Source: a virus | Length of the DNA: 39,811 bases | IMG/VR virus record: IMGVR_UViG_3300043449_000699 | Coordinates: 1-39,811 of that record | Direction: 5' to 3' (one strand) | Shown: one piece after another, positions 1 to 39,811 of the stretch | How the letters are laid out: every line of letters starts with the position of its first letter | How positions within the stretch are numbered: the stretch's first letter is position 1 | The notes under the pieces: model-generated | Told to the model about the DNA's origin: nothing | The model's database searches: none | Seen by the model: only the letters and a program-made list of their open reading frames with translations | Position numbers and translations under genes: made by a program

Positions 1-65
1 GCACTAGCGCCCATCGCTCCTGATGCTATGGTGCCGACTGCGGCGGCTGCAAAACCCCAAGGCAT
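1..65 (-). CDS. internal virion (ejection) protein, 5' fragment duplicated at the window edge
   Basis: This is the first 21 codons of the gene whose complete copy lies at 38989-39747; the start codon at 65-63 corresponds to 39747-39745. It is a fragment only because the circular genome was cut here. See the full entry for function. Confidence 0.85.
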   Translation of the reverse strand, partial: MPWGFAAAAVGTIASGAMGAS

Positions 66-129
66 GGCTATATCCTCTTAGAAAACTTGTTGCGGATGCA
101 GATAATCAACGTCATGCGGTCTTCATCGC
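1..129. repeat. terminal repeat (left copy) of a circular assembly
   Basis: Bases 4-129 are identical to 39686-39811, and bases 1-3 match 39683-39685 except base 3 (A here, G at 39685). The copy covers the start of the ejection-protein gene and the end of the oxygenase-like gene, so both are intact when the ends are joined. This is what an assembler leaves on a circular or circularly permuted molecule; it could also be a short true terminal repeat, but P22-type packaging favours permutation. The differing base is synonymous (Ser codon AGT versus AGC). Confidence 0.9.
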
Positions 130-634
130 TGTCGTTGGTTACCCAATGCGTGTACTCGTTGTCAAACGAAAACACGTCCCCCGGCTTAGTCACCAGTGCC
201 TCACCTTCAAAGTGAAACGCCTGCTTGTCGTTGGCGGCTAACTGCACCGCGTACTTGTCGTAGTACGAGGCGTGCCACCCGTGGTCGCTGTGCGGCAAAC
301 ACTGCTCACCCGCCGGTATCTTGGTGATGAGTACGCCGCCCAACCGTTCGCCGTCCACCGCCGACATGATGCCAAACACGATAGGCGCTACGCTGGGAAT
401 GAGGTCGGCTTCCGGATACCAGACCGACTCATGCACATCGTTGAACTGCTGCCGGTCACCGTTGAAGTTGGCCCAGTCGTTGTATCGCACCCAAATGTCA
501 GACAACTTGCTGTGCGGGCCGCCGTAGCCCTCACGGCGAGGGGCGTAGCGGTCCCAAATGTCCGGATGCGCGGCAATCTCGGCGTTCAAGCCGGATACGT
601 CTACGCCGCTGAACAGCAGGCGGATGCGGCTCAT
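68..634 (-). CDS. aspartyl/asparaginyl beta-hydroxylase-like 2OG-Fe(II) oxygenase
   Basis: A 188-residue protein with the layout of Asp/Asn beta-hydroxylase-type, 2-oxoglutarate and Fe(II) dependent oxygenases. Seen: an HSD triad (His115, Asp117) in 'LPHSDHGWH', a distal His163 in 'EYTHWV', and Arg173 in 'DRMTLIICI' at the usual place for binding the 2-oxoglutarate carboxylate. The beta-rich stretch 'GDVFSFDNEYTH' fits the double-stranded beta-helix core. Its ATG overlaps the stop of the sulfotransferase-like gene (ATGA), and two bases separate it from the next virion gene. It could hydroxylate a virion or host protein, but no substrate is visible. Family is fairly sure; activity is inferred. 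Confidence 0.72.
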   Translation of the reverse strand: MSRIRLLFSGVDVSGLNAEIAAHPDIWDRYAPRREGYGGPHSKLSDIWVRYNDWANFNGDRQQFNDVHESVWYPEADLIPSVAPIVFGIMSAVDGERLGGVLITKIPAGEQCLPHSDHGWHASYYDKYAVQLAANDKQAFHFEGEALVTKPGDVFSFDNEYTHWVTNDSDEDRMTLIICIRNKFSKRI

Positions 635-1101
635 GCTGCCAGCCCTCGCGCAGCCATGAACTTGGAGACATCCCGCTGGACGTTCATCTCCATGAGTTGC
701 CTGGTACGCTGCTCATCAAACCCGTCACCGATAACCCGATTCCACAGGCCGCGTATGCAATCCAAGTTGGAAAGGTCGTCGTAGTACAAGGCAGAGTGCT
801 GAGGCAGCGTGTGCTGCGTTGCATCGTAATTCAGCCCCAACTTGGCAGCAGAAGCGGTTATCTGCTGCGGACGCCGGTACAGGGTGTAGTAGGTAGCCGT
901 GGGAAACGCCGCGTACACCGCCTGCGGATTGCGGTATGCGCCGGTATCCACAGCGCCAACAACCCGTTCAGTGCGGGCTTGCGGCAGGTCTTGCCAGTTC
1001 TTTTCCGCCGTCAATTCGTGAAAGCAAAAGCTGTCACGCGCAGTCAGCAGCGTAGACAGCCATGCAGTTCCCGAACGTGGCAGGGAAAAGATAAAGAACA
1101 T
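631..1101 (-). CDS. sulfotransferase-like protein
   Basis: A 156-residue protein beginning with a beta strand and loop 'FSLPRSGTAWLSTLL' (Pro8-Arg9-Ser10-Gly11-Thr12, Trp14), the 5'-phosphosulfate-binding loop of PAPS-dependent sulfotransferases. A second phosphate-binding element may be 'YRRPQQITAS' near residue 75. It is short compared with typical sulfotransferases (about 250-300 residues), so it may be a minimal or reduced form. It is joined by TAATG to the upstream structural gene and by ATGA to the oxygenase-like gene, so the two enzymes are probably made together. Sulfation of a surface sugar or protein is possible but not shown. Confidence 0.65.
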   Translation of the reverse strand: MFFIFSLPRSGTAWLSTLLTARDSFCFHELTAEKNWQDLPQARTERVVGAVDTGAYRNPQAVYAAFPTATYYTLYRRPQQITASAAKLGLNYDATQHTLPQHSALYYDDLSNLDCIRGLWNRVIGDGFDEQRTRQLMEMNVQRDVSKFMAARGLAA

Positions 1102-1436
1102 TAGGTCACTTCCCGCCCACTAGCGCGGATGTTGATAGCCGACCCCGTACCCGCCACGGTCGAGATGTACCCGCCGGACTCAAGGTAGTGGCCAACAATC
1201 TCAGGGAACGTGTACGTCTCGCCAGCCGCCAGCGACTTGGTCTTTACCGTTAGGTTCTGGTTGCCCGAGGAGTCGTACTGGGTGACAAGGTTGACGGACA
1301 GGGTAGCCGCCGACGCCGAGTAATTGGTCGCCGTGAACTTGTCGATGATGGCCTTCACGCCACTGGCGGTGTACTGGGTCGTCTGAGACGCCTCAGCCAC
1401 CTTGGACGGAATCAGGACGCGGACGCTGACAGTCAT
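1101..1436 (-). CDS. conserved phage virion-associated protein
   Basis: A 111-residue protein of alternating strands rich in Thr, Ser and Ala ('TQYTASGVKAIIDKFTATN', 'YTFPEIVGHYLESG', ending 'INIRASGREVT'). The pattern recalls small beta-sandwich proteins often found among tail genes of phages, but I cannot name a function. Its ATG overlaps the stop of the small membrane gene before it (TAATG), and its own stop overlaps the sulfotransferase start, so it sits in a tightly coupled late operon. Confidence 0.6.
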   Translation of the reverse strand: MTVSVRVLIPSKVAEASQTTQYTASGVKAIIDKFTATNYSASAATLSVNLVTQYDSSGNQNLTVKTKSLAAGETYTFPEIVGHYLESGGYISTVAGTGSAINIRASGREVT

Positions 1437-1570
1437 TAGTGCTTGTCCGGATTGGCGTGGTCAGCGGGCTTGCTGCCGCCCTTTTTGGCAGTTTCACGTG
1501 GAACGTACCAAAGTTCGTACGCCGCGTAGGCAAACATGGCAACAATTGCCAAACCAAATACAATTTCCAT
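1436..1570 (-). CDS. small single-pass membrane protein
   Basis: A 44-residue protein starting 'MEIVFGLAIVAMFAYAAYE', a hydrophobic helix long enough to cross a membrane, followed by a short charged, Lys/Pro-containing tail. A strong ribosome-binding site (AAGGAG) lies about seven bases before the ATG, and its TAA overlaps the next gene's ATG. Size and layout fit a small late membrane protein (for example an accessory lysis or virion protein), but nothing more specific is visible. Confidence 0.6.
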   Translation of the reverse strand: MEIVFGLAIVAMFAYAAYELWYVPRETAKKGGSKPADHANPDKH

Positions 1571-1579
1571 GCCCACTCC

Positions 1580-2185
1580 TTAACTGAACACGAACCGGAC
1601 GCGGCCTACTGCACCGTTGGACCCAGCGCCGTTTATTGGCCCTGCGCCACCGTTACCACCAGCGCCGCCAACGAGGCTACCGTCACCGGCTACCGGGATA
1701 CCGCCATCAGGCGTACCACCCGTGCCGCCGGTCGTGTTGGTGACCGTACCACCGCTTGCCGTACCACCTGCGCCACCGGCTCCACCAGAGGCTCCACGTT
1801 GCCCGCCAGCACCACCGTTGCCCGTCATAAGGGTCATCGTGAAAGTGCCGCTGTAGGCGTTGGAAAGCGTGCCTGGGTTGCCGTTGGAACCCGTGCCGCC
1901 GCCTATGCCGCCTGCGCCTACAGTGTACAGGATGGTTTGTCCACCCGCACCCGTCACGGTAAGGCTGGTTTTGCTGTAGCCACCGGCACCGCCACCACCG
2001 CCGTCTTGGTCGCTGATGCCGTCCGTAAAGCCGTTGCCGCCACCGCCACCGCCACCCCACGTCTGCACGATGCAGGTGGTGTAGCCGGACGGGATGGTCA
2101 GGGTGCCAGCCCCCGCCGTGGTGTAGTCGAAGGTGTTGGCAGCAGCACTGCTGTACGGCCCCAACCCGGCGAGGATGCCGCTCAT
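1580..2185 (-). CDS. glycine-rich tail tip / adhesin-like protein
   Basis: A 201-residue protein that is a third or more glycine from residue 40 on, with runs such as 'WGGGGGGGNGF' and 'GGAGGAGGTASGG', ending in 'GAVGRVRFVFS'. Long Gly-rich segments between short aromatic or polar motifs are known from phage tail-tip adhesins such as the T-even gp38 family, where they form polyglycine-II helices carrying host-range loops. The start ATG overlaps the stop of the fibre gene before it (TGATG), which fits a fibre-plus-tip pair. Role in host recognition is inferred from composition and position. Confidence 0.6.
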   Translation of the reverse strand: MSGILAGLGPYSSAAANTFDYTTAGAGTLTIPSGYTTCIVQTWGGGGGGGNGFTDGISDQDGGGGGAGGYSKTSLTVTGAGGQTILYTVGAGGIGGGTGSNGNPGTLSNAYSGTFTMTLMTGNGGAGGQRGASGGAGGAGGTASGGTVTNTTGGTGGTPDGGIPVAGDGSLVGGAGGNGGAGPINGAGSNGAVGRVRFVFS

Positions 2186-2973
2186 CAGGTTAGGCCCGAA
2201 CCGGCAATCAGCCAGTTGGCCGCGCCAATCTTGGTCAGGGTCGCCAAGCCGTTACGGGCAAGGGTGCGGCTGCCGGTCGTGGTGCTGTTGGCCAGCGTCA
2301 TCGTGTCGGTCGTAATGGCGATGGTCAGCGAGGTGGCGTCGGTGTTGACCACCATGATGGTAGTGCCGACCGGAAACGCTACCGAGGCGTTGGCAGGGAC
2401 GGTCAGGGTCAGGCTGGTGCCGCTCATCAGCACCTGCTTGCCACGGTCTGCCAGCACCAGTTCGTAGTTGGCTGACTTGGCGTTCTGCGGGCAATCCCGC
2501 CAGCCAAGGTTGTAGGTGTTCGTCAGTTCGTCCTTGGCGGACGCCGTGCCGGTAAAGGTGGGCGAGGCAAGGGGGGCGTAGGTAGAGGCTGCCGTAGCCG
2601 CCGTGATGCCGTCCGTGATGCCGTAGCCGGCAAGGGTAGTCGGCTCGCCCGTGATGGACGACCAGGCGACCGAGGACACGTCGTTCACACCCCGCAGGTT
2701 GTCCATCGTCCACAGCGTGACGCTGGTAGAGGTCTTCAAGACCAGCTTGTACGCCGCCCCTGCCGTCAGCCACACCTCCGACGCCACGCGACCGGCAGAG
2801 TCCAGCACGATGGGGTTCGTGTGCGCCACCGTGCCTGCCGAGTCCTGATAGGTCGTGACAGGGGTGGTCGTACCGGCAGAGTAGGCGTACAGCAGGCCAC
2901 CGGCCAAAATAGCGCCCGAGTTGTCAAAAAACTGCCAGCCAGCGCCAGCGATGGGGGAGAGATTTACGCTCAT
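2185..2973 (-). CDS. tail fibre / tail-collar type protein
   Basis: A 262-residue protein. The N-terminal part ('LSPIAGAGWQFFDNSGAILAG', then 'YSAGTTTPVTTYQDSAGT') matches a recurrent module at the start of podovirus and siphovirus fibres. 'GYGITDGITAAT' near the middle is the short repeat seen in trimeric fibre shafts. The C-terminal third is a Thr/Ser-rich beta region. Coupled by a 4-base overlap to the gene before and by TGATG to the Gly-rich protein after it, so the two may form one appendage. Family recognition is by pattern only. Confidence 0.7.
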   Translation of the reverse strand: MSVNLSPIAGAGWQFFDNSGAILAGGLLYAYSAGTTTPVTTYQDSAGTVAHTNPIVLDSAGRVASEVWLTAGAAYKLVLKTSTSVTLWTMDNLRGVNDVSSVAWSSITGEPTTLAGYGITDGITAATAASTYAPLASPTFTGTASAKDELTNTYNLGWRDCPQNAKSANYELVLADRGKQVLMSGTSLTLTVPANASVAFPVGTTIMVVNTDATSLTIAITTDTMTLANSTTTGSRTLARNGLATLTKIGAANWLIAGSGLT

Positions 2974-3683
2974 AGGAGGTTGACCTGCGAAACGGTAAGG
3001 ATGATGGAGGGTACGCCTGGTACGGGCGCAGATGCCGTCAACGCCTCCAAGGATACTGCGGTGTCAGTGGTTGACCACATCAATTGGAAATAGTCGGTAG
3101 CCTTCATCCGCAGCATGAAGTTCCATGCTGCCACGAACTTGCCGGACGAGCCTTGCAGGGTGACGTTGGTGGCCGAGTTGACCACGTCTACGCCGTTGAT
3201 TCGCGGCCAAATGGACACCAAATGCGCCGACGCAGAACTAGACGTGAATTGGATGCTGAACTGGACGTTGTAGACGCCGGGGTTGTTTATCACGATGCGG
3301 GAGGTGGGCGACCCACGCTCTACGCCGAACGACAAGTCCGTGGTGTTGAACGTGATGGCGTACGCAGTGTTGGCCGCCGCTGCTGTCTGGTCGGTGGTGT
3401 CGTAGAACGCACCGTAGTACAGCCGCTGCTGCTCAGGCACGGCGGGCATGAGGTACAGGCCCTCAACCTTGTTCTGCAGGTCGTAAATGTAGGCGTCCGC
3501 AGCGACCAAGGACGGCCCCAACTGCAGGTCTTCCACGGAGACTTGGCTGGTGCCGCCACCCGTGATGTTGTACAGGTTCACGAAGAACCGGTACCACTCA
3601 CGCGACATCAGCCCCGTGCGCTTGTCGATGAAGTCAACACGCGGGGCAGGTATCTGGGTGACGTTAGGGGGGTTCTCAGCCAT
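2970..3683 (-). CDS. virion protein with C1q/TNF-like beta domain
   Basis: A 237-residue protein. The N-terminus ('VDFIDKRTGLMSREWYRFFVNLYN') is a motif common to structural proteins of P22-like and other phages, followed by a Gln/Val-rich, probably helical stretch. From about residue 85 the sequence ('AYAITFNTTDLSFGV', 'GVYNVQFSIQF', 'FVAAWNFMLRM') resembles trimeric C1q/TNF-like jelly rolls. It overlaps the gp10-like gene by 8 bases. Likely a tail needle or collar component, made with the tail machine; the exact role is inferred. Confidence 0.6.
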   Translation of the reverse strand: MAENPPNVTQIPAPRVDFIDKRTGLMSREWYRFFVNLYNITGGGTSQVSVEDLQLGPSLVAADAYIYDLQNKVEGLYLMPAVPEQQRLYYGAFYDTTDQTAAAANTAYAITFNTTDLSFGVERGSPTSRIVINNPGVYNVQFSIQFTSSSASAHLVSIWPRINGVDVVNSATNVTLQGSSGKFVAAWNFMLRMKATDYFQLMWSTTDTAVSLEALTASAPVPGVPSIILTVSQVNLL

Positions 3684-5106
3684 TGGTGCCGTCTATCGCA
3701 AGTTCAGCACCCATAATGACCATCTTTACAGGGTCGGTGCCGCTGACTTCGTACACTCGGTCACGCAACTTGGTGGTCATGCCCAGCCGCCGCCAAATGG
3801 CACGGGTAGCGTAGCCGCCAATGTTGCCAATACCCACCCAGCGTTCGTTAGACCAAGTGTGGCCGCCGTCATCCGAGAAGCGCAGCATGACCTGGGGGTT
3901 GCTACCCTGCCCCGTCAGCAGGCCCACGCCCGACTCGCAGTCCAATTGCAGGGAGTGGTGGGTAGTGCGCTTCAGGTTGTTCTGCCCCGTGGGCAAGGCA
4001 CGCCATGAGCGCAGCCACTTCTGCGGCACGCCGTTGTCAGCGTAGACGGACAGGTCGAGGACGTACACGCTGCCGTTCTCGTAGTCGCCAACGTGCGGGA
4101 CGCTGTTGAAGGCTGCGTGGCAGTTGCTGCGGTGGCGGACAAAGTCGCCGTTCAAGAAGCCAGCGCGTTCGTGCCATGAGTTGACGGCAACGTCGTACAC
4201 CCACGTCTTGCCCGCAGTCGGGAAACTCAGCACATAGAAGGCATGACCTTCCTGCTGGTAGGTATAAGCGATGGCGTCCGCAATAGTGCTGTACGACTGG
4301 ATGGCGTACTCAATAGCATGAGTAGAAACGCGCTGTCCTGTGTAGCCATTGGCGCGGTAGACAATGCCCTGCCCGCGAGCATCAGCACCCAGCCAGAAGA
4401 TGCCATTGTCCAGCTTGGCAACCGAATACGGGGCAACGCAGCCGATTTCATTGAAAGCGCCCTGAATGCGGGTCAGCGGGAAGTCCGGTTCGCCCGAGTT
4501 GTACCAGACTTCCGTGGAGTCCGTGCCGAACAGCCACAGTTCGCGGTGGTCCACGATGAGCGACACCAGCCCGTCAGGTGAGCCTTCAGCGGACGCAAAG
4601 TCCAGCGGGTCTACCGACAGACCGTCCAGCAGGGAGGTAATCCACACCGTCTGGCTGTTGGGCTGGTTGAATACGAAGTAGCCGTCAAGGTAGCCTACGT
4701 TTACCGCCCCCTCAAAGTCAGGGTCGGTAATCTGGGCAAACACGTCGGTGTTGTAGTTGTAGATGAACCCGTCAGGGTTACAGGCGATGAACAACTGAGT
4801 GCCGTTGTCGGCCATGCTCACAGGGCCAGTACCCGTCACCGTGCCTTTCAGCGTGGCAACGTAGCCGGAGGTCACTTGGTAGAAGCCCGTACCCGAAACG
4901 ACGTACAGGTAGCCGCTGTGCGACCACATCCCACGGATAGGGCCGGTGCCTACGGTAGCCACTAGGCGCAAGCCAGGCGCACGGTTCAGGAAGCCGGGTT
5001 CCTTGCCGCCCTCGGGTATCGCTTCTGGGAAAAGGTTGATGCAGCGGTTGTCGGCGGCGTTCACCGACCGAGCAACGTATGCTGCCCCAAGGATGGGAGT
5101 TTTCAC
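3676..5106 (-). CDS. P22 gp10-like tail / packaged-DNA stabilisation protein
   Basis: A 476-residue protein beginning 'MKTPILGAAYVARSVNAADN' with 'NLFPEAIPEGGKEPG' and 'LNRAPGLRLVATVG' soon after, the signature opening of the P22 gp10 family. In P22, gp10 forms a hexameric ring below the gp4 ring, plugs the packaged head and carries the tail needle. The rest is a run of Trp/Tyr-rich beta repeats ('RGMWSHSGYLYVVSGTGFY', 'LFIACNPDGFIY') as expected for a propeller-like body. Length fits the family (about 470). It directly follows the gp4-like gene. Confidence 0.88.
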   Translation of the reverse strand: MKTPILGAAYVARSVNAADNRCINLFPEAIPEGGKEPGFLNRAPGLRLVATVGTGPIRGMWSHSGYLYVVSGTGFYQVTSGYVATLKGTVTGTGPVSMADNGTQLFIACNPDGFIYNYNTDVFAQITDPDFEGAVNVGYLDGYFVFNQPNSQTVWITSLLDGLSVDPLDFASAEGSPDGLVSLIVDHRELWLFGTDSTEVWYNSGEPDFPLTRIQGAFNEIGCVAPYSVAKLDNGIFWLGADARGQGIVYRANGYTGQRVSTHAIEYAIQSYSTIADAIAYTYQQEGHAFYVLSFPTAGKTWVYDVAVNSWHERAGFLNGDFVRHRSNCHAAFNSVPHVGDYENGSVYVLDLSVYADNGVPQKWLRSWRALPTGQNNLKRTTHHSLQLDCESGVGLLTGQGSNPQVMLRFSDDGGHTWSNERWVGIGNIGGYATRAIWRRLGMTTKLRDRVYEVSGTDPVKMVIMGAELAIDGTNG

Positions 5107-5846
5107 TAATAGTTACCGGCGTAGACGTTGAACCGCTGGCGCGTCCCCACGATGCTGTAGGGAATCGACATCACATCCTCGGGGTTGTTGATGCGCTTCA
5201 GGTTCCGCTTGCTGGTCATTGCAATGCGCTGCACCTGCGGCGAGGGTTCCACGCCAAACTCAGGTGCAAGTTCGCAGGCGAGGTTGTAGCGGAACGCGCG
5301 CAGGTAACCCGGCGGAAAGGCAAGTGCCGTACCCAAGGCAGCGGGCTGCGTCAGCGGGGACACCGAAACAAAGTGCCACTCCAGCGCACGGGTTGGCACT
5401 GGGTAGATGTACATATCAATGTTGGGGTAGTTGGTGTTTACCCATATCACCTGCGGGTACGAGGACGTTACGGTCTTGACCGCAATGCCGTCGTACTGCT
5501 GCTGGTTGATGATTTTGATGCCGTATGAGATGCCCGACGTGGGGTCAATGAAGTAGGTGCTGTCGTCCAACTGAATGGGACGGTCACCGATGAAGTCACC
5601 GGTGGGGCCAAGCGACTGGTTAATCTGCCCAGCAGGCCAAGTAAACACTTGGTCCTGCGTGGTGAAGATAGACAGGCGCTCGGTGTTCCAAGAGTCAATC
5701 ATCTGCTGCATGGCGACAAGGGCATCCGCGCCGGTAGCGGCAGACGGCGTCTCACCTTCAGCAAGCATCCCTAGCAGGCGCAGGGAGCCGTTAATGATGT
5801 CGCTGGCAGTGACTGCGGCAGGACTGCCGGAAAGTACGATGGGCAT
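5106..5846 (-). CDS. P22 gp4-like tail accessory factor
   Basis: A 246-residue protein. Near the N-terminus 'ASDIINGSLRLLGMLAEGETP' and 'AMQQMIDSWNTERLSI' are typical of the gp4 head-to-tail adaptor family, whose twelve copies bind the portal and close the head after packaging. Towards the C-terminus 'FPPGYLRAFRYNLACELAPEF' also fits. P22 gp4 is shorter (about 166 residues), but longer versions are common in related phages. Joined by TAATG to the small gene before it and followed directly by the gp10-like gene, the expected order. Confidence 0.85.
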   Translation of the reverse strand: MPIVLSGSPAAVTASDIINGSLRLLGMLAEGETPSAATGADALVAMQQMIDSWNTERLSIFTTQDQVFTWPAGQINQSLGPTGDFIGDRPIQLDDSTYFIDPTSGISYGIKIINQQQYDGIAVKTVTSSYPQVIWVNTNYPNIDMYIYPVPTRALEWHFVSVSPLTQPAALGTALAFPPGYLRAFRYNLACELAPEFGVEPSPQVQRIAMTSKRNLKRINNPEDVMSIPYSIVGTRQRFNVYAGNY

Positions 5847-5947
5847 TATTCAGTCTCCAGAACAACATCGTCATCTGCGTTGTTCAAACGCCGCAACGCT
5901 TCTTGCGTAGACGGTGACAATTGTACAGGCGTGTAATCGTCAACCAT
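5846..5947 (-). CDS. 33-residue acidic protein between tailspike and gp4-like genes
   Basis: A very short frame (ATG 5947-5945, stop 5848-5846) giving 33 residues, starting 'MVDDYTPVQLSPSTQEALRR' and ending in an acidic tail. Its start overlaps the tailspike stop and its stop overlaps the gp4-like start (TAATG at both ends), which is hard to explain unless it is translated. It may mainly serve to couple translation. No family recognised. Confidence 0.5.
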   Translation of the reverse strand: MVDDYTPVQLSPSTQEALRRLNNADDDVVLETE

Positions 5948-7722
5948 TAAACTGCCGCCCTTGAAACTTCTGTCCAGTAACTGCCAGACCCCATGACGGT
6001 CAGCGTTGAGTCGGCAGTAGCCACGAAGTTTGCGGTTAACTTTAGGTTTCCAGCAGCGTCAAACGCCGTGGGAGTTCCCGTAAACTTTAAGGTTGCCGTG
6101 TACCCGTCAATGATGGGGCCACCAATGTTTGAAAAGTTTGTGTTGCCCGTAACCTCAACAACATCAAACCCAAGTGGCAAAATAAACCCGTCAGCCGCCA
6201 CAACCGTTGGGTTGCTGCCAATTTTGCGGTTAGCCTTGAAGTTTAGGCGAGTTGCACCCGACACAAATCGAATGTCCGTCGTGTGAATTCCAACAGCGTT
6301 GTTGGCAATCACAAGGTCAGAGCAGCCGTTATTGATGTCTATGCCGTAGGGATGCGTGTACGCTCCCGTCAGCACCTGGTTGCCCGTAAAGGTTCCGGTA
6401 GACACGTTGTTAATAGACAGAGCAACTGCTGACGAATTGTTGCCGTTGTTGGCGCGAACGGTGCTGTCAGAAAACACTACCTCATCAACGCCAGTAAACA
6501 CCGCGCCGTTGTTGCCGTTGTCGGCAATCAGCGTGTTGTTGATGCGAACATCGCGGCAGGTAGACAGGCCAATGTTAATGCCATTGCCCTTAAAGTTTTT
6601 GACCGTGCAGCCATCAAGTTTTATATGGCGAACGGTTGGCGTGGTGCTGCCATCAAGCCAAAAGGCAGAGTTTGAGCTGTTGCCGCCATTGTTGCCATCA
6701 AAGTAGACGTTGGAAAACTCCATGTTTAGGCACGACAGCGAGGCGTCATTTTGCGGGTTGATGTAGCACAACGAGTTGTACGCAAACCCGCAGTGACCAG
6801 TGTCAAAAAACAGGCCGTCGCCGCAGCGGATGATGATGCAGGCGGCATGGTAGTGAGCGCCGCCGTAAACGCCGTATCCCTTGATATTAAAGTTGGTAAA
6901 AAAGATTTCACTGGGAATTTCGGTGGTTCCGGTGTAGTTGCGGAACTCAAGCAAATTGGAACCAGCGGCTAGGCCGGTAAACGATGTACTGCCAGTGACC
7001 GTAAGGTTTGCCCAGTGCTGGTCTGCGCCACCCTCAATGACAATGCCTTGAAACACATTACGAATGTCTATGTTTTCGAAGTACGCACGGTCAGCCCGAG
7101 TAACCAACAGCGCAACGCCAGCGGTCGGGTTGACGGCAGACGACTGGTTAATGCCAATGTCTTTTACCGTGATGTCAGAAATACGCGCACTGCTAGGCGT
7201 TGCGGACGCAAACGTAAAAGTGTTGAAGTTGCCAGTTTGCTGAATAAACGATTGCCGAGGACCATCACCAAAGATGGTCACCCTGCTGCGCGTAATTGGC
7301 GTCAAGGCGCTTGAAATGATGTACCTGCCGTAAGGAAACAACAGGGCGTCAAACTCGCCAGCGTTTAACTTGGCAATGGCTGCGTTGATTGCGGCAGTGT
7401 CGTCCGTAGCGTTGTCGCCGCGAGCGCCAAAGTTCTTAACCGAAACGATGCCCGCATCTTGCGGGTCAAACAGCAGCACGTCCGTTTTCAGCTCTGCCGC
7501 AAAGTTGGTAGCAGAGATGGACAGCGTGTAGCGACCGTTGTCAGCGTAGAAGAAAAACTGACCGTCACTGTCCGTCGTGACAATGCTGCTTGGCACAACC
7601 GTCAGGCCGTTGTCGCTGTAGATGGTAGCGAGCGTCAGCGTGTTGTAGACGTACACGGTGACAAGTGCATCAGGAATGGCGTTGCCGTGAACATCTTGGA
7701 TGACATCTTGGTACTTTTGCAT
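5947..7722 (-). CDS. tailspike with pectate-lyase-like beta-helix
   Basis: A 591-residue protein. Residues 1-92 form an N-terminal virion-anchor module also present in the fibre gene at 7861. 'VKNFGARGDNATDDTAAINAAI' (about 96-118) is the classic entry to pectate-lyase-type right-handed beta-helices of tailspikes, followed by many Asn/Gly-rich rungs ('FSNVYFDGNNGGNSSN', 'IKLDGCTVKNF'). Such spikes bind and often cut surface polysaccharide; no catalytic residues can be assigned. The gene reads more A+T rich than its neighbours, as expected for a frequently exchanged host-range gene. Confidence 0.85.
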   Translation of the reverse strand: MQKYQDVIQDVHGNAIPDALVTVYVYNTLTLATIYSDNGLTVVPSSIVTTDSDGQFFFYADNGRYTLSISATNFAAELKTDVLLFDPQDAGIVSVKNFGARGDNATDDTAAINAAIAKLNAGEFDALLFPYGRYIISSALTPITRSRVTIFGDGPRQSFIQQTGNFNTFTFASATPSSARISDITVKDIGINQSSAVNPTAGVALLVTRADRAYFENIDIRNVFQGIVIEGGADQHWANLTVTGSTSFTGLAAGSNLLEFRNYTGTTEIPSEIFFTNFNIKGYGVYGGAHYHAACIIIRCGDGLFFDTGHCGFAYNSLCYINPQNDASLSCLNMEFSNVYFDGNNGGNSSNSAFWLDGSTTPTVRHIKLDGCTVKNFKGNGINIGLSTCRDVRINNTLIADNGNNGAVFTGVDEVVFSDSTVRANNGNNSSAVALSINNVSTGTFTGNQVLTGAYTHPYGIDINNGCSDLVIANNAVGIHTTDIRFVSGATRLNFKANRKIGSNPTVVAADGFILPLGFDVVEVTGNTNFSNIGGPIIDGYTATLKFTGTPTAFDAAGNLKLTANFVATADSTLTVMGSGSYWTEVSRAAV

Positions 7723-7724
7723 GG

Positions 7725-7859
7725 TTACTCTTTTGACTCATGCTTGTCAGCGTTACGCAGCGCCGTTACTAAAGATTCTACTTCGCGCATAGGCCGCGCC
7801 AAAAGGTAATCGTGTAAGGCGCGTAACAGTGATTCAGGCACTAGGTATTGCGGCTCCAC
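7725..7859 (-). CDS. small helical protein between the two tail spike/fibre genes
   Basis: A 44-residue frame with a GTG start at 7859-7857, preceded by GGAG six bases away inside the end of the fibre gene. The product opens 'MEPQYLVPESLLRALHDYLL' and is mostly amphipathic helix ('VESLVTALRNADKH'). Small proteins of this look occur beside tail genes in podoviruses, but I do not know their function. It fills the gap between the two anchor-sharing genes almost exactly, which supports it being real. Confidence 0.55.
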   Translation of the reverse strand: MEPQYLVPESLLRALHDYLLARPMREVESLVTALRNADKHESKE

Positions 7860-7860
7860 G

Positions 7861-9390
7861 TTAGGCTCCAATCAAGTGGTGAGCACCACCGGTTCCGCTA
7901 TGGAGCCTTTCAACCAAACCCTTGACGTACTGCGCCAACTGCATGGTTGTTACCGTAGCGGTGTCAAACGAGGCAGTGTTGGTAGTGCCTGTAGGCAAGC
8001 CAAAGCCCGTCTGAAGCGACCGAATGTAGGAGTTGCTACCGCTGCCAATGTTGACCGCAAGAGGCGAACTAGCGACCGTTACTTGACTGGCGGTCACCTG
8101 AAGTTTGCTGGCTCCGCCAATGACAAAGTTCATGCCCGAAAGAGCGGACGAGTAAACAATATAATCGCCGTTAAATGAGGTGGTGCGCCAATCTGCCGCC
8201 AAGTTTCCGGAAGCCGTAGCCGCATTGTTTAGGTAAATGCGGTCGTTGCCCTTAAGAGAAATGGCGGCTTTGTTTGCGCCAAAGTCCAGCGAGGACATGG
8301 CAAAATCAAGGCCAGTAACCCATTTGCCAGTACCGGAAATCAAGGCATCGCAAGTGGCGCTGCCGTTGCTTTGCGCTCGGTAGCCCATCCACACTGCGCT
8401 TTTTGCGCCGGTTGCTACCGTGCGAGTAAAGTTGTTGACTAGTCCAACCGCAGCCGAGTCAAACCCGTTATCCGAAAGCGCGGTTTCGTAGGGGTTCAGG
8501 TATACACCATCTGCACCCGCTGTCATGTCGCCGTTAAACAGCGAGGCAGCAGGGTTGGCAAGGAAGCTGGTGCTGCCAGTCTTGGTTCCGGTAACAAACG
8601 CCGTGGCGTTGTACGCTACCGCATCACCCTGCCCGTAGTTGTCTACCTTTGTTCGGTAAGCAACCGCCGCAGTGCGCCCTGCATTGCTGGAGGTGCTTTG
8701 GTTGTAGCCGCTGCTGTTGTAGACGTAGGTAAAGTACGGGTACGCCTCAGGTGTGTAAACGTAGCCCGTTGTCGGCTGACCAAGGGTCGCCGCGCCAGTA
8801 ATGCGATGTTCAACAGGAAACTGGCACTTAGCCAAGTCGCCGTTAAATGCCGTGTTGATACTAGCGGTATTCCCTAACGCTGACGGCGCAGCCTTGATGG
8901 CAGCAAAAAACTTACCGCGCTTGTTTCCCGCAGAGTCTTTAATCTGCCCGTAGCCATTGTAAGGGCCGTCTAGGTCAGTTGCGGCAACAGTGGTGCAGTT
9001 GTACACGCCAGCGGGGACGGTAACCAAAGTGGCGGCAGCGTCAGCGGCAAGCACGGTAGTGCTGTTGTTGGCGATGCCATTGCCGTTGATGACGCCGTAG
9101 TCACCAAGACCGTTAACCCCAGCATCTTCAGGGTCAAACAACAGCACGTCATACGTCGTCTGGGACGCAAGGCCGGTCGCGACTACCTGTACGTTGTACC
9201 GCCCGTTGGCGGCGTAGAAGGCAAACTCGCCCTCGGCGTCGGACAGCAGTGCGCCTGGGGGAATGACCGTGACGCCGTTGTCGGAATAGATGGTGGCGAA
9301 AGTCGCCGTACCAAAGATGTAGACCGCGATGGAAGCACCAGCGACCGCATTACCCTTGAGGTCTTGAATGGAGTTCTGGTACTTCTGCAC
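7861..9390 (-). CDS. tail fibre / second receptor-binding protein
   Basis: A 509-residue protein with GTG start. Its first ~92 residues ('MQKYQNSIQDLKGNA', 'FATIYSDNGVTVIP', 'DVLLFDPEDAG') are clearly paralogous to the tailspike N-terminus, so both probably attach to the same virion site. The rest is different: a Gly/Ala/Asn/Thr-rich body ('AVAYRTKVDNYGQGDA', 'FNGDMTAGADGVYL'), with a C-terminal stretch near 'SYIRSLQTGFGLPTG' and a closing 'GGAHHLIGA'. No beta-helix entry motif is seen. Likely binds a second receptor; this is inferred from the shared anchor. Confidence 0.75.
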   Translation of the reverse strand: MQKYQNSIQDLKGNAVAGASIAVYIFGTATFATIYSDNGVTVIPPGALLSDAEGEFAFYAANGRYNVQVVATGLASQTTYDVLLFDPEDAGVNGLGDYGVINGNGIANNSTTVLAADAAATLVTVPAGVYNCTTVAATDLDGPYNGYGQIKDSAGNKRGKFFAAIKAAPSALGNTASINTAFNGDLAKCQFPVEHRITGAATLGQPTTGYVYTPEAYPYFTYVYNSSGYNQSTSSNAGRTAAVAYRTKVDNYGQGDAVAYNATAFVTGTKTGSTSFLANPAASLFNGDMTAGADGVYLNPYETALSDNGFDSAAVGLVNNFTRTVATGAKSAVWMGYRAQSNGSATCDALISGTGKWVTGLDFAMSSLDFGANKAAISLKGNDRIYLNNAATASGNLAADWRTTSFNGDYIVYSSALSGMNFVIGGASKLQVTASQVTVASSPLAVNIGSGSNSYIRSLQTGFGLPTGTTNTASFDTATVTTMQLAQYVKGLVERLHSGTGGAHHLIGA

Positions 9391-9392
9391 GG

Positions 9393-9578
9393 TTAGCCCT
9401 CGGCGGTCTTGGGGGGTCGTCCTCGACGGCGAGCAGCAAGCTCATTCACAACCGGAGCCGCCTCGGTAGGCGTGTCGGGATTGTACCGCGACCAGCCGTT
9501 GTTTTCATCCGCCTCGGCTTCAACTTCGCTGATAGCGACTTTTCTGCCGTGGTCGGGGTGCTTTAGGTAAATGACCAT
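9393..9578 (-). CDS. small virion-operon protein with AT-hook-like tail
   Basis: A 61-residue protein starting 'MVIYLKHPDHGRKVAISEVE', a small-protein motif seen near coat and fibre genes in many phages. Its C-terminus 'AARRRGRPPKTAEG' contains RGRPPK, the core of an AT-hook that binds the DNA minor groove. No good ribosome-binding site precedes the ATG, and a stable hairpin lies just upstream (9592-9607). It may contact packaged DNA, but the role is unknown. Confidence 0.6.
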   Translation of the reverse strand: MVIYLKHPDHGRKVAISEVEAEADENNGWSRYNPDTPTEAAPVVNELAARRRGRPPKTAEG

Positions 9579-9591
9579 ATGTGGTGGGTCG

Positions 9592-9607
9592 GGGGGCCGA
9601 AGCCCCC
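9592..9607 (-). promoter_or_regulatory. perfect 6-bp stem with UUCG loop downstream of the decoration-like gene
   Basis: In late mRNA this reads GGGGGC, UUCG, GCCCCC: an all-matching GC stem closed by a very stable C(UUCG)G tetraloop. It lies between the stop of the decoration-like gene (9621) and the next ATG (9578). No U-run follows, so it is not a normal terminator; it may protect the coat-region mRNA 3' end or dampen expression of the genes beyond. Confidence 0.55.
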
Positions 9608-9620
9608 TTCCCCAGTACCG

Positions 9621-10022
9621 TTAGGCAGTACGGTACAGAACCCAAGCGGCATCGCCCGTCTTGCGCGCACGGAAGCGGGCAGACGTGCTGATGGCCACCG
9701 TGGCGGAACCAACGATGGTCCAGCCCGTGCCAGCCGTCATCGTCACAGCGCCCGACGAGGACCCCGTGTTGATGACGGAGAAGTCAAACGCCACGTCAGC
9801 GCGAGCATTGACCACAGCCGCGTCCGTCAGGGCAGCGGTCGGGAGCGTGAGGGCAACCGCCGAGGCATTGGTGGACTGGATGAGGCCAACGGTCAGGTCG
9901 GCAGTGGTGAGGGTAACGGCAGTGCTGGTGTAAGCAACAGCAGCCGCCTGCGGGGTCAAATCGACCTCGTTGACGTTGCCATCACCGAACTGATAACCAC
10001 CACCCGAGGAAGCGATAGGCAT
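9621..10022 (-). CDS. probable head decoration / minor capsid protein
   Basis: A 133-residue protein of small residues and strands ('AVAYTSTAVTLTTADLTVG', 'AVALTLPTAALTDAA', 'GTGWTIVGSATVAIS', 'WVLYRTA' at the end). Placed directly after the coat gene with its own strong ribosome-binding site (TTAGGAG, seven bases). Small beta-rich proteins in this slot are often head decoration proteins or coat-associated domains. The assignment is by position and composition, not by a motif. Confidence 0.5.
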   Translation of the reverse strand: MPIASSGGGYQFGDGNVNEVDLTPQAAAVAYTSTAVTLTTADLTVGLIQSTNASAVALTLPTAALTDAAVVNARADVAFDFSVINTGSSSGAVTMTAGTGWTIVGSATVAISTSARFRARKTGDAAWVLYRTA

Positions 10023-10063
10023 GATAAAACTCCTAAACTTGCTAATTTCCGTATAAATTAGTA

Positions 10064-10105
10064 ACCCCGGCTGTTACACCGGGGTCACGGCAGGGCTTTT
10101 AGCCC
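10064..10105 (-). promoter_or_regulatory. tandem hairpins at the end of the coat gene
   Basis: Two inverted repeats follow one another in late mRNA. GGGCU and AGCCC (10093-10105) enclose the coat stop codon; ACCCCGG and CCGGGGU (10064-10085) form a 7-bp stem with an 8-base loop. The following sequence is U/A rich but lacks a clean U-run. They may act as a partial terminator or stabiliser that raises coat yield relative to the tail genes, as attenuators after coat genes do in other podoviruses. Function is inferred. Confidence 0.5.
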
Positions 10106-11313
10106 CACATCCGGACAGCGCCCTGCGGACGGATGACCGAGTAGCCGTACAGCACGTCGATACGGCAGGGCATACGGTCGTTGTTGATGTCGTACTGACG
10201 CACGACACGCAGCGAGATGCCGTTATGCACCTGACGCGACGCCATGTCCACGCCCTGCGGGAGCAGGAGGTCGGCAGTGGCAAACGTGATGGCGTCCTTC
10301 TGGTAGACCAGGTTCTGGGCGTAGCCCGTGCTGGCGGTACCGAGGACGGTCACGGCGGCGTTGTCAGCCGGGAACGCGCTGATGGTCGCCAAGGCGTGAG
10401 CCGAGGTGTACATCGGCGGCGAAACCGACACGCTGGACCAAGCGCCCGAGGACGCGGTGGCGAGGGCCGTCACCGTGAACTGCTGCAGCGAGCCGGTGGA
10501 CTGACGGGTCTGCGGGTTGACCGAGAACACGCCAGCGATGGTGAACACGTCACCAACCGCAAACGTGGCCGAACCCGAGTCGCCGTCAATCGCCAGCGTG
10601 GTAGCGCCCTGCGTGCTGACCGCACCGTTGACCAGCAGCGTGGCCGAGGCCGAGCGCGTACCGGTGGTGTGGTTCAGGATGGACTGGCTCATGTTGATTT
10701 CCTCGTAACCGAGGACACCCTCACCCATCATGCCGCTCTTGAACTGCTTGCTGATGGTCGCCTGCGGGTTGAAAAGACCCTTCAAGCCTTCCACAAGGCC
10801 AGCGTTGGCGGCGGGGTTGACCGTCGCGTAGCGCAGGTTCTGCGGGGCAGCCTGTTCGTTGAGCTTCTGGTGAGCCGCCAGCAGGACCGCCGACGTACCA
10901 GGCGTCGTGCCGGGGGTGCCGACCGACTGGTAGATGCCCTTGTAGGCATTTGCCACGTCAGCGTCCACCGAGGAGGCCAACTGGCTGATACGCGGCTTGA
11001 GCACGCGGTCAGCAAAGTCGTCCAACTGCATGGTCAGCTCAGCCGACGTGAAGTTCACGCCGATGTGCTTCTGGCTGGAGACGGCGAGCGTGGTGTACTG
11101 CTCGTTGTCGTCCTGCACCTGCAGGGCGGCACCGTCGGTCACCAGAGCGCGGTCCGGCAGACGGATACGCAGGGTCGAACCAATCTTGGCACCTTCCACG
11201 GCGAACGAGTCGTCGTAGGCGCGGTTGACGTTGCGGGTAAGGACAAGGTTGTTCTCGAAGATTTCGAGTGCCTTGCGGGTAATCATATCAATCGTCAGTA
11301 ATGCGTTACTCAT
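10099..11313 (-). CDS. P22 gp5-like major coat protein
   Basis: A 404-residue protein. The N-terminus ('LLTIDMITRKALEIFENNL', then 'NRAYDDSFAVEGAKIGSTL' and 'IRLPDRALVTDGAALQ') and 'HIGVNFTSAELTMQLDDFADR' are typical of the P22 coat family, which builds the icosahedral shell in the HK97 fold with an added I-domain. Length fits (P22 gp5 is 430). The middle ('GSATFAVGDVFTIAGVFSVN') would be the I-domain. It follows the scaffold gene, has a GGAG ribosome-binding site eight bases from the ATG, and is preceded by a leader hairpin. Confidence 0.9.
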   Translation of the reverse strand: MSNALLTIDMITRKALEIFENNLVLTRNVNRAYDDSFAVEGAKIGSTLRIRLPDRALVTDGAALQVQDDNEQYTTLAVSSQKHIGVNFTSAELTMQLDDFADRVLKPRISQLASSVDADVANAYKGIYQSVGTPGTTPGTSAVLLAAHQKLNEQAAPQNLRYATVNPAANAGLVEGLKGLFNPQATISKQFKSGMMGEGVLGYEEINMSQSILNHTTGTRSASATLLVNGAVSTQGATTLAIDGDSGSATFAVGDVFTIAGVFSVNPQTRQSTGSLQQFTVTALATASSGAWSSVSVSPPMYTSAHALATISAFPADNAAVTVLGTASTGYAQNLVYQKDAITFATADLLLPQGVDMASRQVHNGISLRVVRQYDINNDRMPCRIDVLYGYSVIRPQGAVRMWG

Positions 11314-11333
11314 TATACATCTCCGGTAATTTT

Positions 11334-11363
11334 GGCAGCATTACTAACCATTGATATGCTGCC
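11334..11363 (-). promoter_or_regulatory. inverted repeat in the coat gene leader
   Basis: GGCAGCAT and ATGCTGCC form an 8-bp perfect stem with a 14-base loop in the 64-base gap between scaffold and coat genes. In late mRNA it lies about twenty bases before the coat ATG. It is not followed by a U-run. Possible roles are mRNA processing or stability, or a protein-binding operator for coat translation. Confidence 0.45.
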
Positions 11364-11377
11364 TAGGTTGTAGCGGG

Positions 11378-12145
11378 TTATCGGCGCTGCGCTTCCCACT
11401 TAGCAATCTGCCGCCGCCGTTCAGCCTCAATCCATTCCGACGTGCTCATGGTCTTTACAGACCGAGGGTCAGTGGTGTCGTAGGCCGGGGACTTAGTCCC
11501 ACGGGCGGTAACAGGTGCAATCGGCGGTGGTGCAGTAGTGGACTTTTTGACCGGCGGGTTGGACAGCAACTTGGCTTCCAGCCTGCCAATCTCCTTCGCC
11601 TGCAGGAACGGCGGTAGGTCGGCAATCTTCGACGCTTCCGAGGGGTTGGAACCGAGGTAGTAGGCTACGTCCGGTCCGACTTCGGAGGCGCGAATGGTGT
11701 CTGCCATCACCTGCGTGATTCGGACGTGGTCACCGTATGCGACTTGCTTAAAGTCTGCATAGCGTTCGGTCGCCACTTCCTCACGTTCGTGATAGGCCGA
11801 CAGGGTCTCGGCGTACTGTCGCTGCATTTCCTGCTTCTGAACCAGTTCGTGCGCCTTCTTGTACGCCAACGCTTCCGCGTAGGCATCCGGCGACTCAAAC
11901 TGCTCCATCGGCGGGACTTCCAGCGGCTGCTGCGGGACGGTTTGCGCCGCCTGCATTGCCTGTTCCCTTGCCCACTTACGCTGCTCTCTTGCGAGACGCT
12001 TGCTGATGGCAGCGTCCAATTCCTCCTGAGTGAAGGTCTTGGGCGTAACTTCAGCCTCCGGCGTTTCAACTACTGCGGTCTCAGGGGATGCCGTGGCCAC
12101 CTGTTCCGGCGCGGGTTCAGCCGCTACAACTTCAACTTCAGACAT
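11378..12145 (-). CDS. scaffolding protein
   Basis: A 255-residue acidic-then-basic protein rich in Glu, Ala and Gln. The start chosen is 'MSEVEVVAAEP', with AGGAA five bases before the ATG; a longer frame to 12199 lacks this support. Long predicted helices ('EELDAAISKRLAREQRKW', 'AYKKAHELVQKQEMQRQY') and a basic C-terminus ('EAERRRQIAKWEAQRR') fit scaffolds, whose C-terminal helix-turn-helix binds coat subunits. Position between portal-side genes and coat is as in P22 (gp8). Sequence identity with P22 gp8 is not evident, so the call rests on layout and features. Confidence 0.78.
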   Translation of the reverse strand: MSEVEVVAAEPAPEQVATASPETAVVETPEAEVTPKTFTQEELDAAISKRLAREQRKWAREQAMQAAQTVPQQPLEVPPMEQFESPDAYAEALAYKKAHELVQKQEMQRQYAETLSAYHEREEVATERYADFKQVAYGDHVRITQVMADTIRASEVGPDVAYYLGSNPSEASKIADLPPFLQAKEIGRLEAKLLSNPPVKKSTTAPPPIAPVTARGTKSPAYDTTDPRSVKTMSTSEWIEAERRRQIAKWEAQRR

Positions 12146-12163
12146 GGTGATTCCTGAGAATCC

Positions 12164-12222
12164 CTGGTGTAACGCACCAGTACGGTTGGGAGCAATCATA
12201 CTCCCGAAATCAATAGATGCAA
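12164..12222 (-). promoter_or_regulatory. possible promoter and leader hairpin for scaffold-coat
   Basis: Read on the minus strand, TTGCAT (12222-12217) and TATGAT (12200-12195) are 16 bases apart; the -10 is a strong match to sigma70 and the -35 a weak one. About fifteen bases on, CTGGTG and CACCAG (12164-12180) form a 6-bp hairpin with a 5-base loop. The 78-base gap before the scaffold gene is unusual in an operon where genes mostly overlap. A separate promoter for the most abundant head proteins is plausible. Confidence 0.38.
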
Positions 12223-12223
12223 C

Positions 12224-12478
12224 CTATCCCCGTGCGTCACGCTCAAGGGGGTTGTCCCAATAGCCGTACCGCAGGGTGTACCAGGCGTACAGCGAGTAAA
12301 ACTTGACCACCCCAAGGCGCTCGGCTTGCAGCCAATGCCGCCCTTCGTGGCGAATCAGTTCACGGTTAAACCAATGCTCCTGCAGGACGTAAATGCCAAA
12401 AGGCGGCAGGCAGATAGCCCACCGTCCTGCCTTACGCAGCACCCAAGCCAATGCGCGGCCTGCTACGCGGACTTTCAC
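12224..12478 (-). CDS. small protein with HExxH zinc-peptidase-like motif
   Basis: An 84-residue protein with GTG start overlapping the previous stop (GTGA). Residues 44-48 are HEGRH in 'ELIRHEGRHWLQAERLG', the HExxH metal-binding helix of zincins, and the end 'YGYWDNPLERDARG' has a Glu that could be the third ligand. A hydrophobic stretch ('WAICLPPFGIYVL') precedes the motif. Similar tiny 'HExxHxxQxxxLG ... NPxE' proteins occur in phages and bacteria without known function. Catalysis is not established; such a small protein may be a degenerate or minimal peptidase. Confidence 0.5.
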   Translation of the reverse strand: MKVRVAGRALAWVLRKAGRWAICLPPFGIYVLQEHWFNRELIRHEGRHWLQAERLGVVKFYSLYAWYTLRYGYWDNPLERDARG

Positions 12479-12885
12479 AGCGCCTCCTGCACCATCACTA
12501 GCCCCAGCCTGCCGAACGCCACAAACGGCTCCTGCTCGGTCACATCAGCAGCGGCGTAGACGGCATCCACCTCGGCCTGCGTGACGGTCAGCCCGCCAGC
12601 GATGCACAGTTGATAGCAAGCCACCGGGTCGCCCGGCGTGCTGCCTGTCTGTACCCAGTCGCCGTTCTCGTCCTGCTCCCACATCTGCTCCGGCACAAGC
12701 GCCGCAAACTCCGGCGAGATGAGGCCGGTGCTGACGTAGTGCGTGGCAGGTGCGTTGCCCGTCGCGGACAAGCCCGTCAACCACATATTCTGCCCGCCCG
12801 TGGGCGAGAGAGTCGCGGCGATGTCGCGGGCTAGCGGCGTGGTGGCTGCGGTCGTGATGAGGGAACGAAAAGCCCAGTCAGCCAT
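12475..12885 (-). CDS. unknown virion-operon protein
   Basis: A 136-residue protein beginning 'MADWAFRSLITTAATTPLA'. The middle has short strands around 'GQNMWLTGLSATGNAPATHY', and the end is acidic then hydrophobic ('VAFGRLGLVMVQEAL'). A pattern of 'AACYQLCIAGG'-like alternation suggests a small globular structural protein. Its ATG overlaps the lectin-like gene's stop (TAATG). I do not recognise the family; it likely belongs with the preceding lectin-like protein in the virion. Confidence 0.5.
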   Translation of the reverse strand: MADWAFRSLITTAATTPLARDIAATLSPTGGQNMWLTGLSATGNAPATHYVSTGLISPEFAALVPEQMWEQDENGDWVQTGSTPGDPVACYQLCIAGGLTVTQAEVDAVYAAADVTEQEPFVAFGRLGLVMVQEAL

Positions 12886-14636
12886 TAGTAGGCTCCCGTC
12901 TTGGAGTTGACGTAGGCTTCGGTGGAAGCGAGTTCAGATGCGCTCAGGGTCTTGCCGCAGATGACCATCTGGTAAAGACGCCCATTAAAATAATTAGTCG
13001 TTCCGCCTCTGCGGCCAATGTACAGCGGGTAGGTGCCATAATTGCCGGTTCCTTGGTCTGTGGCGCTAGTTGCGGCTTGAGAGCCATTTACGCGAAGCGT
13101 CAATGCGTCAATGGATATATCTGCTTGCCCACTAAGCACGCTGGTTATTGGCGCGGCATACACTGATGTAGTTGTCGCGTCTGCCTGACTTGTGCCTTTG
13201 CTGCTGAAATTGTAGTTTGCAGCCGCACCGGCTGGTGCCGACAAAAAGAAAGCGCCATTGTTGGTGCCGATATTTGTGCTCAATTCAGCCACGATTCCGC
13301 GACCGCCCGCATCACTCAGTTTCGTAACACCCGCACACACCGACATCTTGTCCGTCGCGGAGAAGTCAATGCTGTTCGTGCCGAAACTATCGTCCGTGCC
13401 ATCCAGCGCAAGGTACGGCAAAAAGCCCGCCGTCGCGTAGTCCGTAGCAGCGGCGATGCGCTGGTAGGTTCCGGCGGAGGAGCCGGTGCGGGCATCAGCA
13501 CCCCAAATGTATATAAAGTCTGCATCGATACTTGAGGGAATGTACTGCGGAACTCCGCTGGTCTTATAGACCCCAACGTAGGTTCTGGCGGTTGTTGCTG
13601 GGTAGGCATAAGTGACTGAACAACGATACCAACCTCCACCAGCATCAACAATTGCCAACGTATGTCCTACAGCAGTTACATTCACCGTACCGTTACTGAG
13701 ATTAAACCCAGAAATTTTAACGACCGTCCCGTCATAAGTACCCATTGACAGAAAATTCGCACTGCCGACTTTTGCATAGACAGTTTGCGTAATTGTCGCA
13801 GCAGCTGAAAGCGTAAAATTCTGATATATGAGCGGATAATCAAGCGTCGTTTTGCTGTTCGCAACCTTATCGGCAGTTGTCGTCCCATCAGGAGCAACTT
13901 CCTGATTCGCAGTAACAGCAGCTGCATTTAAGTTCCACACGCCGTTGTTGAACTGCTCACTGTACGTCAGCAGGTTGTACCGCGCCCGCAGGATAGGGCG
14001 GGAGGCTGCGGTGGCTTGCGAGGCGTGGTTGCCTGCGAGTTGCTTAACAATCAAATTGTCAATTGAAAGCGAACCTAATCCGGTTTGGTCCTGTATGCCA
14101 ATGTAAGTGTCTCCCGCCGAAGCAAGAAACAAGAAAGTGTATGTACCGTTTGCCGATGTTTGTGGACCCTTTTGTCTTCCGGGGGAAGTCAAAAATTGCA
14201 CAACAGCGGACACCCTATTGGTTACGGTAAAAGTAACTTGATACCAAGTTCCAATCGTGTACGAAAAGTTTTGAGAAATAATCGGGTAACCGCCCGCAAT
14301 CAAATTTGCGGAGCCTCCGCTGATTGTCCAGCCTGCGCCTTTTGTCCAGTTTGTGTCGGTTGCAAAGTCGCCGTTTACAACAACATCACTCCCCAGCACC
14401 AACCCCTGCGACTTGTCCAGCATCAGCCCGACAGGCTGCTCCACCGCAGTGACGGGGGTCGTGCCTGCGCTGTCCTGAAAAAGTGTAGATGTATCCGACG
14501 GGTCGTACCACGCGCCAGCCACGCCGCTGGTGAACAGGGAGGCGGGGGAGAATGCCTCTGTCGCGCCGCAAGACAGCGACACGATAGATGCCAGACTGAC
14601 TGACACCCCGTTCTGTGTTGCGACGCCCCAGCTCAT
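12885..14636 (-). CDS. virion protein with carbohydrate-binding and concanavalin/LamG-like domains
   Basis: A 583-residue protein; the ATG at 14636 overlaps the stop of the gene before (ATGA), so I prefer it to a longer frame. Near residue 45 'AGAWYDPSDTSTLFQDSAG' is a common opening of phage lectin-like proteins. Two copies of a jelly-roll-like module follow ('NGDFATDTNWTKGAGWTIS', 'LLTYSEQFNNGVWNLNAAA'), then a C-terminal LamG-like part ('YPLYIGRRGGTTNYFNGRLY', 'SASELASTEAYVNSKTGAY'). It may bind host surface sugar. The stretch 13500-14340 is visibly more A+T rich than the flanks, suggesting domain exchange. Confidence 0.7.
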   Translation of the reverse strand: MSWGVATQNGVSVSLASIVSLSCGATEAFSPASLFTSGVAGAWYDPSDTSTLFQDSAGTTPVTAVEQPVGLMLDKSQGLVLGSDVVVNGDFATDTNWTKGAGWTISGGSANLIAGGYPIISQNFSYTIGTWYQVTFTVTNRVSAVVQFLTSPGRQKGPQTSANGTYTFLFLASAGDTYIGIQDQTGLGSLSIDNLIVKQLAGNHASQATAASRPILRARYNLLTYSEQFNNGVWNLNAAAVTANQEVAPDGTTTADKVANSKTTLDYPLIYQNFTLSAAATITQTVYAKVGSANFLSMGTYDGTVVKISGFNLSNGTVNVTAVGHTLAIVDAGGGWYRCSVTYAYPATTARTYVGVYKTSGVPQYIPSSIDADFIYIWGADARTGSSAGTYQRIAAATDYATAGFLPYLALDGTDDSFGTNSIDFSATDKMSVCAGVTKLSDAGGRGIVAELSTNIGTNNGAFFLSAPAGAAANYNFSSKGTSQADATTTSVYAAPITSVLSGQADISIDALTLRVNGSQAATSATDQGTGNYGTYPLYIGRRGGTTNYFNGRLYQMVICGKTLSASELASTEAYVNSKTGAY

Positions 14637-14950
14637 CGGATGTTGCAGGGCTTGGCGTAGACCGAACCGCCCGAGGCGACCTGAATGGCGCTGACACGCC
14701 ACGGCGCACCCGTACCGCCACCGCCGCCTGGTTGCGGGACGTAGAACAGCACAGGCGTGTTGGCGGGCAGGTAAGTGTCGCCGGTCGTTGCCGTTACGCC
14801 CTCACCCACGCGCACATAGGCAGCGGTCGTGCAGGTGACAAGCACACCCTGCGGGCCAGCAGGCCAAGTGCTGGTAGACCCAGCAGTGCCGGTGTAGGCA
14901 ACAGTTGCGCCAGCGAAGGCGGCGTCCATAAGGGGGCGAAGAAGTTCCAT
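14633..14950 (-). CDS. small virion-operon protein
   Basis: A 105-residue protein starting 'MELLRPLMDAAFAGATVAY', followed by beta strands ('GVLVTCTTAAYVRVGEGV'), a proline/glycine turn ('VPQPGGGGGTGAPW') and 'RVSAIQVASGGSVYA'. It looks like a single beta-sandwich. It sits just upstream of, and is coupled to, the lectin-like protein. Function unknown; a virion fastener or chaperone for its neighbour is a guess. Confidence 0.5.
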   Translation of the reverse strand: MELLRPLMDAAFAGATVAYTGTAGSTSTWPAGPQGVLVTCTTAAYVRVGEGVTATTGDTYLPANTPVLFYVPQPGGGGGTGAPWRVSAIQVASGGSVYAKPCNIR

Positions 14951-14959
14951 AACAGTTCC

Positions 14960-15322
14960 TTACGCGAGGAAGCGCAGTTTGTAGAGGGAGGCGTAGTAAT
15001 GCCCCACAATTTCGTCAATGATGTTCTGAATCGGCGTGTTGTCGCGTTCGCAGACCTTGTAGCGACCCGCCTGAATGTCTTCTACCTGACCCTGCAAGAA
15101 CTCCACGATGTTCGTGGTCTTGCGGGCAGCAGGCACGGAGATGGGGCCAATCAGCCCGTGGTAGCCCTGATAGGCTTCCGCAAACTTGTCGGCAAGGTCA
15201 ATCACGCCTTCGTAGAAGCCCTGTAGGGCAACGTGCTTGGCGTAAGACCGCGTGTTCAGGTGCGTGCTGTGCGCCACATCACGGGCGAGGAACAGCAGCC
15301 CGACTAGTTCGTTCGGTTTCAC
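14960..15322 (-). CDS. DUF5856-like helical protein
   Basis: A 120-residue, mostly helical protein with GTG start overlapping the portal stop (GTGA). 'AHSTHLNTRSYAKHVALQGFY' followed by 'VIDLADKFAEAYQGYHG' gives His and Glu/Asp residues spaced as in four-helix Dps/ferritin-like bundles. I relate it to the phage family DUF5856 from memory, where the function is not known. Position just after the portal is usual for this family. Metal binding is possible but not proven. Confidence 0.6.
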   Translation of the reverse strand: MKPNELVGLLFLARDVAHSTHLNTRSYAKHVALQGFYEGVIDLADKFAEAYQGYHGLIGPISVPAARKTTNIVEFLQGQVEDIQAGRYKVCERDNTPIQNIIDEIVGHYYASLYKLRFLA

Positions 15323-17502
15323 TGCATCATCTCCTGCGGCGGCTGCATCGGCATCTCGCCTTCGTTGAACTCAGGCATTTCCATCTGCGGCATATCGCCA
15401 ATCAGGTCGCCCGTCTGTATGGCGGCAGCAATAGTACCAGCCACAATGTCCTGAATCTGCTCCTCGGACATACCGGCCTGCACGGCGGAGATACGCTGCG
15501 TCTCGGCTTGGTAAGCCTTGATTTCAGCCTCGTAGTCCTTCCGCTTCTGCTCCTGCGACTCGATGGACTTGGCGACGTTCTGGAGCATTTGGTGCATCTG
15601 CTCCATCTCCTGCCCCATAGCCTGAATCTGCTGATTCGCGGCTTCCAAGGCGGGATTCTCGTCGTTGTCCTGCAGCAGTTTGGGGTCAATCGTCTTCTGC
15701 AGACGCTTGGCCATCTCCTGCGCACCCGGCCAGTCCATGTTCTTTACGAACAGGTCGCCAGCCACCTGCCACAACTGCGGGTTGCCCTGCAGAATCTGCG
15801 ACATGGCCTCCATCGACTCCTGACGCTTGGTCATGTACGACGGACCAGTAGTCACGCAGACATCGTACTTGCCGACAGACGGATTGTAGATTTTCTCAAT
15901 CACAATGCCCGTCTCGTCCACGATTTCGCGGACAGGCTCAGACTGCATAGGGTCTATGCGTGCCGTCTTAGTCTCACCGTCAATGCCGATGATGCGAGCA
16001 ATGCGCTGAGTGTCGTAAATCTTCGGGATGAGGTCAACGAGTTGGCGCGTGACGTAGCGAATAGCGCGAGCCAGGTTGTCTACGTAGTGGTATGTGCCGG
16101 TGTCGCCTTGCCGTTCACGCGCCAAGATTGCCTTGCCGGAACGCTCGTTGGACGTTTGCCCAATGCTGGAGTCGTACTGACCGGTCGTAGCCTTGATGTC
16201 GTCCGCAGCGCCCATCTTGGCCTGAATGAGACCAACCTGAGCCATCGGCGGCTGCGCGCGCTGAGGTAGCGGCAACACCGAACCCGAGCCGTCCGTAACG
16301 TCCGGATTGACCTCAAGGTACGGCCAGTTGTTCGTGTTGGCAGTCTTCCACTGCTGCTCGTAGCCCTCAAACTGCCCGCCGTAGCCGATGAACGGGGCTT
16401 TCGGGGCAAGGGCAAGCATCTCGGCTTCTTGCGAGACCCAGTAGTTGTACATCCGCTGGGCGTCTTTGGCGTTGCGCACCAAGCCCGAGACGTACAGGCG
16501 ACCGTCAACTTCCCACTCGTTGCCGACAACGCGCACGACAGGAATCCACTTGCCCGCCCAATCGCGCTGCTCAAGAATCTCGTAGCCGTTGGTCTTGCAC
16601 CATTTCACGGTCTTTACGTCCGTGGGGCGCTGGCGCAGGATGGGCATACCCATCGCCTCGGCACGCTTGGCCTCGGGCGAACCCTCAATAGCCGTGACGT
16701 TACCGGGGTACAGGTTCAGCGTTTTGCGTTCGTACTCAAGGTAGAAGTACTCGGCAATGCGGACGGTCTTGTCGCTAATCCACTGCGACAGCCCCTGGTC
16801 ACCTATACCCCGCGTCATAATGGACGAGATGGGTTCGGCGTCAGGGAATTGACGCTCGTATTCGTCCCGCGTCAGGTCTTCCGTGATGAAGCACCATTGA
16901 GCATCCGCACCGCAAGGGTCTTGGATGGTGGGGTCCATGTACACGGAAAACGAGTTGCGAATGCGCTGGATGCGGATGTCTTGGTCAAAGGTGTCCGTAT
17001 CGCAGTACTCAGTCAGCACGCGAATGTAACCTTCACCGTAGGTGACTTGGTTGTCACAGGCGGTGTCGTAGGCTACGTCAGCGTCCGAGATGTACTCAAT
17101 ATGCCGCACGATGCCGTCGAATATCTCGGCAACCTGCAGGTCAGCCTTGTCATCTACGGGGATGACTTTTCCCGAGGGCCGGTTCTGCCGTTGGTCGTTG
17201 GTGACCTGACGAACGTGCTGCGGCAGCTTGTTGATGGTCAAACAGGGGCGAGCATTGATAGTCTGCCCCTGCACCGACCCTCGGGTCGCTAGTACGTCTG
17301 CGGGCCACTGCCACTGATTGTCAGGGCTGGCGGCAAGAAACCGCAGGTCGTCTAGCTCATCCTCGCGGGAATCGCCGTAGGCACTGATGGCCTGCGTAAA
17401 GCGAGTCCGAGCGACGGCGAGGATGTCAGTGGCATCCTTGTCACGACGGGAGGATGGGCTGTTAGCCACCCGCGCCGCGCCAATCATGCCGGTATCAGCC
17501 AT
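15319..17502 (-). CDS. P22-like portal protein
   Basis: A 727-residue protein, close to the size of P22 gp1 (725). The start chosen is 'MADTGMIGAARV', two bases after the terminase stop; a longer ATG at 17520 is possible. Family features: 'NKLPQHVRQVTNDQRQNRP' near residue 100, 'QDIRIQRIRNSFSVYMDP', 'AKDAQRMYNYWVSQEAEM', 'GQTSNERSGKAILARERQG' and a long Gln/Glu-rich C-terminal coiled coil ('NQQIQAMGQEMEQMHQM'). In P22 such C-terminal helices form the barrel. Twelve copies form the DNA channel to which terminase docks and gp4 binds. Confidence 0.92.
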   Translation of the reverse strand: MADTGMIGAARVANSPSSRRDKDATDILAVARTRFTQAISAYGDSREDELDDLRFLAASPDNQWQWPADVLATRGSVQGQTINARPCLTINKLPQHVRQVTNDQRQNRPSGKVIPVDDKADLQVAEIFDGIVRHIEYISDADVAYDTACDNQVTYGEGYIRVLTEYCDTDTFDQDIRIQRIRNSFSVYMDPTIQDPCGADAQWCFITEDLTRDEYERQFPDAEPISSIMTRGIGDQGLSQWISDKTVRIAEYFYLEYERKTLNLYPGNVTAIEGSPEAKRAEAMGMPILRQRPTDVKTVKWCKTNGYEILEQRDWAGKWIPVVRVVGNEWEVDGRLYVSGLVRNAKDAQRMYNYWVSQEAEMLALAPKAPFIGYGGQFEGYEQQWKTANTNNWPYLEVNPDVTDGSGSVLPLPQRAQPPMAQVGLIQAKMGAADDIKATTGQYDSSIGQTSNERSGKAILARERQGDTGTYHYVDNLARAIRYVTRQLVDLIPKIYDTQRIARIIGIDGETKTARIDPMQSEPVREIVDETGIVIEKIYNPSVGKYDVCVTTGPSYMTKRQESMEAMSQILQGNPQLWQVAGDLFVKNMDWPGAQEMAKRLQKTIDPKLLQDNDENPALEAANQQIQAMGQEMEQMHQMLQNVAKSIESQEQKRKDYEAEIKAYQAETQRISAVQAGMSEEQIQDIVAGTIAAAIQTGDLIGDMPQMEMPEFNEGEMPMQPPQEMMQ

Positions 17503-17504
17503 AT

Positions 17505-19028
17505 TTACGCACCCATCCAAGAATTGCTTACAGTGCCGTCCCTGTAGGTTCGGACGGGGTTTCGCGCAGTATACTCCCGATGCGCCACGGGGAAAGCAAA
17601 AGTTACCGCGATGGCATCCGCAGCGTCCGGAGAAGCCAGCCCACGGGCTTTCATCTCCTTCTTCCCCTCAAGGAAGATAGTACCCGAGGAGTTGGGCTTT
17701 TTCAGCGGGCCAACGAGGTCAGCCTTAAGCTGCCGGTCCTCCTTCAGCGAGGCGGTACGCAGCCAATCCCGCATAGCCCCCCACATTTCAGCCCGTTTGT
17801 TGCCCCACGCCACAGGGTTCTTGGCCTTCCAGCCAAAGTTGACGCCACGGACTTTGTACTTCTGCTCGGTCAGGCGGTCTAGGATGCCGTAGCCCAAGCC
17901 GCCCTCGTCAATGACCGTCAGGGCAGGCCGGTAGTCCTCAATCGCCTCGATTACCCGCCCGACGATGGTCATCGTGTCCTCACCGGAGTACCGCTTGAGG
18001 GCGATGATGTCGCGACCTTGGCGGACGGCAATGACGGTCGAGTCCGCGCCACCACGGGCAGGGTCTACGCCGATAACAATAGGGGCGGTCTCATCCTTGT
18101 ACTTTGGGCGCTTAAACGCCTCATCTACCCAGTTTGCGGGGATGAATTGGTCATCACCGGCAGACGGGAACTCCCCGTACACCTCAATCTTTGCCTGGGG
18201 CGAGTCTTCACCGTATTCGTCGATGATTTGCTGGTAAACCGCCCTGTCCGTACCCTCAACATCCAGCGAGTTGATGTTTTTGGACTTCCAAAACGCCCGT
18301 TTGGCGGCAAAACACTCGAAAAAGTAGCCGGAAGGTCTACGAGGGTTGGAAAACGCCATCCAAAAGCGGTGCGGCGTGTTCTCGGTGAAAAAACCTTGGC
18401 TGACATCCCAGATGGCGTCCGGAATACCGCTGGCTTCGTCGAAAATCAGCATCACGCCGTCGTGGTTATGCACACCAGCGTAAGAATCGGGGTTCTCCGC
18501 AGACCAAAGTCGGCCTTCTACCGACCAGTAGCGGGTGCCTTTCCGCAGGTCGCGCTCCACCAACTCCGTAATCCACTTGGCGGGCATGACGCGGGTAGCC
18601 GATATCTCCCACCAGTGGCTGTTTATCAGCATCGCCAGCCATTTTGTGATTTCCGCCCATGTGACCGAGCGAAGCTGGGCTTCCGAGTTAGCCGAGACGA
18701 TGATGGTGGACCCGATGCGGGTAGTGACCATCCACAGGATGAGCCACGACACCAGTGCCGACTTGCCGATACCGCGACCGGAAGCCACCGCTAGCCGAAA
18801 TACGTCGAAATCTACCTTGCCGTTGTTCGCCGCGATGTGGTCTTTCAGTTCCCGCAGCACGTTCCGCTGCCACTTACGCGGGCCACGGAAGTGTTCTAGC
18901 GGCGTACCCTTCTCGCCCCACGGAAATGCAAAGTTGACGAACGCCTCTGGGTCGTTGGCAAGTGCCGGTGACCATAGCTTAGACATGAGCAACTGCTCAT
19001 CGGCAGAGGAGTAGCGCGGTTCCTGCAT
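17505..19028 (-). CDS. terL: terminase large subunit
   Basis: A 507-residue packaging motor. The ATPase domain has Walker A 'SGRGIGKS' (83-90) and Walker B 'VMLIFDEASG' with Asp197-Glu198. The RNase-H-like nuclease has acidic residues Asp322 in 'VIGVDPARGGAD', Asp374 in 'VIDEGG' and Asp468/471 in 'SPDAADAI'. All catalytic elements are present. It is joined by TAATG to the metallopeptidase-like gene and precedes the portal gene. With a P22-type portal, headful packaging is expected. Confidence 0.95.
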   Translation of the reverse strand: MQEPRYSSADEQLLMSKLWSPALANDPEAFVNFAFPWGEKGTPLEHFRGPRKWQRNVLRELKDHIAANNGKVDFDVFRLAVASGRGIGKSALVSWLILWMVTTRIGSTIIVSANSEAQLRSVTWAEITKWLAMLINSHWWEISATRVMPAKWITELVERDLRKGTRYWSVEGRLWSAENPDSYAGVHNHDGVMLIFDEASGIPDAIWDVSQGFFTENTPHRFWMAFSNPRRPSGYFFECFAAKRAFWKSKNINSLDVEGTDRAVYQQIIDEYGEDSPQAKIEVYGEFPSAGDDQFIPANWVDEAFKRPKYKDETAPIVIGVDPARGGADSTVIAVRQGRDIIALKRYSGEDTMTIVGRVIEAIEDYRPALTVIDEGGLGYGILDRLTEQKYKVRGVNFGWKAKNPVAWGNKRAEMWGAMRDWLRTASLKEDRQLKADLVGPLKKPNSSGTIFLEGKKEMKARGLASPDAADAIAVTFAFPVAHREYTARNPVRTYRDGTVSNSWMGA

Positions 19029-20098
19029 TACTTGGTCAACTCGCCCATTGGCGTATCGTAATCAAGGCCAGGAAAACGCTGCCTGCGTTCAGACCACGAC
19101 AGATTGCGGCGGGCAGCAGTAGCACGGGCTTCTGCCTCGCCCATCAGGTTGCGGTAGCGCCTAAAGGATTCTGTTTCAACTAGGTCGCGGCGTTGTTCCT
19201 TGGTCAGCGCAGCCCACTGTTGCGGGTTGTTTTGCTGCAGCGTTTGCTCTACCTCACGGTAAAACTGATTCGGCACGCCACCAGGCGCAAAGCCCTCTAG
19301 TTTTTGCACAACGTGCTGCAACTCATGCGCCGTAGTGTCCAGCGCACCGCCTTCCGTTTTGTTGTAGGCAAAGATGCCGACAGGCCGGTTGGTCATAGTG
19401 GCAAGTTCGCCACCGCTGCTAGACGAGTCAGGCACCCAATCCGGCAATTTGCGAGCGTTTACCGACAAAGACTGCACTTCTGGATAGGCTGCCGTCAGTT
19501 CCGGTGCCGACAAAGCCTCCGTAAGAGGTTTAGCGGGCGGGTACTGAAACTTGTTTTCCTCAGTCAACCCGCGTTTGGCAAAGTCGTCACGAAACCGCAC
19601 ATCCTTGTCGCCAATCTCTTGACGCCAGTTGCCATCAGGCCCGCGCCAAGTGCCGGTAGCCGACCAAATCTGCTCAGGCGATGCGCCTTGGCGTTCCATT
19701 TGCACGGCAGCAGCAGCGCGATTGTCGTTCCACGTCTTAGACTTCGGGCCAACAAAAATGTCTTTTTTCAGCGCCTTACGCGGCTTCAGCCAGTTCCGCG
19801 GGTCTATATTCTCGCCCACCACCTCGCCCAACCCCGCAGGGCTGGACTTGGCACGGTTCCACATACCACGCAGGGAGTTGCCTACTACGCCAACAGGGTC
19901 TTGGGCAAACTGCGCCATGCCCTGCACTACACCCTGCCCTAAGGCATACGGGTTCTCGTAGGACTGCTGTACCAACTGCAGCGGGCTAACCACGAACTGA
20001 TTAGCCAACCCACGCCCCACACCACCGACAAACTGCCCAGTGTTCTGCAGATAGTTTGGCGAGGGCGGCACTAGCGCATTACGAGTACCCGGCGGCAT
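19028..20098 (-). CDS. polyvalent-protein metallopeptidase-like domain (LPD23-like)
   Basis: A 356-residue protein. The C-terminal half carries 'TTAHELQHVVQKLEGFAPGG' (His258, Glu259, His262) and then 'LMGEAEARATAARRNLS', giving the HExxH plus downstream Glu of a zincin; this pair matches the LPD23 group of large polyvalent protein-associated domains. 'DYDTPMGEL' closes the protein. The N-terminal ~110 residues are Gly/Gln/Pro-rich and look like a virion-targeting or linker region. Lying between the two terminase genes, it may be packaged and injected to act on a host protein, or may process a virion protein. Role inferred. Confidence 0.65.
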   Translation of the reverse strand: MPPGTRNALVPPSPNYLQNTGQFVGGVGRGLANQFVVSPLQLVQQSYENPYALGQGVVQGMAQFAQDPVGVVGNSLRGMWNRAKSSPAGLGEVVGENIDPRNWLKPRKALKKDIFVGPKSKTWNDNRAAAAVQMERQGASPEQIWSATGTWRGPDGNWRQEIGDKDVRFRDDFAKRGLTEENKFQYPPAKPLTEALSAPELTAAYPEVQSLSVNARKLPDWVPDSSSSGGELATMTNRPVGIFAYNKTEGGALDTTAHELQHVVQKLEGFAPGGVPNQFYREVEQTLQQNNPQQWAALTKEQRRDLVETESFRRYRNLMGEAEARATAARRNLSWSERRQRFPGLDYDTPMGELTK

Positions 20099-20101
20099 AC
20101 C

Positions 20102-20548
20102 TTACCCCACGCTATCGTAAGGCTGCGGCATACCCTGCTGGTAGCCACCGTAGCCGCTACTAGCAGCGCCAAACCCACCATTTAGCCCGCCAAAGCGCGC
20201 ACGGCTCTGCTGCACCCCGTACGGACGAGCCAGCCTGTTCTGCCGCTGCCCACCACCCATCAGGTACCGGGTGTAATGGTTCCCGAAGGGCGTCATCCCT
20301 TGGTAGGGGTTCTGCGGCTGCTGCGGCAGGAACGGCAGCATACTCGCCCGAAAGTCTTGAATACTCTGCGGCCCATACTGAGCAGGAGACCCAGCAAGGC
20401 CCATACCGCTATTGCCCACAGTAGAGTAAGGGTCGCCGCCGTACGAACCAGGCAGGACCATAGCGTTTTGGCCATACATTCCTGCCTTGTTGGCATCCAC
20501 AGACATAGCATTGTTGGGAGTGTTCCCAAAGTACGGATAGCCAATCAC
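20102..20548 (-). CDS. Gly/Tyr/Pro/Gln-rich low-complexity protein
   Basis: A 148-residue protein with GTG start overlapping the small-terminase stop (GTGA). Composition is striking: repeated short motifs of Gly, Tyr, Pro, Gln and Asn ('GSYGGDPYSTVGNSGMG', 'FLPQQPQNPYQGMTPFG', 'SSGYGGYQQGMPQPY'). No folded domain is evident. Such sequences are typically disordered and may act as a linker or virion interior protein. It precedes the metallopeptidase-like gene by three bases, and the two may work together. Confidence 0.55.
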   Translation of the reverse strand: MIGYPYFGNTPNNAMSVDANKAGMYGQNAMVLPGSYGGDPYSTVGNSGMGLAGSPAQYGPQSIQDFRASMLPFLPQQPQNPYQGMTPFGNHYTRYLMGGGQRQNRLARPYGVQQSRARFGGLNGGFGAASSGYGGYQQGMPQPYDSVG

Positions 20549-21015
20549 GCTGCATCTCCGGTGATGTCTATTACGCGAGACTGCGCAGCCTCTAGCGCCG
20601 CGACAATACTAATCTTCTGGTACACGTCCACGCTCACCTCCGACCTCGCAGTCCACCCATACTGATGCTGCAACACAGACAACGCAGCCTTGGCATCCCC
20701 GTTCTCCGCAGCCGAATACACGGTGCGGCTAACAGCCAACTCCGCATCCGCGCGACCCTTCTGCTCAGCCAGTTCGGCAACAGGGTCCATCTGACACAAC
20801 CGCCGATACTCAGCAGGCAACATCCCCGCAGCGAGGGCAAGCGCATCACCCTTCAGCCCGAGACGTGCAGCTTCGTAGATGCCTTCCAGTGCCTCAGGGG
20901 TGGCACGCAGTTCACGGGCAACTACAGGGATGCTGCGGAACGTAGATGGCGTGGTATCCGTCTGCAATGCGAGGTCCATGGGGGTGAGAGTAGCACGAAA
21001 AAAAAATTTGTTCAT
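20545..21015 (-). CDS. terS: terminase small subunit
   Basis: A 156-residue helical protein. 'YEAARLGLKGDALALAAGML' resembles the DNA-binding helix-turn-helix of small terminases, followed by 'AELAEQKGRADAELAVSRTV' (helical oligomerisation core) and a C-terminal 'ALSVLQHQYGWTARSEV' with 'ISIVAALEAAQSRV', both recurrent in this family. It would recognise the packaging start site and regulate the large subunit. The start may be 21015 or 20979; neither has a clear ribosome-binding site. It is the first gene of the late, leftward operon. Confidence 0.82.
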   Translation of the reverse strand: MNKFFFRATLTPMDLALQTDTTPSTFRSIPVVARELRATPEALEGIYEAARLGLKGDALALAAGMLPAEYRRLCQMDPVAELAEQKGRADAELAVSRTVYSAAENGDAKAALSVLQHQYGWTARSEVSVDVYQKISIVAALEAAQSRVIDITGDAA

Positions 21016-21065
21016 GGGGGTACCGTAACAGTCACGGCCCTTCGCTCGGCCCTACCCGGGGGTAT

Positions 21066-21110
21066 CGTCCGCACACTGACCATCAGCCTACCTACCGTCC
21101 GTACACTGAC
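21066..21110. repeat. 15-base direct repeat, 30-base period, ahead of terS
   Basis: CGTCCGCACACTGAC (21066-21080) and CGTCCGTACACTGAC (21096-21110) differ at one base and lie 30 bases (about three helical turns) apart, 50-100 bases before the small terminase gene. The spacing puts both copies on the same face of the DNA, as for binding sites of one regulator or of the packaging recognition protein. Confidence 0.6.
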
Positions 21111-21422
21111 GACACCAGGCGGGCATGGGGTAGCAGGCAGCGTGCGAGCGTACGGGTATGCGTGCCAGTCATGAGTGCCGTGCCGGTAGTGTTAGGTTCG
21201 CACTAGTGCGTAGGGTATGCGTGCCTGGTGGGTGCAATGCGTGCGCAGTATCACTACAAGGCTTGTGGTGAAAGTACGCAGGACAGGAAAGGGTTAGACC
21301 GTAGAAACATGACAACGAGCGTGCGTGCGCGTGCGCGTGCGCATGACATCAACCCCATATTATTTGTTGCTAACCCTTTTTCATCCCGCCAACATTCACC
21401 AAAACTTTTTTTGCGAAAGTAC

Positions 21423-21450
21423 TTGACACTGTGCCGCCAATGCCTACAAT
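21423..21450 (+). promoter_or_regulatory. sigma70-type early promoter
   Basis: TTGACA (21423-21428) and TACAAT (21445-21450) are 16 bases apart, an almost perfect match. Transcription would begin near 21457. An inverted repeat GCGCAA-TG-TTGCGC (21459-21472) lies at the expected start point and could be an operator or a 5' hairpin. A T-run (21407-21413) just upstream may help. It would drive the small-gene block. Confidence 0.8.
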
Positions 21451-21489
21451 CGACCTATGCGCAATGTTGCGCGAATGGGAGACACGACA

Positions 21490-21732
21490 GTGACTGAACT
21501 AGAACACGAACAAGCCATTGAAGCGGCAATCGAGCGTCGCTATCAGTACCGCACTACTGCGGAACTTTGGGACGACTACCAGTCCGCACAATCTGAATGC
21601 GACGCCTACCAGCGTGCATACGATGATGCACGCGCTAGCCGCGACGCTATCGCTACCGCCAATGCTGCCGACGCTTGGAACAGGGCTAGCGACGAATACG
21701 CCGCTATCGCCTACGCTCTTTCTGTCCGCTGA
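21490..21732 (+). CDS. unknown small helical early protein
   Basis: An 80-residue protein from a GTG at 21490, with GGGAGA seven bases before it. An ATG at 21457 would fall on the predicted transcription start, so I prefer the GTG. The product ('LEHEQAIEAAIERRYQYR', 'ECDAYQRAYDDARASRDAI') is rich in Ala, Tyr, Asp and Arg and is probably one helical hairpin or coiled coil. It is first in the early block, where phages often place host-takeover proteins. No family recognised. Confidence 0.6.
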   Translation: MTELEHEQAIEAAIERRYQYRTTAELWDDYQSAQSECDAYQRAYDDARASRDAIATANAADAWNRASDEYAAIAYALSVR

Positions 21733-21747
21733 TTGGAGTACCGCATC

Positions 21748-21870
21748 ATGCTGCCTACCGGCTACACGCCACGTCGCATTACCCGCACGGAAAAAGCCCC
21801 GTCGCGTTACTGGTTCATTGCCGCTTTCGTACTGTACTGCGCAATCGAATACTTCTACCCTTCCCTGTAG
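21748..21870 (+). CDS. 40-residue single-pass membrane protein
   Basis: A short frame beginning 'MLPTGYTPRRITRTEKAPSR', a basic stretch, followed by a hydrophobic helix 'YWFIAAFVLYCAIEYFY' and ending 'PSL'. GGAG lies nine bases before the ATG and fifteen bases separate it from the previous gene. A positive N-terminus and one helix suggest an inner-membrane protein. Hairpin-forming sequences follow it (about 21882-21922). Function unknown. Confidence 0.5.
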   Translation: MLPTGYTPRRITRTEKAPSRYWFIAAFVLYCAIEYFYPSL

Positions 21871-21938
21871 GCCAATCTCCCTGCGCATTCTCCGGAGTGC
21901 GTAGTGGGATGCAGCCCGCATCATCATGCACCTTGCGT

Positions 21939-21957
21939 GCGAAAGGATTGAAACATG
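21939..21957 (+). promoter_or_regulatory. repeated ribosome-binding leader, copy 1
   Basis: GCGAAAGGATTGAAACATG precedes the 254-residue gene. Nearly the same leader, GCGAAAGGATGAAACATG, lies at 23066-23083 before another gene of this block. AAAGG would act as the ribosome-binding site. Sharing a leader beyond the core suggests a duplicated or commonly regulated start. Confidence 0.5.
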
Positions 21958-22719
21958 AAAAAGCCTAACGGCATGATTCTCTGGCAAGGTGCTAGCCGTA
22001 TCGACGGCGCGCCGATTGTCGCAATTGTTGTCGGTCTGGAAGATGCCAGCACCAACGCCAAGACTGGCGCAATGCTTCAGACCTACATTGTGCGCGCCGA
22101 CATTGCGCCAACCGATGCCATTGCGATTGGTGCCGATGCCAGCATATGCGGCGATTGCACGCATCGTGGTGATGGCACCGGCAAGGGCCGCACCTGCTAT
22201 GTCAATGTCGGGCAAGGTGCGCTAGCCGTCTATCGTGCATTCCTGCGCGGTAACTATCCTGCGGCTACTGATGCCGAAATACGCAATGCTGGCGCACGTC
22301 GCGTAGTACGCTTGGGTACTTACGGCGACCCGGCAGCCGTGCCGGTATCCGTGTGGGAGAATCTAACAGCCGATGCTGTAGCGCATACCGGCTACACCCA
22401 TGCCTGGCGCGGTATCGGCTCCGGCTATTCGCACCTGCTAATGGCATCAGCCGATAGCGTGCGCGATATGCGCGAGGCGCACGCTGGTGGCTGGCGCACG
22501 TTCCGCGTAGTTACGCACGCGAACACGGTCCAGCGTTTCCGGCGTATGGAATCCGTATGCCCAGCATCGGCGGAGGCGGGTAAGAAATTGACCTGTATCG
22601 AATGCAAGGCTTGTGACGGTAACGCTACCAATCGGCGCGCCAGCGTAGTGATACAAGCGCACGGCGGAACGGCTGTTATGGCTAACGTCCGGCGCAAGTA
22701 TGAAATGGTGGCCGCATGA
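21955..22719 (+). CDS. conserved Cys-rich phage protein of unknown function
   Basis: A 254-residue protein. 'TNAKTGAMLQTYIVRADIAP' and 'GADASICGDCTHRGDG' followed by 'GRTCYVNVGQGALAVYRAF' are shared, from memory, by a family widespread in phages. Cysteines cluster as CxxC (near 65), one at about 80, and later 'CPASAEAG', 'LTCIECKACDG', enough for metal or Fe-S binding. 'WENLTADAVAHTGYTHAWR' and 'AGGWRTFRVVTHA' are further conserved-looking parts. It is the largest gene in the block and may be its functional centre. I do not know its activity. Confidence 0.6.
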   Translation: MKKPNGMILWQGASRIDGAPIVAIVVGLEDASTNAKTGAMLQTYIVRADIAPTDAIAIGADASICGDCTHRGDGTGKGRTCYVNVGQGALAVYRAFLRGNYPAATDAEIRNAGARRVVRLGTYGDPAAVPVSVWENLTADAVAHTGYTHAWRGIGSGYSHLLMASADSVRDMREAHAGGWRTFRVVTHANTVQRFRRMESVCPASAEAGKKLTCIECKACDGNATNRRASVVIQAHGGTAVMANVRRKYEMVAA

Positions 22720-22991
22720 GCTGGCATACCCGCTTCCGGCCTATGTCGCCGGCACCATATACCGCCAATGGCGAACCGTTCCGCCTGCTATGCGTAGGTG
22801 CCTGTGGCGGTACCGTTGCCAGCACGGAAGCCTATTGCGACGTGACAGACAAGCCTGGCGCATTCTATTGCAAGCCTTGCGCGGCACGTCATGCGTGCGA
22901 GGGATGCATGGGCAATGGTTCGCATGACGGGCTAGATATGCGCGAGACACACTGCAATCACTGTGATGGAACCGGCATCGATTACCGCTAG
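22716..22991 (+). CDS. small zinc-ribbon-like protein
   Basis: A 91-residue protein coupled to the gene before by ATGA. It holds several cysteine pairs: 'LLCVGACGG', 'YCKPCAARHACEGCMGNG' and 'HCNHCDGTG'. The CxxCxGxG-like repeats recall DnaJ-type zinc fingers ('CEGCMGNG', 'CNHCDGTG'). It may bind zinc and help fold or bind another protein. The tight coupling suggests it works with the 254-residue Cys-rich protein. Confidence 0.6.
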   Translation: MSWHTRFRPMSPAPYTANGEPFRLLCVGACGGTVASTEAYCDVTDKPGAFYCKPCAARHACEGCMGNGSHDGLDMRETHCNHCDGTGIDYR

Positions 22992-23000
22992 TCTTAGCCT

Positions 23001-23028
23001 GTAGCCTATTGGTGCGCCAGTAGGCTAC
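23001..23028 (+). promoter_or_regulatory. 8-bp hairpin between small genes
   Basis: GTAGCCTA and TAGGCTAC form a perfect 8-bp stem around a 12-base loop. It lies in the 89-base gap after the zinc-ribbon gene and before the repeated leader of the next gene (23066-23083). No U-run follows. A transcript-processing site or weak attenuator is possible. Confidence 0.45.
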
Positions 23029-23080
23029 GGGGTAACCGCTGGGGTTACGTTATGCGCCATTGTGCGCGAAAGGATGAAAC

Positions 23081-23338
23081 ATGGAAACGGAACATACAAT
23101 TGGGCCTTGGGCCGTACAGGTTACCGGCGGAAAGGCTGAAATAGTGACAAGCTCGGTCCGCGGATTGTGGGCAACAATTGACGGTCCGAATTATGAAACG
23201 CGGCACGCCAATGCCTGCCTGATAGCTGCCGCACCGGACCTGTTAGCCGCATTGCAGCGCCTGGTACATCCAGCCGCCGATGATACGGACCTAGAAAACG
23301 CATTGGACGTTATCGCACGCGCTACGGGGGCCGCATGA
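23081..23338 (+). CDS. small conserved phage protein
   Basis: An 85-residue protein with 'GPWAVQVTGGKAEIV' near the start and 'YETRHANACLIAAAPDLLAAL' in the middle. The 'ANAxLIAAAPDLLAAL' segment is very common in small phage proteins of unknown function and is a good marker of a real gene. It has the repeated leader with AAAGG and its stop overlaps the next ATG. Role unknown. Confidence 0.7.
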   Translation: METEHTIGPWAVQVTGGKAEIVTSSVRGLWATIDGPNYETRHANACLIAAAPDLLAALQRLVHPAADDTDLENALDVIARATGAA

Positions 23339-23562
23339 AAACACTAAATGACGCCGGTATTGGTTCGCTCGCGGACTTTTTGCTGGAATGGCACAAGCGT
23401 GGCGGGCTAATCATCGATTTCGGACTTGTTGACGCTTGGGCAACTGATGCCGAATCGGACCCTGACGGGCTTGTGGAGATTCGCGCACGCGATAGCGTAA
23501 CGGGCGAACCGTTGACGTGGACCGCCGAAGCGTGCCATTGGCAGGTGCCGCATGAGGCCTGA
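23335..23562 (+). CDS. unknown small acidic protein
   Basis: A 75-residue protein starting 'MKTLNDAGIGSLADFLLEW' and including 'FGLVDAWATDAESDPDG' and 'DSVTGEPLTWTAEACHW'. It is acidic and looks globular. It is coupled to both neighbours by overlaps (ATGA before it, 11 bases after it). No family recognised. Confidence 0.55.
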   Translation: MKTLNDAGIGSLADFLLEWHKRGGLIIDFGLVDAWATDAESDPDGLVEIRARDSVTGEPLTWTAEACHWQVPHEA

Positions 23563-23716
23563 AAGTCGCCCGCGCTGCCCTGCCTGTTTCGGCGGGGGCG
23601 AAGTACCGCACCCGCTAGACGAACACGCCTGGCTGGAGTGTTCGTATTGCCACGGGCAGGGCTTCGACCCGTATTGGATGGGTCCGGACGACAAGGCAAA
23701 AGGGGACGACCAATGA
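23552..23716 (+). CDS. 54-residue zinc-ribbon protein
   Basis: A short frame, ATG 23552-23554 to TGA 23714-23716, overlapping both neighbours. Two cysteine pairs, 'PRCPACFGGG' and 'LECSYCHGQGFDP', 17-20 residues apart, make a four-cysteine zinc ribbon; the CxGxG-like ends resemble the DnaJ-type pairs of the gene at 22716. The tail is charged. Coupled translation supports it being real. A small DNA- or protein-binding role is possible. Confidence 0.6.
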   Translation: MRPESRPRCPACFGGGEVPHPLDEHAWLECSYCHGQGFDPYWMGPDDKAKGDDQ

Positions 23717-23922
23717 AACAATTGGCTACCGATGGCACGCGCTGGTATCGGATAAGCGTGGAGCAGGGGTACCGCTATTTTCCCATCAGCCGAAAACAGG
23801 CGGAAAGCCTGCTAGCGGCTAATGAAGCGCAGGAGGTGCCTTACCTGCCGTTTTCGCGGCCCGACTTGTGGGAAGCCTACAAGGTCGCTCAGGCGGCTAT
23901 CCAACGCGCACAAGGGGGTTAA
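23713..23922 (+). CDS. unknown small protein
   Basis: A 69-residue protein from the ATG at 23713, which overlaps the previous stop (ATGA); a longer in-frame start at 23638 would run back through the zinc-ribbon gene and is rejected. It begins 'MKQLATDGTRWYRISVEQGY' and contains 'FPISRKQAESLLAANEA', a likely helix, then 'QEVPYLPFSRPDLWEAYKV'. Unknown family. Confidence 0.55.
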   Translation: MKQLATDGTRWYRISVEQGYRYFPISRKQAESLLAANEAQEVPYLPFSRPDLWEAYKVAQAAIQRAQGG

Positions 23923-23923
23923 C

Positions 23924-24121
23924 ATGGCAGTAGTAGTTAACAGGGAAGCACTGGCCCGCCTATCCGAAGTAGAACGCGAAGCGGAATTGCAAGCCTGGCG
24001 GAGGCGCAAGCGGATACTAGAAGCGGCAGGGGATTGGCACGTTAGCACAATTCGGTATCCGGACCTTGCTACCACAAATGAGGTAATCGAGTTTCTGGAA
24101 ACCCTGTCATGCTCTACTTAG
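23924..24121 (+). CDS. unknown small helical protein
   Basis: A 65-residue protein starting 'MAVVVNREALARLSEVERE' with a strong GGGGG-containing ribosome-binding site just before it. The first 45 residues are a charged helix ('AELQAWRRRKRILEAAGD'), the rest 'RYPDLATTNEVIEFLETL'. It lies one base after the previous stop. Unknown function. Confidence 0.55.
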   Translation: MAVVVNREALARLSEVEREAELQAWRRRKRILEAAGDWHVSTIRYPDLATTNEVIEFLETLSCST

Positions 24122-24171
24122 TCGGCCTGCTACTGGCCGCAGTGGTAGCGGAACTATTCGATATCGGCTAG
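24109..24171 (+). CDS. possible 20-residue hydrophobic peptide
   Basis: A tiny frame, ATG 24109-24111 to TAG 24169-24171, giving 'MLYLVGLLLAAVVAELFDIG'. It is one hydrophobic helix and overlaps the previous gene's end by 13 bases. It is the last frame before the terminator. Its size makes it uncertain; it could be chance or a small membrane peptide. Confidence 0.3.
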   Translation: MLYLVGLLLAAVVAELFDIG

Positions 24172-24200
24172 TCTAGCCCCGCGTGTTGATTCCCTCGTTT

Positions 24201-24228
24201 ACCCGGCCTAACCCGCCGGGTTTTTTTT
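24201..24228 (+). terminator. intrinsic terminator of the small-gene block
   Basis: ACCCGGC and GCCGGGT form a 7-bp GC-rich stem with a 7-base loop, followed by eight T's (24221-24228). This is a textbook rightward terminator. The T-run touches the stop codon of the convergent helicase gene, so it cleanly separates the two opposed transcripts; it has no T-run in the other direction. Confidence 0.88.
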
Positions 24229-25640
24229 CACTGCACCAATCGCAAGCTGGGGAAATGCTCTTCTAACGCATCGCGGCATTGGTGATTATTCATTGTCGCG
24301 TATTTACTATTAGGCGCGACGTATATTACCCGTTTATTCGGATGCCGCACGCTTGCGATATTACCGCGGTTAATCCAGCCGGATAACTCGATAATGCTGG
24401 ATAATACCTTTATCGGTATTGTGCCGCGTCCCATTATCCCTTCCATTCGCCGTGCAATATCGGTCCACGGCCCGCCGATTATCCCCTCCGCGAACACTCC
24501 GCGCCTGGCACGAATGTCCGCCAGCAATGTTTCCTCTACGCTTTCCTGCCGTACATTCAGCAATCGGCGCTTGGCATCCGTCATGGGAGGGGGCGCGGAC
24601 GGATTGAAGGCCGATAGGACGCGCTGAGAGAGCCACCATGCCACGATTGCCACGCCCCCGCTACCGTACCAGCCCCACAGGGCGGAGGCCTCGTCCTGCG
24701 CCATCCTAGGGGCATCGCTCCACAGGACGAACCATCGCCTATCGTCGTCGCTCAGGTGCATAGCATCGCGGAAGTTAGACATTGCAATTGGCAGGCCGCG
24801 GTTTAGCGCAGGGTATGGATGCTGCATTTTCCGATTAACCATTATTAATTCGGGCGGTGCAGCACAAAGCACTTTCATAAACTCTTCCACGGCACGCTTG
24901 TCACGATTAACTCCGCGCCGCAATTCGTTCAGCACCAATACCTCATTTTCCAACGCATAACCGAACTGGCTGATTATGTCCTCGCCACGCACGACGGCGA
25001 CGTTTTGCAATTGCGGTCCGCCGATGGCCTGAAGGAACGGGTGCAGGGCGGAGTCCTTACCGGAGCCGGGGTGGCCCGCCAGCAGGACGCCGTGATTCAC
25101 CTTCCGGTCCGGGTTCTGAAACTTGAAGGCCAGCACGTCCAGCAGGTGATTACGCTCCCACTCGCAAGGCAGCAACCGGGCCAGATGGTCCAGCCACGGG
25201 CTGGCGTCACCCGGCTGGGGCGTCACTCGGGCATTGCGCCACAGGTTCCCCCAAGCCTCGCCGTGCCGTTCCAGCAGGGGGCCAGCGCCAGGGGCGTACG
25301 TTAGGCCCGCCGCTATCACGCCACCCATGGCGGCGCGATTCTCGTCGAACGAGTTGCTGGCGTGGATGGGGTGGCCGGTGTGGATAGAGTTGCACTTGAC
25401 GTGCCGATAGTGCGCGTTAAAGGACTGCCGAGTGATGGGCCTGCGGTGGACCATATCGAAATACCCGTCGGCGTCGGCAAGGTACGCGAACCGGCTGAAC
25501 CACTCGGCTACCGGCAGGCTGGATATGTCACGGGCGGCAACGGCCTCGGCAGCTTGCAGGATACTGGCGGGAGTCTCGCCAGCGGATGCCATGCGGGCAG
25601 CGGCAGCGGCTAGGGCTTCGCTCAGGGGCTTGTCTGTCAC
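24228..25640 (-). CDS. SF3-type helicase (DUF5906 / NrS-1 primase-helicase-like)
   Basis: A 470-residue protein. The GTG at 25640 overlaps the previous stop (GTGA) and has GGGAGG about ten bases before it, so I prefer it to an ATG at 25712. 'NHGVLLAGHPGSGKDSALHP' holds Walker A, 'EVLVLNEL' a Walker-B-like strand, and 'GLPIAMSNFRDAMHLSDDDR' then 'RWFVLW' the sensor region of phage superfamily-3 helicases next to primases. The N-terminal 170 residues are a short unknown domain without an obvious primase motif. It probably unwinds phage DNA as a hexamer. It ends the replication operon. Confidence 0.8.
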   Translation of the reverse strand: MTDKPLSEALAAAAARMASAGETPASILQAAEAVAARDISSLPVAEWFSRFAYLADADGYFDMVHRRPITRQSFNAHYRHVKCNSIHTGHPIHASNSFDENRAAMGGVIAAGLTYAPGAGPLLERHGEAWGNLWRNARVTPQPGDASPWLDHLARLLPCEWERNHLLDVLAFKFQNPDRKVNHGVLLAGHPGSGKDSALHPFLQAIGGPQLQNVAVVRGEDIISQFGYALENEVLVLNELRRGVNRDKRAVEEFMKVLCAAPPELIMVNRKMQHPYPALNRGLPIAMSNFRDAMHLSDDDRRWFVLWSDAPRMAQDEASALWGWYGSGGVAIVAWWLSQRVLSAFNPSAPPPMTDAKRRLLNVRQESVEETLLADIRARRGVFAEGIIGGPWTDIARRMEGIMGRGTIPIKVLSSIIELSGWINRGNIASVRHPNKRVIYVAPNSKYATMNNHQCRDALEEHFPSLRLVQ

Positions 25641-25951
25641 GAGATATCGACCTCCCGAAGCGTGTACCGGCCCGTTTTTCCTTTGGTCCATCCCTGCACC
25701 AGAATCCGCCACCCGGCTTCCCGTAGCAGGGGCAGGGCGTCACTCTCAGTGATTTTTTTGATACGGGCGGATACGTTGGAACCGGAGGTCGATTGTACCC
25801 CAACCGTGCCTTCCGGCCCGACGCAGACAATGTCGATGATGCCGAACAAGTCTTGCCGGATACGGGCGTGCGGGTTCCACTTTTCCACAACGGCGACCAG
25901 CGGGTATCGCTTGCGCAGGTCCGCGAGAGACCGCTGAGTTGGGCTGCTCAC
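25637..25951 (-). CDS. PD-(D/E)xK-type nuclease-like protein
   Basis: A 104-residue protein with a restriction-fold look: Glu23 in 'VVEKWNP', 'RIRQDLFGIIDIV' with Asp40, and 'VGVQSTSGSNVSARIKKI' where Gln53-x-Thr55 takes the place of the usual ExK. Similar small phage proteins share the 'DLFG..D' and 'VQxTS' motifs. It may cut branched or specific DNA during replication, or the changed motif may mean weak or lost activity. Coupled by ATGA and GTGA to its neighbours. Confidence 0.6.
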   Translation of the reverse strand: MSSPTQRSLADLRKRYPLVAVVEKWNPHARIRQDLFGIIDIVCVGPEGTVGVQSTSGSNVSARIKKITESDALPLLREAGWRILVQGWTKGKTGRYTLREVDIS

Positions 25952-26151
25952 GCCAGCACCGCCATGTCCACGGTAAACCCTGGCGTGTCAGTGTCGGGGT
26001 CGTCAGGGATGCGCACGCCCAAAATGGCGAAATTTTCAGTTTTCTCACGGGGGTTGCCACGGGCAAGCCATGTCCACGGAGTGATGGTTTGATAGGGCGT
26101 CAGGCGGTAGTTCGCCATAACGTAGGCCGTCAAATCGGACATATTGCTCAT
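25948..26151 (-). CDS. unknown small protein in the replication operon
   Basis: A 67-residue protein starting 'MSNMSDLTAYVMANYRLTPY' and including 'TPWTWLARGNPREKTENFA', then an acidic stretch rich in Asp, Pro and Thr. It overlaps both neighbours by ATGA. It could be an accessory partner of the loader or the nuclease-like protein. No family recognised. Confidence 0.5.
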   Translation of the reverse strand: MSNMSDLTAYVMANYRLTPYQTITPWTWLARGNPREKTENFAILGVRIPDDPDTDTPGFTVDMAVLA

Positions 26152-26918
26152 TTGCGGTAACTCTCCCAGTCCAAACGCAGTAACTTGCCGCCACCTTCCC
26201 GCATCCGGTCCATGATGCGCTCGCCCAAGTAGGCGGTGATATCGGCTTGCGTTAGGTTGGATATTAAAACGGTAGGCAACACGTTGTTGTACCGCTCATT
26301 CATGGCCTCAAACAGAATTTGTTTTTCGTGGTCGCTACCGCTGCTAGCGCCGACCTCGTCTAGCACTAGCAAATCCGGCTTGGTATACCGTTGCATCACC
26401 TGCTTTTCCGTGTGCTTTGCGCCGTCTTTGTAGCACTCCCGCACTGCGGCACTGAAGTCAGCTACGGTGGAGTACTGCGTTCGATAAAACATCAAATCCA
26501 AGGCACTCACGATAGCGCACCCAAGGTGAGTTTTGCCGGTGCCAGGATTGCCAACCAGTAGCAGGGAAGTTCCTGCCTGCTGGCGCTCAGTGAAGGTTTT
26601 TACAAACCATTCCAGTCGCTTTACGGCCTTTGCCTGACCGTCGTTGCTGACCGCGTAGTTTTCCAAGGTTGCCCGCCGGTAGCGCGTTGGGATGCTTTCG
26701 GGCGGCTCCCGCACTGCAACGGCCTGTTTCGCATGAGCGCGGACTTTTTCCACATCGGCCTCCCTTGCCGCTTGCTCGGCGATGTACTCGTCCGTGCAAG
26801 TGGGGCAGCGACTCAGAGGCTTTGCCCTGCCGAGAAAGTACAAGGGGGCGCACTGGAACGTCCCGTGTTTTTCGCAATTGAACGTCATAACGTCCACCGG
26901 CAAATTAGATTGCGTCAT
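26148..26918 (-). CDS. DnaC-like helicase loader
   Basis: A 256-residue AAA+ protein starting 'MTQSNLPVDV', with GGAAGGAG nine bases before the ATG. N-terminal cysteines (15, 23, CxxC at 38-41) suggest a zinc site. Then 'TRYRRATLENY', Walker A 'GNPGTGKTH' (123-131), Walker B 'DLLVLDEVGAS', and a sensor-1 region 'PTVLISNLTQADI'; the C-terminus has 'ERIMDRMREGGGKLLRLDW'. These are all DnaC/IstB-type features. It would load the host replicative helicase at the phage origin. Its start overlaps the initiator gene's end by 14 bases. Confidence 0.9.
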   Translation of the reverse strand: MTQSNLPVDVMTFNCEKHGTFQCAPLYFLGRAKPLSRCPTCTDEYIAEQAAREADVEKVRAHAKQAVAVREPPESIPTRYRRATLENYAVSNDGQAKAVKRLEWFVKTFTERQQAGTSLLLVGNPGTGKTHLGCAIVSALDLMFYRTQYSTVADFSAAVRECYKDGAKHTEKQVMQRYTKPDLLVLDEVGASSGSDHEKQILFEAMNERYNNVLPTVLISNLTQADITAYLGERIMDRMREGGGKLLRLDWESYRK

Positions 26919-27678
26919 CTGGCTTTGCTCCTTCCCAGTAATCGACGTTGGCAAAGTTTCGGGCTATTGAGAAACGGGGGTCTTTCGTGGGCTTGCCTGC
27001 CTGCTTCAGCGGAAACAGTCCCTGCCAACCTTGGGCTATGGATTGCTCCACCACGGCGGCTTGGTTCGCGCCATGCTTGGCAAGGTCCACGGCGGCGGAA
27101 AGGAAGCTGACGGGGCGCAGGGGCTTACCGATGCCTTTGCGGTAAGCCACCCACTTTTGCCAAACCTCTTCGTCAAGACCAGGTATCGACATAGGAACTT
27201 CAGGCTGAACAACCGGCGCGGTAGCGCCATTCTTCTTTCCTTTCCCTTCCTTTCCTCTCCCTTCCCTTCCTTTCCCTTCCGTCCACGAGCCATCGCCGAA
27301 TTGTCCCTGAGTACTCGACGAGTCCTCGACGAACACTCGCTGAGTACTCAGTGAACAATCATAGTCGGGACAACGCGGAGCAGACGGGCGGTCTATCTTT
27401 TGATGCCTATGGAACCCATTGATATGTAAGAATATTTTTCCATCAACTTCGTACTCTGTCAGGAGCCTGAGTTTGAGTAACTCACGCACCAGTTTCTCTA
27501 CGTCAACCGTGTCGTATGGGAAAACCTGCACCTTCAGTTGCTTGGTTGACCGCTCCAGGTTGCCGCGGTCATCAGCAATGTTCCAAGTGGCAATGAACAG
27601 CAAGCGGGCAGGAATAGAGCACTCCCCTACCGTTTCATCCGTCCAAAACTCCGGCTTAATTGTCCGGATGCGAGGCAT
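26905..27678 (-). CDS. phage replication initiator (lambda O / DnaT-like)
   Basis: A 257-residue protein; start 'MPRIRTIKPEFWTDETVG', with AAGGAG seven bases before. That opening and 'ARLLFIATWNIADDRGN' followed by 'LKLRLLTEYEVDGKIFLHIN' are typical of winged-helix replication initiators. A disordered linker carries a Lys/Gly/Glu/Arg run (about 133-149), and the C-terminal part ('VWQKWVAYRKGIGKPL', 'SIAQGWQGLFPL') is common in proteins that bring in a helicase loader. The gene contains an 11-base repeat array (27303-27357), as lambda's origin lies inside O. It directly precedes the DnaC-like gene. Confidence 0.85.
   Translation of the reverse strand: MPRIRTIKPEFWTDETVGECSIPARLLFIATWNIADDRGNLERSTKQLKVQVFPYDTVDVEKLVRELLKLRLLTEYEVDGKIFLHINGFHRHQKIDRPSAPRCPDYDCSLSTQRVFVEDSSSTQGQFGDGSWTEGKGREGRGKEGKGKKNGATAPVVQPEVPMSIPGLDEEVWQKWVAYRKGIGKPLRPVSFLSAAVDLAKHGANQAAVVEQSIAQGWQGLFPLKQAGKPTKDPRFSIARNFANVDYWEGAKPDDAI
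27230..27280. repeat. 51-base uninterrupted pyrimidine tract (purine on the coding strand)
   Basis: Every base from 27230 to 27280 is C or T on the plus strand, built of CCTTT, CCCTT and similar units (TTTCCCTTCC at 27241 and again at 27271). It encodes the Lys/Gly/Glu/Arg linker of the initiator. It lies 22 bases from the iteron-like array. Such tracts can form triplex or unwind easily, which would suit an origin. Confidence 0.75.
27303..27357. repeat. iteron-like 11-base tandem array, candidate replication origin
   Basis: Five adjoining 11-base units: GTCCCTGAGTA, CTCGACGAGTC, CTCGACGAACA, CTCGCTGAGTA, CTCAGTGAACA. The period is about one helical turn and is not a multiple of three, so the repeat cannot come from a protein repeat. 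It includes a perfect palindrome CTGAGTACTCAG (27340-27351). Position inside an O-like gene, between its winged-helix and C-terminal parts, is as in lambda. Strong candidate for initiator binding; not proven. Confidence 0.65.
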
Positions 27679-27680
27679 GG

Positions 27681-27875
27681 CTAGTCTCCTTGGCGCATTG
27701 CCTTCAACTTTTTGATAAACGCCTTGCGCTTCTCGTACTTGCGCTTGGCGTTGTTTCGGTCGCAGACAACGCATCCGTTGGACAGAACGTAACGCTCCGT
27801 CCCGTGACCATTCACGCAGGGCTTCCCTTCGTAGGTAATGCGCCCCGCCTGTGCAGCGGCTTCTCTCTCTCGCAT
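27681..27875 (-). CDS. small zinc-binding basic protein
   Basis: A 64-residue protein with AAGGAG six bases before its ATG. 'GKPCVNGHGTERYVLSNGCV' with 'VCDRNNAKRKY' gives a Cys-x3-His and CxxC set, a one-zinc pattern seen in many phage proteins related to HNH N-terminal zinc knobs. The rest is very basic, with 'KAFIKKLKAMRQGD' at the end. It probably binds nucleic acid. Two bases separate it from the initiator start. Confidence 0.6.
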   Translation of the reverse strand: MREREAAAQAGRITYEGKPCVNGHGTERYVLSNGCVVCDRNNAKRKYEKRKAFIKKLKAMRQGD

Positions 27876-27922
27876 ATCTGTCTCCTTGTCCGTATCTCAA
27901 CACAATCCCGCAGCCGATGCAA

Positions 27923-28129
27923 CTAGCGCGGCTTGTAGCCCGTCATGGTGTACGAGGCCCACTTCTTGCCCTTGCCGTACACCATCTCCGTGTCGATGAG
28001 AAAGCCTTCCTCCTTCAATTTGAAAATTACCGCTGCCAGGCGAAAGCACCCGTACAGGCGCAATGCCTGCATGGGCGTGATGGCCTTACCGTTGCCCAAG
28101 TGGGAACGAATGCGGTCAATCTGGCTCAT
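27923..28129 (-). CDS. small helix-turn-helix protein (HTH_39-like)
   Basis: A 68-residue protein starting 'MSQIDRIRSHLGNGKAITPM' with GGAG eight bases before. 'ITPMQALRLYGCFRLAAVIF' followed by 'KLKEEGFLIDTEMVYGKGKK' is the winged helix-turn-helix of a very common phage family. It overlaps the Cro-like gene's end by 14 bases. It likely helps control the replication or early genes. Confidence 0.75.
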   Translation of the reverse strand: MSQIDRIRSHLGNGKAITPMQALRLYGCFRLAAVIFKLKEEGFLIDTEMVYGKGKKWASYTMTGYKPR

Positions 28130-28373
28130 GCTCAGTCTCCACGGCAGGGGTACGGGGCCACCGGCCTTCCGGCAGGTCACGGGCAGCGATGCCCAGCGCG
28201 TATGGCGGCAGCGGGCAGTCAGCCTTGAGCTGCCCACCAGTCATGCGCTCCAACTGGAACTGCCACTGTTGCGGAACATCGCGCCAGGCAAGCACGGCTG
28301 AGTGGGTCAGCCCACACGCTCGGGCCACCTTGCTAGCGTTACCGAAAAATTCAAAAACTTCATCGCGGGTCAT
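28116..28373 (-). CDS. Cro-like (P22-Cro/YdaS type) transcription regulator
   Basis: An 85-residue protein with GGAG six bases before the ATG. 'MTRDEVFEFFGNASKVARAC' then 'GLTHSAVLAW' is the helix-turn-helix of the P22 Cro/YdaS family, and 'QFQLERMTGGQLKADCPLPP' is the usual following motif. It is first in the leftward replication operon and faces the rightward operon, so the 103-base gap should hold its operators. No CI-like partner is present, so it may be a simple autoregulator rather than part of a lysogeny switch. Confidence 0.8.
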   Translation of the reverse strand: MTRDEVFEFFGNASKVARACGLTHSAVLAWRDVPQQWQFQLERMTGGQLKADCPLPPYALGIAARDLPEGRWPRTPAVETEHEPD

Positions 28374-28399
28374 ATGTCACTCCAAAAAAGTTTCACAAA

Positions 28400-28433
28400 A
28401 AGGCTTGACACCTGTAAGCCTTGGGGTGAAGAT
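28400..28433 (+). promoter_or_regulatory. rightward promoter overlapped by an operator-like inverted repeat
   Basis: TTGACA (28405-28410) with a weak -10, GAAGAT, 17 bases on (28428-28433), or GATACA at 20. An inverted repeat AAGGCTT (28400-28406) and AAGCCTT (28416-28422), with ACA and TGT inside it, covers the -35. This is what an operator of the Cro-like protein encoded next door would look like. The context AAAAGGCTTGACAC resembles the other early promoter at 21423. No leftward promoter is clear. Confidence 0.6.
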
Positions 28434-28476
28434 ACACCACATCGGATGCATACCGCAACCGGAATCGGAGAAAACA

Positions 28477-28611
28477 ATGACACACGAAGAAATCATGGAC
28501 GCGCTGCTGGCACTGCTCGACGCAGTCCTGCACAACCGCCCGGTGGACGCCAACGTCCTGTTCAAGGCCCGCGAGGCGATGCGCCTGCTGAACGAGGTGG
28601 GCTTCCAATGA
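28477..28611 (+). CDS. 44-residue helical protein, first gene of the recombination operon
   Basis: Starts 'MTHEEIMDALLALLDAVLHN' with GGAG six bases before the ATG and ends 'AREAMRLLNEVGFQ'. It is two amphipathic helices. Its stop overlaps the next start (ATGA). It follows the promoter/operator, so it is the first product under the Cro-like regulator. Function unknown. Confidence 0.65.
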   Translation: MTHEEIMDALLALLDAVLHNRPVDANVLFKAREAMRLLNEVGFQ

Positions 28612-28922
28612 GCAACCAGTACAAGATTGCTATCACCGTTGACCAGTCTCGCGGTCAGGTTTTTGTGGAAGACATTCCGCTTGAGTTGCATCTTACGGCG
28701 GCTGATGCTGAACACCGCGCCGACATCTACGGGCGCTTTCCCAGCGACATTCTTCAGCGCATGAACGAGATGCTGAAGGAAGCCGTCACGGCGGCGGAGA
28801 TTGTCCGCACGGAACGGTTTTCCGATGACCGCGAATGGCACTTGGCGCGCCAGTATCAGTACATCGCTGACATTGCCAACGCCGCCCTGCGCGTGTCCTT
28901 GTTGACGAGGAACGTGAAATGA
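28608..28922 (+). CDS. unknown early protein
   Basis: A 104-residue protein starting 'MSNQYKIAITVDQSRGQVFV', a beta-hairpin-like opening, then long helices ('LQRMNEMLKEAVTAAEIV', 'ARQYQYIADIANAALRVSLL'). ATGA overlaps at both ends. It does not match a family I know; an accessory to recombination is plausible from its place in the operon. Confidence 0.55.
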   Translation: MSNQYKIAITVDQSRGQVFVEDIPLELHLTAADAEHRADIYGRFPSDILQRMNEMLKEAVTAAEIVRTERFSDDREWHLARQYQYIADIANAALRVSLLTRNVK

Positions 28923-29398
28923 GCATCATTGCCTTGAAGTCCGACGGCGACCTGTCGTGGATTGAACTCGACGGCCTGACCATCTACGTCAGCGCCGACG
29001 ATGAAAAAGCGGCTGACCTGTGTCTCAGCATCACGCAAGACCTAGAACTGCTGCGCGAGACGGTGTGCGGCAAGATTTCCAGCATCCGCTACCAGTCCGA
29101 CCTGCACCCCGACATTCGTGAAACCAAAATTGACCAGTTGGAGCGTGCGCTAGCCAACGCTGGCGTACCGCGCTGCACCGAGGTTGTGGACCTAGACTTT
29201 GACGGGTTCGTGCTGAAGGTCGGTGTCATTTTTGAACCTGCCGAGTGGCACACCAACAGCCCTGCCTACCTTGAGATTGTGTCGGTCACGCACCGTGGCG
29301 CGGACGCCAACAGTTTCATCAACTTCATCGGCACCGATGACGTGTGGGACCGCATCACCGACTTGGTTGCGATGGGCGACAAGCGAGGTGGCAAGTGA
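28919..29398 (+). CDS. unknown early protein
   Basis: A 159-residue acidic protein. 'MSIIALKSDGDLSWIELDGL' opens with strands; 'EKAADLCLSITQDLELLRET' is a helix; then 'GKISSIRYQSDLHPDIRETK' and 'FDGFVLKVGVIFEPAEWH'. It looks like one or two alpha/beta domains. Coupled by ATGA before and GTGA after. No family recognised. Confidence 0.5.
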   Translation: MSIIALKSDGDLSWIELDGLTIYVSADDEKAADLCLSITQDLELLRETVCGKISSIRYQSDLHPDIRETKIDQLERALANAGVPRCTEVVDLDFDGFVLKVGVIFEPAEWHTNSPAYLEIVSVTHRGADANSFINFIGTDDVWDRITDLVAMGDKRGGK

Positions 29399-29586
29399 TT
29401 GGCATTATCGAACCGGAAGTGTGTCTCGACCATCTCCGCCAGGCGCTGAACTGCGCGGGATTGGAAATGGTGCAGACCAACGAGTCGGTCATCATCCGCG
29501 TGTCCGACGCCTACAAGCAGTGGGGCTGGACCAGCATCCACCATGTTCCCGCCCTTATTCGTTTCACTGGAGTCCACCATGAGTGA
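29395..29586 (+). CDS. unknown small protein with GTG start
   Basis: A 63-residue protein starting at GTG 29395, which overlaps the previous stop (GTGA). 'EPEVCLDHLRQALNCAGLEM' is a helix, followed by 'TNESVIIRVSDAYKQWGWTS'. It overlaps the exonuclease gene start by 8 bases. A possible partner of the exonuclease; unknown. Confidence 0.5.
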   Translation: MIGIIEPEVCLDHLRQALNCAGLEMVQTNESVIIRVSDAYKQWGWTSIHHVPALIRFTGVHHE

Positions 29587-30196
29587 CAATCCGAACCAAC
29601 AGGCCGCGTGGCTGCTGGAGCGCATCGGCTACGTTACCGCCAGCCAGTTCAAGCACCTGCTGCCCGGTAAGAAGGGCGGCTACCTCGCCAAGCGTGACGA
29701 GTACAAGTGGCAGCTTGTTACCGAGCGCCTGACGGGCCGCGCTACCGAGCATTACGTCAACGCCGCGATGCAGTGGGGCATCGACCAAGAAGGCTTTGCG
29801 CGTGATGCATTCACCCGCAAGACCGGGCTTGCCGTGGACCTTGTGGGGTTCATCAAGCACCCCATGCTGATGGCAGGCGCAAGCCCTGACGGCCTCATTG
29901 ACGGCGGCGACGGGTTGGTGGAGTTCAAATGCCCCACCAGCCAGACGCACCTGCAAACGTGGGCCAACGGCATGGACCCCATGCATATGGCGCAGATTCA
30001 GGGGCAGATGTGGATGACGGCGACCGAATACGCCATGTTCGCATCCTATGACCCGCGCCTGCCGCCCGAACTGGAGTTGTACGTCCAGAGGGTTGAGCGT
30101 GACCAGGCGTTCATTGAAAACCTTGAGGCTGAGGTGCGTTTGTTCCTCAGCGAAGTTGACGGCACCATTGAAGTGCTTCAGGAGAAAGCGAAATGA
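29579..30196 (+). CDS. YqaJ-like (lambda Exo-type) recombinational exonuclease
   Basis: A 205-residue protein; start 'MSDNPNQQAAWLLERIGYVT', with GGAG six bases before. The family core is plain: 'YVTASQFKHLL', Glu71 in 'IDQEGFARDAF', Asp104 in 'GASPDGLI' and Glu115-x-Lys117 in 'LVEFKCPT', all catalytic residues of the PD-(D/E)xK fold. It would resect double-strand ends to make single strands for annealing. The annealase gene follows directly and overlaps by 4 bases, the usual exo-annealase pair. Confidence 0.92.
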   Translation: MSDNPNQQAAWLLERIGYVTASQFKHLLPGKKGGYLAKRDEYKWQLVTERLTGRATEHYVNAAMQWGIDQEGFARDAFTRKTGLAVDLVGFIKHPMLMAGASPDGLIDGGDGLVEFKCPTSQTHLQTWANGMDPMHMAQIQGQMWMTATEYAMFASYDPRLPPELELYVQRVERDQAFIENLEAEVRLFLSEVDGTIEVLQEKAK

Positions 30197-30774
30197 TGAA
30201 CCTTGAACACAGCAACGCCGCACTGTTTGCCGCGCTTGCGCTTGCACAGGCCGAAGTGGAGAACGCCACCAAGGGCAGCGTTAACCCGCACTTTAAGAGC
30301 CGGTACGCCGACCTTGCCGAGGTGCTGAACACGGTGCGCCCGGTGTTCTCCAAGCATGGCATTGCCATCATCCAGTCCACGGGGTTCAGCGACGGGCTGG
30401 TGTCCGTCACGACCGCGTTGGTCCATAAGGAAGGCGGGTATGTCACCAGCGTGGCGTCCTGCACACCTGCCAAGGTGGACGCACAGGGCGTGGGCGCGGC
30501 AACGACCTACCTGCGCCGCTACAGCCTCGCAGCAGCCACTGGCGTGGCTCAGGAGGACGACGACGGGCAGTCGGCTGCGCATAACAATACCCCCTTTGCT
30601 AAGCCCGTTGTTAAGCCCAGCAACGCCCTGCTGGACCTGCTGGCAGCGACCGAGGATGCCACCAGCGAGGACGTGCTGCGTAACCTCTACAAGGCTACGG
30701 AAACCCTCAACGAGCATGAGAAGGCCGAGGCTCGCAAGGCCATCGTCCAGAAGCGTCAGTCCATCTCCAAGTAA
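30193..30774 (+). CDS. erf: ERF-family single-strand annealing protein
   Basis: A 193-residue protein. 'KGSVNPHFKSRYADLAEVL' and 'FSKHGIAIIQST' then 'GVGAATTYLRRYSLAAATGV' followed by 'AQEDDDGQ' are the diagnostic ERF motifs; P22 Erf does the same job, pairing strands to circularise and concatenate phage DNA. The C-terminal 60 residues are a likely flexible helical tail. Next to the YqaJ-like exonuclease and SSB it completes a recombination module. Confidence 0.93.
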   Translation: MMNLEHSNAALFAALALAQAEVENATKGSVNPHFKSRYADLAEVLNTVRPVFSKHGIAIIQSTGFSDGLVSVTTALVHKEGGYVTSVASCTPAKVDAQGVGAATTYLRRYSLAAATGVAQEDDDGQSAAHNNTPFAKPVVKPSNALLDLLAATEDATSEDVLRNLYKATETLNEHEKAEARKAIVQKRQSISK

Positions 30775-30782
30775 GGAACGAA

Positions 30783-31244
30783 ATGAACATCATCACCATC
30801 ACCGGGCGCGTCGGTCAGGACGCAGAACTCCGCCAGACCCCGCAGGGCCGTCACGTTGCCAACTTCAAGGTTGTCGTGGACGTTGGCTTTGGCGACAAGA
30901 AGCACGCGCTGTGGATTGATTGCTCCATGTTTGGGCAGCGTGCCGAGAAGGTTGCCAAGTACATCACGAAGGGTACTCCGGTGACCGTGTACGGGCAGTT
31001 TGACTTGCGGACCTACACGACCAAGAACGGGCCAGGCGCTAGCATCACCTGCGATGTGGCGGACATTGCCTTGCAAGGCGGGCGTCCGAGTGGCGAGTCG
31101 GCTGCGCCCGTGCCGTTTGATGACAAGAAGGCGGCTGACGAAGCCTTCAGCGACGACATTCCGTTCAGTTTTGCCTACTGGATTCCCGCAGGCTTGCTGG
31201 GGCTGATGGTGCTGGGTAGCAGCGCCAGCCAGATGATGGCGTAG
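30783..31244 (+). CDS. ssb: single-stranded DNA-binding protein with an unusual hydrophobic C-terminal extension
   Basis: A 153-residue protein with AAGGA before the ATG. Residues 1-100 are an OB fold ('MNIITITGRVGQDAELR', 'NFKVVVDV', 'YGQFDLRTYTTKNG'). Residues 124-128 are DDIPF, the acidic tip that in SSBs ends the protein and binds partner enzymes. Here 25 more residues follow, mostly hydrophobic ('SFAYWIPAGLLGLMVLGSS'), long enough for a membrane helix. Either the tip has lost its stop codon or the SSB is anchored. It follows the ERF gene. Confidence 0.88.
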   Translation: MNIITITGRVGQDAELRQTPQGRHVANFKVVVDVGFGDKKHALWIDCSMFGQRAEKVAKYITKGTPVTVYGQFDLRTYTTKNGPGASITCDVADIALQGGRPSGESAAPVPFDDKKAADEAFSDDIPFSFAYWIPAGLLGLMVLGSSASQMMA

Positions 31245-31246
31245 CC

Positions 31247-31693
31247 ATGAAACGCTGCTTCAAGTGCGGCGTGGAGAAGCCGGTGGACTTGTTCTACCGG
31301 CATCCCATGATGGGTGACGGGCATCTTGGCAAGTGCAAAGAATGCACAAAGAAAGATGTGGCTGCTAACTATCAGGCTCGTCGTCAGCAGTACGCTGAAT
31401 ACGAGCGGGAACGGTATCAGCGTCCTGAGCGCAGGCGGAAAACGGTTGAGTATCATCGCAAGGGCGTGTTGCGGAACCCCGAAAAGGCTACTGCACGCAA
31501 TGCGATAAGCAACGCAATCCGCGACGGCAAACTGCAAAGAAAGCCGTGCGAGGTTTGCGGTGACGCTAAGTCGGAAGGCCATCATCCGGACTATTCCAAG
31601 CCGTTGGAAGTCATGTGGCTGTGCCGCACGCATCACTTGGAGCAGCATGGCAAGAAGTCATACGTTTTCGCTGACCAGGCGCAAAGCGGATGA
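31247..31693 (+). CDS. HNH-type endonuclease-like zinc protein
   Basis: A 148-residue protein. An N-terminal zinc ribbon ('CFKCGVEKP' and 'GKCKECTKK') is followed by a basic helical region and a C-terminal 'CEVCGDAKSEGHHPDYSKPL' with 'VMWLCRTHHLEQHG'. The GHHPDYSKP and final HHxxxH set are the metal-binding and catalytic His of small phage HNH proteins. It may nick phage or host DNA, or be an accessory to packaging. Not placed as a free-standing homing endonuclease, since it fits tightly in the operon. Confidence 0.75.
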   Translation: MKRCFKCGVEKPVDLFYRHPMMGDGHLGKCKECTKKDVAANYQARRQQYAEYERERYQRPERRRKTVEYHRKGVLRNPEKATARNAISNAIRDGKLQRKPCEVCGDAKSEGHHPDYSKPLEVMWLCRTHHLEQHGKKSYVFADQAQSG

Positions 31694-31863
31694 AAAAGAC
31701 CCGCGCTGACTACAAGCGGGAACTGGTGCAGGCAGCGGAATCAGCCGCTGTCCGCATCCTTACGGAGGCCCGTACCGGCGTGCTGTACCCGCACAACGAG
31801 ACGGTCAGACTTATGCGGAAAGCGTGGCTGGAAGGCCACAAAGCTGCGAGGGAGGAAAAATGA
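31690..31863 (+). CDS. small basic helical protein
   Basis: A 57-residue frame overlapping the HNH-like gene's stop by ATGA and the next start likewise. It begins 'MKKTRADYKRELVQAAESAA' and ends 'LMRKAWLEGHKAAREEK', a pattern that faintly recalls ribosome-modulation-factor-like tails (W/GxxAxR). Very charged and helical. Function unknown. Confidence 0.5.
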   Translation: MKKTRADYKRELVQAAESAAVRILTEARTGVLYPHNETVRLMRKAWLEGHKAAREEK

Positions 31864-32036
31864 CACCACAGGAACAAGTGCAACTTGCCCGTTACAAAGA
31901 GGCAACTGTGCGCTCGGATGACACGATAGCGGCACTGGAGAAAGTGGTTGCTGCGCAGAGGGAGGTTATCGACCTGCTGCACGCGCAGATTGGCAAGATG
32001 GAAAGCAACCTACAGGAACTGAGGGCGGCACTGTGA
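31860..32036 (+). CDS. small coiled-coil protein
   Basis: A 58-residue protein starting 'MTPQEQVQLARYKEATVRSD'. Heptad-like spacing runs through 'TIAALEKVVAAQREVIDLLH' and 'IGKMESNLQELRAAL', so it is likely one continuous coiled coil. It overlaps the previous gene (ATGA) and the methyltransferase start (GTGA). A similar short coiled coil follows the methyltransferase (33040), so the two may be related or partners. Confidence 0.55.
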   Translation: MTPQEQVQLARYKEATVRSDDTIAALEKVVAAQREVIDLLHAQIGKMESNLQELRAAL

Positions 32037-33043
32037 AGTACCTGTCCGTGTGTTCGGGCATAGAGGCCGCGACGGTTGCCTGGCACCACATGGGCTGGGA
32101 GCCGGTGGCGTTCAGCGAGATTGAGAAGTTCCCGTCAGCCGTGCTGGCGCATCACTATCCGTCCGTCCCTAACTGGGGCGACATGACCCGCTTTAAGGAA
32201 TGGCCCGATGCAAATGTCGATGTTCTCGTCGGAGGAACCCCATGCCAGTCCTTCTCAGTCGCCGGACTCCGAAAGGGACTGGATGACCCGCGTGGCAACC
32301 TCATGCTCACCTACGGAGCAATTGCGCGACGTTATCAGCCACGTTGGCTTGTCTGGGAAAACGTCCCCGGTGCTTTGTCGTCTAACGGAGGGCGAGACTT
32401 TGGAGCCTTTCTTTGGATGCTGGCGCAATGCGGGTATGGGTGGGCCTACCGAGTCCTGGACTCTCAGCACTTCGGAATCGCTCAACGCCGTAGAAGAATC
32501 TACGTTGTTGGATATCGTGGAGATATGCAACGTTCCGCCTCGGTACTTTTTAAGTCAGCAGGCAGCGGACGGGATACTGCGCCGACTCAACCGAAAGGGG
32601 ATGTTACATGGTGGAACGGAAACGCCGTAAGCCAAACGCTGGACGCCGTGCTTTACAAGGGACAGATGATGCCGGAGAAAAACAGGTTTCCGGTGTTGGC
32701 CCTTGGCGAAAAGTTGTGTTCAGCGCCGACTGCGACGAAGACGGAAATTGCCCGAGTTGCGGAATTGACTACGCCGAGTGTGACTGTCCTGGACCAACTC
32801 AGAACGAACGGTATGAGTACAGCTTCCGAAAGGACGGCACAATGTGGGCGCGTCGTCTTGCGTCGGGTGATGCCGATTGAGGCGGAAAGGCTGATGGGCT
32901 TTCCCGACGACTACACAAACATCCCCTGGCGCAACAAACCCGAGTCACCAGATGGTCCGCGCTACAAGGCGCTTGGAAACTCAATGGCAGTACCCGTAAT
33001 GCGCTATATAGGCGAACGAATCAACGAGGTAAGCAAACTATGA
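32033..33043 (+). CDS. C5-cytosine DNA methyltransferase
   Basis: A 336-residue enzyme, GTG start overlapping the previous stop. Motif I 'LSVCSGIEAATVAW', motif IV 'GGTPCQSFSVAG' with catalytic Cys71, motif VI 'WENVPG', motif VIII 'QRRRRIYVVG', and motifs IX-X 'MGFPDDYTN' and 'ALGNSMAVPV' are all present, so it should be active. It would methylate phage DNA against host restriction; the target is unknown. Residues about 224-275, where the target-recognition region lies, look unlike any relative I recall and are read in another frame by a nested gene. Two nested frames are listed separately. Confidence 0.92.
   Translation: MKYLSVCSGIEAATVAWHHMGWEPVAFSEIEKFPSAVLAHHYPSVPNWGDMTRFKEWPDANVDVLVGGTPCQSFSVAGLRKGLDDPRGNLMLTYGAIARRYQPRWLVWENVPGALSSNGGRDFGAFLWMLAQCGYGWAYRVLDSQHFGIAQRRRRIYVVGYRGDMQRSASVLFKSAGSGRDTAPTQPKGDVTWWNGNAVSQTLDAVLYKGQMMPEKNRFPVLALGEKLCSAPTATKTEIARVAELTTPSVTVLDQLRTNGMSTASERTAQCGRVVLRRVMPIEAERLMGFPDDYTNIPWRNKPESPDGPRYKALGNSMAVPVMRYIGERINEVSKL
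32208..32630 (+). CDS. nested gene in the +1 frame of the methyltransferase
   Basis: A 140-residue frame wholly inside the methyltransferase gene. AAGGAA lies seven bases before its ATG, a good ribosome-binding distance. The product ('ERDWMTRVATSCSP', 'GKTSPVLCRLTEGETLEPFF', 'GMGGPTESWTLSTSE', 'YFLSQQAADGILRRLNRKG') matches a protein I recall in many phages, each time with these same motifs. Part of that conservation follows from the methyltransferase frame, so real translation is not certain. No function is known. Confidence 0.5.
   Translation: MQMSMFSSEEPHASPSQSPDSERDWMTRVATSCSPTEQLRDVISHVGLSGKTSPVLCRLTEGETLEPFFGCWRNAGMGGPTESWTLSTSESLNAVEESTLLDIVEICNVPPRYFLSQQAADGILRRLNRKGMLHGGTETP
32608..32880 (+). 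CDS. nested small zinc-ribbon-like gene in the +2 frame of the methyltransferase
   Basis: A 90-residue frame that starts 22 bases before the other nested gene ends and has AAAGGGG seven bases before its ATG (a GTG at 32716 is another possible start). The last 50 residues, 'DCDEDGNCPSCGIDYAECDC' then 'PGPTQNERYEYSF', are a well-known stand-alone small phage protein with CxxC and CxC pairs, probably zinc-binding. In the methyltransferase frame the same bases give an unrecognisable sequence, so this frame, not the enzyme's, seems the older here. Confidence 0.6.
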   Translation: MVERKRRKPNAGRRALQGTDDAGEKQVSGVGPWRKVVFSADCDEDGNCPSCGIDYAECDCPGPTQNERYEYSFRKDGTMWARRLASGDAD

Positions 33044-33207
33044 ACCAAGCAGATATCGACCTATTGGAACGGCAGGCACAGCAGGAGCAGCGGCTCAAGG
33101 CGCTGCAGGCCGAACTGGAGCGCGTGGTTATCGACAACCACTTGCTTCGGCAGGAAGTGGAACGGCTGACGCTGAAGCTGAAGCCGGGTCAGGAGACGCT
33201 TCGGTGA
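33040..33207 (+). CDS. small coiled-coil protein
   Basis: A 55-residue protein starting 'MNQADIDLLERQAQQEQRLK', continuing 'ALQAELERVVIDNHLLRQEV'. Strong heptads show one coiled coil. ATGA overlap with the methyltransferase stop and GTGA overlap with the sigma-like gene. It could hold the sigma-like protein or the methyltransferase in a complex; this is a guess. Confidence 0.55.
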   Translation: MNQADIDLLERQAQQEQRLKALQAELERVVIDNHLLRQEVERLTLKLKPGQETLR

Positions 33208-33569
33208 AGCGGGCTGGCTATGGAACGATTAGCGTAGCCGCGCTTCCCAGCGAAGTGCGGACAATTTGGTACAGCCGCAACGACAAAATGAAAAAATCGC
33301 CGCGTCCGGTTGGTGCGCCTCTTGCTGAACTTAACGAGTTTGAAGTTTTGGCAATGAAAGATTACGCGCACAAACTGATTGAAATCACGCCGCTAACTCA
33401 GCGTGAAGAAATCATCATTGCGATGCACATTTGCGCGGGTTTTACATTGAAAGAGGTGGCAGAGGCTTTGGATTTGACTCCCGAGCGCATAAGGCAAATC
33501 GTGCTGAAAACTTTGCGAAAGTTTCGCAGAGCAGTTGGCGAACTTGGCGAGGAGTGGCGCGGTGACTGA
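33204..33569 (+). CDS. sigma-70 region-4-like regulator
   Basis: A 121-residue protein with GTG start. Its second half, 'LTQREEIIIAMHICAGFTLK' then 'EVAEALDLTPERIRQIVLKT', is the helix-turn-helix of sigma region 4, which binds -35 elements, and 'LRKFRRAVG' closes it. The N-terminal 60 residues have no sigma region 2. A lone region-4 protein could redirect or modify host RNA polymerase; near the end of the early operon it is a good candidate for the late-gene switch. Confidence 0.75.
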   Translation: MKRAGYGTISVAALPSEVRTIWYSRNDKMKKSPRPVGAPLAELNEFEVLAMKDYAHKLIEITPLTQREEIIIAMHICAGFTLKEVAEALDLTPERIRQIVLKTLRKFRRAVGELGEEWRGD

Positions 33570-33696
33570 ACTGGAATTGTTCGGCTGGGCAATCGTGTTT
33601 GCCACCGGCCTGTGCGTTGCGGTGTGGATGGTGCTGGCTTACTGCATTCTGTTCTCGGTTTGGGAGTGGTCGAGGGGGAAGCATGAACCGCGATGA
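33562..33696 (+). CDS. 44-residue membrane protein
   Basis: From GTG 33562, overlapping the previous stop by 8 bases, to TGA 33694-33696. It is 'MTELELFGWAIVFATGLCVA', then 'VWMVLAYCILFSVWEW' and a basic tail 'SRGKHEPR', so one long or two short transmembrane helices. A small early membrane protein of unknown role. Confidence 0.5.
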   Translation: MTELELFGWAIVFATGLCVAVWMVLAYCILFSVWEWSRGKHEPR

Positions 33697-34033
33697 CATC
33701 ATCCGCATGGCGCGGGAGGCTGATTTGTGGATGACAAGCGACGAGCGAATCGCCGCCGTTGAGCGCTTCGCCGCGCTGGTCGCTGCCGCCGTTGCTCCCG
33801 TGTGCGGTGAGTGTGGAAAGTCCGCAGCAGAAGGCTGGGCGCTGTACTGCGTGCAGTGCAGCGAGGATTCGATAGTGAAGGCTGCTGTTACAGAAGAGCG
33901 CGATGAGTGTGCGCGGATTGCCGATACCTACGGCGGCCCCAAGGAACCCATGATGGTTGGGACATACGAGGCAGGCTGGCACAACGCCGCCGAGGCGATT
34001 GCGGCTGACATCCGCGCGAGGAGACAGGCGTGA
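33683..34033 (+). CDS. small phage protein with CxxC zinc pairs
   Basis: A 116-residue protein starting 'MNRDDIIRMAREADLWMTSD' with GGGGG just before the ATG. 'ERFAALVAAAVAPVCGECGK' then 'YCVQCSED' form two cysteine pairs, and 'ERDECARIADTYGG' plus 'AAEAIAADIRARRQA' are recurrent in small phage proteins. It overlaps the previous gene by 14 bases. Function unknown; zinc or protein binding is likely. Confidence 0.65.
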   Translation: MNRDDIIRMAREADLWMTSDERIAAVERFAALVAAAVAPVCGECGKSAAEGWALYCVQCSEDSIVKAAVTEERDECARIADTYGGPKEPMMVGTYEAGWHNAAEAIAADIRARRQA

Positions 34034-34329
34034 CTGAGATGCGAATCTGCAAGACCTGCAGTGTAGACAAGCCGATTACCAGTTACGGACTGTCAGACGG
34101 GTACGCTAGGCGGTCATGCAAGGAATGCGATGCTGCGCGCAAGCGTGACTGGAACAAGCGTAACGGCCCCAAACAGGCGGCAGTGAAGCGGCTAGTACGC
34201 AGGCTAGGTCCGTCACCCTTGCACCTGAGTTACCGCAAGGGCGAGCGGTGCTGGTGTTGCAGGAAGGAGGCAACCAGGGGAATGCTGTGTCGTACCTGCT
34301 ACGGTGACGCCCGCAGGGTAAGGACTTAG
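34030..34329 (+). CDS. zinc-ribbon protein, paralog of the HNH-like N-terminus
   Basis: A 99-residue protein with GTG start overlapping the previous stop. The first part, 'CKTCSVDKPITSYGL' and 'RSCKECDAARKRDWN', aligns with the N-terminal zinc ribbon of the HNH-like protein at 31247, but the C-terminus has 'GERCWCCRKEAT' and 'CRTCYGDARR' and no HNH core. Probably DNA- or RNA-binding. Its stop codon overlaps that of the convergent holin gene. Confidence 0.6.
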   Translation: MTEMRICKTCSVDKPITSYGLSDGYARRSCKECDAARKRDWNKRNGPKQAAVKRLVRRLGPSPLHLSYRKGERCWCCRKEATRGMLCRTCYGDARRVRT

Positions 34330-34742
34330 GCTTTGCCCTTTACCCGTTCCACGGAACGGTAAGCTCCTAGGCCCAACATACCAAACAGCAAGCCATACAG
34401 GTCGCCCAACTGCAAGACAGGCGGAGCGGCGTAGCCCTGCATGGTAGACCCCCATGCCAATAAGGGCTGCAGCAGAAACTGATACAGCAGACCTAGCACG
34501 CAAACCCAGCCAGCGGCAGGACGCCAACCCGACTTGAACGGGTCAGCAGATGCCGCCTCCACCTTGTTGACCTCGGTCTGCGCCAGTGCTAGTTGCAGGT
34601 CGGCTTCCAGCGCCTTGAACTCGCCAGCCTGCTGGAGTTTCAGCAACTCCAACTGCGCCTGTGCTTTCTGACCGGGGTCAGGCAGGACTTTGTCCAGAAT
34701 CTTTAGCCCTGCATCTAGCAGGCCACCAAGGATAGGCGTCAT
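34326..34742 (-). CDS. 3-TM holin (GTA_holin_3TM type)
   Basis: A 138-residue protein starting 'MTPILGGLLDAGLKILDKVL'. A Gln/Lys/Leu-rich helix is followed by 'DPFKSGWRPAAGWVCVLGLL', 'YQFLLQPLLAWG' and 'LYGLLFGMLGLGAYRSVERV', the pattern of the GTA-type three-helix holins (one amphipathic, two membrane helices). It would permeabilise the inner membrane and time lysis. It is the last gene of the late operon, just after the endolysin, and overlaps the convergent early gene's stop. Confidence 0.85.
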   Translation of the reverse strand: MTPILGGLLDAGLKILDKVLPDPGQKAQAQLELLKLQQAGEFKALEADLQLALAQTEVNKVEAASADPFKSGWRPAAGWVCVLGLLYQFLLQPLLAWGSTMQGYAAPPVLQLGDLYGLLFGMLGLGAYRSVERVKGKA

Positions 34743-35206
34743 TTGCTTGCCTCCAGTGCGACGGCAAAGGTGCGCCGCAGCCAGCCCTTGCCAAAGGTGT
34801 CAAAACCCCTGATGCCGGTGTAGGCAATGGCGCGTTCTGTGGAGAACCGCACCACGGCCTCTGGGAGGCGATTAGCGGCGGCAATGGTGTTGCCCCCCAT
34901 CACGCCATCCTGAGCGACGCCACAGGCCCGCTGAAGCAAGCGCACGGCCTTGTCGCGGCCCATGTTCACGGCAGCGTCGAACAAGCATATGGCAAGCGGC
35001 TCGGGGATTTCATCCGTGCGGAGCCGGTCCCAGTAGTCGCGCTTGTAAATGGCCTTGGCCTCGGCCTCGGTCAGGTGCAGAATGTCTACGTCGGGGTAGG
35101 CACGTTTGCTGATACCAAAGCGGGTCTCACCGCCTGGGTCGCGACTATCGTTGACATAGCCACCTTCGTGCTTCAGCACCATCGCTACGGCGCGGTCAAA
35201 ACTCAT
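34739..35206 (-). CDS. GH108-type endolysin
   Basis: A 155-residue protein; the ATG at 35206 overlaps the previous stop (ATGA), preferred over a GTG three codons earlier. 'VLKHEGGYVNDSRDPGGETR' with Glu14 in HEGG and the GGET loop are the family hallmarks of glycoside hydrolase 108 (N-acetylmuramidase). 'ICLFDAAVNMGRDKAVRLLQ' and 'VAQDGVMGGNTI' fit the C-terminal peptidoglycan-binding half. No signal peptide, so it needs the holin, which follows at once. Confidence 0.92.
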   Translation of the reverse strand: MSFDRAVAMVLKHEGGYVNDSRDPGGETRFGISKRAYPDVDILHLTEAEAKAIYKRDYWDRLRTDEIPEPLAICLFDAAVNMGRDKAVRLLQRACGVAQDGVMGGNTIAAANRLPEAVVRFSTERAIAYTGIRGFDTFGKGWLRRTFAVALEASK

Positions 35207-35562
35207 GGACACCACCCCTGCCGTGCGCCGCCCGTGTAGGGGCGGGCCAGACCTTCCGCGATGAGTACAGCCGCCACGGACTTGCCGTTTACGGATACGT
35301 CAGCGTCCACGCGACCGGCGTACTTGTCGTGTTCCACATGGAGCAACTGCACCGGCCCTGCGGCCAGCAACGCACGGAGGCGCTCACGGGCAGCAACGGC
35401 CCTTTCCTTTTCGCTGGCGCACTTGCCCCGCAGTTCTGGCGTGTCAATGCCACGAATGCGGACAGCGGTCACAGCGTCGATACCAGGCCACACTTCCACG
35501 CGAGCGCGGAAGGTGTCGCCGTCAGTCACCAGCAAGACCAGCGCCAGCCAAGTGCCTATCAC
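35203..35562 (-). CDS. staphylococcal-nuclease-like (thermonuclease) protein
   Basis: A 119-residue protein. 'DGDTFRARVEVW' and 'VRIRGIDTPELRG' hold the calcium-binding Asp residues and catalytic Arg of the SNase fold, 'KERAVAARERLRALLA' is the helix that follows, and 'DKYAGRVDADVSVNGKSV' then 'LIAEGLARPY' complete it. The first residues, 'MIGTWLALVLL', are hydrophobic like a short signal sequence. It sits within the lysis genes, an unusual place for a nuclease. Confidence 0.82.
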   Translation of the reverse strand: MIGTWLALVLLVTDGDTFRARVEVWPGIDAVTAVRIRGIDTPELRGKCASEKERAVAARERLRALLAAGPVQLLHVEHDKYAGRVDADVSVNGKSVAAVLIAEGLARPYTGGARQGWCP

Positions 35563-35792
35563 TTGTCAGCCTTGGTGTTGAGCTGGTTGAAAATCTTGTC
35601 CAGCATGGACTTCACTTCCTGCAGGTCTACGCGGTAGTCATCCTTACGGACAAACTTCTCAGCGGCATCCATGTGGTTGTCGTTGACCCTTTTGTCCAAC
35701 TCCTTGTGGTTGTCCCACAAGGTGCGGAGGAACCAGCCGGATACCATGATTCCGACTGTGAGGAAGGTTTCGAGCAGGCTAAGGTCTTCCAT
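35559..35792 (-). CDS. small anchored coiled-coil protein in the lysis block
   Basis: A 77-residue protein; the ATG at 35792 has GGAG five bases before it, while an earlier GTG (35798) does not. 'LETFLTVGIMVSGWFLRTLW' is a membrane helix, followed by a charged helical part ('DNHKELDKRVNDNHMDAAEK') and 'EVKSMLDKIFNQLNTKADK'. Topology resembles inner-membrane spanins or other lysis accessories, but it lacks a matching outer-membrane partner here. Confidence 0.55.
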   Translation of the reverse strand: MEDLSLLETFLTVGIMVSGWFLRTLWDNHKELDKRVNDNHMDAAEKFVRKDDYRVDLQEVKSMLDKIFNQLNTKADK

Positions 35793-35794
35793 CG

Positions 35795-37759
35795 TCACTC
35801 CGCGAGGGCGTTGTTGTTAGATGACTGCGGGCGCAGCATATTGACAGCGGCGGCAGACGTAACTGCCTTAGGCACAGCGCCTGTTACCTTGCCAACTACA
35901 CGCTTTGCGCCCTGAATCTTGGCTTCACGCGCTAGTGCTTTTTCCATCGCGTCCGCAGCCAGTTTGGGGTCCAGCATTTCGGTGGCGATTTCAATAGCCA
36001 ACTTGCGGTCCATGCCCGTAGTAATGCGCTTCATTAGGGCATTTGCAACGGTTTGAACTCGGCTCAAAAACGAGGGCATAGCGCCGCCCGACGCTTCAGC
36101 CGAAGCAGAAGTAGCCGCTTTTTCTGCGGTAGGGCCAATTCGTGACGCAGCCCGTGCCTGAGATTCAAACAGTACGCCGCGCTCAAGGTCTTCTTGTACG
36201 CTCTGCACAGCCTTTAGTTGGTCAGGCGTGAGCATTTCTGACAAGTCTTTGGCACGCGGCGCGCCGGTAACCGCACTCTTAATGGTGCCAGGCGCGTTCT
36301 TCACCGCAGTGGCAAACGTTTGCGCTCGCTCTTGGCCAAGGCCGCTGGTCAGTTTGCCCTCAAGGTACTGACCGATTTCCATTTGGTTGATAGGCTTGCT
36401 GGCTTCAGCAAACGCCGTACGCGCCTGCCCGTATTCCGGCGAGTTTGTTTCCAACCAATTGATGAACTGCTTGCGCGTGTCGCCAATCATTCTGGCTTCA
36501 GTTGCAGCAATGCCAAACTCTTTCGGGTTTTTAAGCAGGTCATCTAGCGCAAGTTTGACGTAGTGCAGGCTCTTTACCGGAAACTCTGCGGCCTGCGCAG
36601 GGATGACCGTCTCGCCAACTGGGTTGCCAAACTCATCAAGGATGCTTGAGGGAATGACCTGTTCCGGTACGTTCTTGCCAATTACAAACGGCTCGCCCGC
36701 TTCCTTGGCAAGTTTAGCGGCGTGGTCAAAAGCCTTGCCCATAGACGGGCGGCCAAGCAACGGAAGCAAGGTGTCGTCGGTTTGCAGCAAGCCCTGCTCG
36801 GCTAGTTTGTATAGGCGATTGCCTTCCGCGCTGCGCGCCGTCTTGGCTGCCGCAAGTTCTGCAGGCGTACGCCCGACCGCCTGAACTGCCGCCTTACGCG
36901 CCGCTTCTTGCTGCTGTGCGCGCTGAAAGTACGGGGTGACCAACTCAGGCACGCGCTCAGAGGCGGTCTGCTGCAGTGCAGAGTAGCGGGTCAGGTTTAG
37001 TGGCGCTGCGGCTTCGCCTGCTGTTGGCAGTGAGCCAGGCACCAACTCTACGTTGCCCCGCAGGATGTCTACGATGTCCTGCCCGCGACCTTCCGCTGCG
37101 GTCAGCAAAGCACGCGCCTTGGACCCGCGATATCCGCGCTCAACTGCCTTGCCCGCAAAACGACCAAGCGCATTTACAACCGGCGCACCAAGGCCGAATG
37201 CCGCACCGAAGCCTGCACCTGCGGCAGTCTGAGATGGGTCAGCGGCAAACGTGGCGGCGCCTCCGGTGGCAGCGCCTGCGCCAGCCCGAGTGAGCATATT
37301 GGTTACGCCGCGTTCCATCTGCGGGGCAAGGCCGCCGGTTTCTAGCGCAGGAGCAAAGCGAGTCAGCACAGGCACAGCCCGCGCACCGGTAGCCATAAGC
37401 GGGCCAAGTCCTGCAGTGCCAGCAACTTCACTAGCCAACTTGCCGCCAGCATACGCAAACGATTCTGGGTCAGCGCCAAGCAGATTGACTAACCCCTCGT
37501 CTATGTCGCGGCGACGTTGCTCGTTTTCCGCGGCTGTTTCAAACGGACGTAAAGCAGTAGCGCCAATAGAGCCAGCGCCACGGATGGCACCGCCAAACAC
37601 GTCAGCCGCACCCTGCAAAAGCGCAGAACGTTTAGGCTGTGCAGGCGCGGACACAGCCGCAGGCGCAGCGCCTAAGTCTGCGGCAATCTCATCAATTTGG
37701 TCTTCAGTAAGCGCCGCTTCGGTTTTTATCCGCTTGCCGTTGATGGTGTATGTAGGCAC
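35795..37759 (-). CDS. large internal virion / ejection protein
   Basis: A 654-residue protein with GTG start, the largest of three consecutive candidates. It is rich in Ala and Gly, with amphipathic helical stretches ('DVFGGAIRGAGSIGATALRP', 'VTNMLTRAGAGAATGGAAT') that can interact with membranes and long charged helices later ('FAEASKPINQMEIGQYLEGK'). Podovirus ejection proteins (P22 gp16 and gp20, T7 gp16) have this character and are released to form a channel. No enzymatic motif is seen. Confidence 0.65.
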   Translation of the reverse strand: MPTYTINGKRIKTEAALTEDQIDEIAADLGAAPAAVSAPAQPKRSALLQGAADVFGGAIRGAGSIGATALRPFETAAENEQRRRDIDEGLVNLLGADPESFAYAGGKLASEVAGTAGLGPLMATGARAVPVLTRFAPALETGGLAPQMERGVTNMLTRAGAGAATGGAATFAADPSQTAAGAGFGAAFGLGAPVVNALGRFAGKAVERGYRGSKARALLTAAEGRGQDIVDILRGNVELVPGSLPTAGEAAAPLNLTRYSALQQTASERVPELVTPYFQRAQQQEAARKAAVQAVGRTPAELAAAKTARSAEGNRLYKLAEQGLLQTDDTLLPLLGRPSMGKAFDHAAKLAKEAGEPFVIGKNVPEQVIPSSILDEFGNPVGETVIPAQAAEFPVKSLHYVKLALDDLLKNPKEFGIAATEARMIGDTRKQFINWLETNSPEYGQARTAFAEASKPINQMEIGQYLEGKLTSGLGQERAQTFATAVKNAPGTIKSAVTGAPRAKDLSEMLTPDQLKAVQSVQEDLERGVLFESQARAASRIGPTAEKAATSASAEASGGAMPSFLSRVQTVANALMKRITTGMDRKLAIEIATEMLDPKLAADAMEKALAREAKIQGAKRVVGKVTGAVPKAVTSAAAVNMLRPQSSNNNALAE

Positions 37760-37761
37760 GA

Positions 37762-38985
37762 CTAATCCTCAACGGTGTAGGTTACGCCGCTCTTGGTCTT
37801 GCGCGGGCCAGCCGCCGCAGGGGCAGCAGGCGCACCAGCGGGCGCAGCACCCTGACGGTAAGAGTAGGTGTCGTCGTACGCCTGCTGAATGTTGACTTTA
37901 GACGCCTCTGCTTGCGCAATGGCGCGGTCAAGGCCTCGCTGAAAGCTTTCGGTAGATTGCGTAGTGTCAAGAGGCGCATACGAGTCACGCAGATAACGAC
38001 CCTCTGTATCCGAAACGCTACCTAAAGCGCCGCCAGTTGGAGAATCTGCGCGCATCTTAGTAAGTGCTTGAAAGCCGCCTCGCGCAAGAACCGTTTTAAG
38101 CATGGCGCTTGCTTCACGAGCGTCATCGGTAATGGCCGGTGTACGCCCATATACCAAACCGGTAATCCCAGAAAGACCAGGATGGTTACGGAGAAACTTC
38201 AAATCTCTTATTTGCGTATCAAGTTCTTCAGTAGCCCCCTTATACGCCGCCGACGCCTTGGGATACGCCGCTTCGCGTTTTTGCCGTTCTTTGGGCGCAA
38301 GGGGGGCGTCAACATTAGCCGCCTGTCGCGCTTCCGCCGCTTCGTTAACGGTAGCGTTGCGCTGGGAAACCTTAAGCTGCCCCTGCGAGATTCCGCGCTG
38401 CTCTGCGCGGTCGTCAGCCATAGATTGCTCGTTGGCGGTCATCGTCGTGCGCTTGATGTACTCATCAATACCCAACGCAGCCTGCTGCCTCCACTGCTGA
38501 AACCCAGCAGGGTCTTGCGGAATGCGCGACAGGGCAACGTCCAACGGCATACGGGCTACCGGAGAGTCCTGCATATCAGGGTCGTCGTGATGAGCCTGCA
38601 ACCACTCCATAGCGGCTTGTGGAGTGTTCACAAATGTTAGCGCCTGCCGGTACTGCCCGGCCTTTACGCCAGACGCTTCCAGCTGCGATTTGCGCGCAGC
38701 GGCAGAGCTAGCCCTGCCAGCCTGCAGGCTCTGGTACATATCCCCGCCTGCTTGCCCAAACCTAAACAGACGCATGGCGTTCTGAGGGTCGTTCAGGTCA
38801 GCAGAGCCAGCGTACCGGCGAGCAGCAAGGGCGTTGTTGAGTTCGTCCTGAGCCGCAGCCTGCTGTGCGCCAGCGAGGGCGTTGCGGGACTGCATCAGTT
38901 TGCGTTCTTCAGCGGCCTGCATAGCGCCAGCGATGTCCAAGCCAACGGGCTTGTAGGACATTGCGATATTTGGGTCAATAGGCAT
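37762..38985 (-). CDS. internal virion / ejection protein
   Basis: A 407-residue, mostly helical protein starting 'MPIDPNIAMSYKPVGLDIAG'. 'EDELNNALAARRYAG'-like helices, 'WRQQAALGIDEYIKRTTM' and 'RNHPGLSGITGLVYGRTPAI' are shared with proteins of this slot in many podoviruses. A Pro/Ala-rich tail ends it. It lies between the other two ejection-type genes, separated by two to three bases from each. Ejection into the host with the DNA is inferred. Confidence 0.65.
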   Translation of the reverse strand: MPIDPNIAMSYKPVGLDIAGAMQAAEERKLMQSRNALAGAQQAAAQDELNNALAARRYAGSADLNDPQNAMRLFRFGQAGGDMYQSLQAGRASSAAARKSQLEASGVKAGQYRQALTFVNTPQAAMEWLQAHHDDPDMQDSPVARMPLDVALSRIPQDPAGFQQWRQQAALGIDEYIKRTTMTANEQSMADDRAEQRGISQGQLKVSQRNATVNEAAEARQAANVDAPLAPKERQKREAAYPKASAAYKGATEELDTQIRDLKFLRNHPGLSGITGLVYGRTPAITDDAREASAMLKTVLARGGFQALTKMRADSPTGGALGSVSDTEGRYLRDSYAPLDTTQSTESFQRGLDRAIAQAEASKVNIQQAYDDTYSYRQGAAPAGAPAAPAAAGPRKTKSGVTYTVED

Positions 38986-38988
38986 GAC

Positions 38989-39747
38989 TTAGCCTCCCGG
39001 CGGAGCGTAAGGGCCGGGGCCGTACCCCGCGCCACTATAATCAACAAAAGACCCCGGCGCACTGCCGCCGCCCATCTTATTAAAACCGTATTGCAAGCCA
39101 GCGTTGGCAAGGCTGTTTAACGCACCGCCCCACGCGTTTGCCTGCCCCATGTAACCGGAGGCACGGGCATTACCGGCGTTCTGCAGGGCGTTGCCAGCAG
39201 CAGCAGCGTAGTTAGCCGAGGACGCATTTTGCGCGTTGGTCGCGTTAGCACCCGCCGTCTGCTGGCCGGTCAGCATCTGATACCGCTGGCTGCGGTTCTG
39301 ATTGTAGCGGTTGTAGGCGTTCTGGTATTCCTGCGAACCCATGTCCTGCCCGTACCGCGCCGCAGCTTTGAGTGCCGCACCGGAAATCATGCCGCCGCGT
39401 GCAGCCGCCTGACGGTCCAGTCCCTTCAACCCTTCCTGCAAACGGAATGCGTAGCCGGGGTCGGCCTCAAAGTCGGCAGCAGAGAAGTCGCGCAGCAGGT
39501 TGCCGTAGCCTGCAGAGGCAGGGTCACCGGCAAGGCCAAACTGGCGCTGCAGTTCAGCGGTAGACAGCAGGCCAGCCTGACGGAACGGCTCTTGCCGCGC
39601 CACTTGGTCATAGTACTGCTCACGCTGCAACTGGCGGTCTGCTTCCGCGGCTTGCTGCTGCGCCCGTGACGCGCTGCGAGAGGCGCTAGCGCCCATCGCT
39701 CCTGATGCTATGGTGCCGACTGCGGCGGCTGCAAAACCCCAAGGCAT
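38989..39747 (-). CDS. internal virion / ejection protein
   Basis: A 252-residue protein. 'MPWGFAAAAVGTIASGAMGA' is a hydrophobic Gly/Ala helix, then 'QREQYYDQVARQEPFRQAGL', 'SAADFEADPGYAFRLQEGLK' and 'DRQAAARGGMISGAALKAAA' with 'SQEYQNAYNRYNQNRSQRYQ'. This series is a recurrent signature in podovirus DNA-injection proteins. Asn/Ala/Gly-rich C-terminus. It continues at the left end of the window (1-65) when the circle is closed, two bases after the oxygenase-like gene. Confidence 0.78.
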   Translation of the reverse strand: MPWGFAAAAVGTIASGAMGASASRSASRAQQQAAEADRQLQREQYYDQVARQEPFRQAGLLSTAELQRQFGLAGDPASAGYGNLLRDFSAADFEADPGYAFRLQEGLKGLDRQAAARGGMISGAALKAAARYGQDMGSQEYQNAYNRYNQNRSQRYQMLTGQQTAGANATNAQNASSANYAAAAGNALQNAGNARASGYMGQANAWGGALNSLANAGLQYGFNKMGGGSAPGSFVDYSGAGYGPGPYAPPGG

Positions 39748-39811
39748 GGCTATATCCTCTTAGAAAACTTGTTGCGGATGCAGATAATCAACGTCATGCG
39801 GTCTTCATCGC
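39683..39811. repeat. terminal repeat (right copy) of the circular assembly
   Basis: Matches 1-129 with a single difference (39685 G versus base 3 A). It contains the start of the ejection-protein gene and the last codons of the oxygenase-like gene. See the left copy. Confidence 0.9.

Follow-up and report, generated by a model that had tools for sequence, protein, structure and literature searches.

The DNA analysed here, an IMG/VR fragment classed as linear (IMGVR_UViG_3300043449_000699; 39,811 nucleotides, referred to as the window), contains a replication-initiator gene in whose coding sequence similar units follow each other every 11 bp. This raises the question of whether the array is a replication origin or has another cause. 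The initial annotation had described five adjoining 11-base units at 27303-27357. The array is real and was confirmed to be longer, with seven contiguous units at 27285-27361, and the frame chosen before lay about 4 bp off the dyad register. Very probably it is a phage replication origin lying within the gene of the initiator that acts on it; the winged helix of this protein would bind the 11-bp iterons in a lambda-O-like or pSK41-like manner.

Read directly, the plus strand at 27307-27361 is CTGAGTACTCG ACGAGTCCTCG ACGAACACTCG CTGAGTACTCA GTGAACAATCA. The core common to the array units is a 10-bp dyad, YGAGNNCTCR, and the looser form YGANNNNTCR describes all seven. Three perfect YGAGNNCTCR sites were found in the whole window, all of them within the array. 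The perfect 12-base palindrome which had been noted at a unit boundary was recovered (CTGAGTACTCAG); it is the only perfect match to the family consensus TGAGTACTCA, and the sole 9/9 consensus site, in the window. The units, with CGAG and TGAG mixed, are more divergent than those of the enterobacterial relatives.

The period-11 score of the array was matched by 0 of 2000 codon-usage and 3 of 2000 codon-permutation randomisations, in which the same protein is kept, and the match of five units to the consensus of the relatives by 0 of 2000 in each of two codon randomisations. For seven units the match amounts to 46.5 of 49 with a null maximum of 44.5, and none of 5000 codon permutations reaches the array score. 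On both strands of the whole window the array is the top-scoring chain, and no other place comes near it.

Table 1. Features of the initiator region in the window (coordinates of the 39,811-nucleotide stretch).
Feature	Coordinates	Strand	Remark
Replication-initiator gene, 257 aa, probable ATG start 27678 (MPRIRTIKPEFW...)	26905..27678	-	phrog matches
Part coding the predicted N-terminal winged-helix DNA-binding domain, residues 1-110	27349..27678	-	AlphaFold pLDDT 84-98
Least stable DNA near the array, GC about 0.40, alternative candidate unwinding element	27380..27470	none	inside winged-helix coding sequence
Putative iteron array, seven contiguous 11-bp units, 77 bp	27285..27361	-	score 46.5/49; conserved in relatives
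Unit TGATTGTTCAC (coding strand)	27351-27361	-	
Unit TGAGTACTCAG (coding strand)	27340-27350	-	
Unit CGAGTGTTCGT (coding strand)	27329-27339	-	
Unit CGAGGACTCGT (coding strand)	27318-27328	-	
Unit CGAGTACTCAG (coding strand)	27307-27317	-	
Unit GGACAATTCGG (coding strand)	27296-27306	-	
Unit CGATGGCTCGT (coding strand)	27285-27295	-	
Perfect 12-bp palindrome CTGAGTACTCAG	27340..27351	none	direct reading
Pure homopurine tract, 51 bp, (GGGAA)n-like, candidate strand-opening or single-strand-binding element	27230..27280	-	see run test
Part coding the C-terminal helical domain, about residues 168-222, O-like/DnaT-like	27013..27177	-	phrog_678 and model helices
DnaC-like helicase loader gene, start inferred at ATG 26918 (ORF runs to 26954)	26148..26918	-	overlaps end of initiator gene

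The N-terminal domain of the initiator matches profiles of phage replication initiation (phrog_1408, 2.6e-33; phrog_16167, 3.8e-30; phrog_2149, 3.2e-29). A longer ORF, which starts with GTG and extends to 27903, probably does not mark the true start; the three phrog matches begin at residue 76 of this ORF, and all aligned relatives begin with M-x-RIRT. In the AlphaFold model, residues 1-110 form a confident winged helix, residues 112-160 a disordered linker and residues 170-221 the C-terminal helices. The fold matches of the N-terminal domain are winged helices, including the RepA-type plasmid initiators 4pql, 4pt7 and 5kbj (Z 7.5, 6.7 and 6.5 for residues 1-91), which are tied with unrelated winged helices. 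In the search by fold for a lambda O or RepA_N match, many kinds of winged helix tie. The C-terminus matches phrog_678, 'replication initiation O-like' (5.8e-13), and the family profile matches DnaT chains with E-values from 8.5e-12 to 4.3e-10. A Pfam search of the initiator returned zero families at E up to 1, so neither RepA_N (PF06970) nor the DnaT-like domain PF17948, the latter being matched in the relatives L042 and L099. Among the relatives the C-terminal part is modular and can be DnaT-like, O-like or DnaD-like. The array encodes residues 106-131, nearly all of which belong to the low-confidence linker that joins the winged helix to the C-terminal helices. Both the array and the adjoining purine tract are located in the linker-coding part of the gene, where the protein accepts almost any codon. 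In L105 (ORF about nt 340-560), L094 and phrog_5718, an HNH-endonuclease-like segment lies between the winged helix and the C-terminal part, and the linker resembles a site at which domains are exchanged.

Since a blastn search of the array region against phages found no matches, the comparison with relatives was built on protein-anchored loci. These relatives, taken from viral contigs, genomes, phage records and plasmid records, were confirmed by tblastn and their sequences were read directly. Chains of the strict unit are present in 32 of the 36 other dereplicated relatives (33/37 counting the window), the commonest form being TGAGNACTCA at 11-bp spacing in the linker. The 132 linker units of the 32 dereplicated loci yield the consensus TGAGNACTCAN, in which T8, C9 and A10 are nearly invariant. 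The unit, next to a GA-rich tract, was found in prophages and phages with Enterobacterales, Thiosymbion, Kordiimonadaceae and Pedobacter as hosts or sources, and units in Corynebacterium and Streptomyces phages look alike by eye. Phages and prophages from several bacterial phyla thus retain the DNA pattern, also where it conflicts with the coding of the protein. The search of relatives with the same initiator, which the initial annotation had proposed as a test, thus found the repeat again at the same place.

The generalised unit YGANNNNTCR shows a significant period of 11 in 32 of 55 loci, and periods of 8, 9, 10, 12, 13, 14 and 16 in 0-1 of 55. As this form was defined after the loci had been inspected, the contrast between periods is the fair part of the test and not the count of loci. 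In a consensus-free scan, period 11 ranks first with z>3 in 29 of 52 loci; the second rank of period 10 is due to the 5-bp purine repeat. Among the held-out plasmid-borne relatives, L113 passed the strict TGAGNACTCA test and L111, L112 and L114 did not (p 0.1-0.3). The generalised YGA....TCR test was passed by L111 and L114, but both had been seen before it was defined. For the distant initiators L101-L104 and L106, no significant match to the generalised unit was obtained. Three additional units occur in most enterobacterial-type relatives within the part of the gene that codes for the winged helix (ORF nt about 199-235, peptide THGLLTEYSV); they exceed the codon-permutation expectation (p<0.02) in 25/36, and this second cluster is absent from the window. 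A literature search for the repeat sequence itself, covering mostly open-access literature, returned unrelated papers only.

The subfamily of L091 (ORF nt 330-404), L093 and L099, which has a DnaT-type C-terminus, carries another 11-bp repeat, GTAC..GTAC, with a 7-bp GGGATCA tandem after it; this suggests that the letters of the iteron diverge while the spacing is kept. That every winged-helix subfamily should have an iteron of its own is supported only in part, namely by these three loci and by Vibrio phages with CACGCGTCAA; members from Pedobacter and Corynebacterium whose helices diverge retain TGA..CTCA, and for this reason no residue-to-base code is proposed. In addition, 8-bp tandems, (GGGGAACA)n or (GGAACAGA)n, were identified in the linker of L104, L108 and L110 (Gordonia, Mycobacterium and Propionibacterium phages), whose initiator genes are annotated as 'RepA-like' or 'replication initiation protein'. 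They are possibly quadruplex-forming elements. In L108 and L110, CGAG/CTCG-type repeats adjoin them.

The homopurine tract lies directly beside the array on its C-terminal-coding side. It has about 52% GC and contains zero pyrimidines on the coding strand; no other 50-mer of the window is as extreme (0 purines on the plus strand). Its run of 51 compares with a null mean of 18.4 and a maximum of 42 (p=0.003), and the run length is significant in 14 of 54 loci, the window among them. The density of G and GG is not above the codon-preserving null, so that the tract can be called regularly repetitive and long in its homopurine run, but not G-rich in excess of coding demands. Similar tracts follow the array in relatives, with a unit of 5, 7 or 8 bp depending on the phage, which is usually not a multiple of three; in the MARxRNIKPxFF subfamily the tract has the opposite strand sense (CCTGATT). 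Due to this opposite sense and the missing excess of G, a single opening mechanism for all loci is uncertain. On the other side of the array, the 60-bp stability at 27380-27470 reaches -1.28/-1.29, beyond the 99th percentile of the window (-1.319). The corresponding AT-rich stretch at ORF nt 210-300 is only slightly conserved among the loci (mean -0.07 GC).

The initiator gene is followed by the loader gene (phrog_50 DnaC-like helicase loader, 4.8e-66; IstB_IS21, 1.4e-17), and in relatives, too, a DnaB-like helicase or DnaC-like loader gene often comes next. Behind the loader, a primase/helicase-like gene is located at 24228-25712 (phrog_1156 DNA primase, Pfam DUF5906), and possibly the phage has a primase-helicase of its own in addition to a loader for the host DnaB. 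Further genes encode a C5-cytosine DNA methyltransferase (32033-33043, plus strand, Pfam 1.8e-52) as well as portal (phrog_156), terminase and DNA-ejection proteins (15319-20098 and 38989-39747). By its portal and ejection proteins, the window probably derives from a P22-like podovirus, one whose early region is of the lambdoid type. The cumulative GC skew, suggested earlier as a check, has its minimum near 28-30 kb; it was rejected as origin evidence and is uninformative, because the minimum falls at divergent gene orientation, where the coding strand changes.

Could the array instead be an operator, to which the initiator or a repressor binds for control of the replication operon, with replication starting elsewhere? 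The palindromic 10-bp sites do resemble repressor half-sites, and a Cro-like gene (P22_Cro-like) is present at 28116-28373. However, the array is located about 320 bp inside the gene and not at a promoter, operators seldom have 3-9 phased copies, and none of the perfect YGAGNNCTCR sites lies upstream of the operon. Conservation along with the initiator and a G/A-rich tract behind the array also fit an origin, and the operator is improbable.

The repeat could furthermore be selected as a peptide, an 11-residue linker repeat (S-x-S-T-H-G-x-L-T) with the DNA periodicity as a by-product. The encoded protein had been called not repetitive, which does not hold: three units make 33 nt or 11 codons, giving a weak 11-residue repeat in the window (..STQRVFVEDSSSTQ..) and a strong, clean one in relatives such as L003. 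Yet the 11-bp period takes the units through all three codon phases and hence into different peptides, the linker is predicted to be disordered, and codon permutation that keeps the protein abolishes the signal. At codon phase 0 the opening TGA would be an in-frame stop, and exactly there T is replaced by G, C or A: T is the first base in 0 of 75 units at phase 0 vs 127 of 139 in the other phases (Fisher 2e-45; units chosen blind to their first base). The phase-0 units begin with GGA, or with CGA as in the window, and this change causes the 33-bp super-period in the output of Tandem Repeats Finder. Such avoidance of stops by codon phase is decisive in showing that the motif is held at the DNA level, as DNA and not as protein. 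Here the initial annotation is borne out by independent tests (codon phase, period contrast and conserved unit), and a peptide-level origin of the repeat is already largely refuted and highly improbable. The locus is a clear natural example of a single stretch of DNA carrying two codes, in which stops are dodged unit by unit.

Neutral tandem duplication by slippage, in favour of which linker DNA is free to vary and L003 has a recent 33-bp triplication, has next to no probability and is already refuted by the conservation of the unit across distant hosts, as loci whose initiators are only 26-45% identical to that of the window share consensus, spacing and place, and the copies within one locus are old and diverged with the dyad still kept.

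The reading as iterons inside an O-like initiator gene, offered from the start, is the best supported one, given the phrog initiation families, the O-like C-terminus and the DnaC-like loader next to it. For such an origin, we infer that dimers of the N-terminal winged helix would bind the seven palindromic iterons, which follow at about one per helical turn and therefore lie near one face of the DNA. The nucleoprotein complex would destabilise one of its flanks: the neighbouring (GGGAA)n homopurine run, or else the AT-rich DNA at the opposite end of the array. The O/DnaT-like domain at the C-terminus, which the disordered linker keeps attached, could then hold the single-stranded DNA and pass it to the DnaC-like loader, which would load the host DnaB. 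A more general architecture across several bacterial phyla is possible, if doubtful: 11-bp YGAG-NN-CTCR iterons would be followed by a short-period G-rich tract, such as (GGGAA)n, (GGGAACA)n, (GGGGAACA)n or (GGGATCA)n, instead of an A+T-rich element, and the tract would be opened or kept open by strand asymmetry (R-loop, G-quadruplex or sequence-specific binding of single strands by the DnaT-like domain). This makes testable a G/A-rich tract in place of the A+T-rich unwinding element of textbook origins. The unit also provides a sequence rule for locating origins in many temperate phages and prophages; most of their initiators carry the annotation 'hypothetical protein'.

Origins within the initiator gene have precedents in lambda O (PMC5043065), SPP1 oriL in gene 38 (PMC6316719) and pSK41 rep (PMC5703833). 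With ori-lambda in gene O and the O origins of Stx phages, the array shares dyad-symmetric iterons, presumably initiator-bound, in the middle of the gene between the DNA-binding and C-terminal domains, a tract of special composition beside them, a helicase-loader gene next and a C-terminal domain related to O-like proteins. Of the likeness to lambda claimed at first, the mid-gene place is upheld, whereas the winged helix belongs to families other than lambda O and the period scan gives units of 11 bp, each with a dyad, and not 18-19 bp. The window has seven contiguous units, in contrast to four to six repeats of 18-19 bp in lambda and Stx phages (PMC5043065, PMC7466680), a DnaC-like/IstB AAA+ loader in place of lambda P, and on the C-terminal side a homopurine G/A tract where lambda has a 40-bp A+T-rich region (PMC5043065, PMC7466680). 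The array would work like ori-lambda and departs from it in three defining details, i.e., iteron length, A+T-rich tract and P-type partner.

In RepA_N initiators (pSK41, pTZ2162), an N-terminal winged helix binds semi-palindromic repeats in the centre of the rep gene that encodes it, the linker encoded by the origin can be dispensed with as protein, and the C-terminal domain is modular (PMC5703833). The window agrees in having a predicted winged helix, whose RepA-type fold matches tie with unrelated ones, in the central repeats and in the modular C-terminal domain. It differs in lacking a Pfam RepA_N match; moreover, RepA_N iterons converge on poly-A tracts (PMC7145576), and their partner is the primase DnaG and not a DnaC-like loader. 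SPP1 also has direct repeats in gene 38 to which the initiator binds, together with genes for a helicase loader and a helicase (PMC6316719), but its unwinding element is AT-rich, and the likeness is one of arrangement. The same N-terminal family (phrog_2149/1408) includes the 'RepA-like replication initiator' or 'replication initiation protein' of Gordonia, Mycobacterium, Arthrobacter and Streptomyces phages, for which no description of iterons was found in the open-access literature. These phages show 11-bp repeats in PFR1 and PSonyx and (GGGAACA)n or (GGGGAACA)n tracts, although iteron letters and tract unit are unlike those of the window. Taken with these systems, the array appears to be a variant of the intragenic iteron origin, with phased repeats in the initiator gene that are conserved at the DNA level together with the initiator.

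Follow-up and report, generated by a model that had tools for sequence, protein, structure and literature searches.

The window, the whole 39,811-nucleotide stretch analysed here (positions 1 to 39,811 of virus record IMGVR_UViG_3300043449_000699), contains portal, major head, tail, primase and replication-initiation genes, as well as a gene for a C5 cytosine DNA methyltransferase inside which two further open reading frames are nested on the same strand. The enzyme aligns with PF00145 over residues 1-331 at 180.8 bits, exceeding the curated cut-off of 22, a match by which the host gene encodes a complete C5 methyltransferase. The coordinates and frames of the enzyme, the +1 ORF and the +2 ORF agree exactly with an original prediction made from the letters of the window; the overlap between the two nested ORFs, there given as 22 bases, was confirmed but measures 23 (32608-32630). 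The predicted Shine-Dalgarno-like elements are both present, as is the CxxC...CxC signature of the +2 product (C48-x2-C51 and C58-x-C60). The features of the locus are as follows.

32033..33043, + strand: C5 cytosine DNA methyltransferase, the host gene; GTG start, 336 aa; PF00145 E 6e-53, phrog_116 E 4e-83.
32195..32200, + strand: Shine-Dalgarno-like AAGGAA of the +1 gene, seen in the sequence 7 bases 5' of its ATG.
32208..32630, + strand: +1 gene of the GILRR family, 140 aa, a diverged and shortened copy, recognised by relatives at offset +1 and by selection.
32502..32600, + strand: conserved C-terminal part of the +1 product (TLLDIV...GILRRLNRKG), where codon-position variation in relatives is in +1 phase and the alternate-frame ratio is 0.17; it corresponds to the first helix of the sole confident part of the +1 protein model.
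32594..32600, + strand: Shine-Dalgarno-like AAAGGGG of the +2 gene, seen in the sequence 7 bases 5' of its ATG.
32608..32880, + strand: +2 gene, a small CxxC/CxC protein of 90 aa and putative inserted gene, with stand-alone relatives and three contexts.
32609..32695, + strand: recognition block WWNG...RFPV of the enzyme (residues 193-221), conserved in the enzyme frame and found without CxxC in relatives; read in +2, it is the N-terminal extension of the +2 product.
32704..32859, + strand: CxxC core (+2 residues 33-84), which matches stand-alone genes and is absent from empty-site relatives.

A/G-rich stretches also precede the corresponding +2 start in four relatives (L098, L185, L186 and L188). 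On the 5' side of the methyltransferase, at 31247-31690 on the + strand, lies an endonuclease VII-like gene (phrog_2340, E 1e-33), which also resembles, less strongly, a Lar-like restriction alleviation family (phrog_5558, E 2e-6).

An open shadow frame by itself proves little, and homology and selection were therefore examined. Residues 33-84 of the +2 product match a stand-alone gene of Ruegeria phages (56% over 52 aa, E 2e-11), which encodes 68 aa and shares 4 bases with the gene on either side; one of these flanking genes matches phrog_757, a methyltransferase family, and the other is annotated as a DNA polymerase. The suggestion that the +2 product is elsewhere a stand-alone small phage protein is thus borne out, and its homologs are not limited to shadow frames of methyltransferases. 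An IMG/VR scan with an alignment yielded 99 relatives, 80 of which were kept; pooling these with loci found earlier and dropping near-identical copies left 68 distinct CxxC copies, 46 of them outside C5-methyltransferase ORFs, 13 in frame inside, nine nested at +2 and none at +1. The core W..VVF.ADCDEDGNCP.CG.DYAEC.CPGPTQ, with four paired cysteines, forms invariant columns in alignments of 13 and 12 and is present in the window. From the spacing of these cysteines, the CxxC protein is probably zinc-binding.

The context of these copies suggests a partner role, as the CxxC protein is fused in frame or adjacent to two methyltransferase types: 13 copies lie in frame in C5 enzymes, three are joined in one ORF to a phrog_757-like methyltransferase (L230 by scanning, L222 and L253 by similarity), and 13 of the non-nested copies are within 200 bases of a methyltransferase. 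All three in-frame enzymes that were scanned match PF00145, and in the 10 that were read the CxxC domain lies at what we take to be the interval after the motif VIII region and before the C-terminal motif X. Alternatively, CxxC may be a passenger that lands in a tolerant methyltransferase loop without any functional connection, as might be expected from the 30 of 46 non-nested copies with no methyltransferase detected by the queries used in the fetched flank, from free copies that adjoin unrelated genes (L009, L010, L012 and L013), and from a hidden insertion already known in a phage methylase (PMC11855218). We consider this possible but doubtful, given the fusions and adjacencies above and given that searches of Pfam, PHROGs and NCBIfam with CxxC identified neither a nuclease nor any other function in mobility. 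These searches gave nothing useful in Pfam (with the window copy) or NCBIfam, and nothing better than E 0.04 in PHROGs. The CxxC model (mean pLDDT 70) had no PDB structure match at E <= 0.001, a PDB sequence search returned two chance-level matches only, and plasmids gave no match for the +2 product. In cellular genomes, a single-sequence CxxC scan gave no relatives and the alignment scan gave two, in contigs from Bradyrhizobium lablabi and a Myxococcales MAG (L265 and L266), which are perhaps prophages. In Curvibacter phage PCA1, a carrier of a nested CxxC copy (L002 3500-3740), the enzyme reading changes frame upstream, at a C run: the N-terminal part of the methyltransferase is in one frame and the C-terminal part in another, and only the second part is annotated in the record.

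The +1 product of the window is matched by 14 phage records in tblastn and has 220 relatives among 223 pattern-matched IMG/VR stretches. For the best 80 of these 220, every match (80/80) is at offset +1 relative to a methyltransferase. Because this sample had been picked by the +1 product, a second one was drawn by enzyme sequence alone (the top 80 among at least 599 loci), and a +1 relative was again found at offset +1 in all 80. The 64-aa C-terminal part of a family member is matched by 132 phage records, and the family occurs in phages of Enterobacter, Cronobacter, Aeromonas, Pseudomonas, Pectobacterium, Ruminococcus and Mycobacterium, as well as in P1 dmt and P7 dam. The offset was checked in the two 80-locus samples, in P1 and in further phage loci, a part of the 144 phage records, and all relatives so checked are at +1 of a methyltransferase, except gp104 of phage Thibault and its counterpart in Schatzie. 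In both of these phages (L428 and L432) the methyltransferase is interrupted by an intron-like insertion that carries an HNH gene, after which the GILRR part restarts; Thibault gp104 (L428 1432-1677) is annotated as an 81-aa hypothetical protein in the GILRR frame. For the +1 ORF, then, the search for homologs outside methyltransferase genes proposed in the original prediction has so far returned shadow frames only. A stop interrupts the +1 ORF in L046, L054 and L060. In L026 (2702-4287) the frames swap and the C-terminal part of the methyltransferase runs on in the +1 frame, through either a sequencing error or a real frameshift, and in L256 (460-2038) the end of the GILRR +1 ORF overlaps the in-frame CxxC domain of the enzyme, all in one gene.

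A full-length +1 member has about 150 aa, with the C-terminal consensus LSDxLETGxVPQRxFLSAxACxGILRRAEKRGKxLPxxLxxALxxVA. Pfam and NCBIfam gave nothing useful for the +1 proteins, and a PDB sequence search gave no match for the +1 product. The model has a mean pLDDT of 53 and is confident only from about residue 115, where it forms a C-terminal helix pair; the family product is accordingly predicted to have a two-helix C-terminus and, probably, a disordered N-terminus. Among PHROGs, phrog_16143 (139 aa), named 'DNA methyltransferase' after the enzyme, is matched by 68 of 74 +1 proteins at E <= 0.01 (best 9e-13), a match suggesting that this family is the +1 frame under the enzyme's name. Judged by these homologies, both nested frames belong to conserved protein families.

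Selection was analysed in 95 enzymes below 90% identity, kept from 164 usable. In enzyme codons 1-50, 5' of the +1 ORF, entropies at the three codon positions are about 0.6/0.5/1.5; over codons 61-180 the position-3 entropy is down to 0.5-1.1, and codons 181-190 show the reverse order (1.11/0.35/0.28), the pattern to be expected when +1 is the frame that is kept. At four-fold sites, counted only where the residue is conserved in 90%, mean entropy falls from 1.81 before the ORF (12 sites) to 0.65 inside it (36 sites; Mann-Whitney p 3e-7). The +1 frame is open in 93 of the 95 sequences, against a mean of 14.5 of 95 (maximum 22, 200 runs) with synonymous codons permuted, a null that holds the enzyme sequence but ignores common descent and thus overstates the contrast. 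A site-class analysis after the idea of OLGenie, on 150 random pairs, gave an alternate-frame dNN/dNS of 0.96 before the ORF and 1.05 at codons 66-110, a ratio that reveals no selection on +1 there, followed by 0.66 (0.45-1.04) at codons 111-147, 0.49 (0.27-0.94) at 148-166 and 0.17 (0.08-0.29) at 172-190, where the enzyme's own dNN/dSN is 0.80 (0.53-1.26). For the enzyme-picked subset (n = 50, including the window), the corresponding values at codons 172-190 are 0.16 (0.08-0.26) and 0.61 (0.43-0.88). By dNN/dNS, selection on +1 is strong at the C-terminus and unseen early, and over the helical C-terminus it tracks +1 rather than the enzyme.

It could be argued that the methyltransferase alone is coding and that the nested ORFs stay open through conservation of the enzyme, which is indeed strong, and all checked +1 relatives do lie in or beside a methyltransferase gene. 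Such an artefact would leave unexplained the stand-alone CxxC genes, the inverted codon-position variation over the GILRR stretch, the drop in four-fold-site entropy at the ORF, and the prevalence of the second and third phases where the enzyme frame is weak. We regard it as extremely improbable, and because CxxC genes exist on their own and selection is in phase with the nested frames, the pure shadow-ORF reading was set aside. Selection in the enzyme frame only, named in the original prediction as an outcome that would speak against it, was found for neither +1 nor +2.

The start of the +1 gene was analysed in the same 95 relatives. An ATG is present in 80 of them, 71 of which also carry a Shine-Dalgarno-like word; 15 of the 95 have no ATG in the examined interval, and the word is missing from the other nine of the 80. 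The Asp codon that forms the ATG is used as GAT:GAC in 49:5, compared with 51:97 in codons 1-50, and the Lys codon within the Shine-Dalgarno element as AAG:AAA in 62:2, compared with 16:52 two codons earlier, all four counts ignoring relatedness. In phage P1, GGAG lies 7 bases 5' of an ATG in the +1 frame. The Shine-Dalgarno element and ATG of +1 are maintained through synonymous choice. This conservation at synonymous sites argues against production of the +1 product by ribosomal frameshifting from the enzyme instead of from an internal start, an improbable route to which the continuation of the enzyme's C-terminal part in the +1 frame of L026 nevertheless lends some support.

The window's own +1 copy is the most divergent of 63 members, with 15 of the 53 columns conserved in 90% changed, and it stops before the second C-terminal helix, so that the two-helix C-terminus LSxxACxGILRRAEKRGKxLPxxLxxAL is incomplete. 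Its match to phrog_16143 is not significant (E 0.17); against the family profile it scores E 9e-58 over positions 1-130 of 146, with a profile that contained the window sequence or its copy. From this alignment, the window copy can be described as a truncated member of the GILRR family, and the +1 gene may be losing function in the window's lineage. It is conceivable, and in our view rather unlikely, that the +1 ORF, a real gene in relatives, is here a decaying remnant and that only the enzyme and the CxxC gene work: besides the divergence of the window copy, five nested-CxxC relatives with the WNG block (L098, L185, L186, L188 and L191) also have no second helix. Nevertheless, the window ORF is still open with its Shine-Dalgarno element and ATG, and the L098 copy, with nine departures from conserved columns, retains most conserved residues. 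The second helix is kept in L250, which has a nested CxxC and no WNG block.

The enzyme across the insert was analysed through the recognition block, for which 80 loci were kept after scanning and the block was recognisable in 62. In 58 of the 62 there is no CxxC, and the four with CxxC are contigs already in other samples; a +1 relative lies at offset +1 in 50 of the 62 and at another offset to the block's ORF in five, and was not found within the fetched stretch in seven. Between RFP and motif IX, empty sites have 7 residues (L363 and L147) or 13 (L373), compared with 55 in the window, and since these relatives share the block without the insert, the enzyme of the window reads through an inserted gene. 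A 7-residue spacing is also seen in L375 and L378, in short ORFs of 183 and 132 aa. The recognition block of L147 had no match in isolate phages, and in IMG/VR it matched only its own contig.

The two parts of this region differ in phase. Within the recognition block, differences fall on the three enzyme codon positions as 54/42/178 (15 pairs of six sequences), and the enzyme frame prevails. In the CxxC core of the same six sequences they fall as 177/347/229, in +2 phase, variation being greatest at the second enzyme codon position, equivalent to position 3 in +2. Comparison of the window with L098 gave 11/21/12 in the core versus 27/18/54 in the non-overlapped ends (p 6e-4). With variation in the core in +2 phase, enzyme residues ~224-275 are mainly a by-product of the CxxC gene. 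This agrees with the observation in the original prediction that residues 224-275 look like no relative, since the segment is a read-through of the CxxC gene and is missing from same-block relatives. The idea that the target-recognition region itself was made from an older gene is not supported, as the block WWNG...RFPV precedes the segment and occurs CxxC-free, and for the +1 ORF the idea of an older gene read in a new frame has to be reversed, the enzyme being the older frame and the +1 ORF overlying its catalytic domain. Likewise, the 673 of 1011 bases said to be dual-coding stand as a formal overlap, but constraint is divided among the frames by region: both frames in part of codons 60-170, mainly +1 over the GILRR stretch, mainly the enzyme over residues 193-221, and mainly +2 over residues 224-275.

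Permutation gave 0.517 observed versus 0.352 expected for the enzyme frame in the CxxC core (ignoring descent), which suggests enzyme-frame selection inside the core; when free CxxC genes with a similar level of identity are taken as the reference, a like rise is found in the two off-frames (0.452 and 0.468 versus 0.334 and 0.350). Of the 46 non-nested copies, 20 have no stop in the frame at +1 to the CxxC gene, and three have none in the frame at +2 to it. An enzyme can thus read an inserted copy mainly in frame or with the copy at enzyme +2, which matches the arrangements observed. Of the 13 enzymes with CxxC in frame, 12 have an open CxxC +1 frame (p 0.002 versus 20/46), and a long +1 ORF of another type spans the CxxC domain.

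Combining homology, frames, empty sites, selection by frame and the conserved +1 start signals, all of which were observed, it is proposed, with a probability of roughly 0.65, that the three frames represent three genes: a C5 methyltransferase, an overprinted +1 gene and an inserted CxxC gene. The +1 gene would be translated from its own internal Shine-Dalgarno element and ATG. A CxxC gene of the kind found free in other phages would have inserted between the recognition block and motif IX of the enzyme. The enzyme would remain open, since one frame of the CxxC gene is stop-free and correctly phased, and would read the insert as a ~50-residue spacer. The CxxC protein would be made from its own start, overlapping the +1 ORF end by those 23 bases, with coupling to +1 possible, and both small proteins may work with the methyltransferase.

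The closest precedent is ShiLan, an out-of-frame HNH insertion in a phage methylase reported in 2025 (PMC11855218). The ShiLan insertion also introduces no host-frame stops, has its hidden ORF in the third frame (+2), has insertion-free relatives, and has a similar free gene beside the methylase in some phages (PMC11855218). The window shows the same stop-free host frame, hidden ORF in another frame and insertion-free relatives. In contrast, the hidden product is an HNH endonuclease in ShiLan and a small CxxC protein here, and a Shine-Dalgarno-like element is present here, none being reported for ShiLan (PMC11855218). A further difference of the present case is that the CxxC module also occurs in frame and that a second gene is present at +1. 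The window insert thus works like a ShiLan-type insertion and is not a member.

Rz/Rz1 of phage lambda offers a parallel: Rz1 lies within another phage gene, on the same strand and with a start of its own, and acts in lysis with the product of that gene. The nested frames of the window likewise have putative starts of their own inside a longer gene, but that gene encodes a DNA methyltransferase, and a partner role is putative. P1 dmt and P7 dam, which encode bifunctional methyltransferases, have the same +1 GILRR ORF in the C5 part, but the enzyme is there fused to an adenine methyltransferase and no CxxC insert was seen. In the P1 dmt and P7 dam records the +1 GILRR ORF (L179 2189-2680 and L433 1189-1686) is unannotated. 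No description of a conserved +1 gene in phage C5 methyltransferases was found among the open-access titles and abstracts listed. Such products are already listed as ORFs, as matches of +1 proteins to PHROGs 16143, 1008 and 31772 and the annotation of Thibault gp104 as a hypothetical protein indicate.

Phage methyltransferases have been treated as single genes and studied as counter-defence. We lean towards a broader view in which phage-type C5 methyltransferase genes would as a rule be two-gene loci, with a +1 GILRR gene in the subfamily of P1 dmt and the window and another type of +1 gene in a second subfamily; the CxxC module would be portable, occurring in frame, out of frame and free, so that enzyme stretches past motif VIII would be by-products of other genes. 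If a second conserved protein is indeed encoded in these loci, from P1 to phages of Mycobacterium and gut Firmicutes, knockouts and clones, including those of P1 dmt, would take away or supply two proteins together. The finding of CxxC at comparable places in three states, in frame, nested out of frame or free, would also make the origin and cost of overlapping genes testable, and at least three PHROG families appear to bear the enzyme's name for proteins of another frame.

In the second subfamily, another long +1 ORF with the motifs WPTP..RDWKD... and LNP..SRWLMGFP was observed in L008 (1821-3026), L011 (2022-2975), L211 (2052-2927), L260 (1878-2810) and L267-L346. We regard this +1 gene as a lead. 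The +1 ORF is at least 150 aa long in 80 of 81 loci and matches phrog_1008 in all six tested and phrog_31772 in four of the six; third-position entropy goes from 1.30-1.80 at codons 1-45 to only 1.05-1.48 at codons 46-165, and the DWK motif is found in only 20 of the 81.
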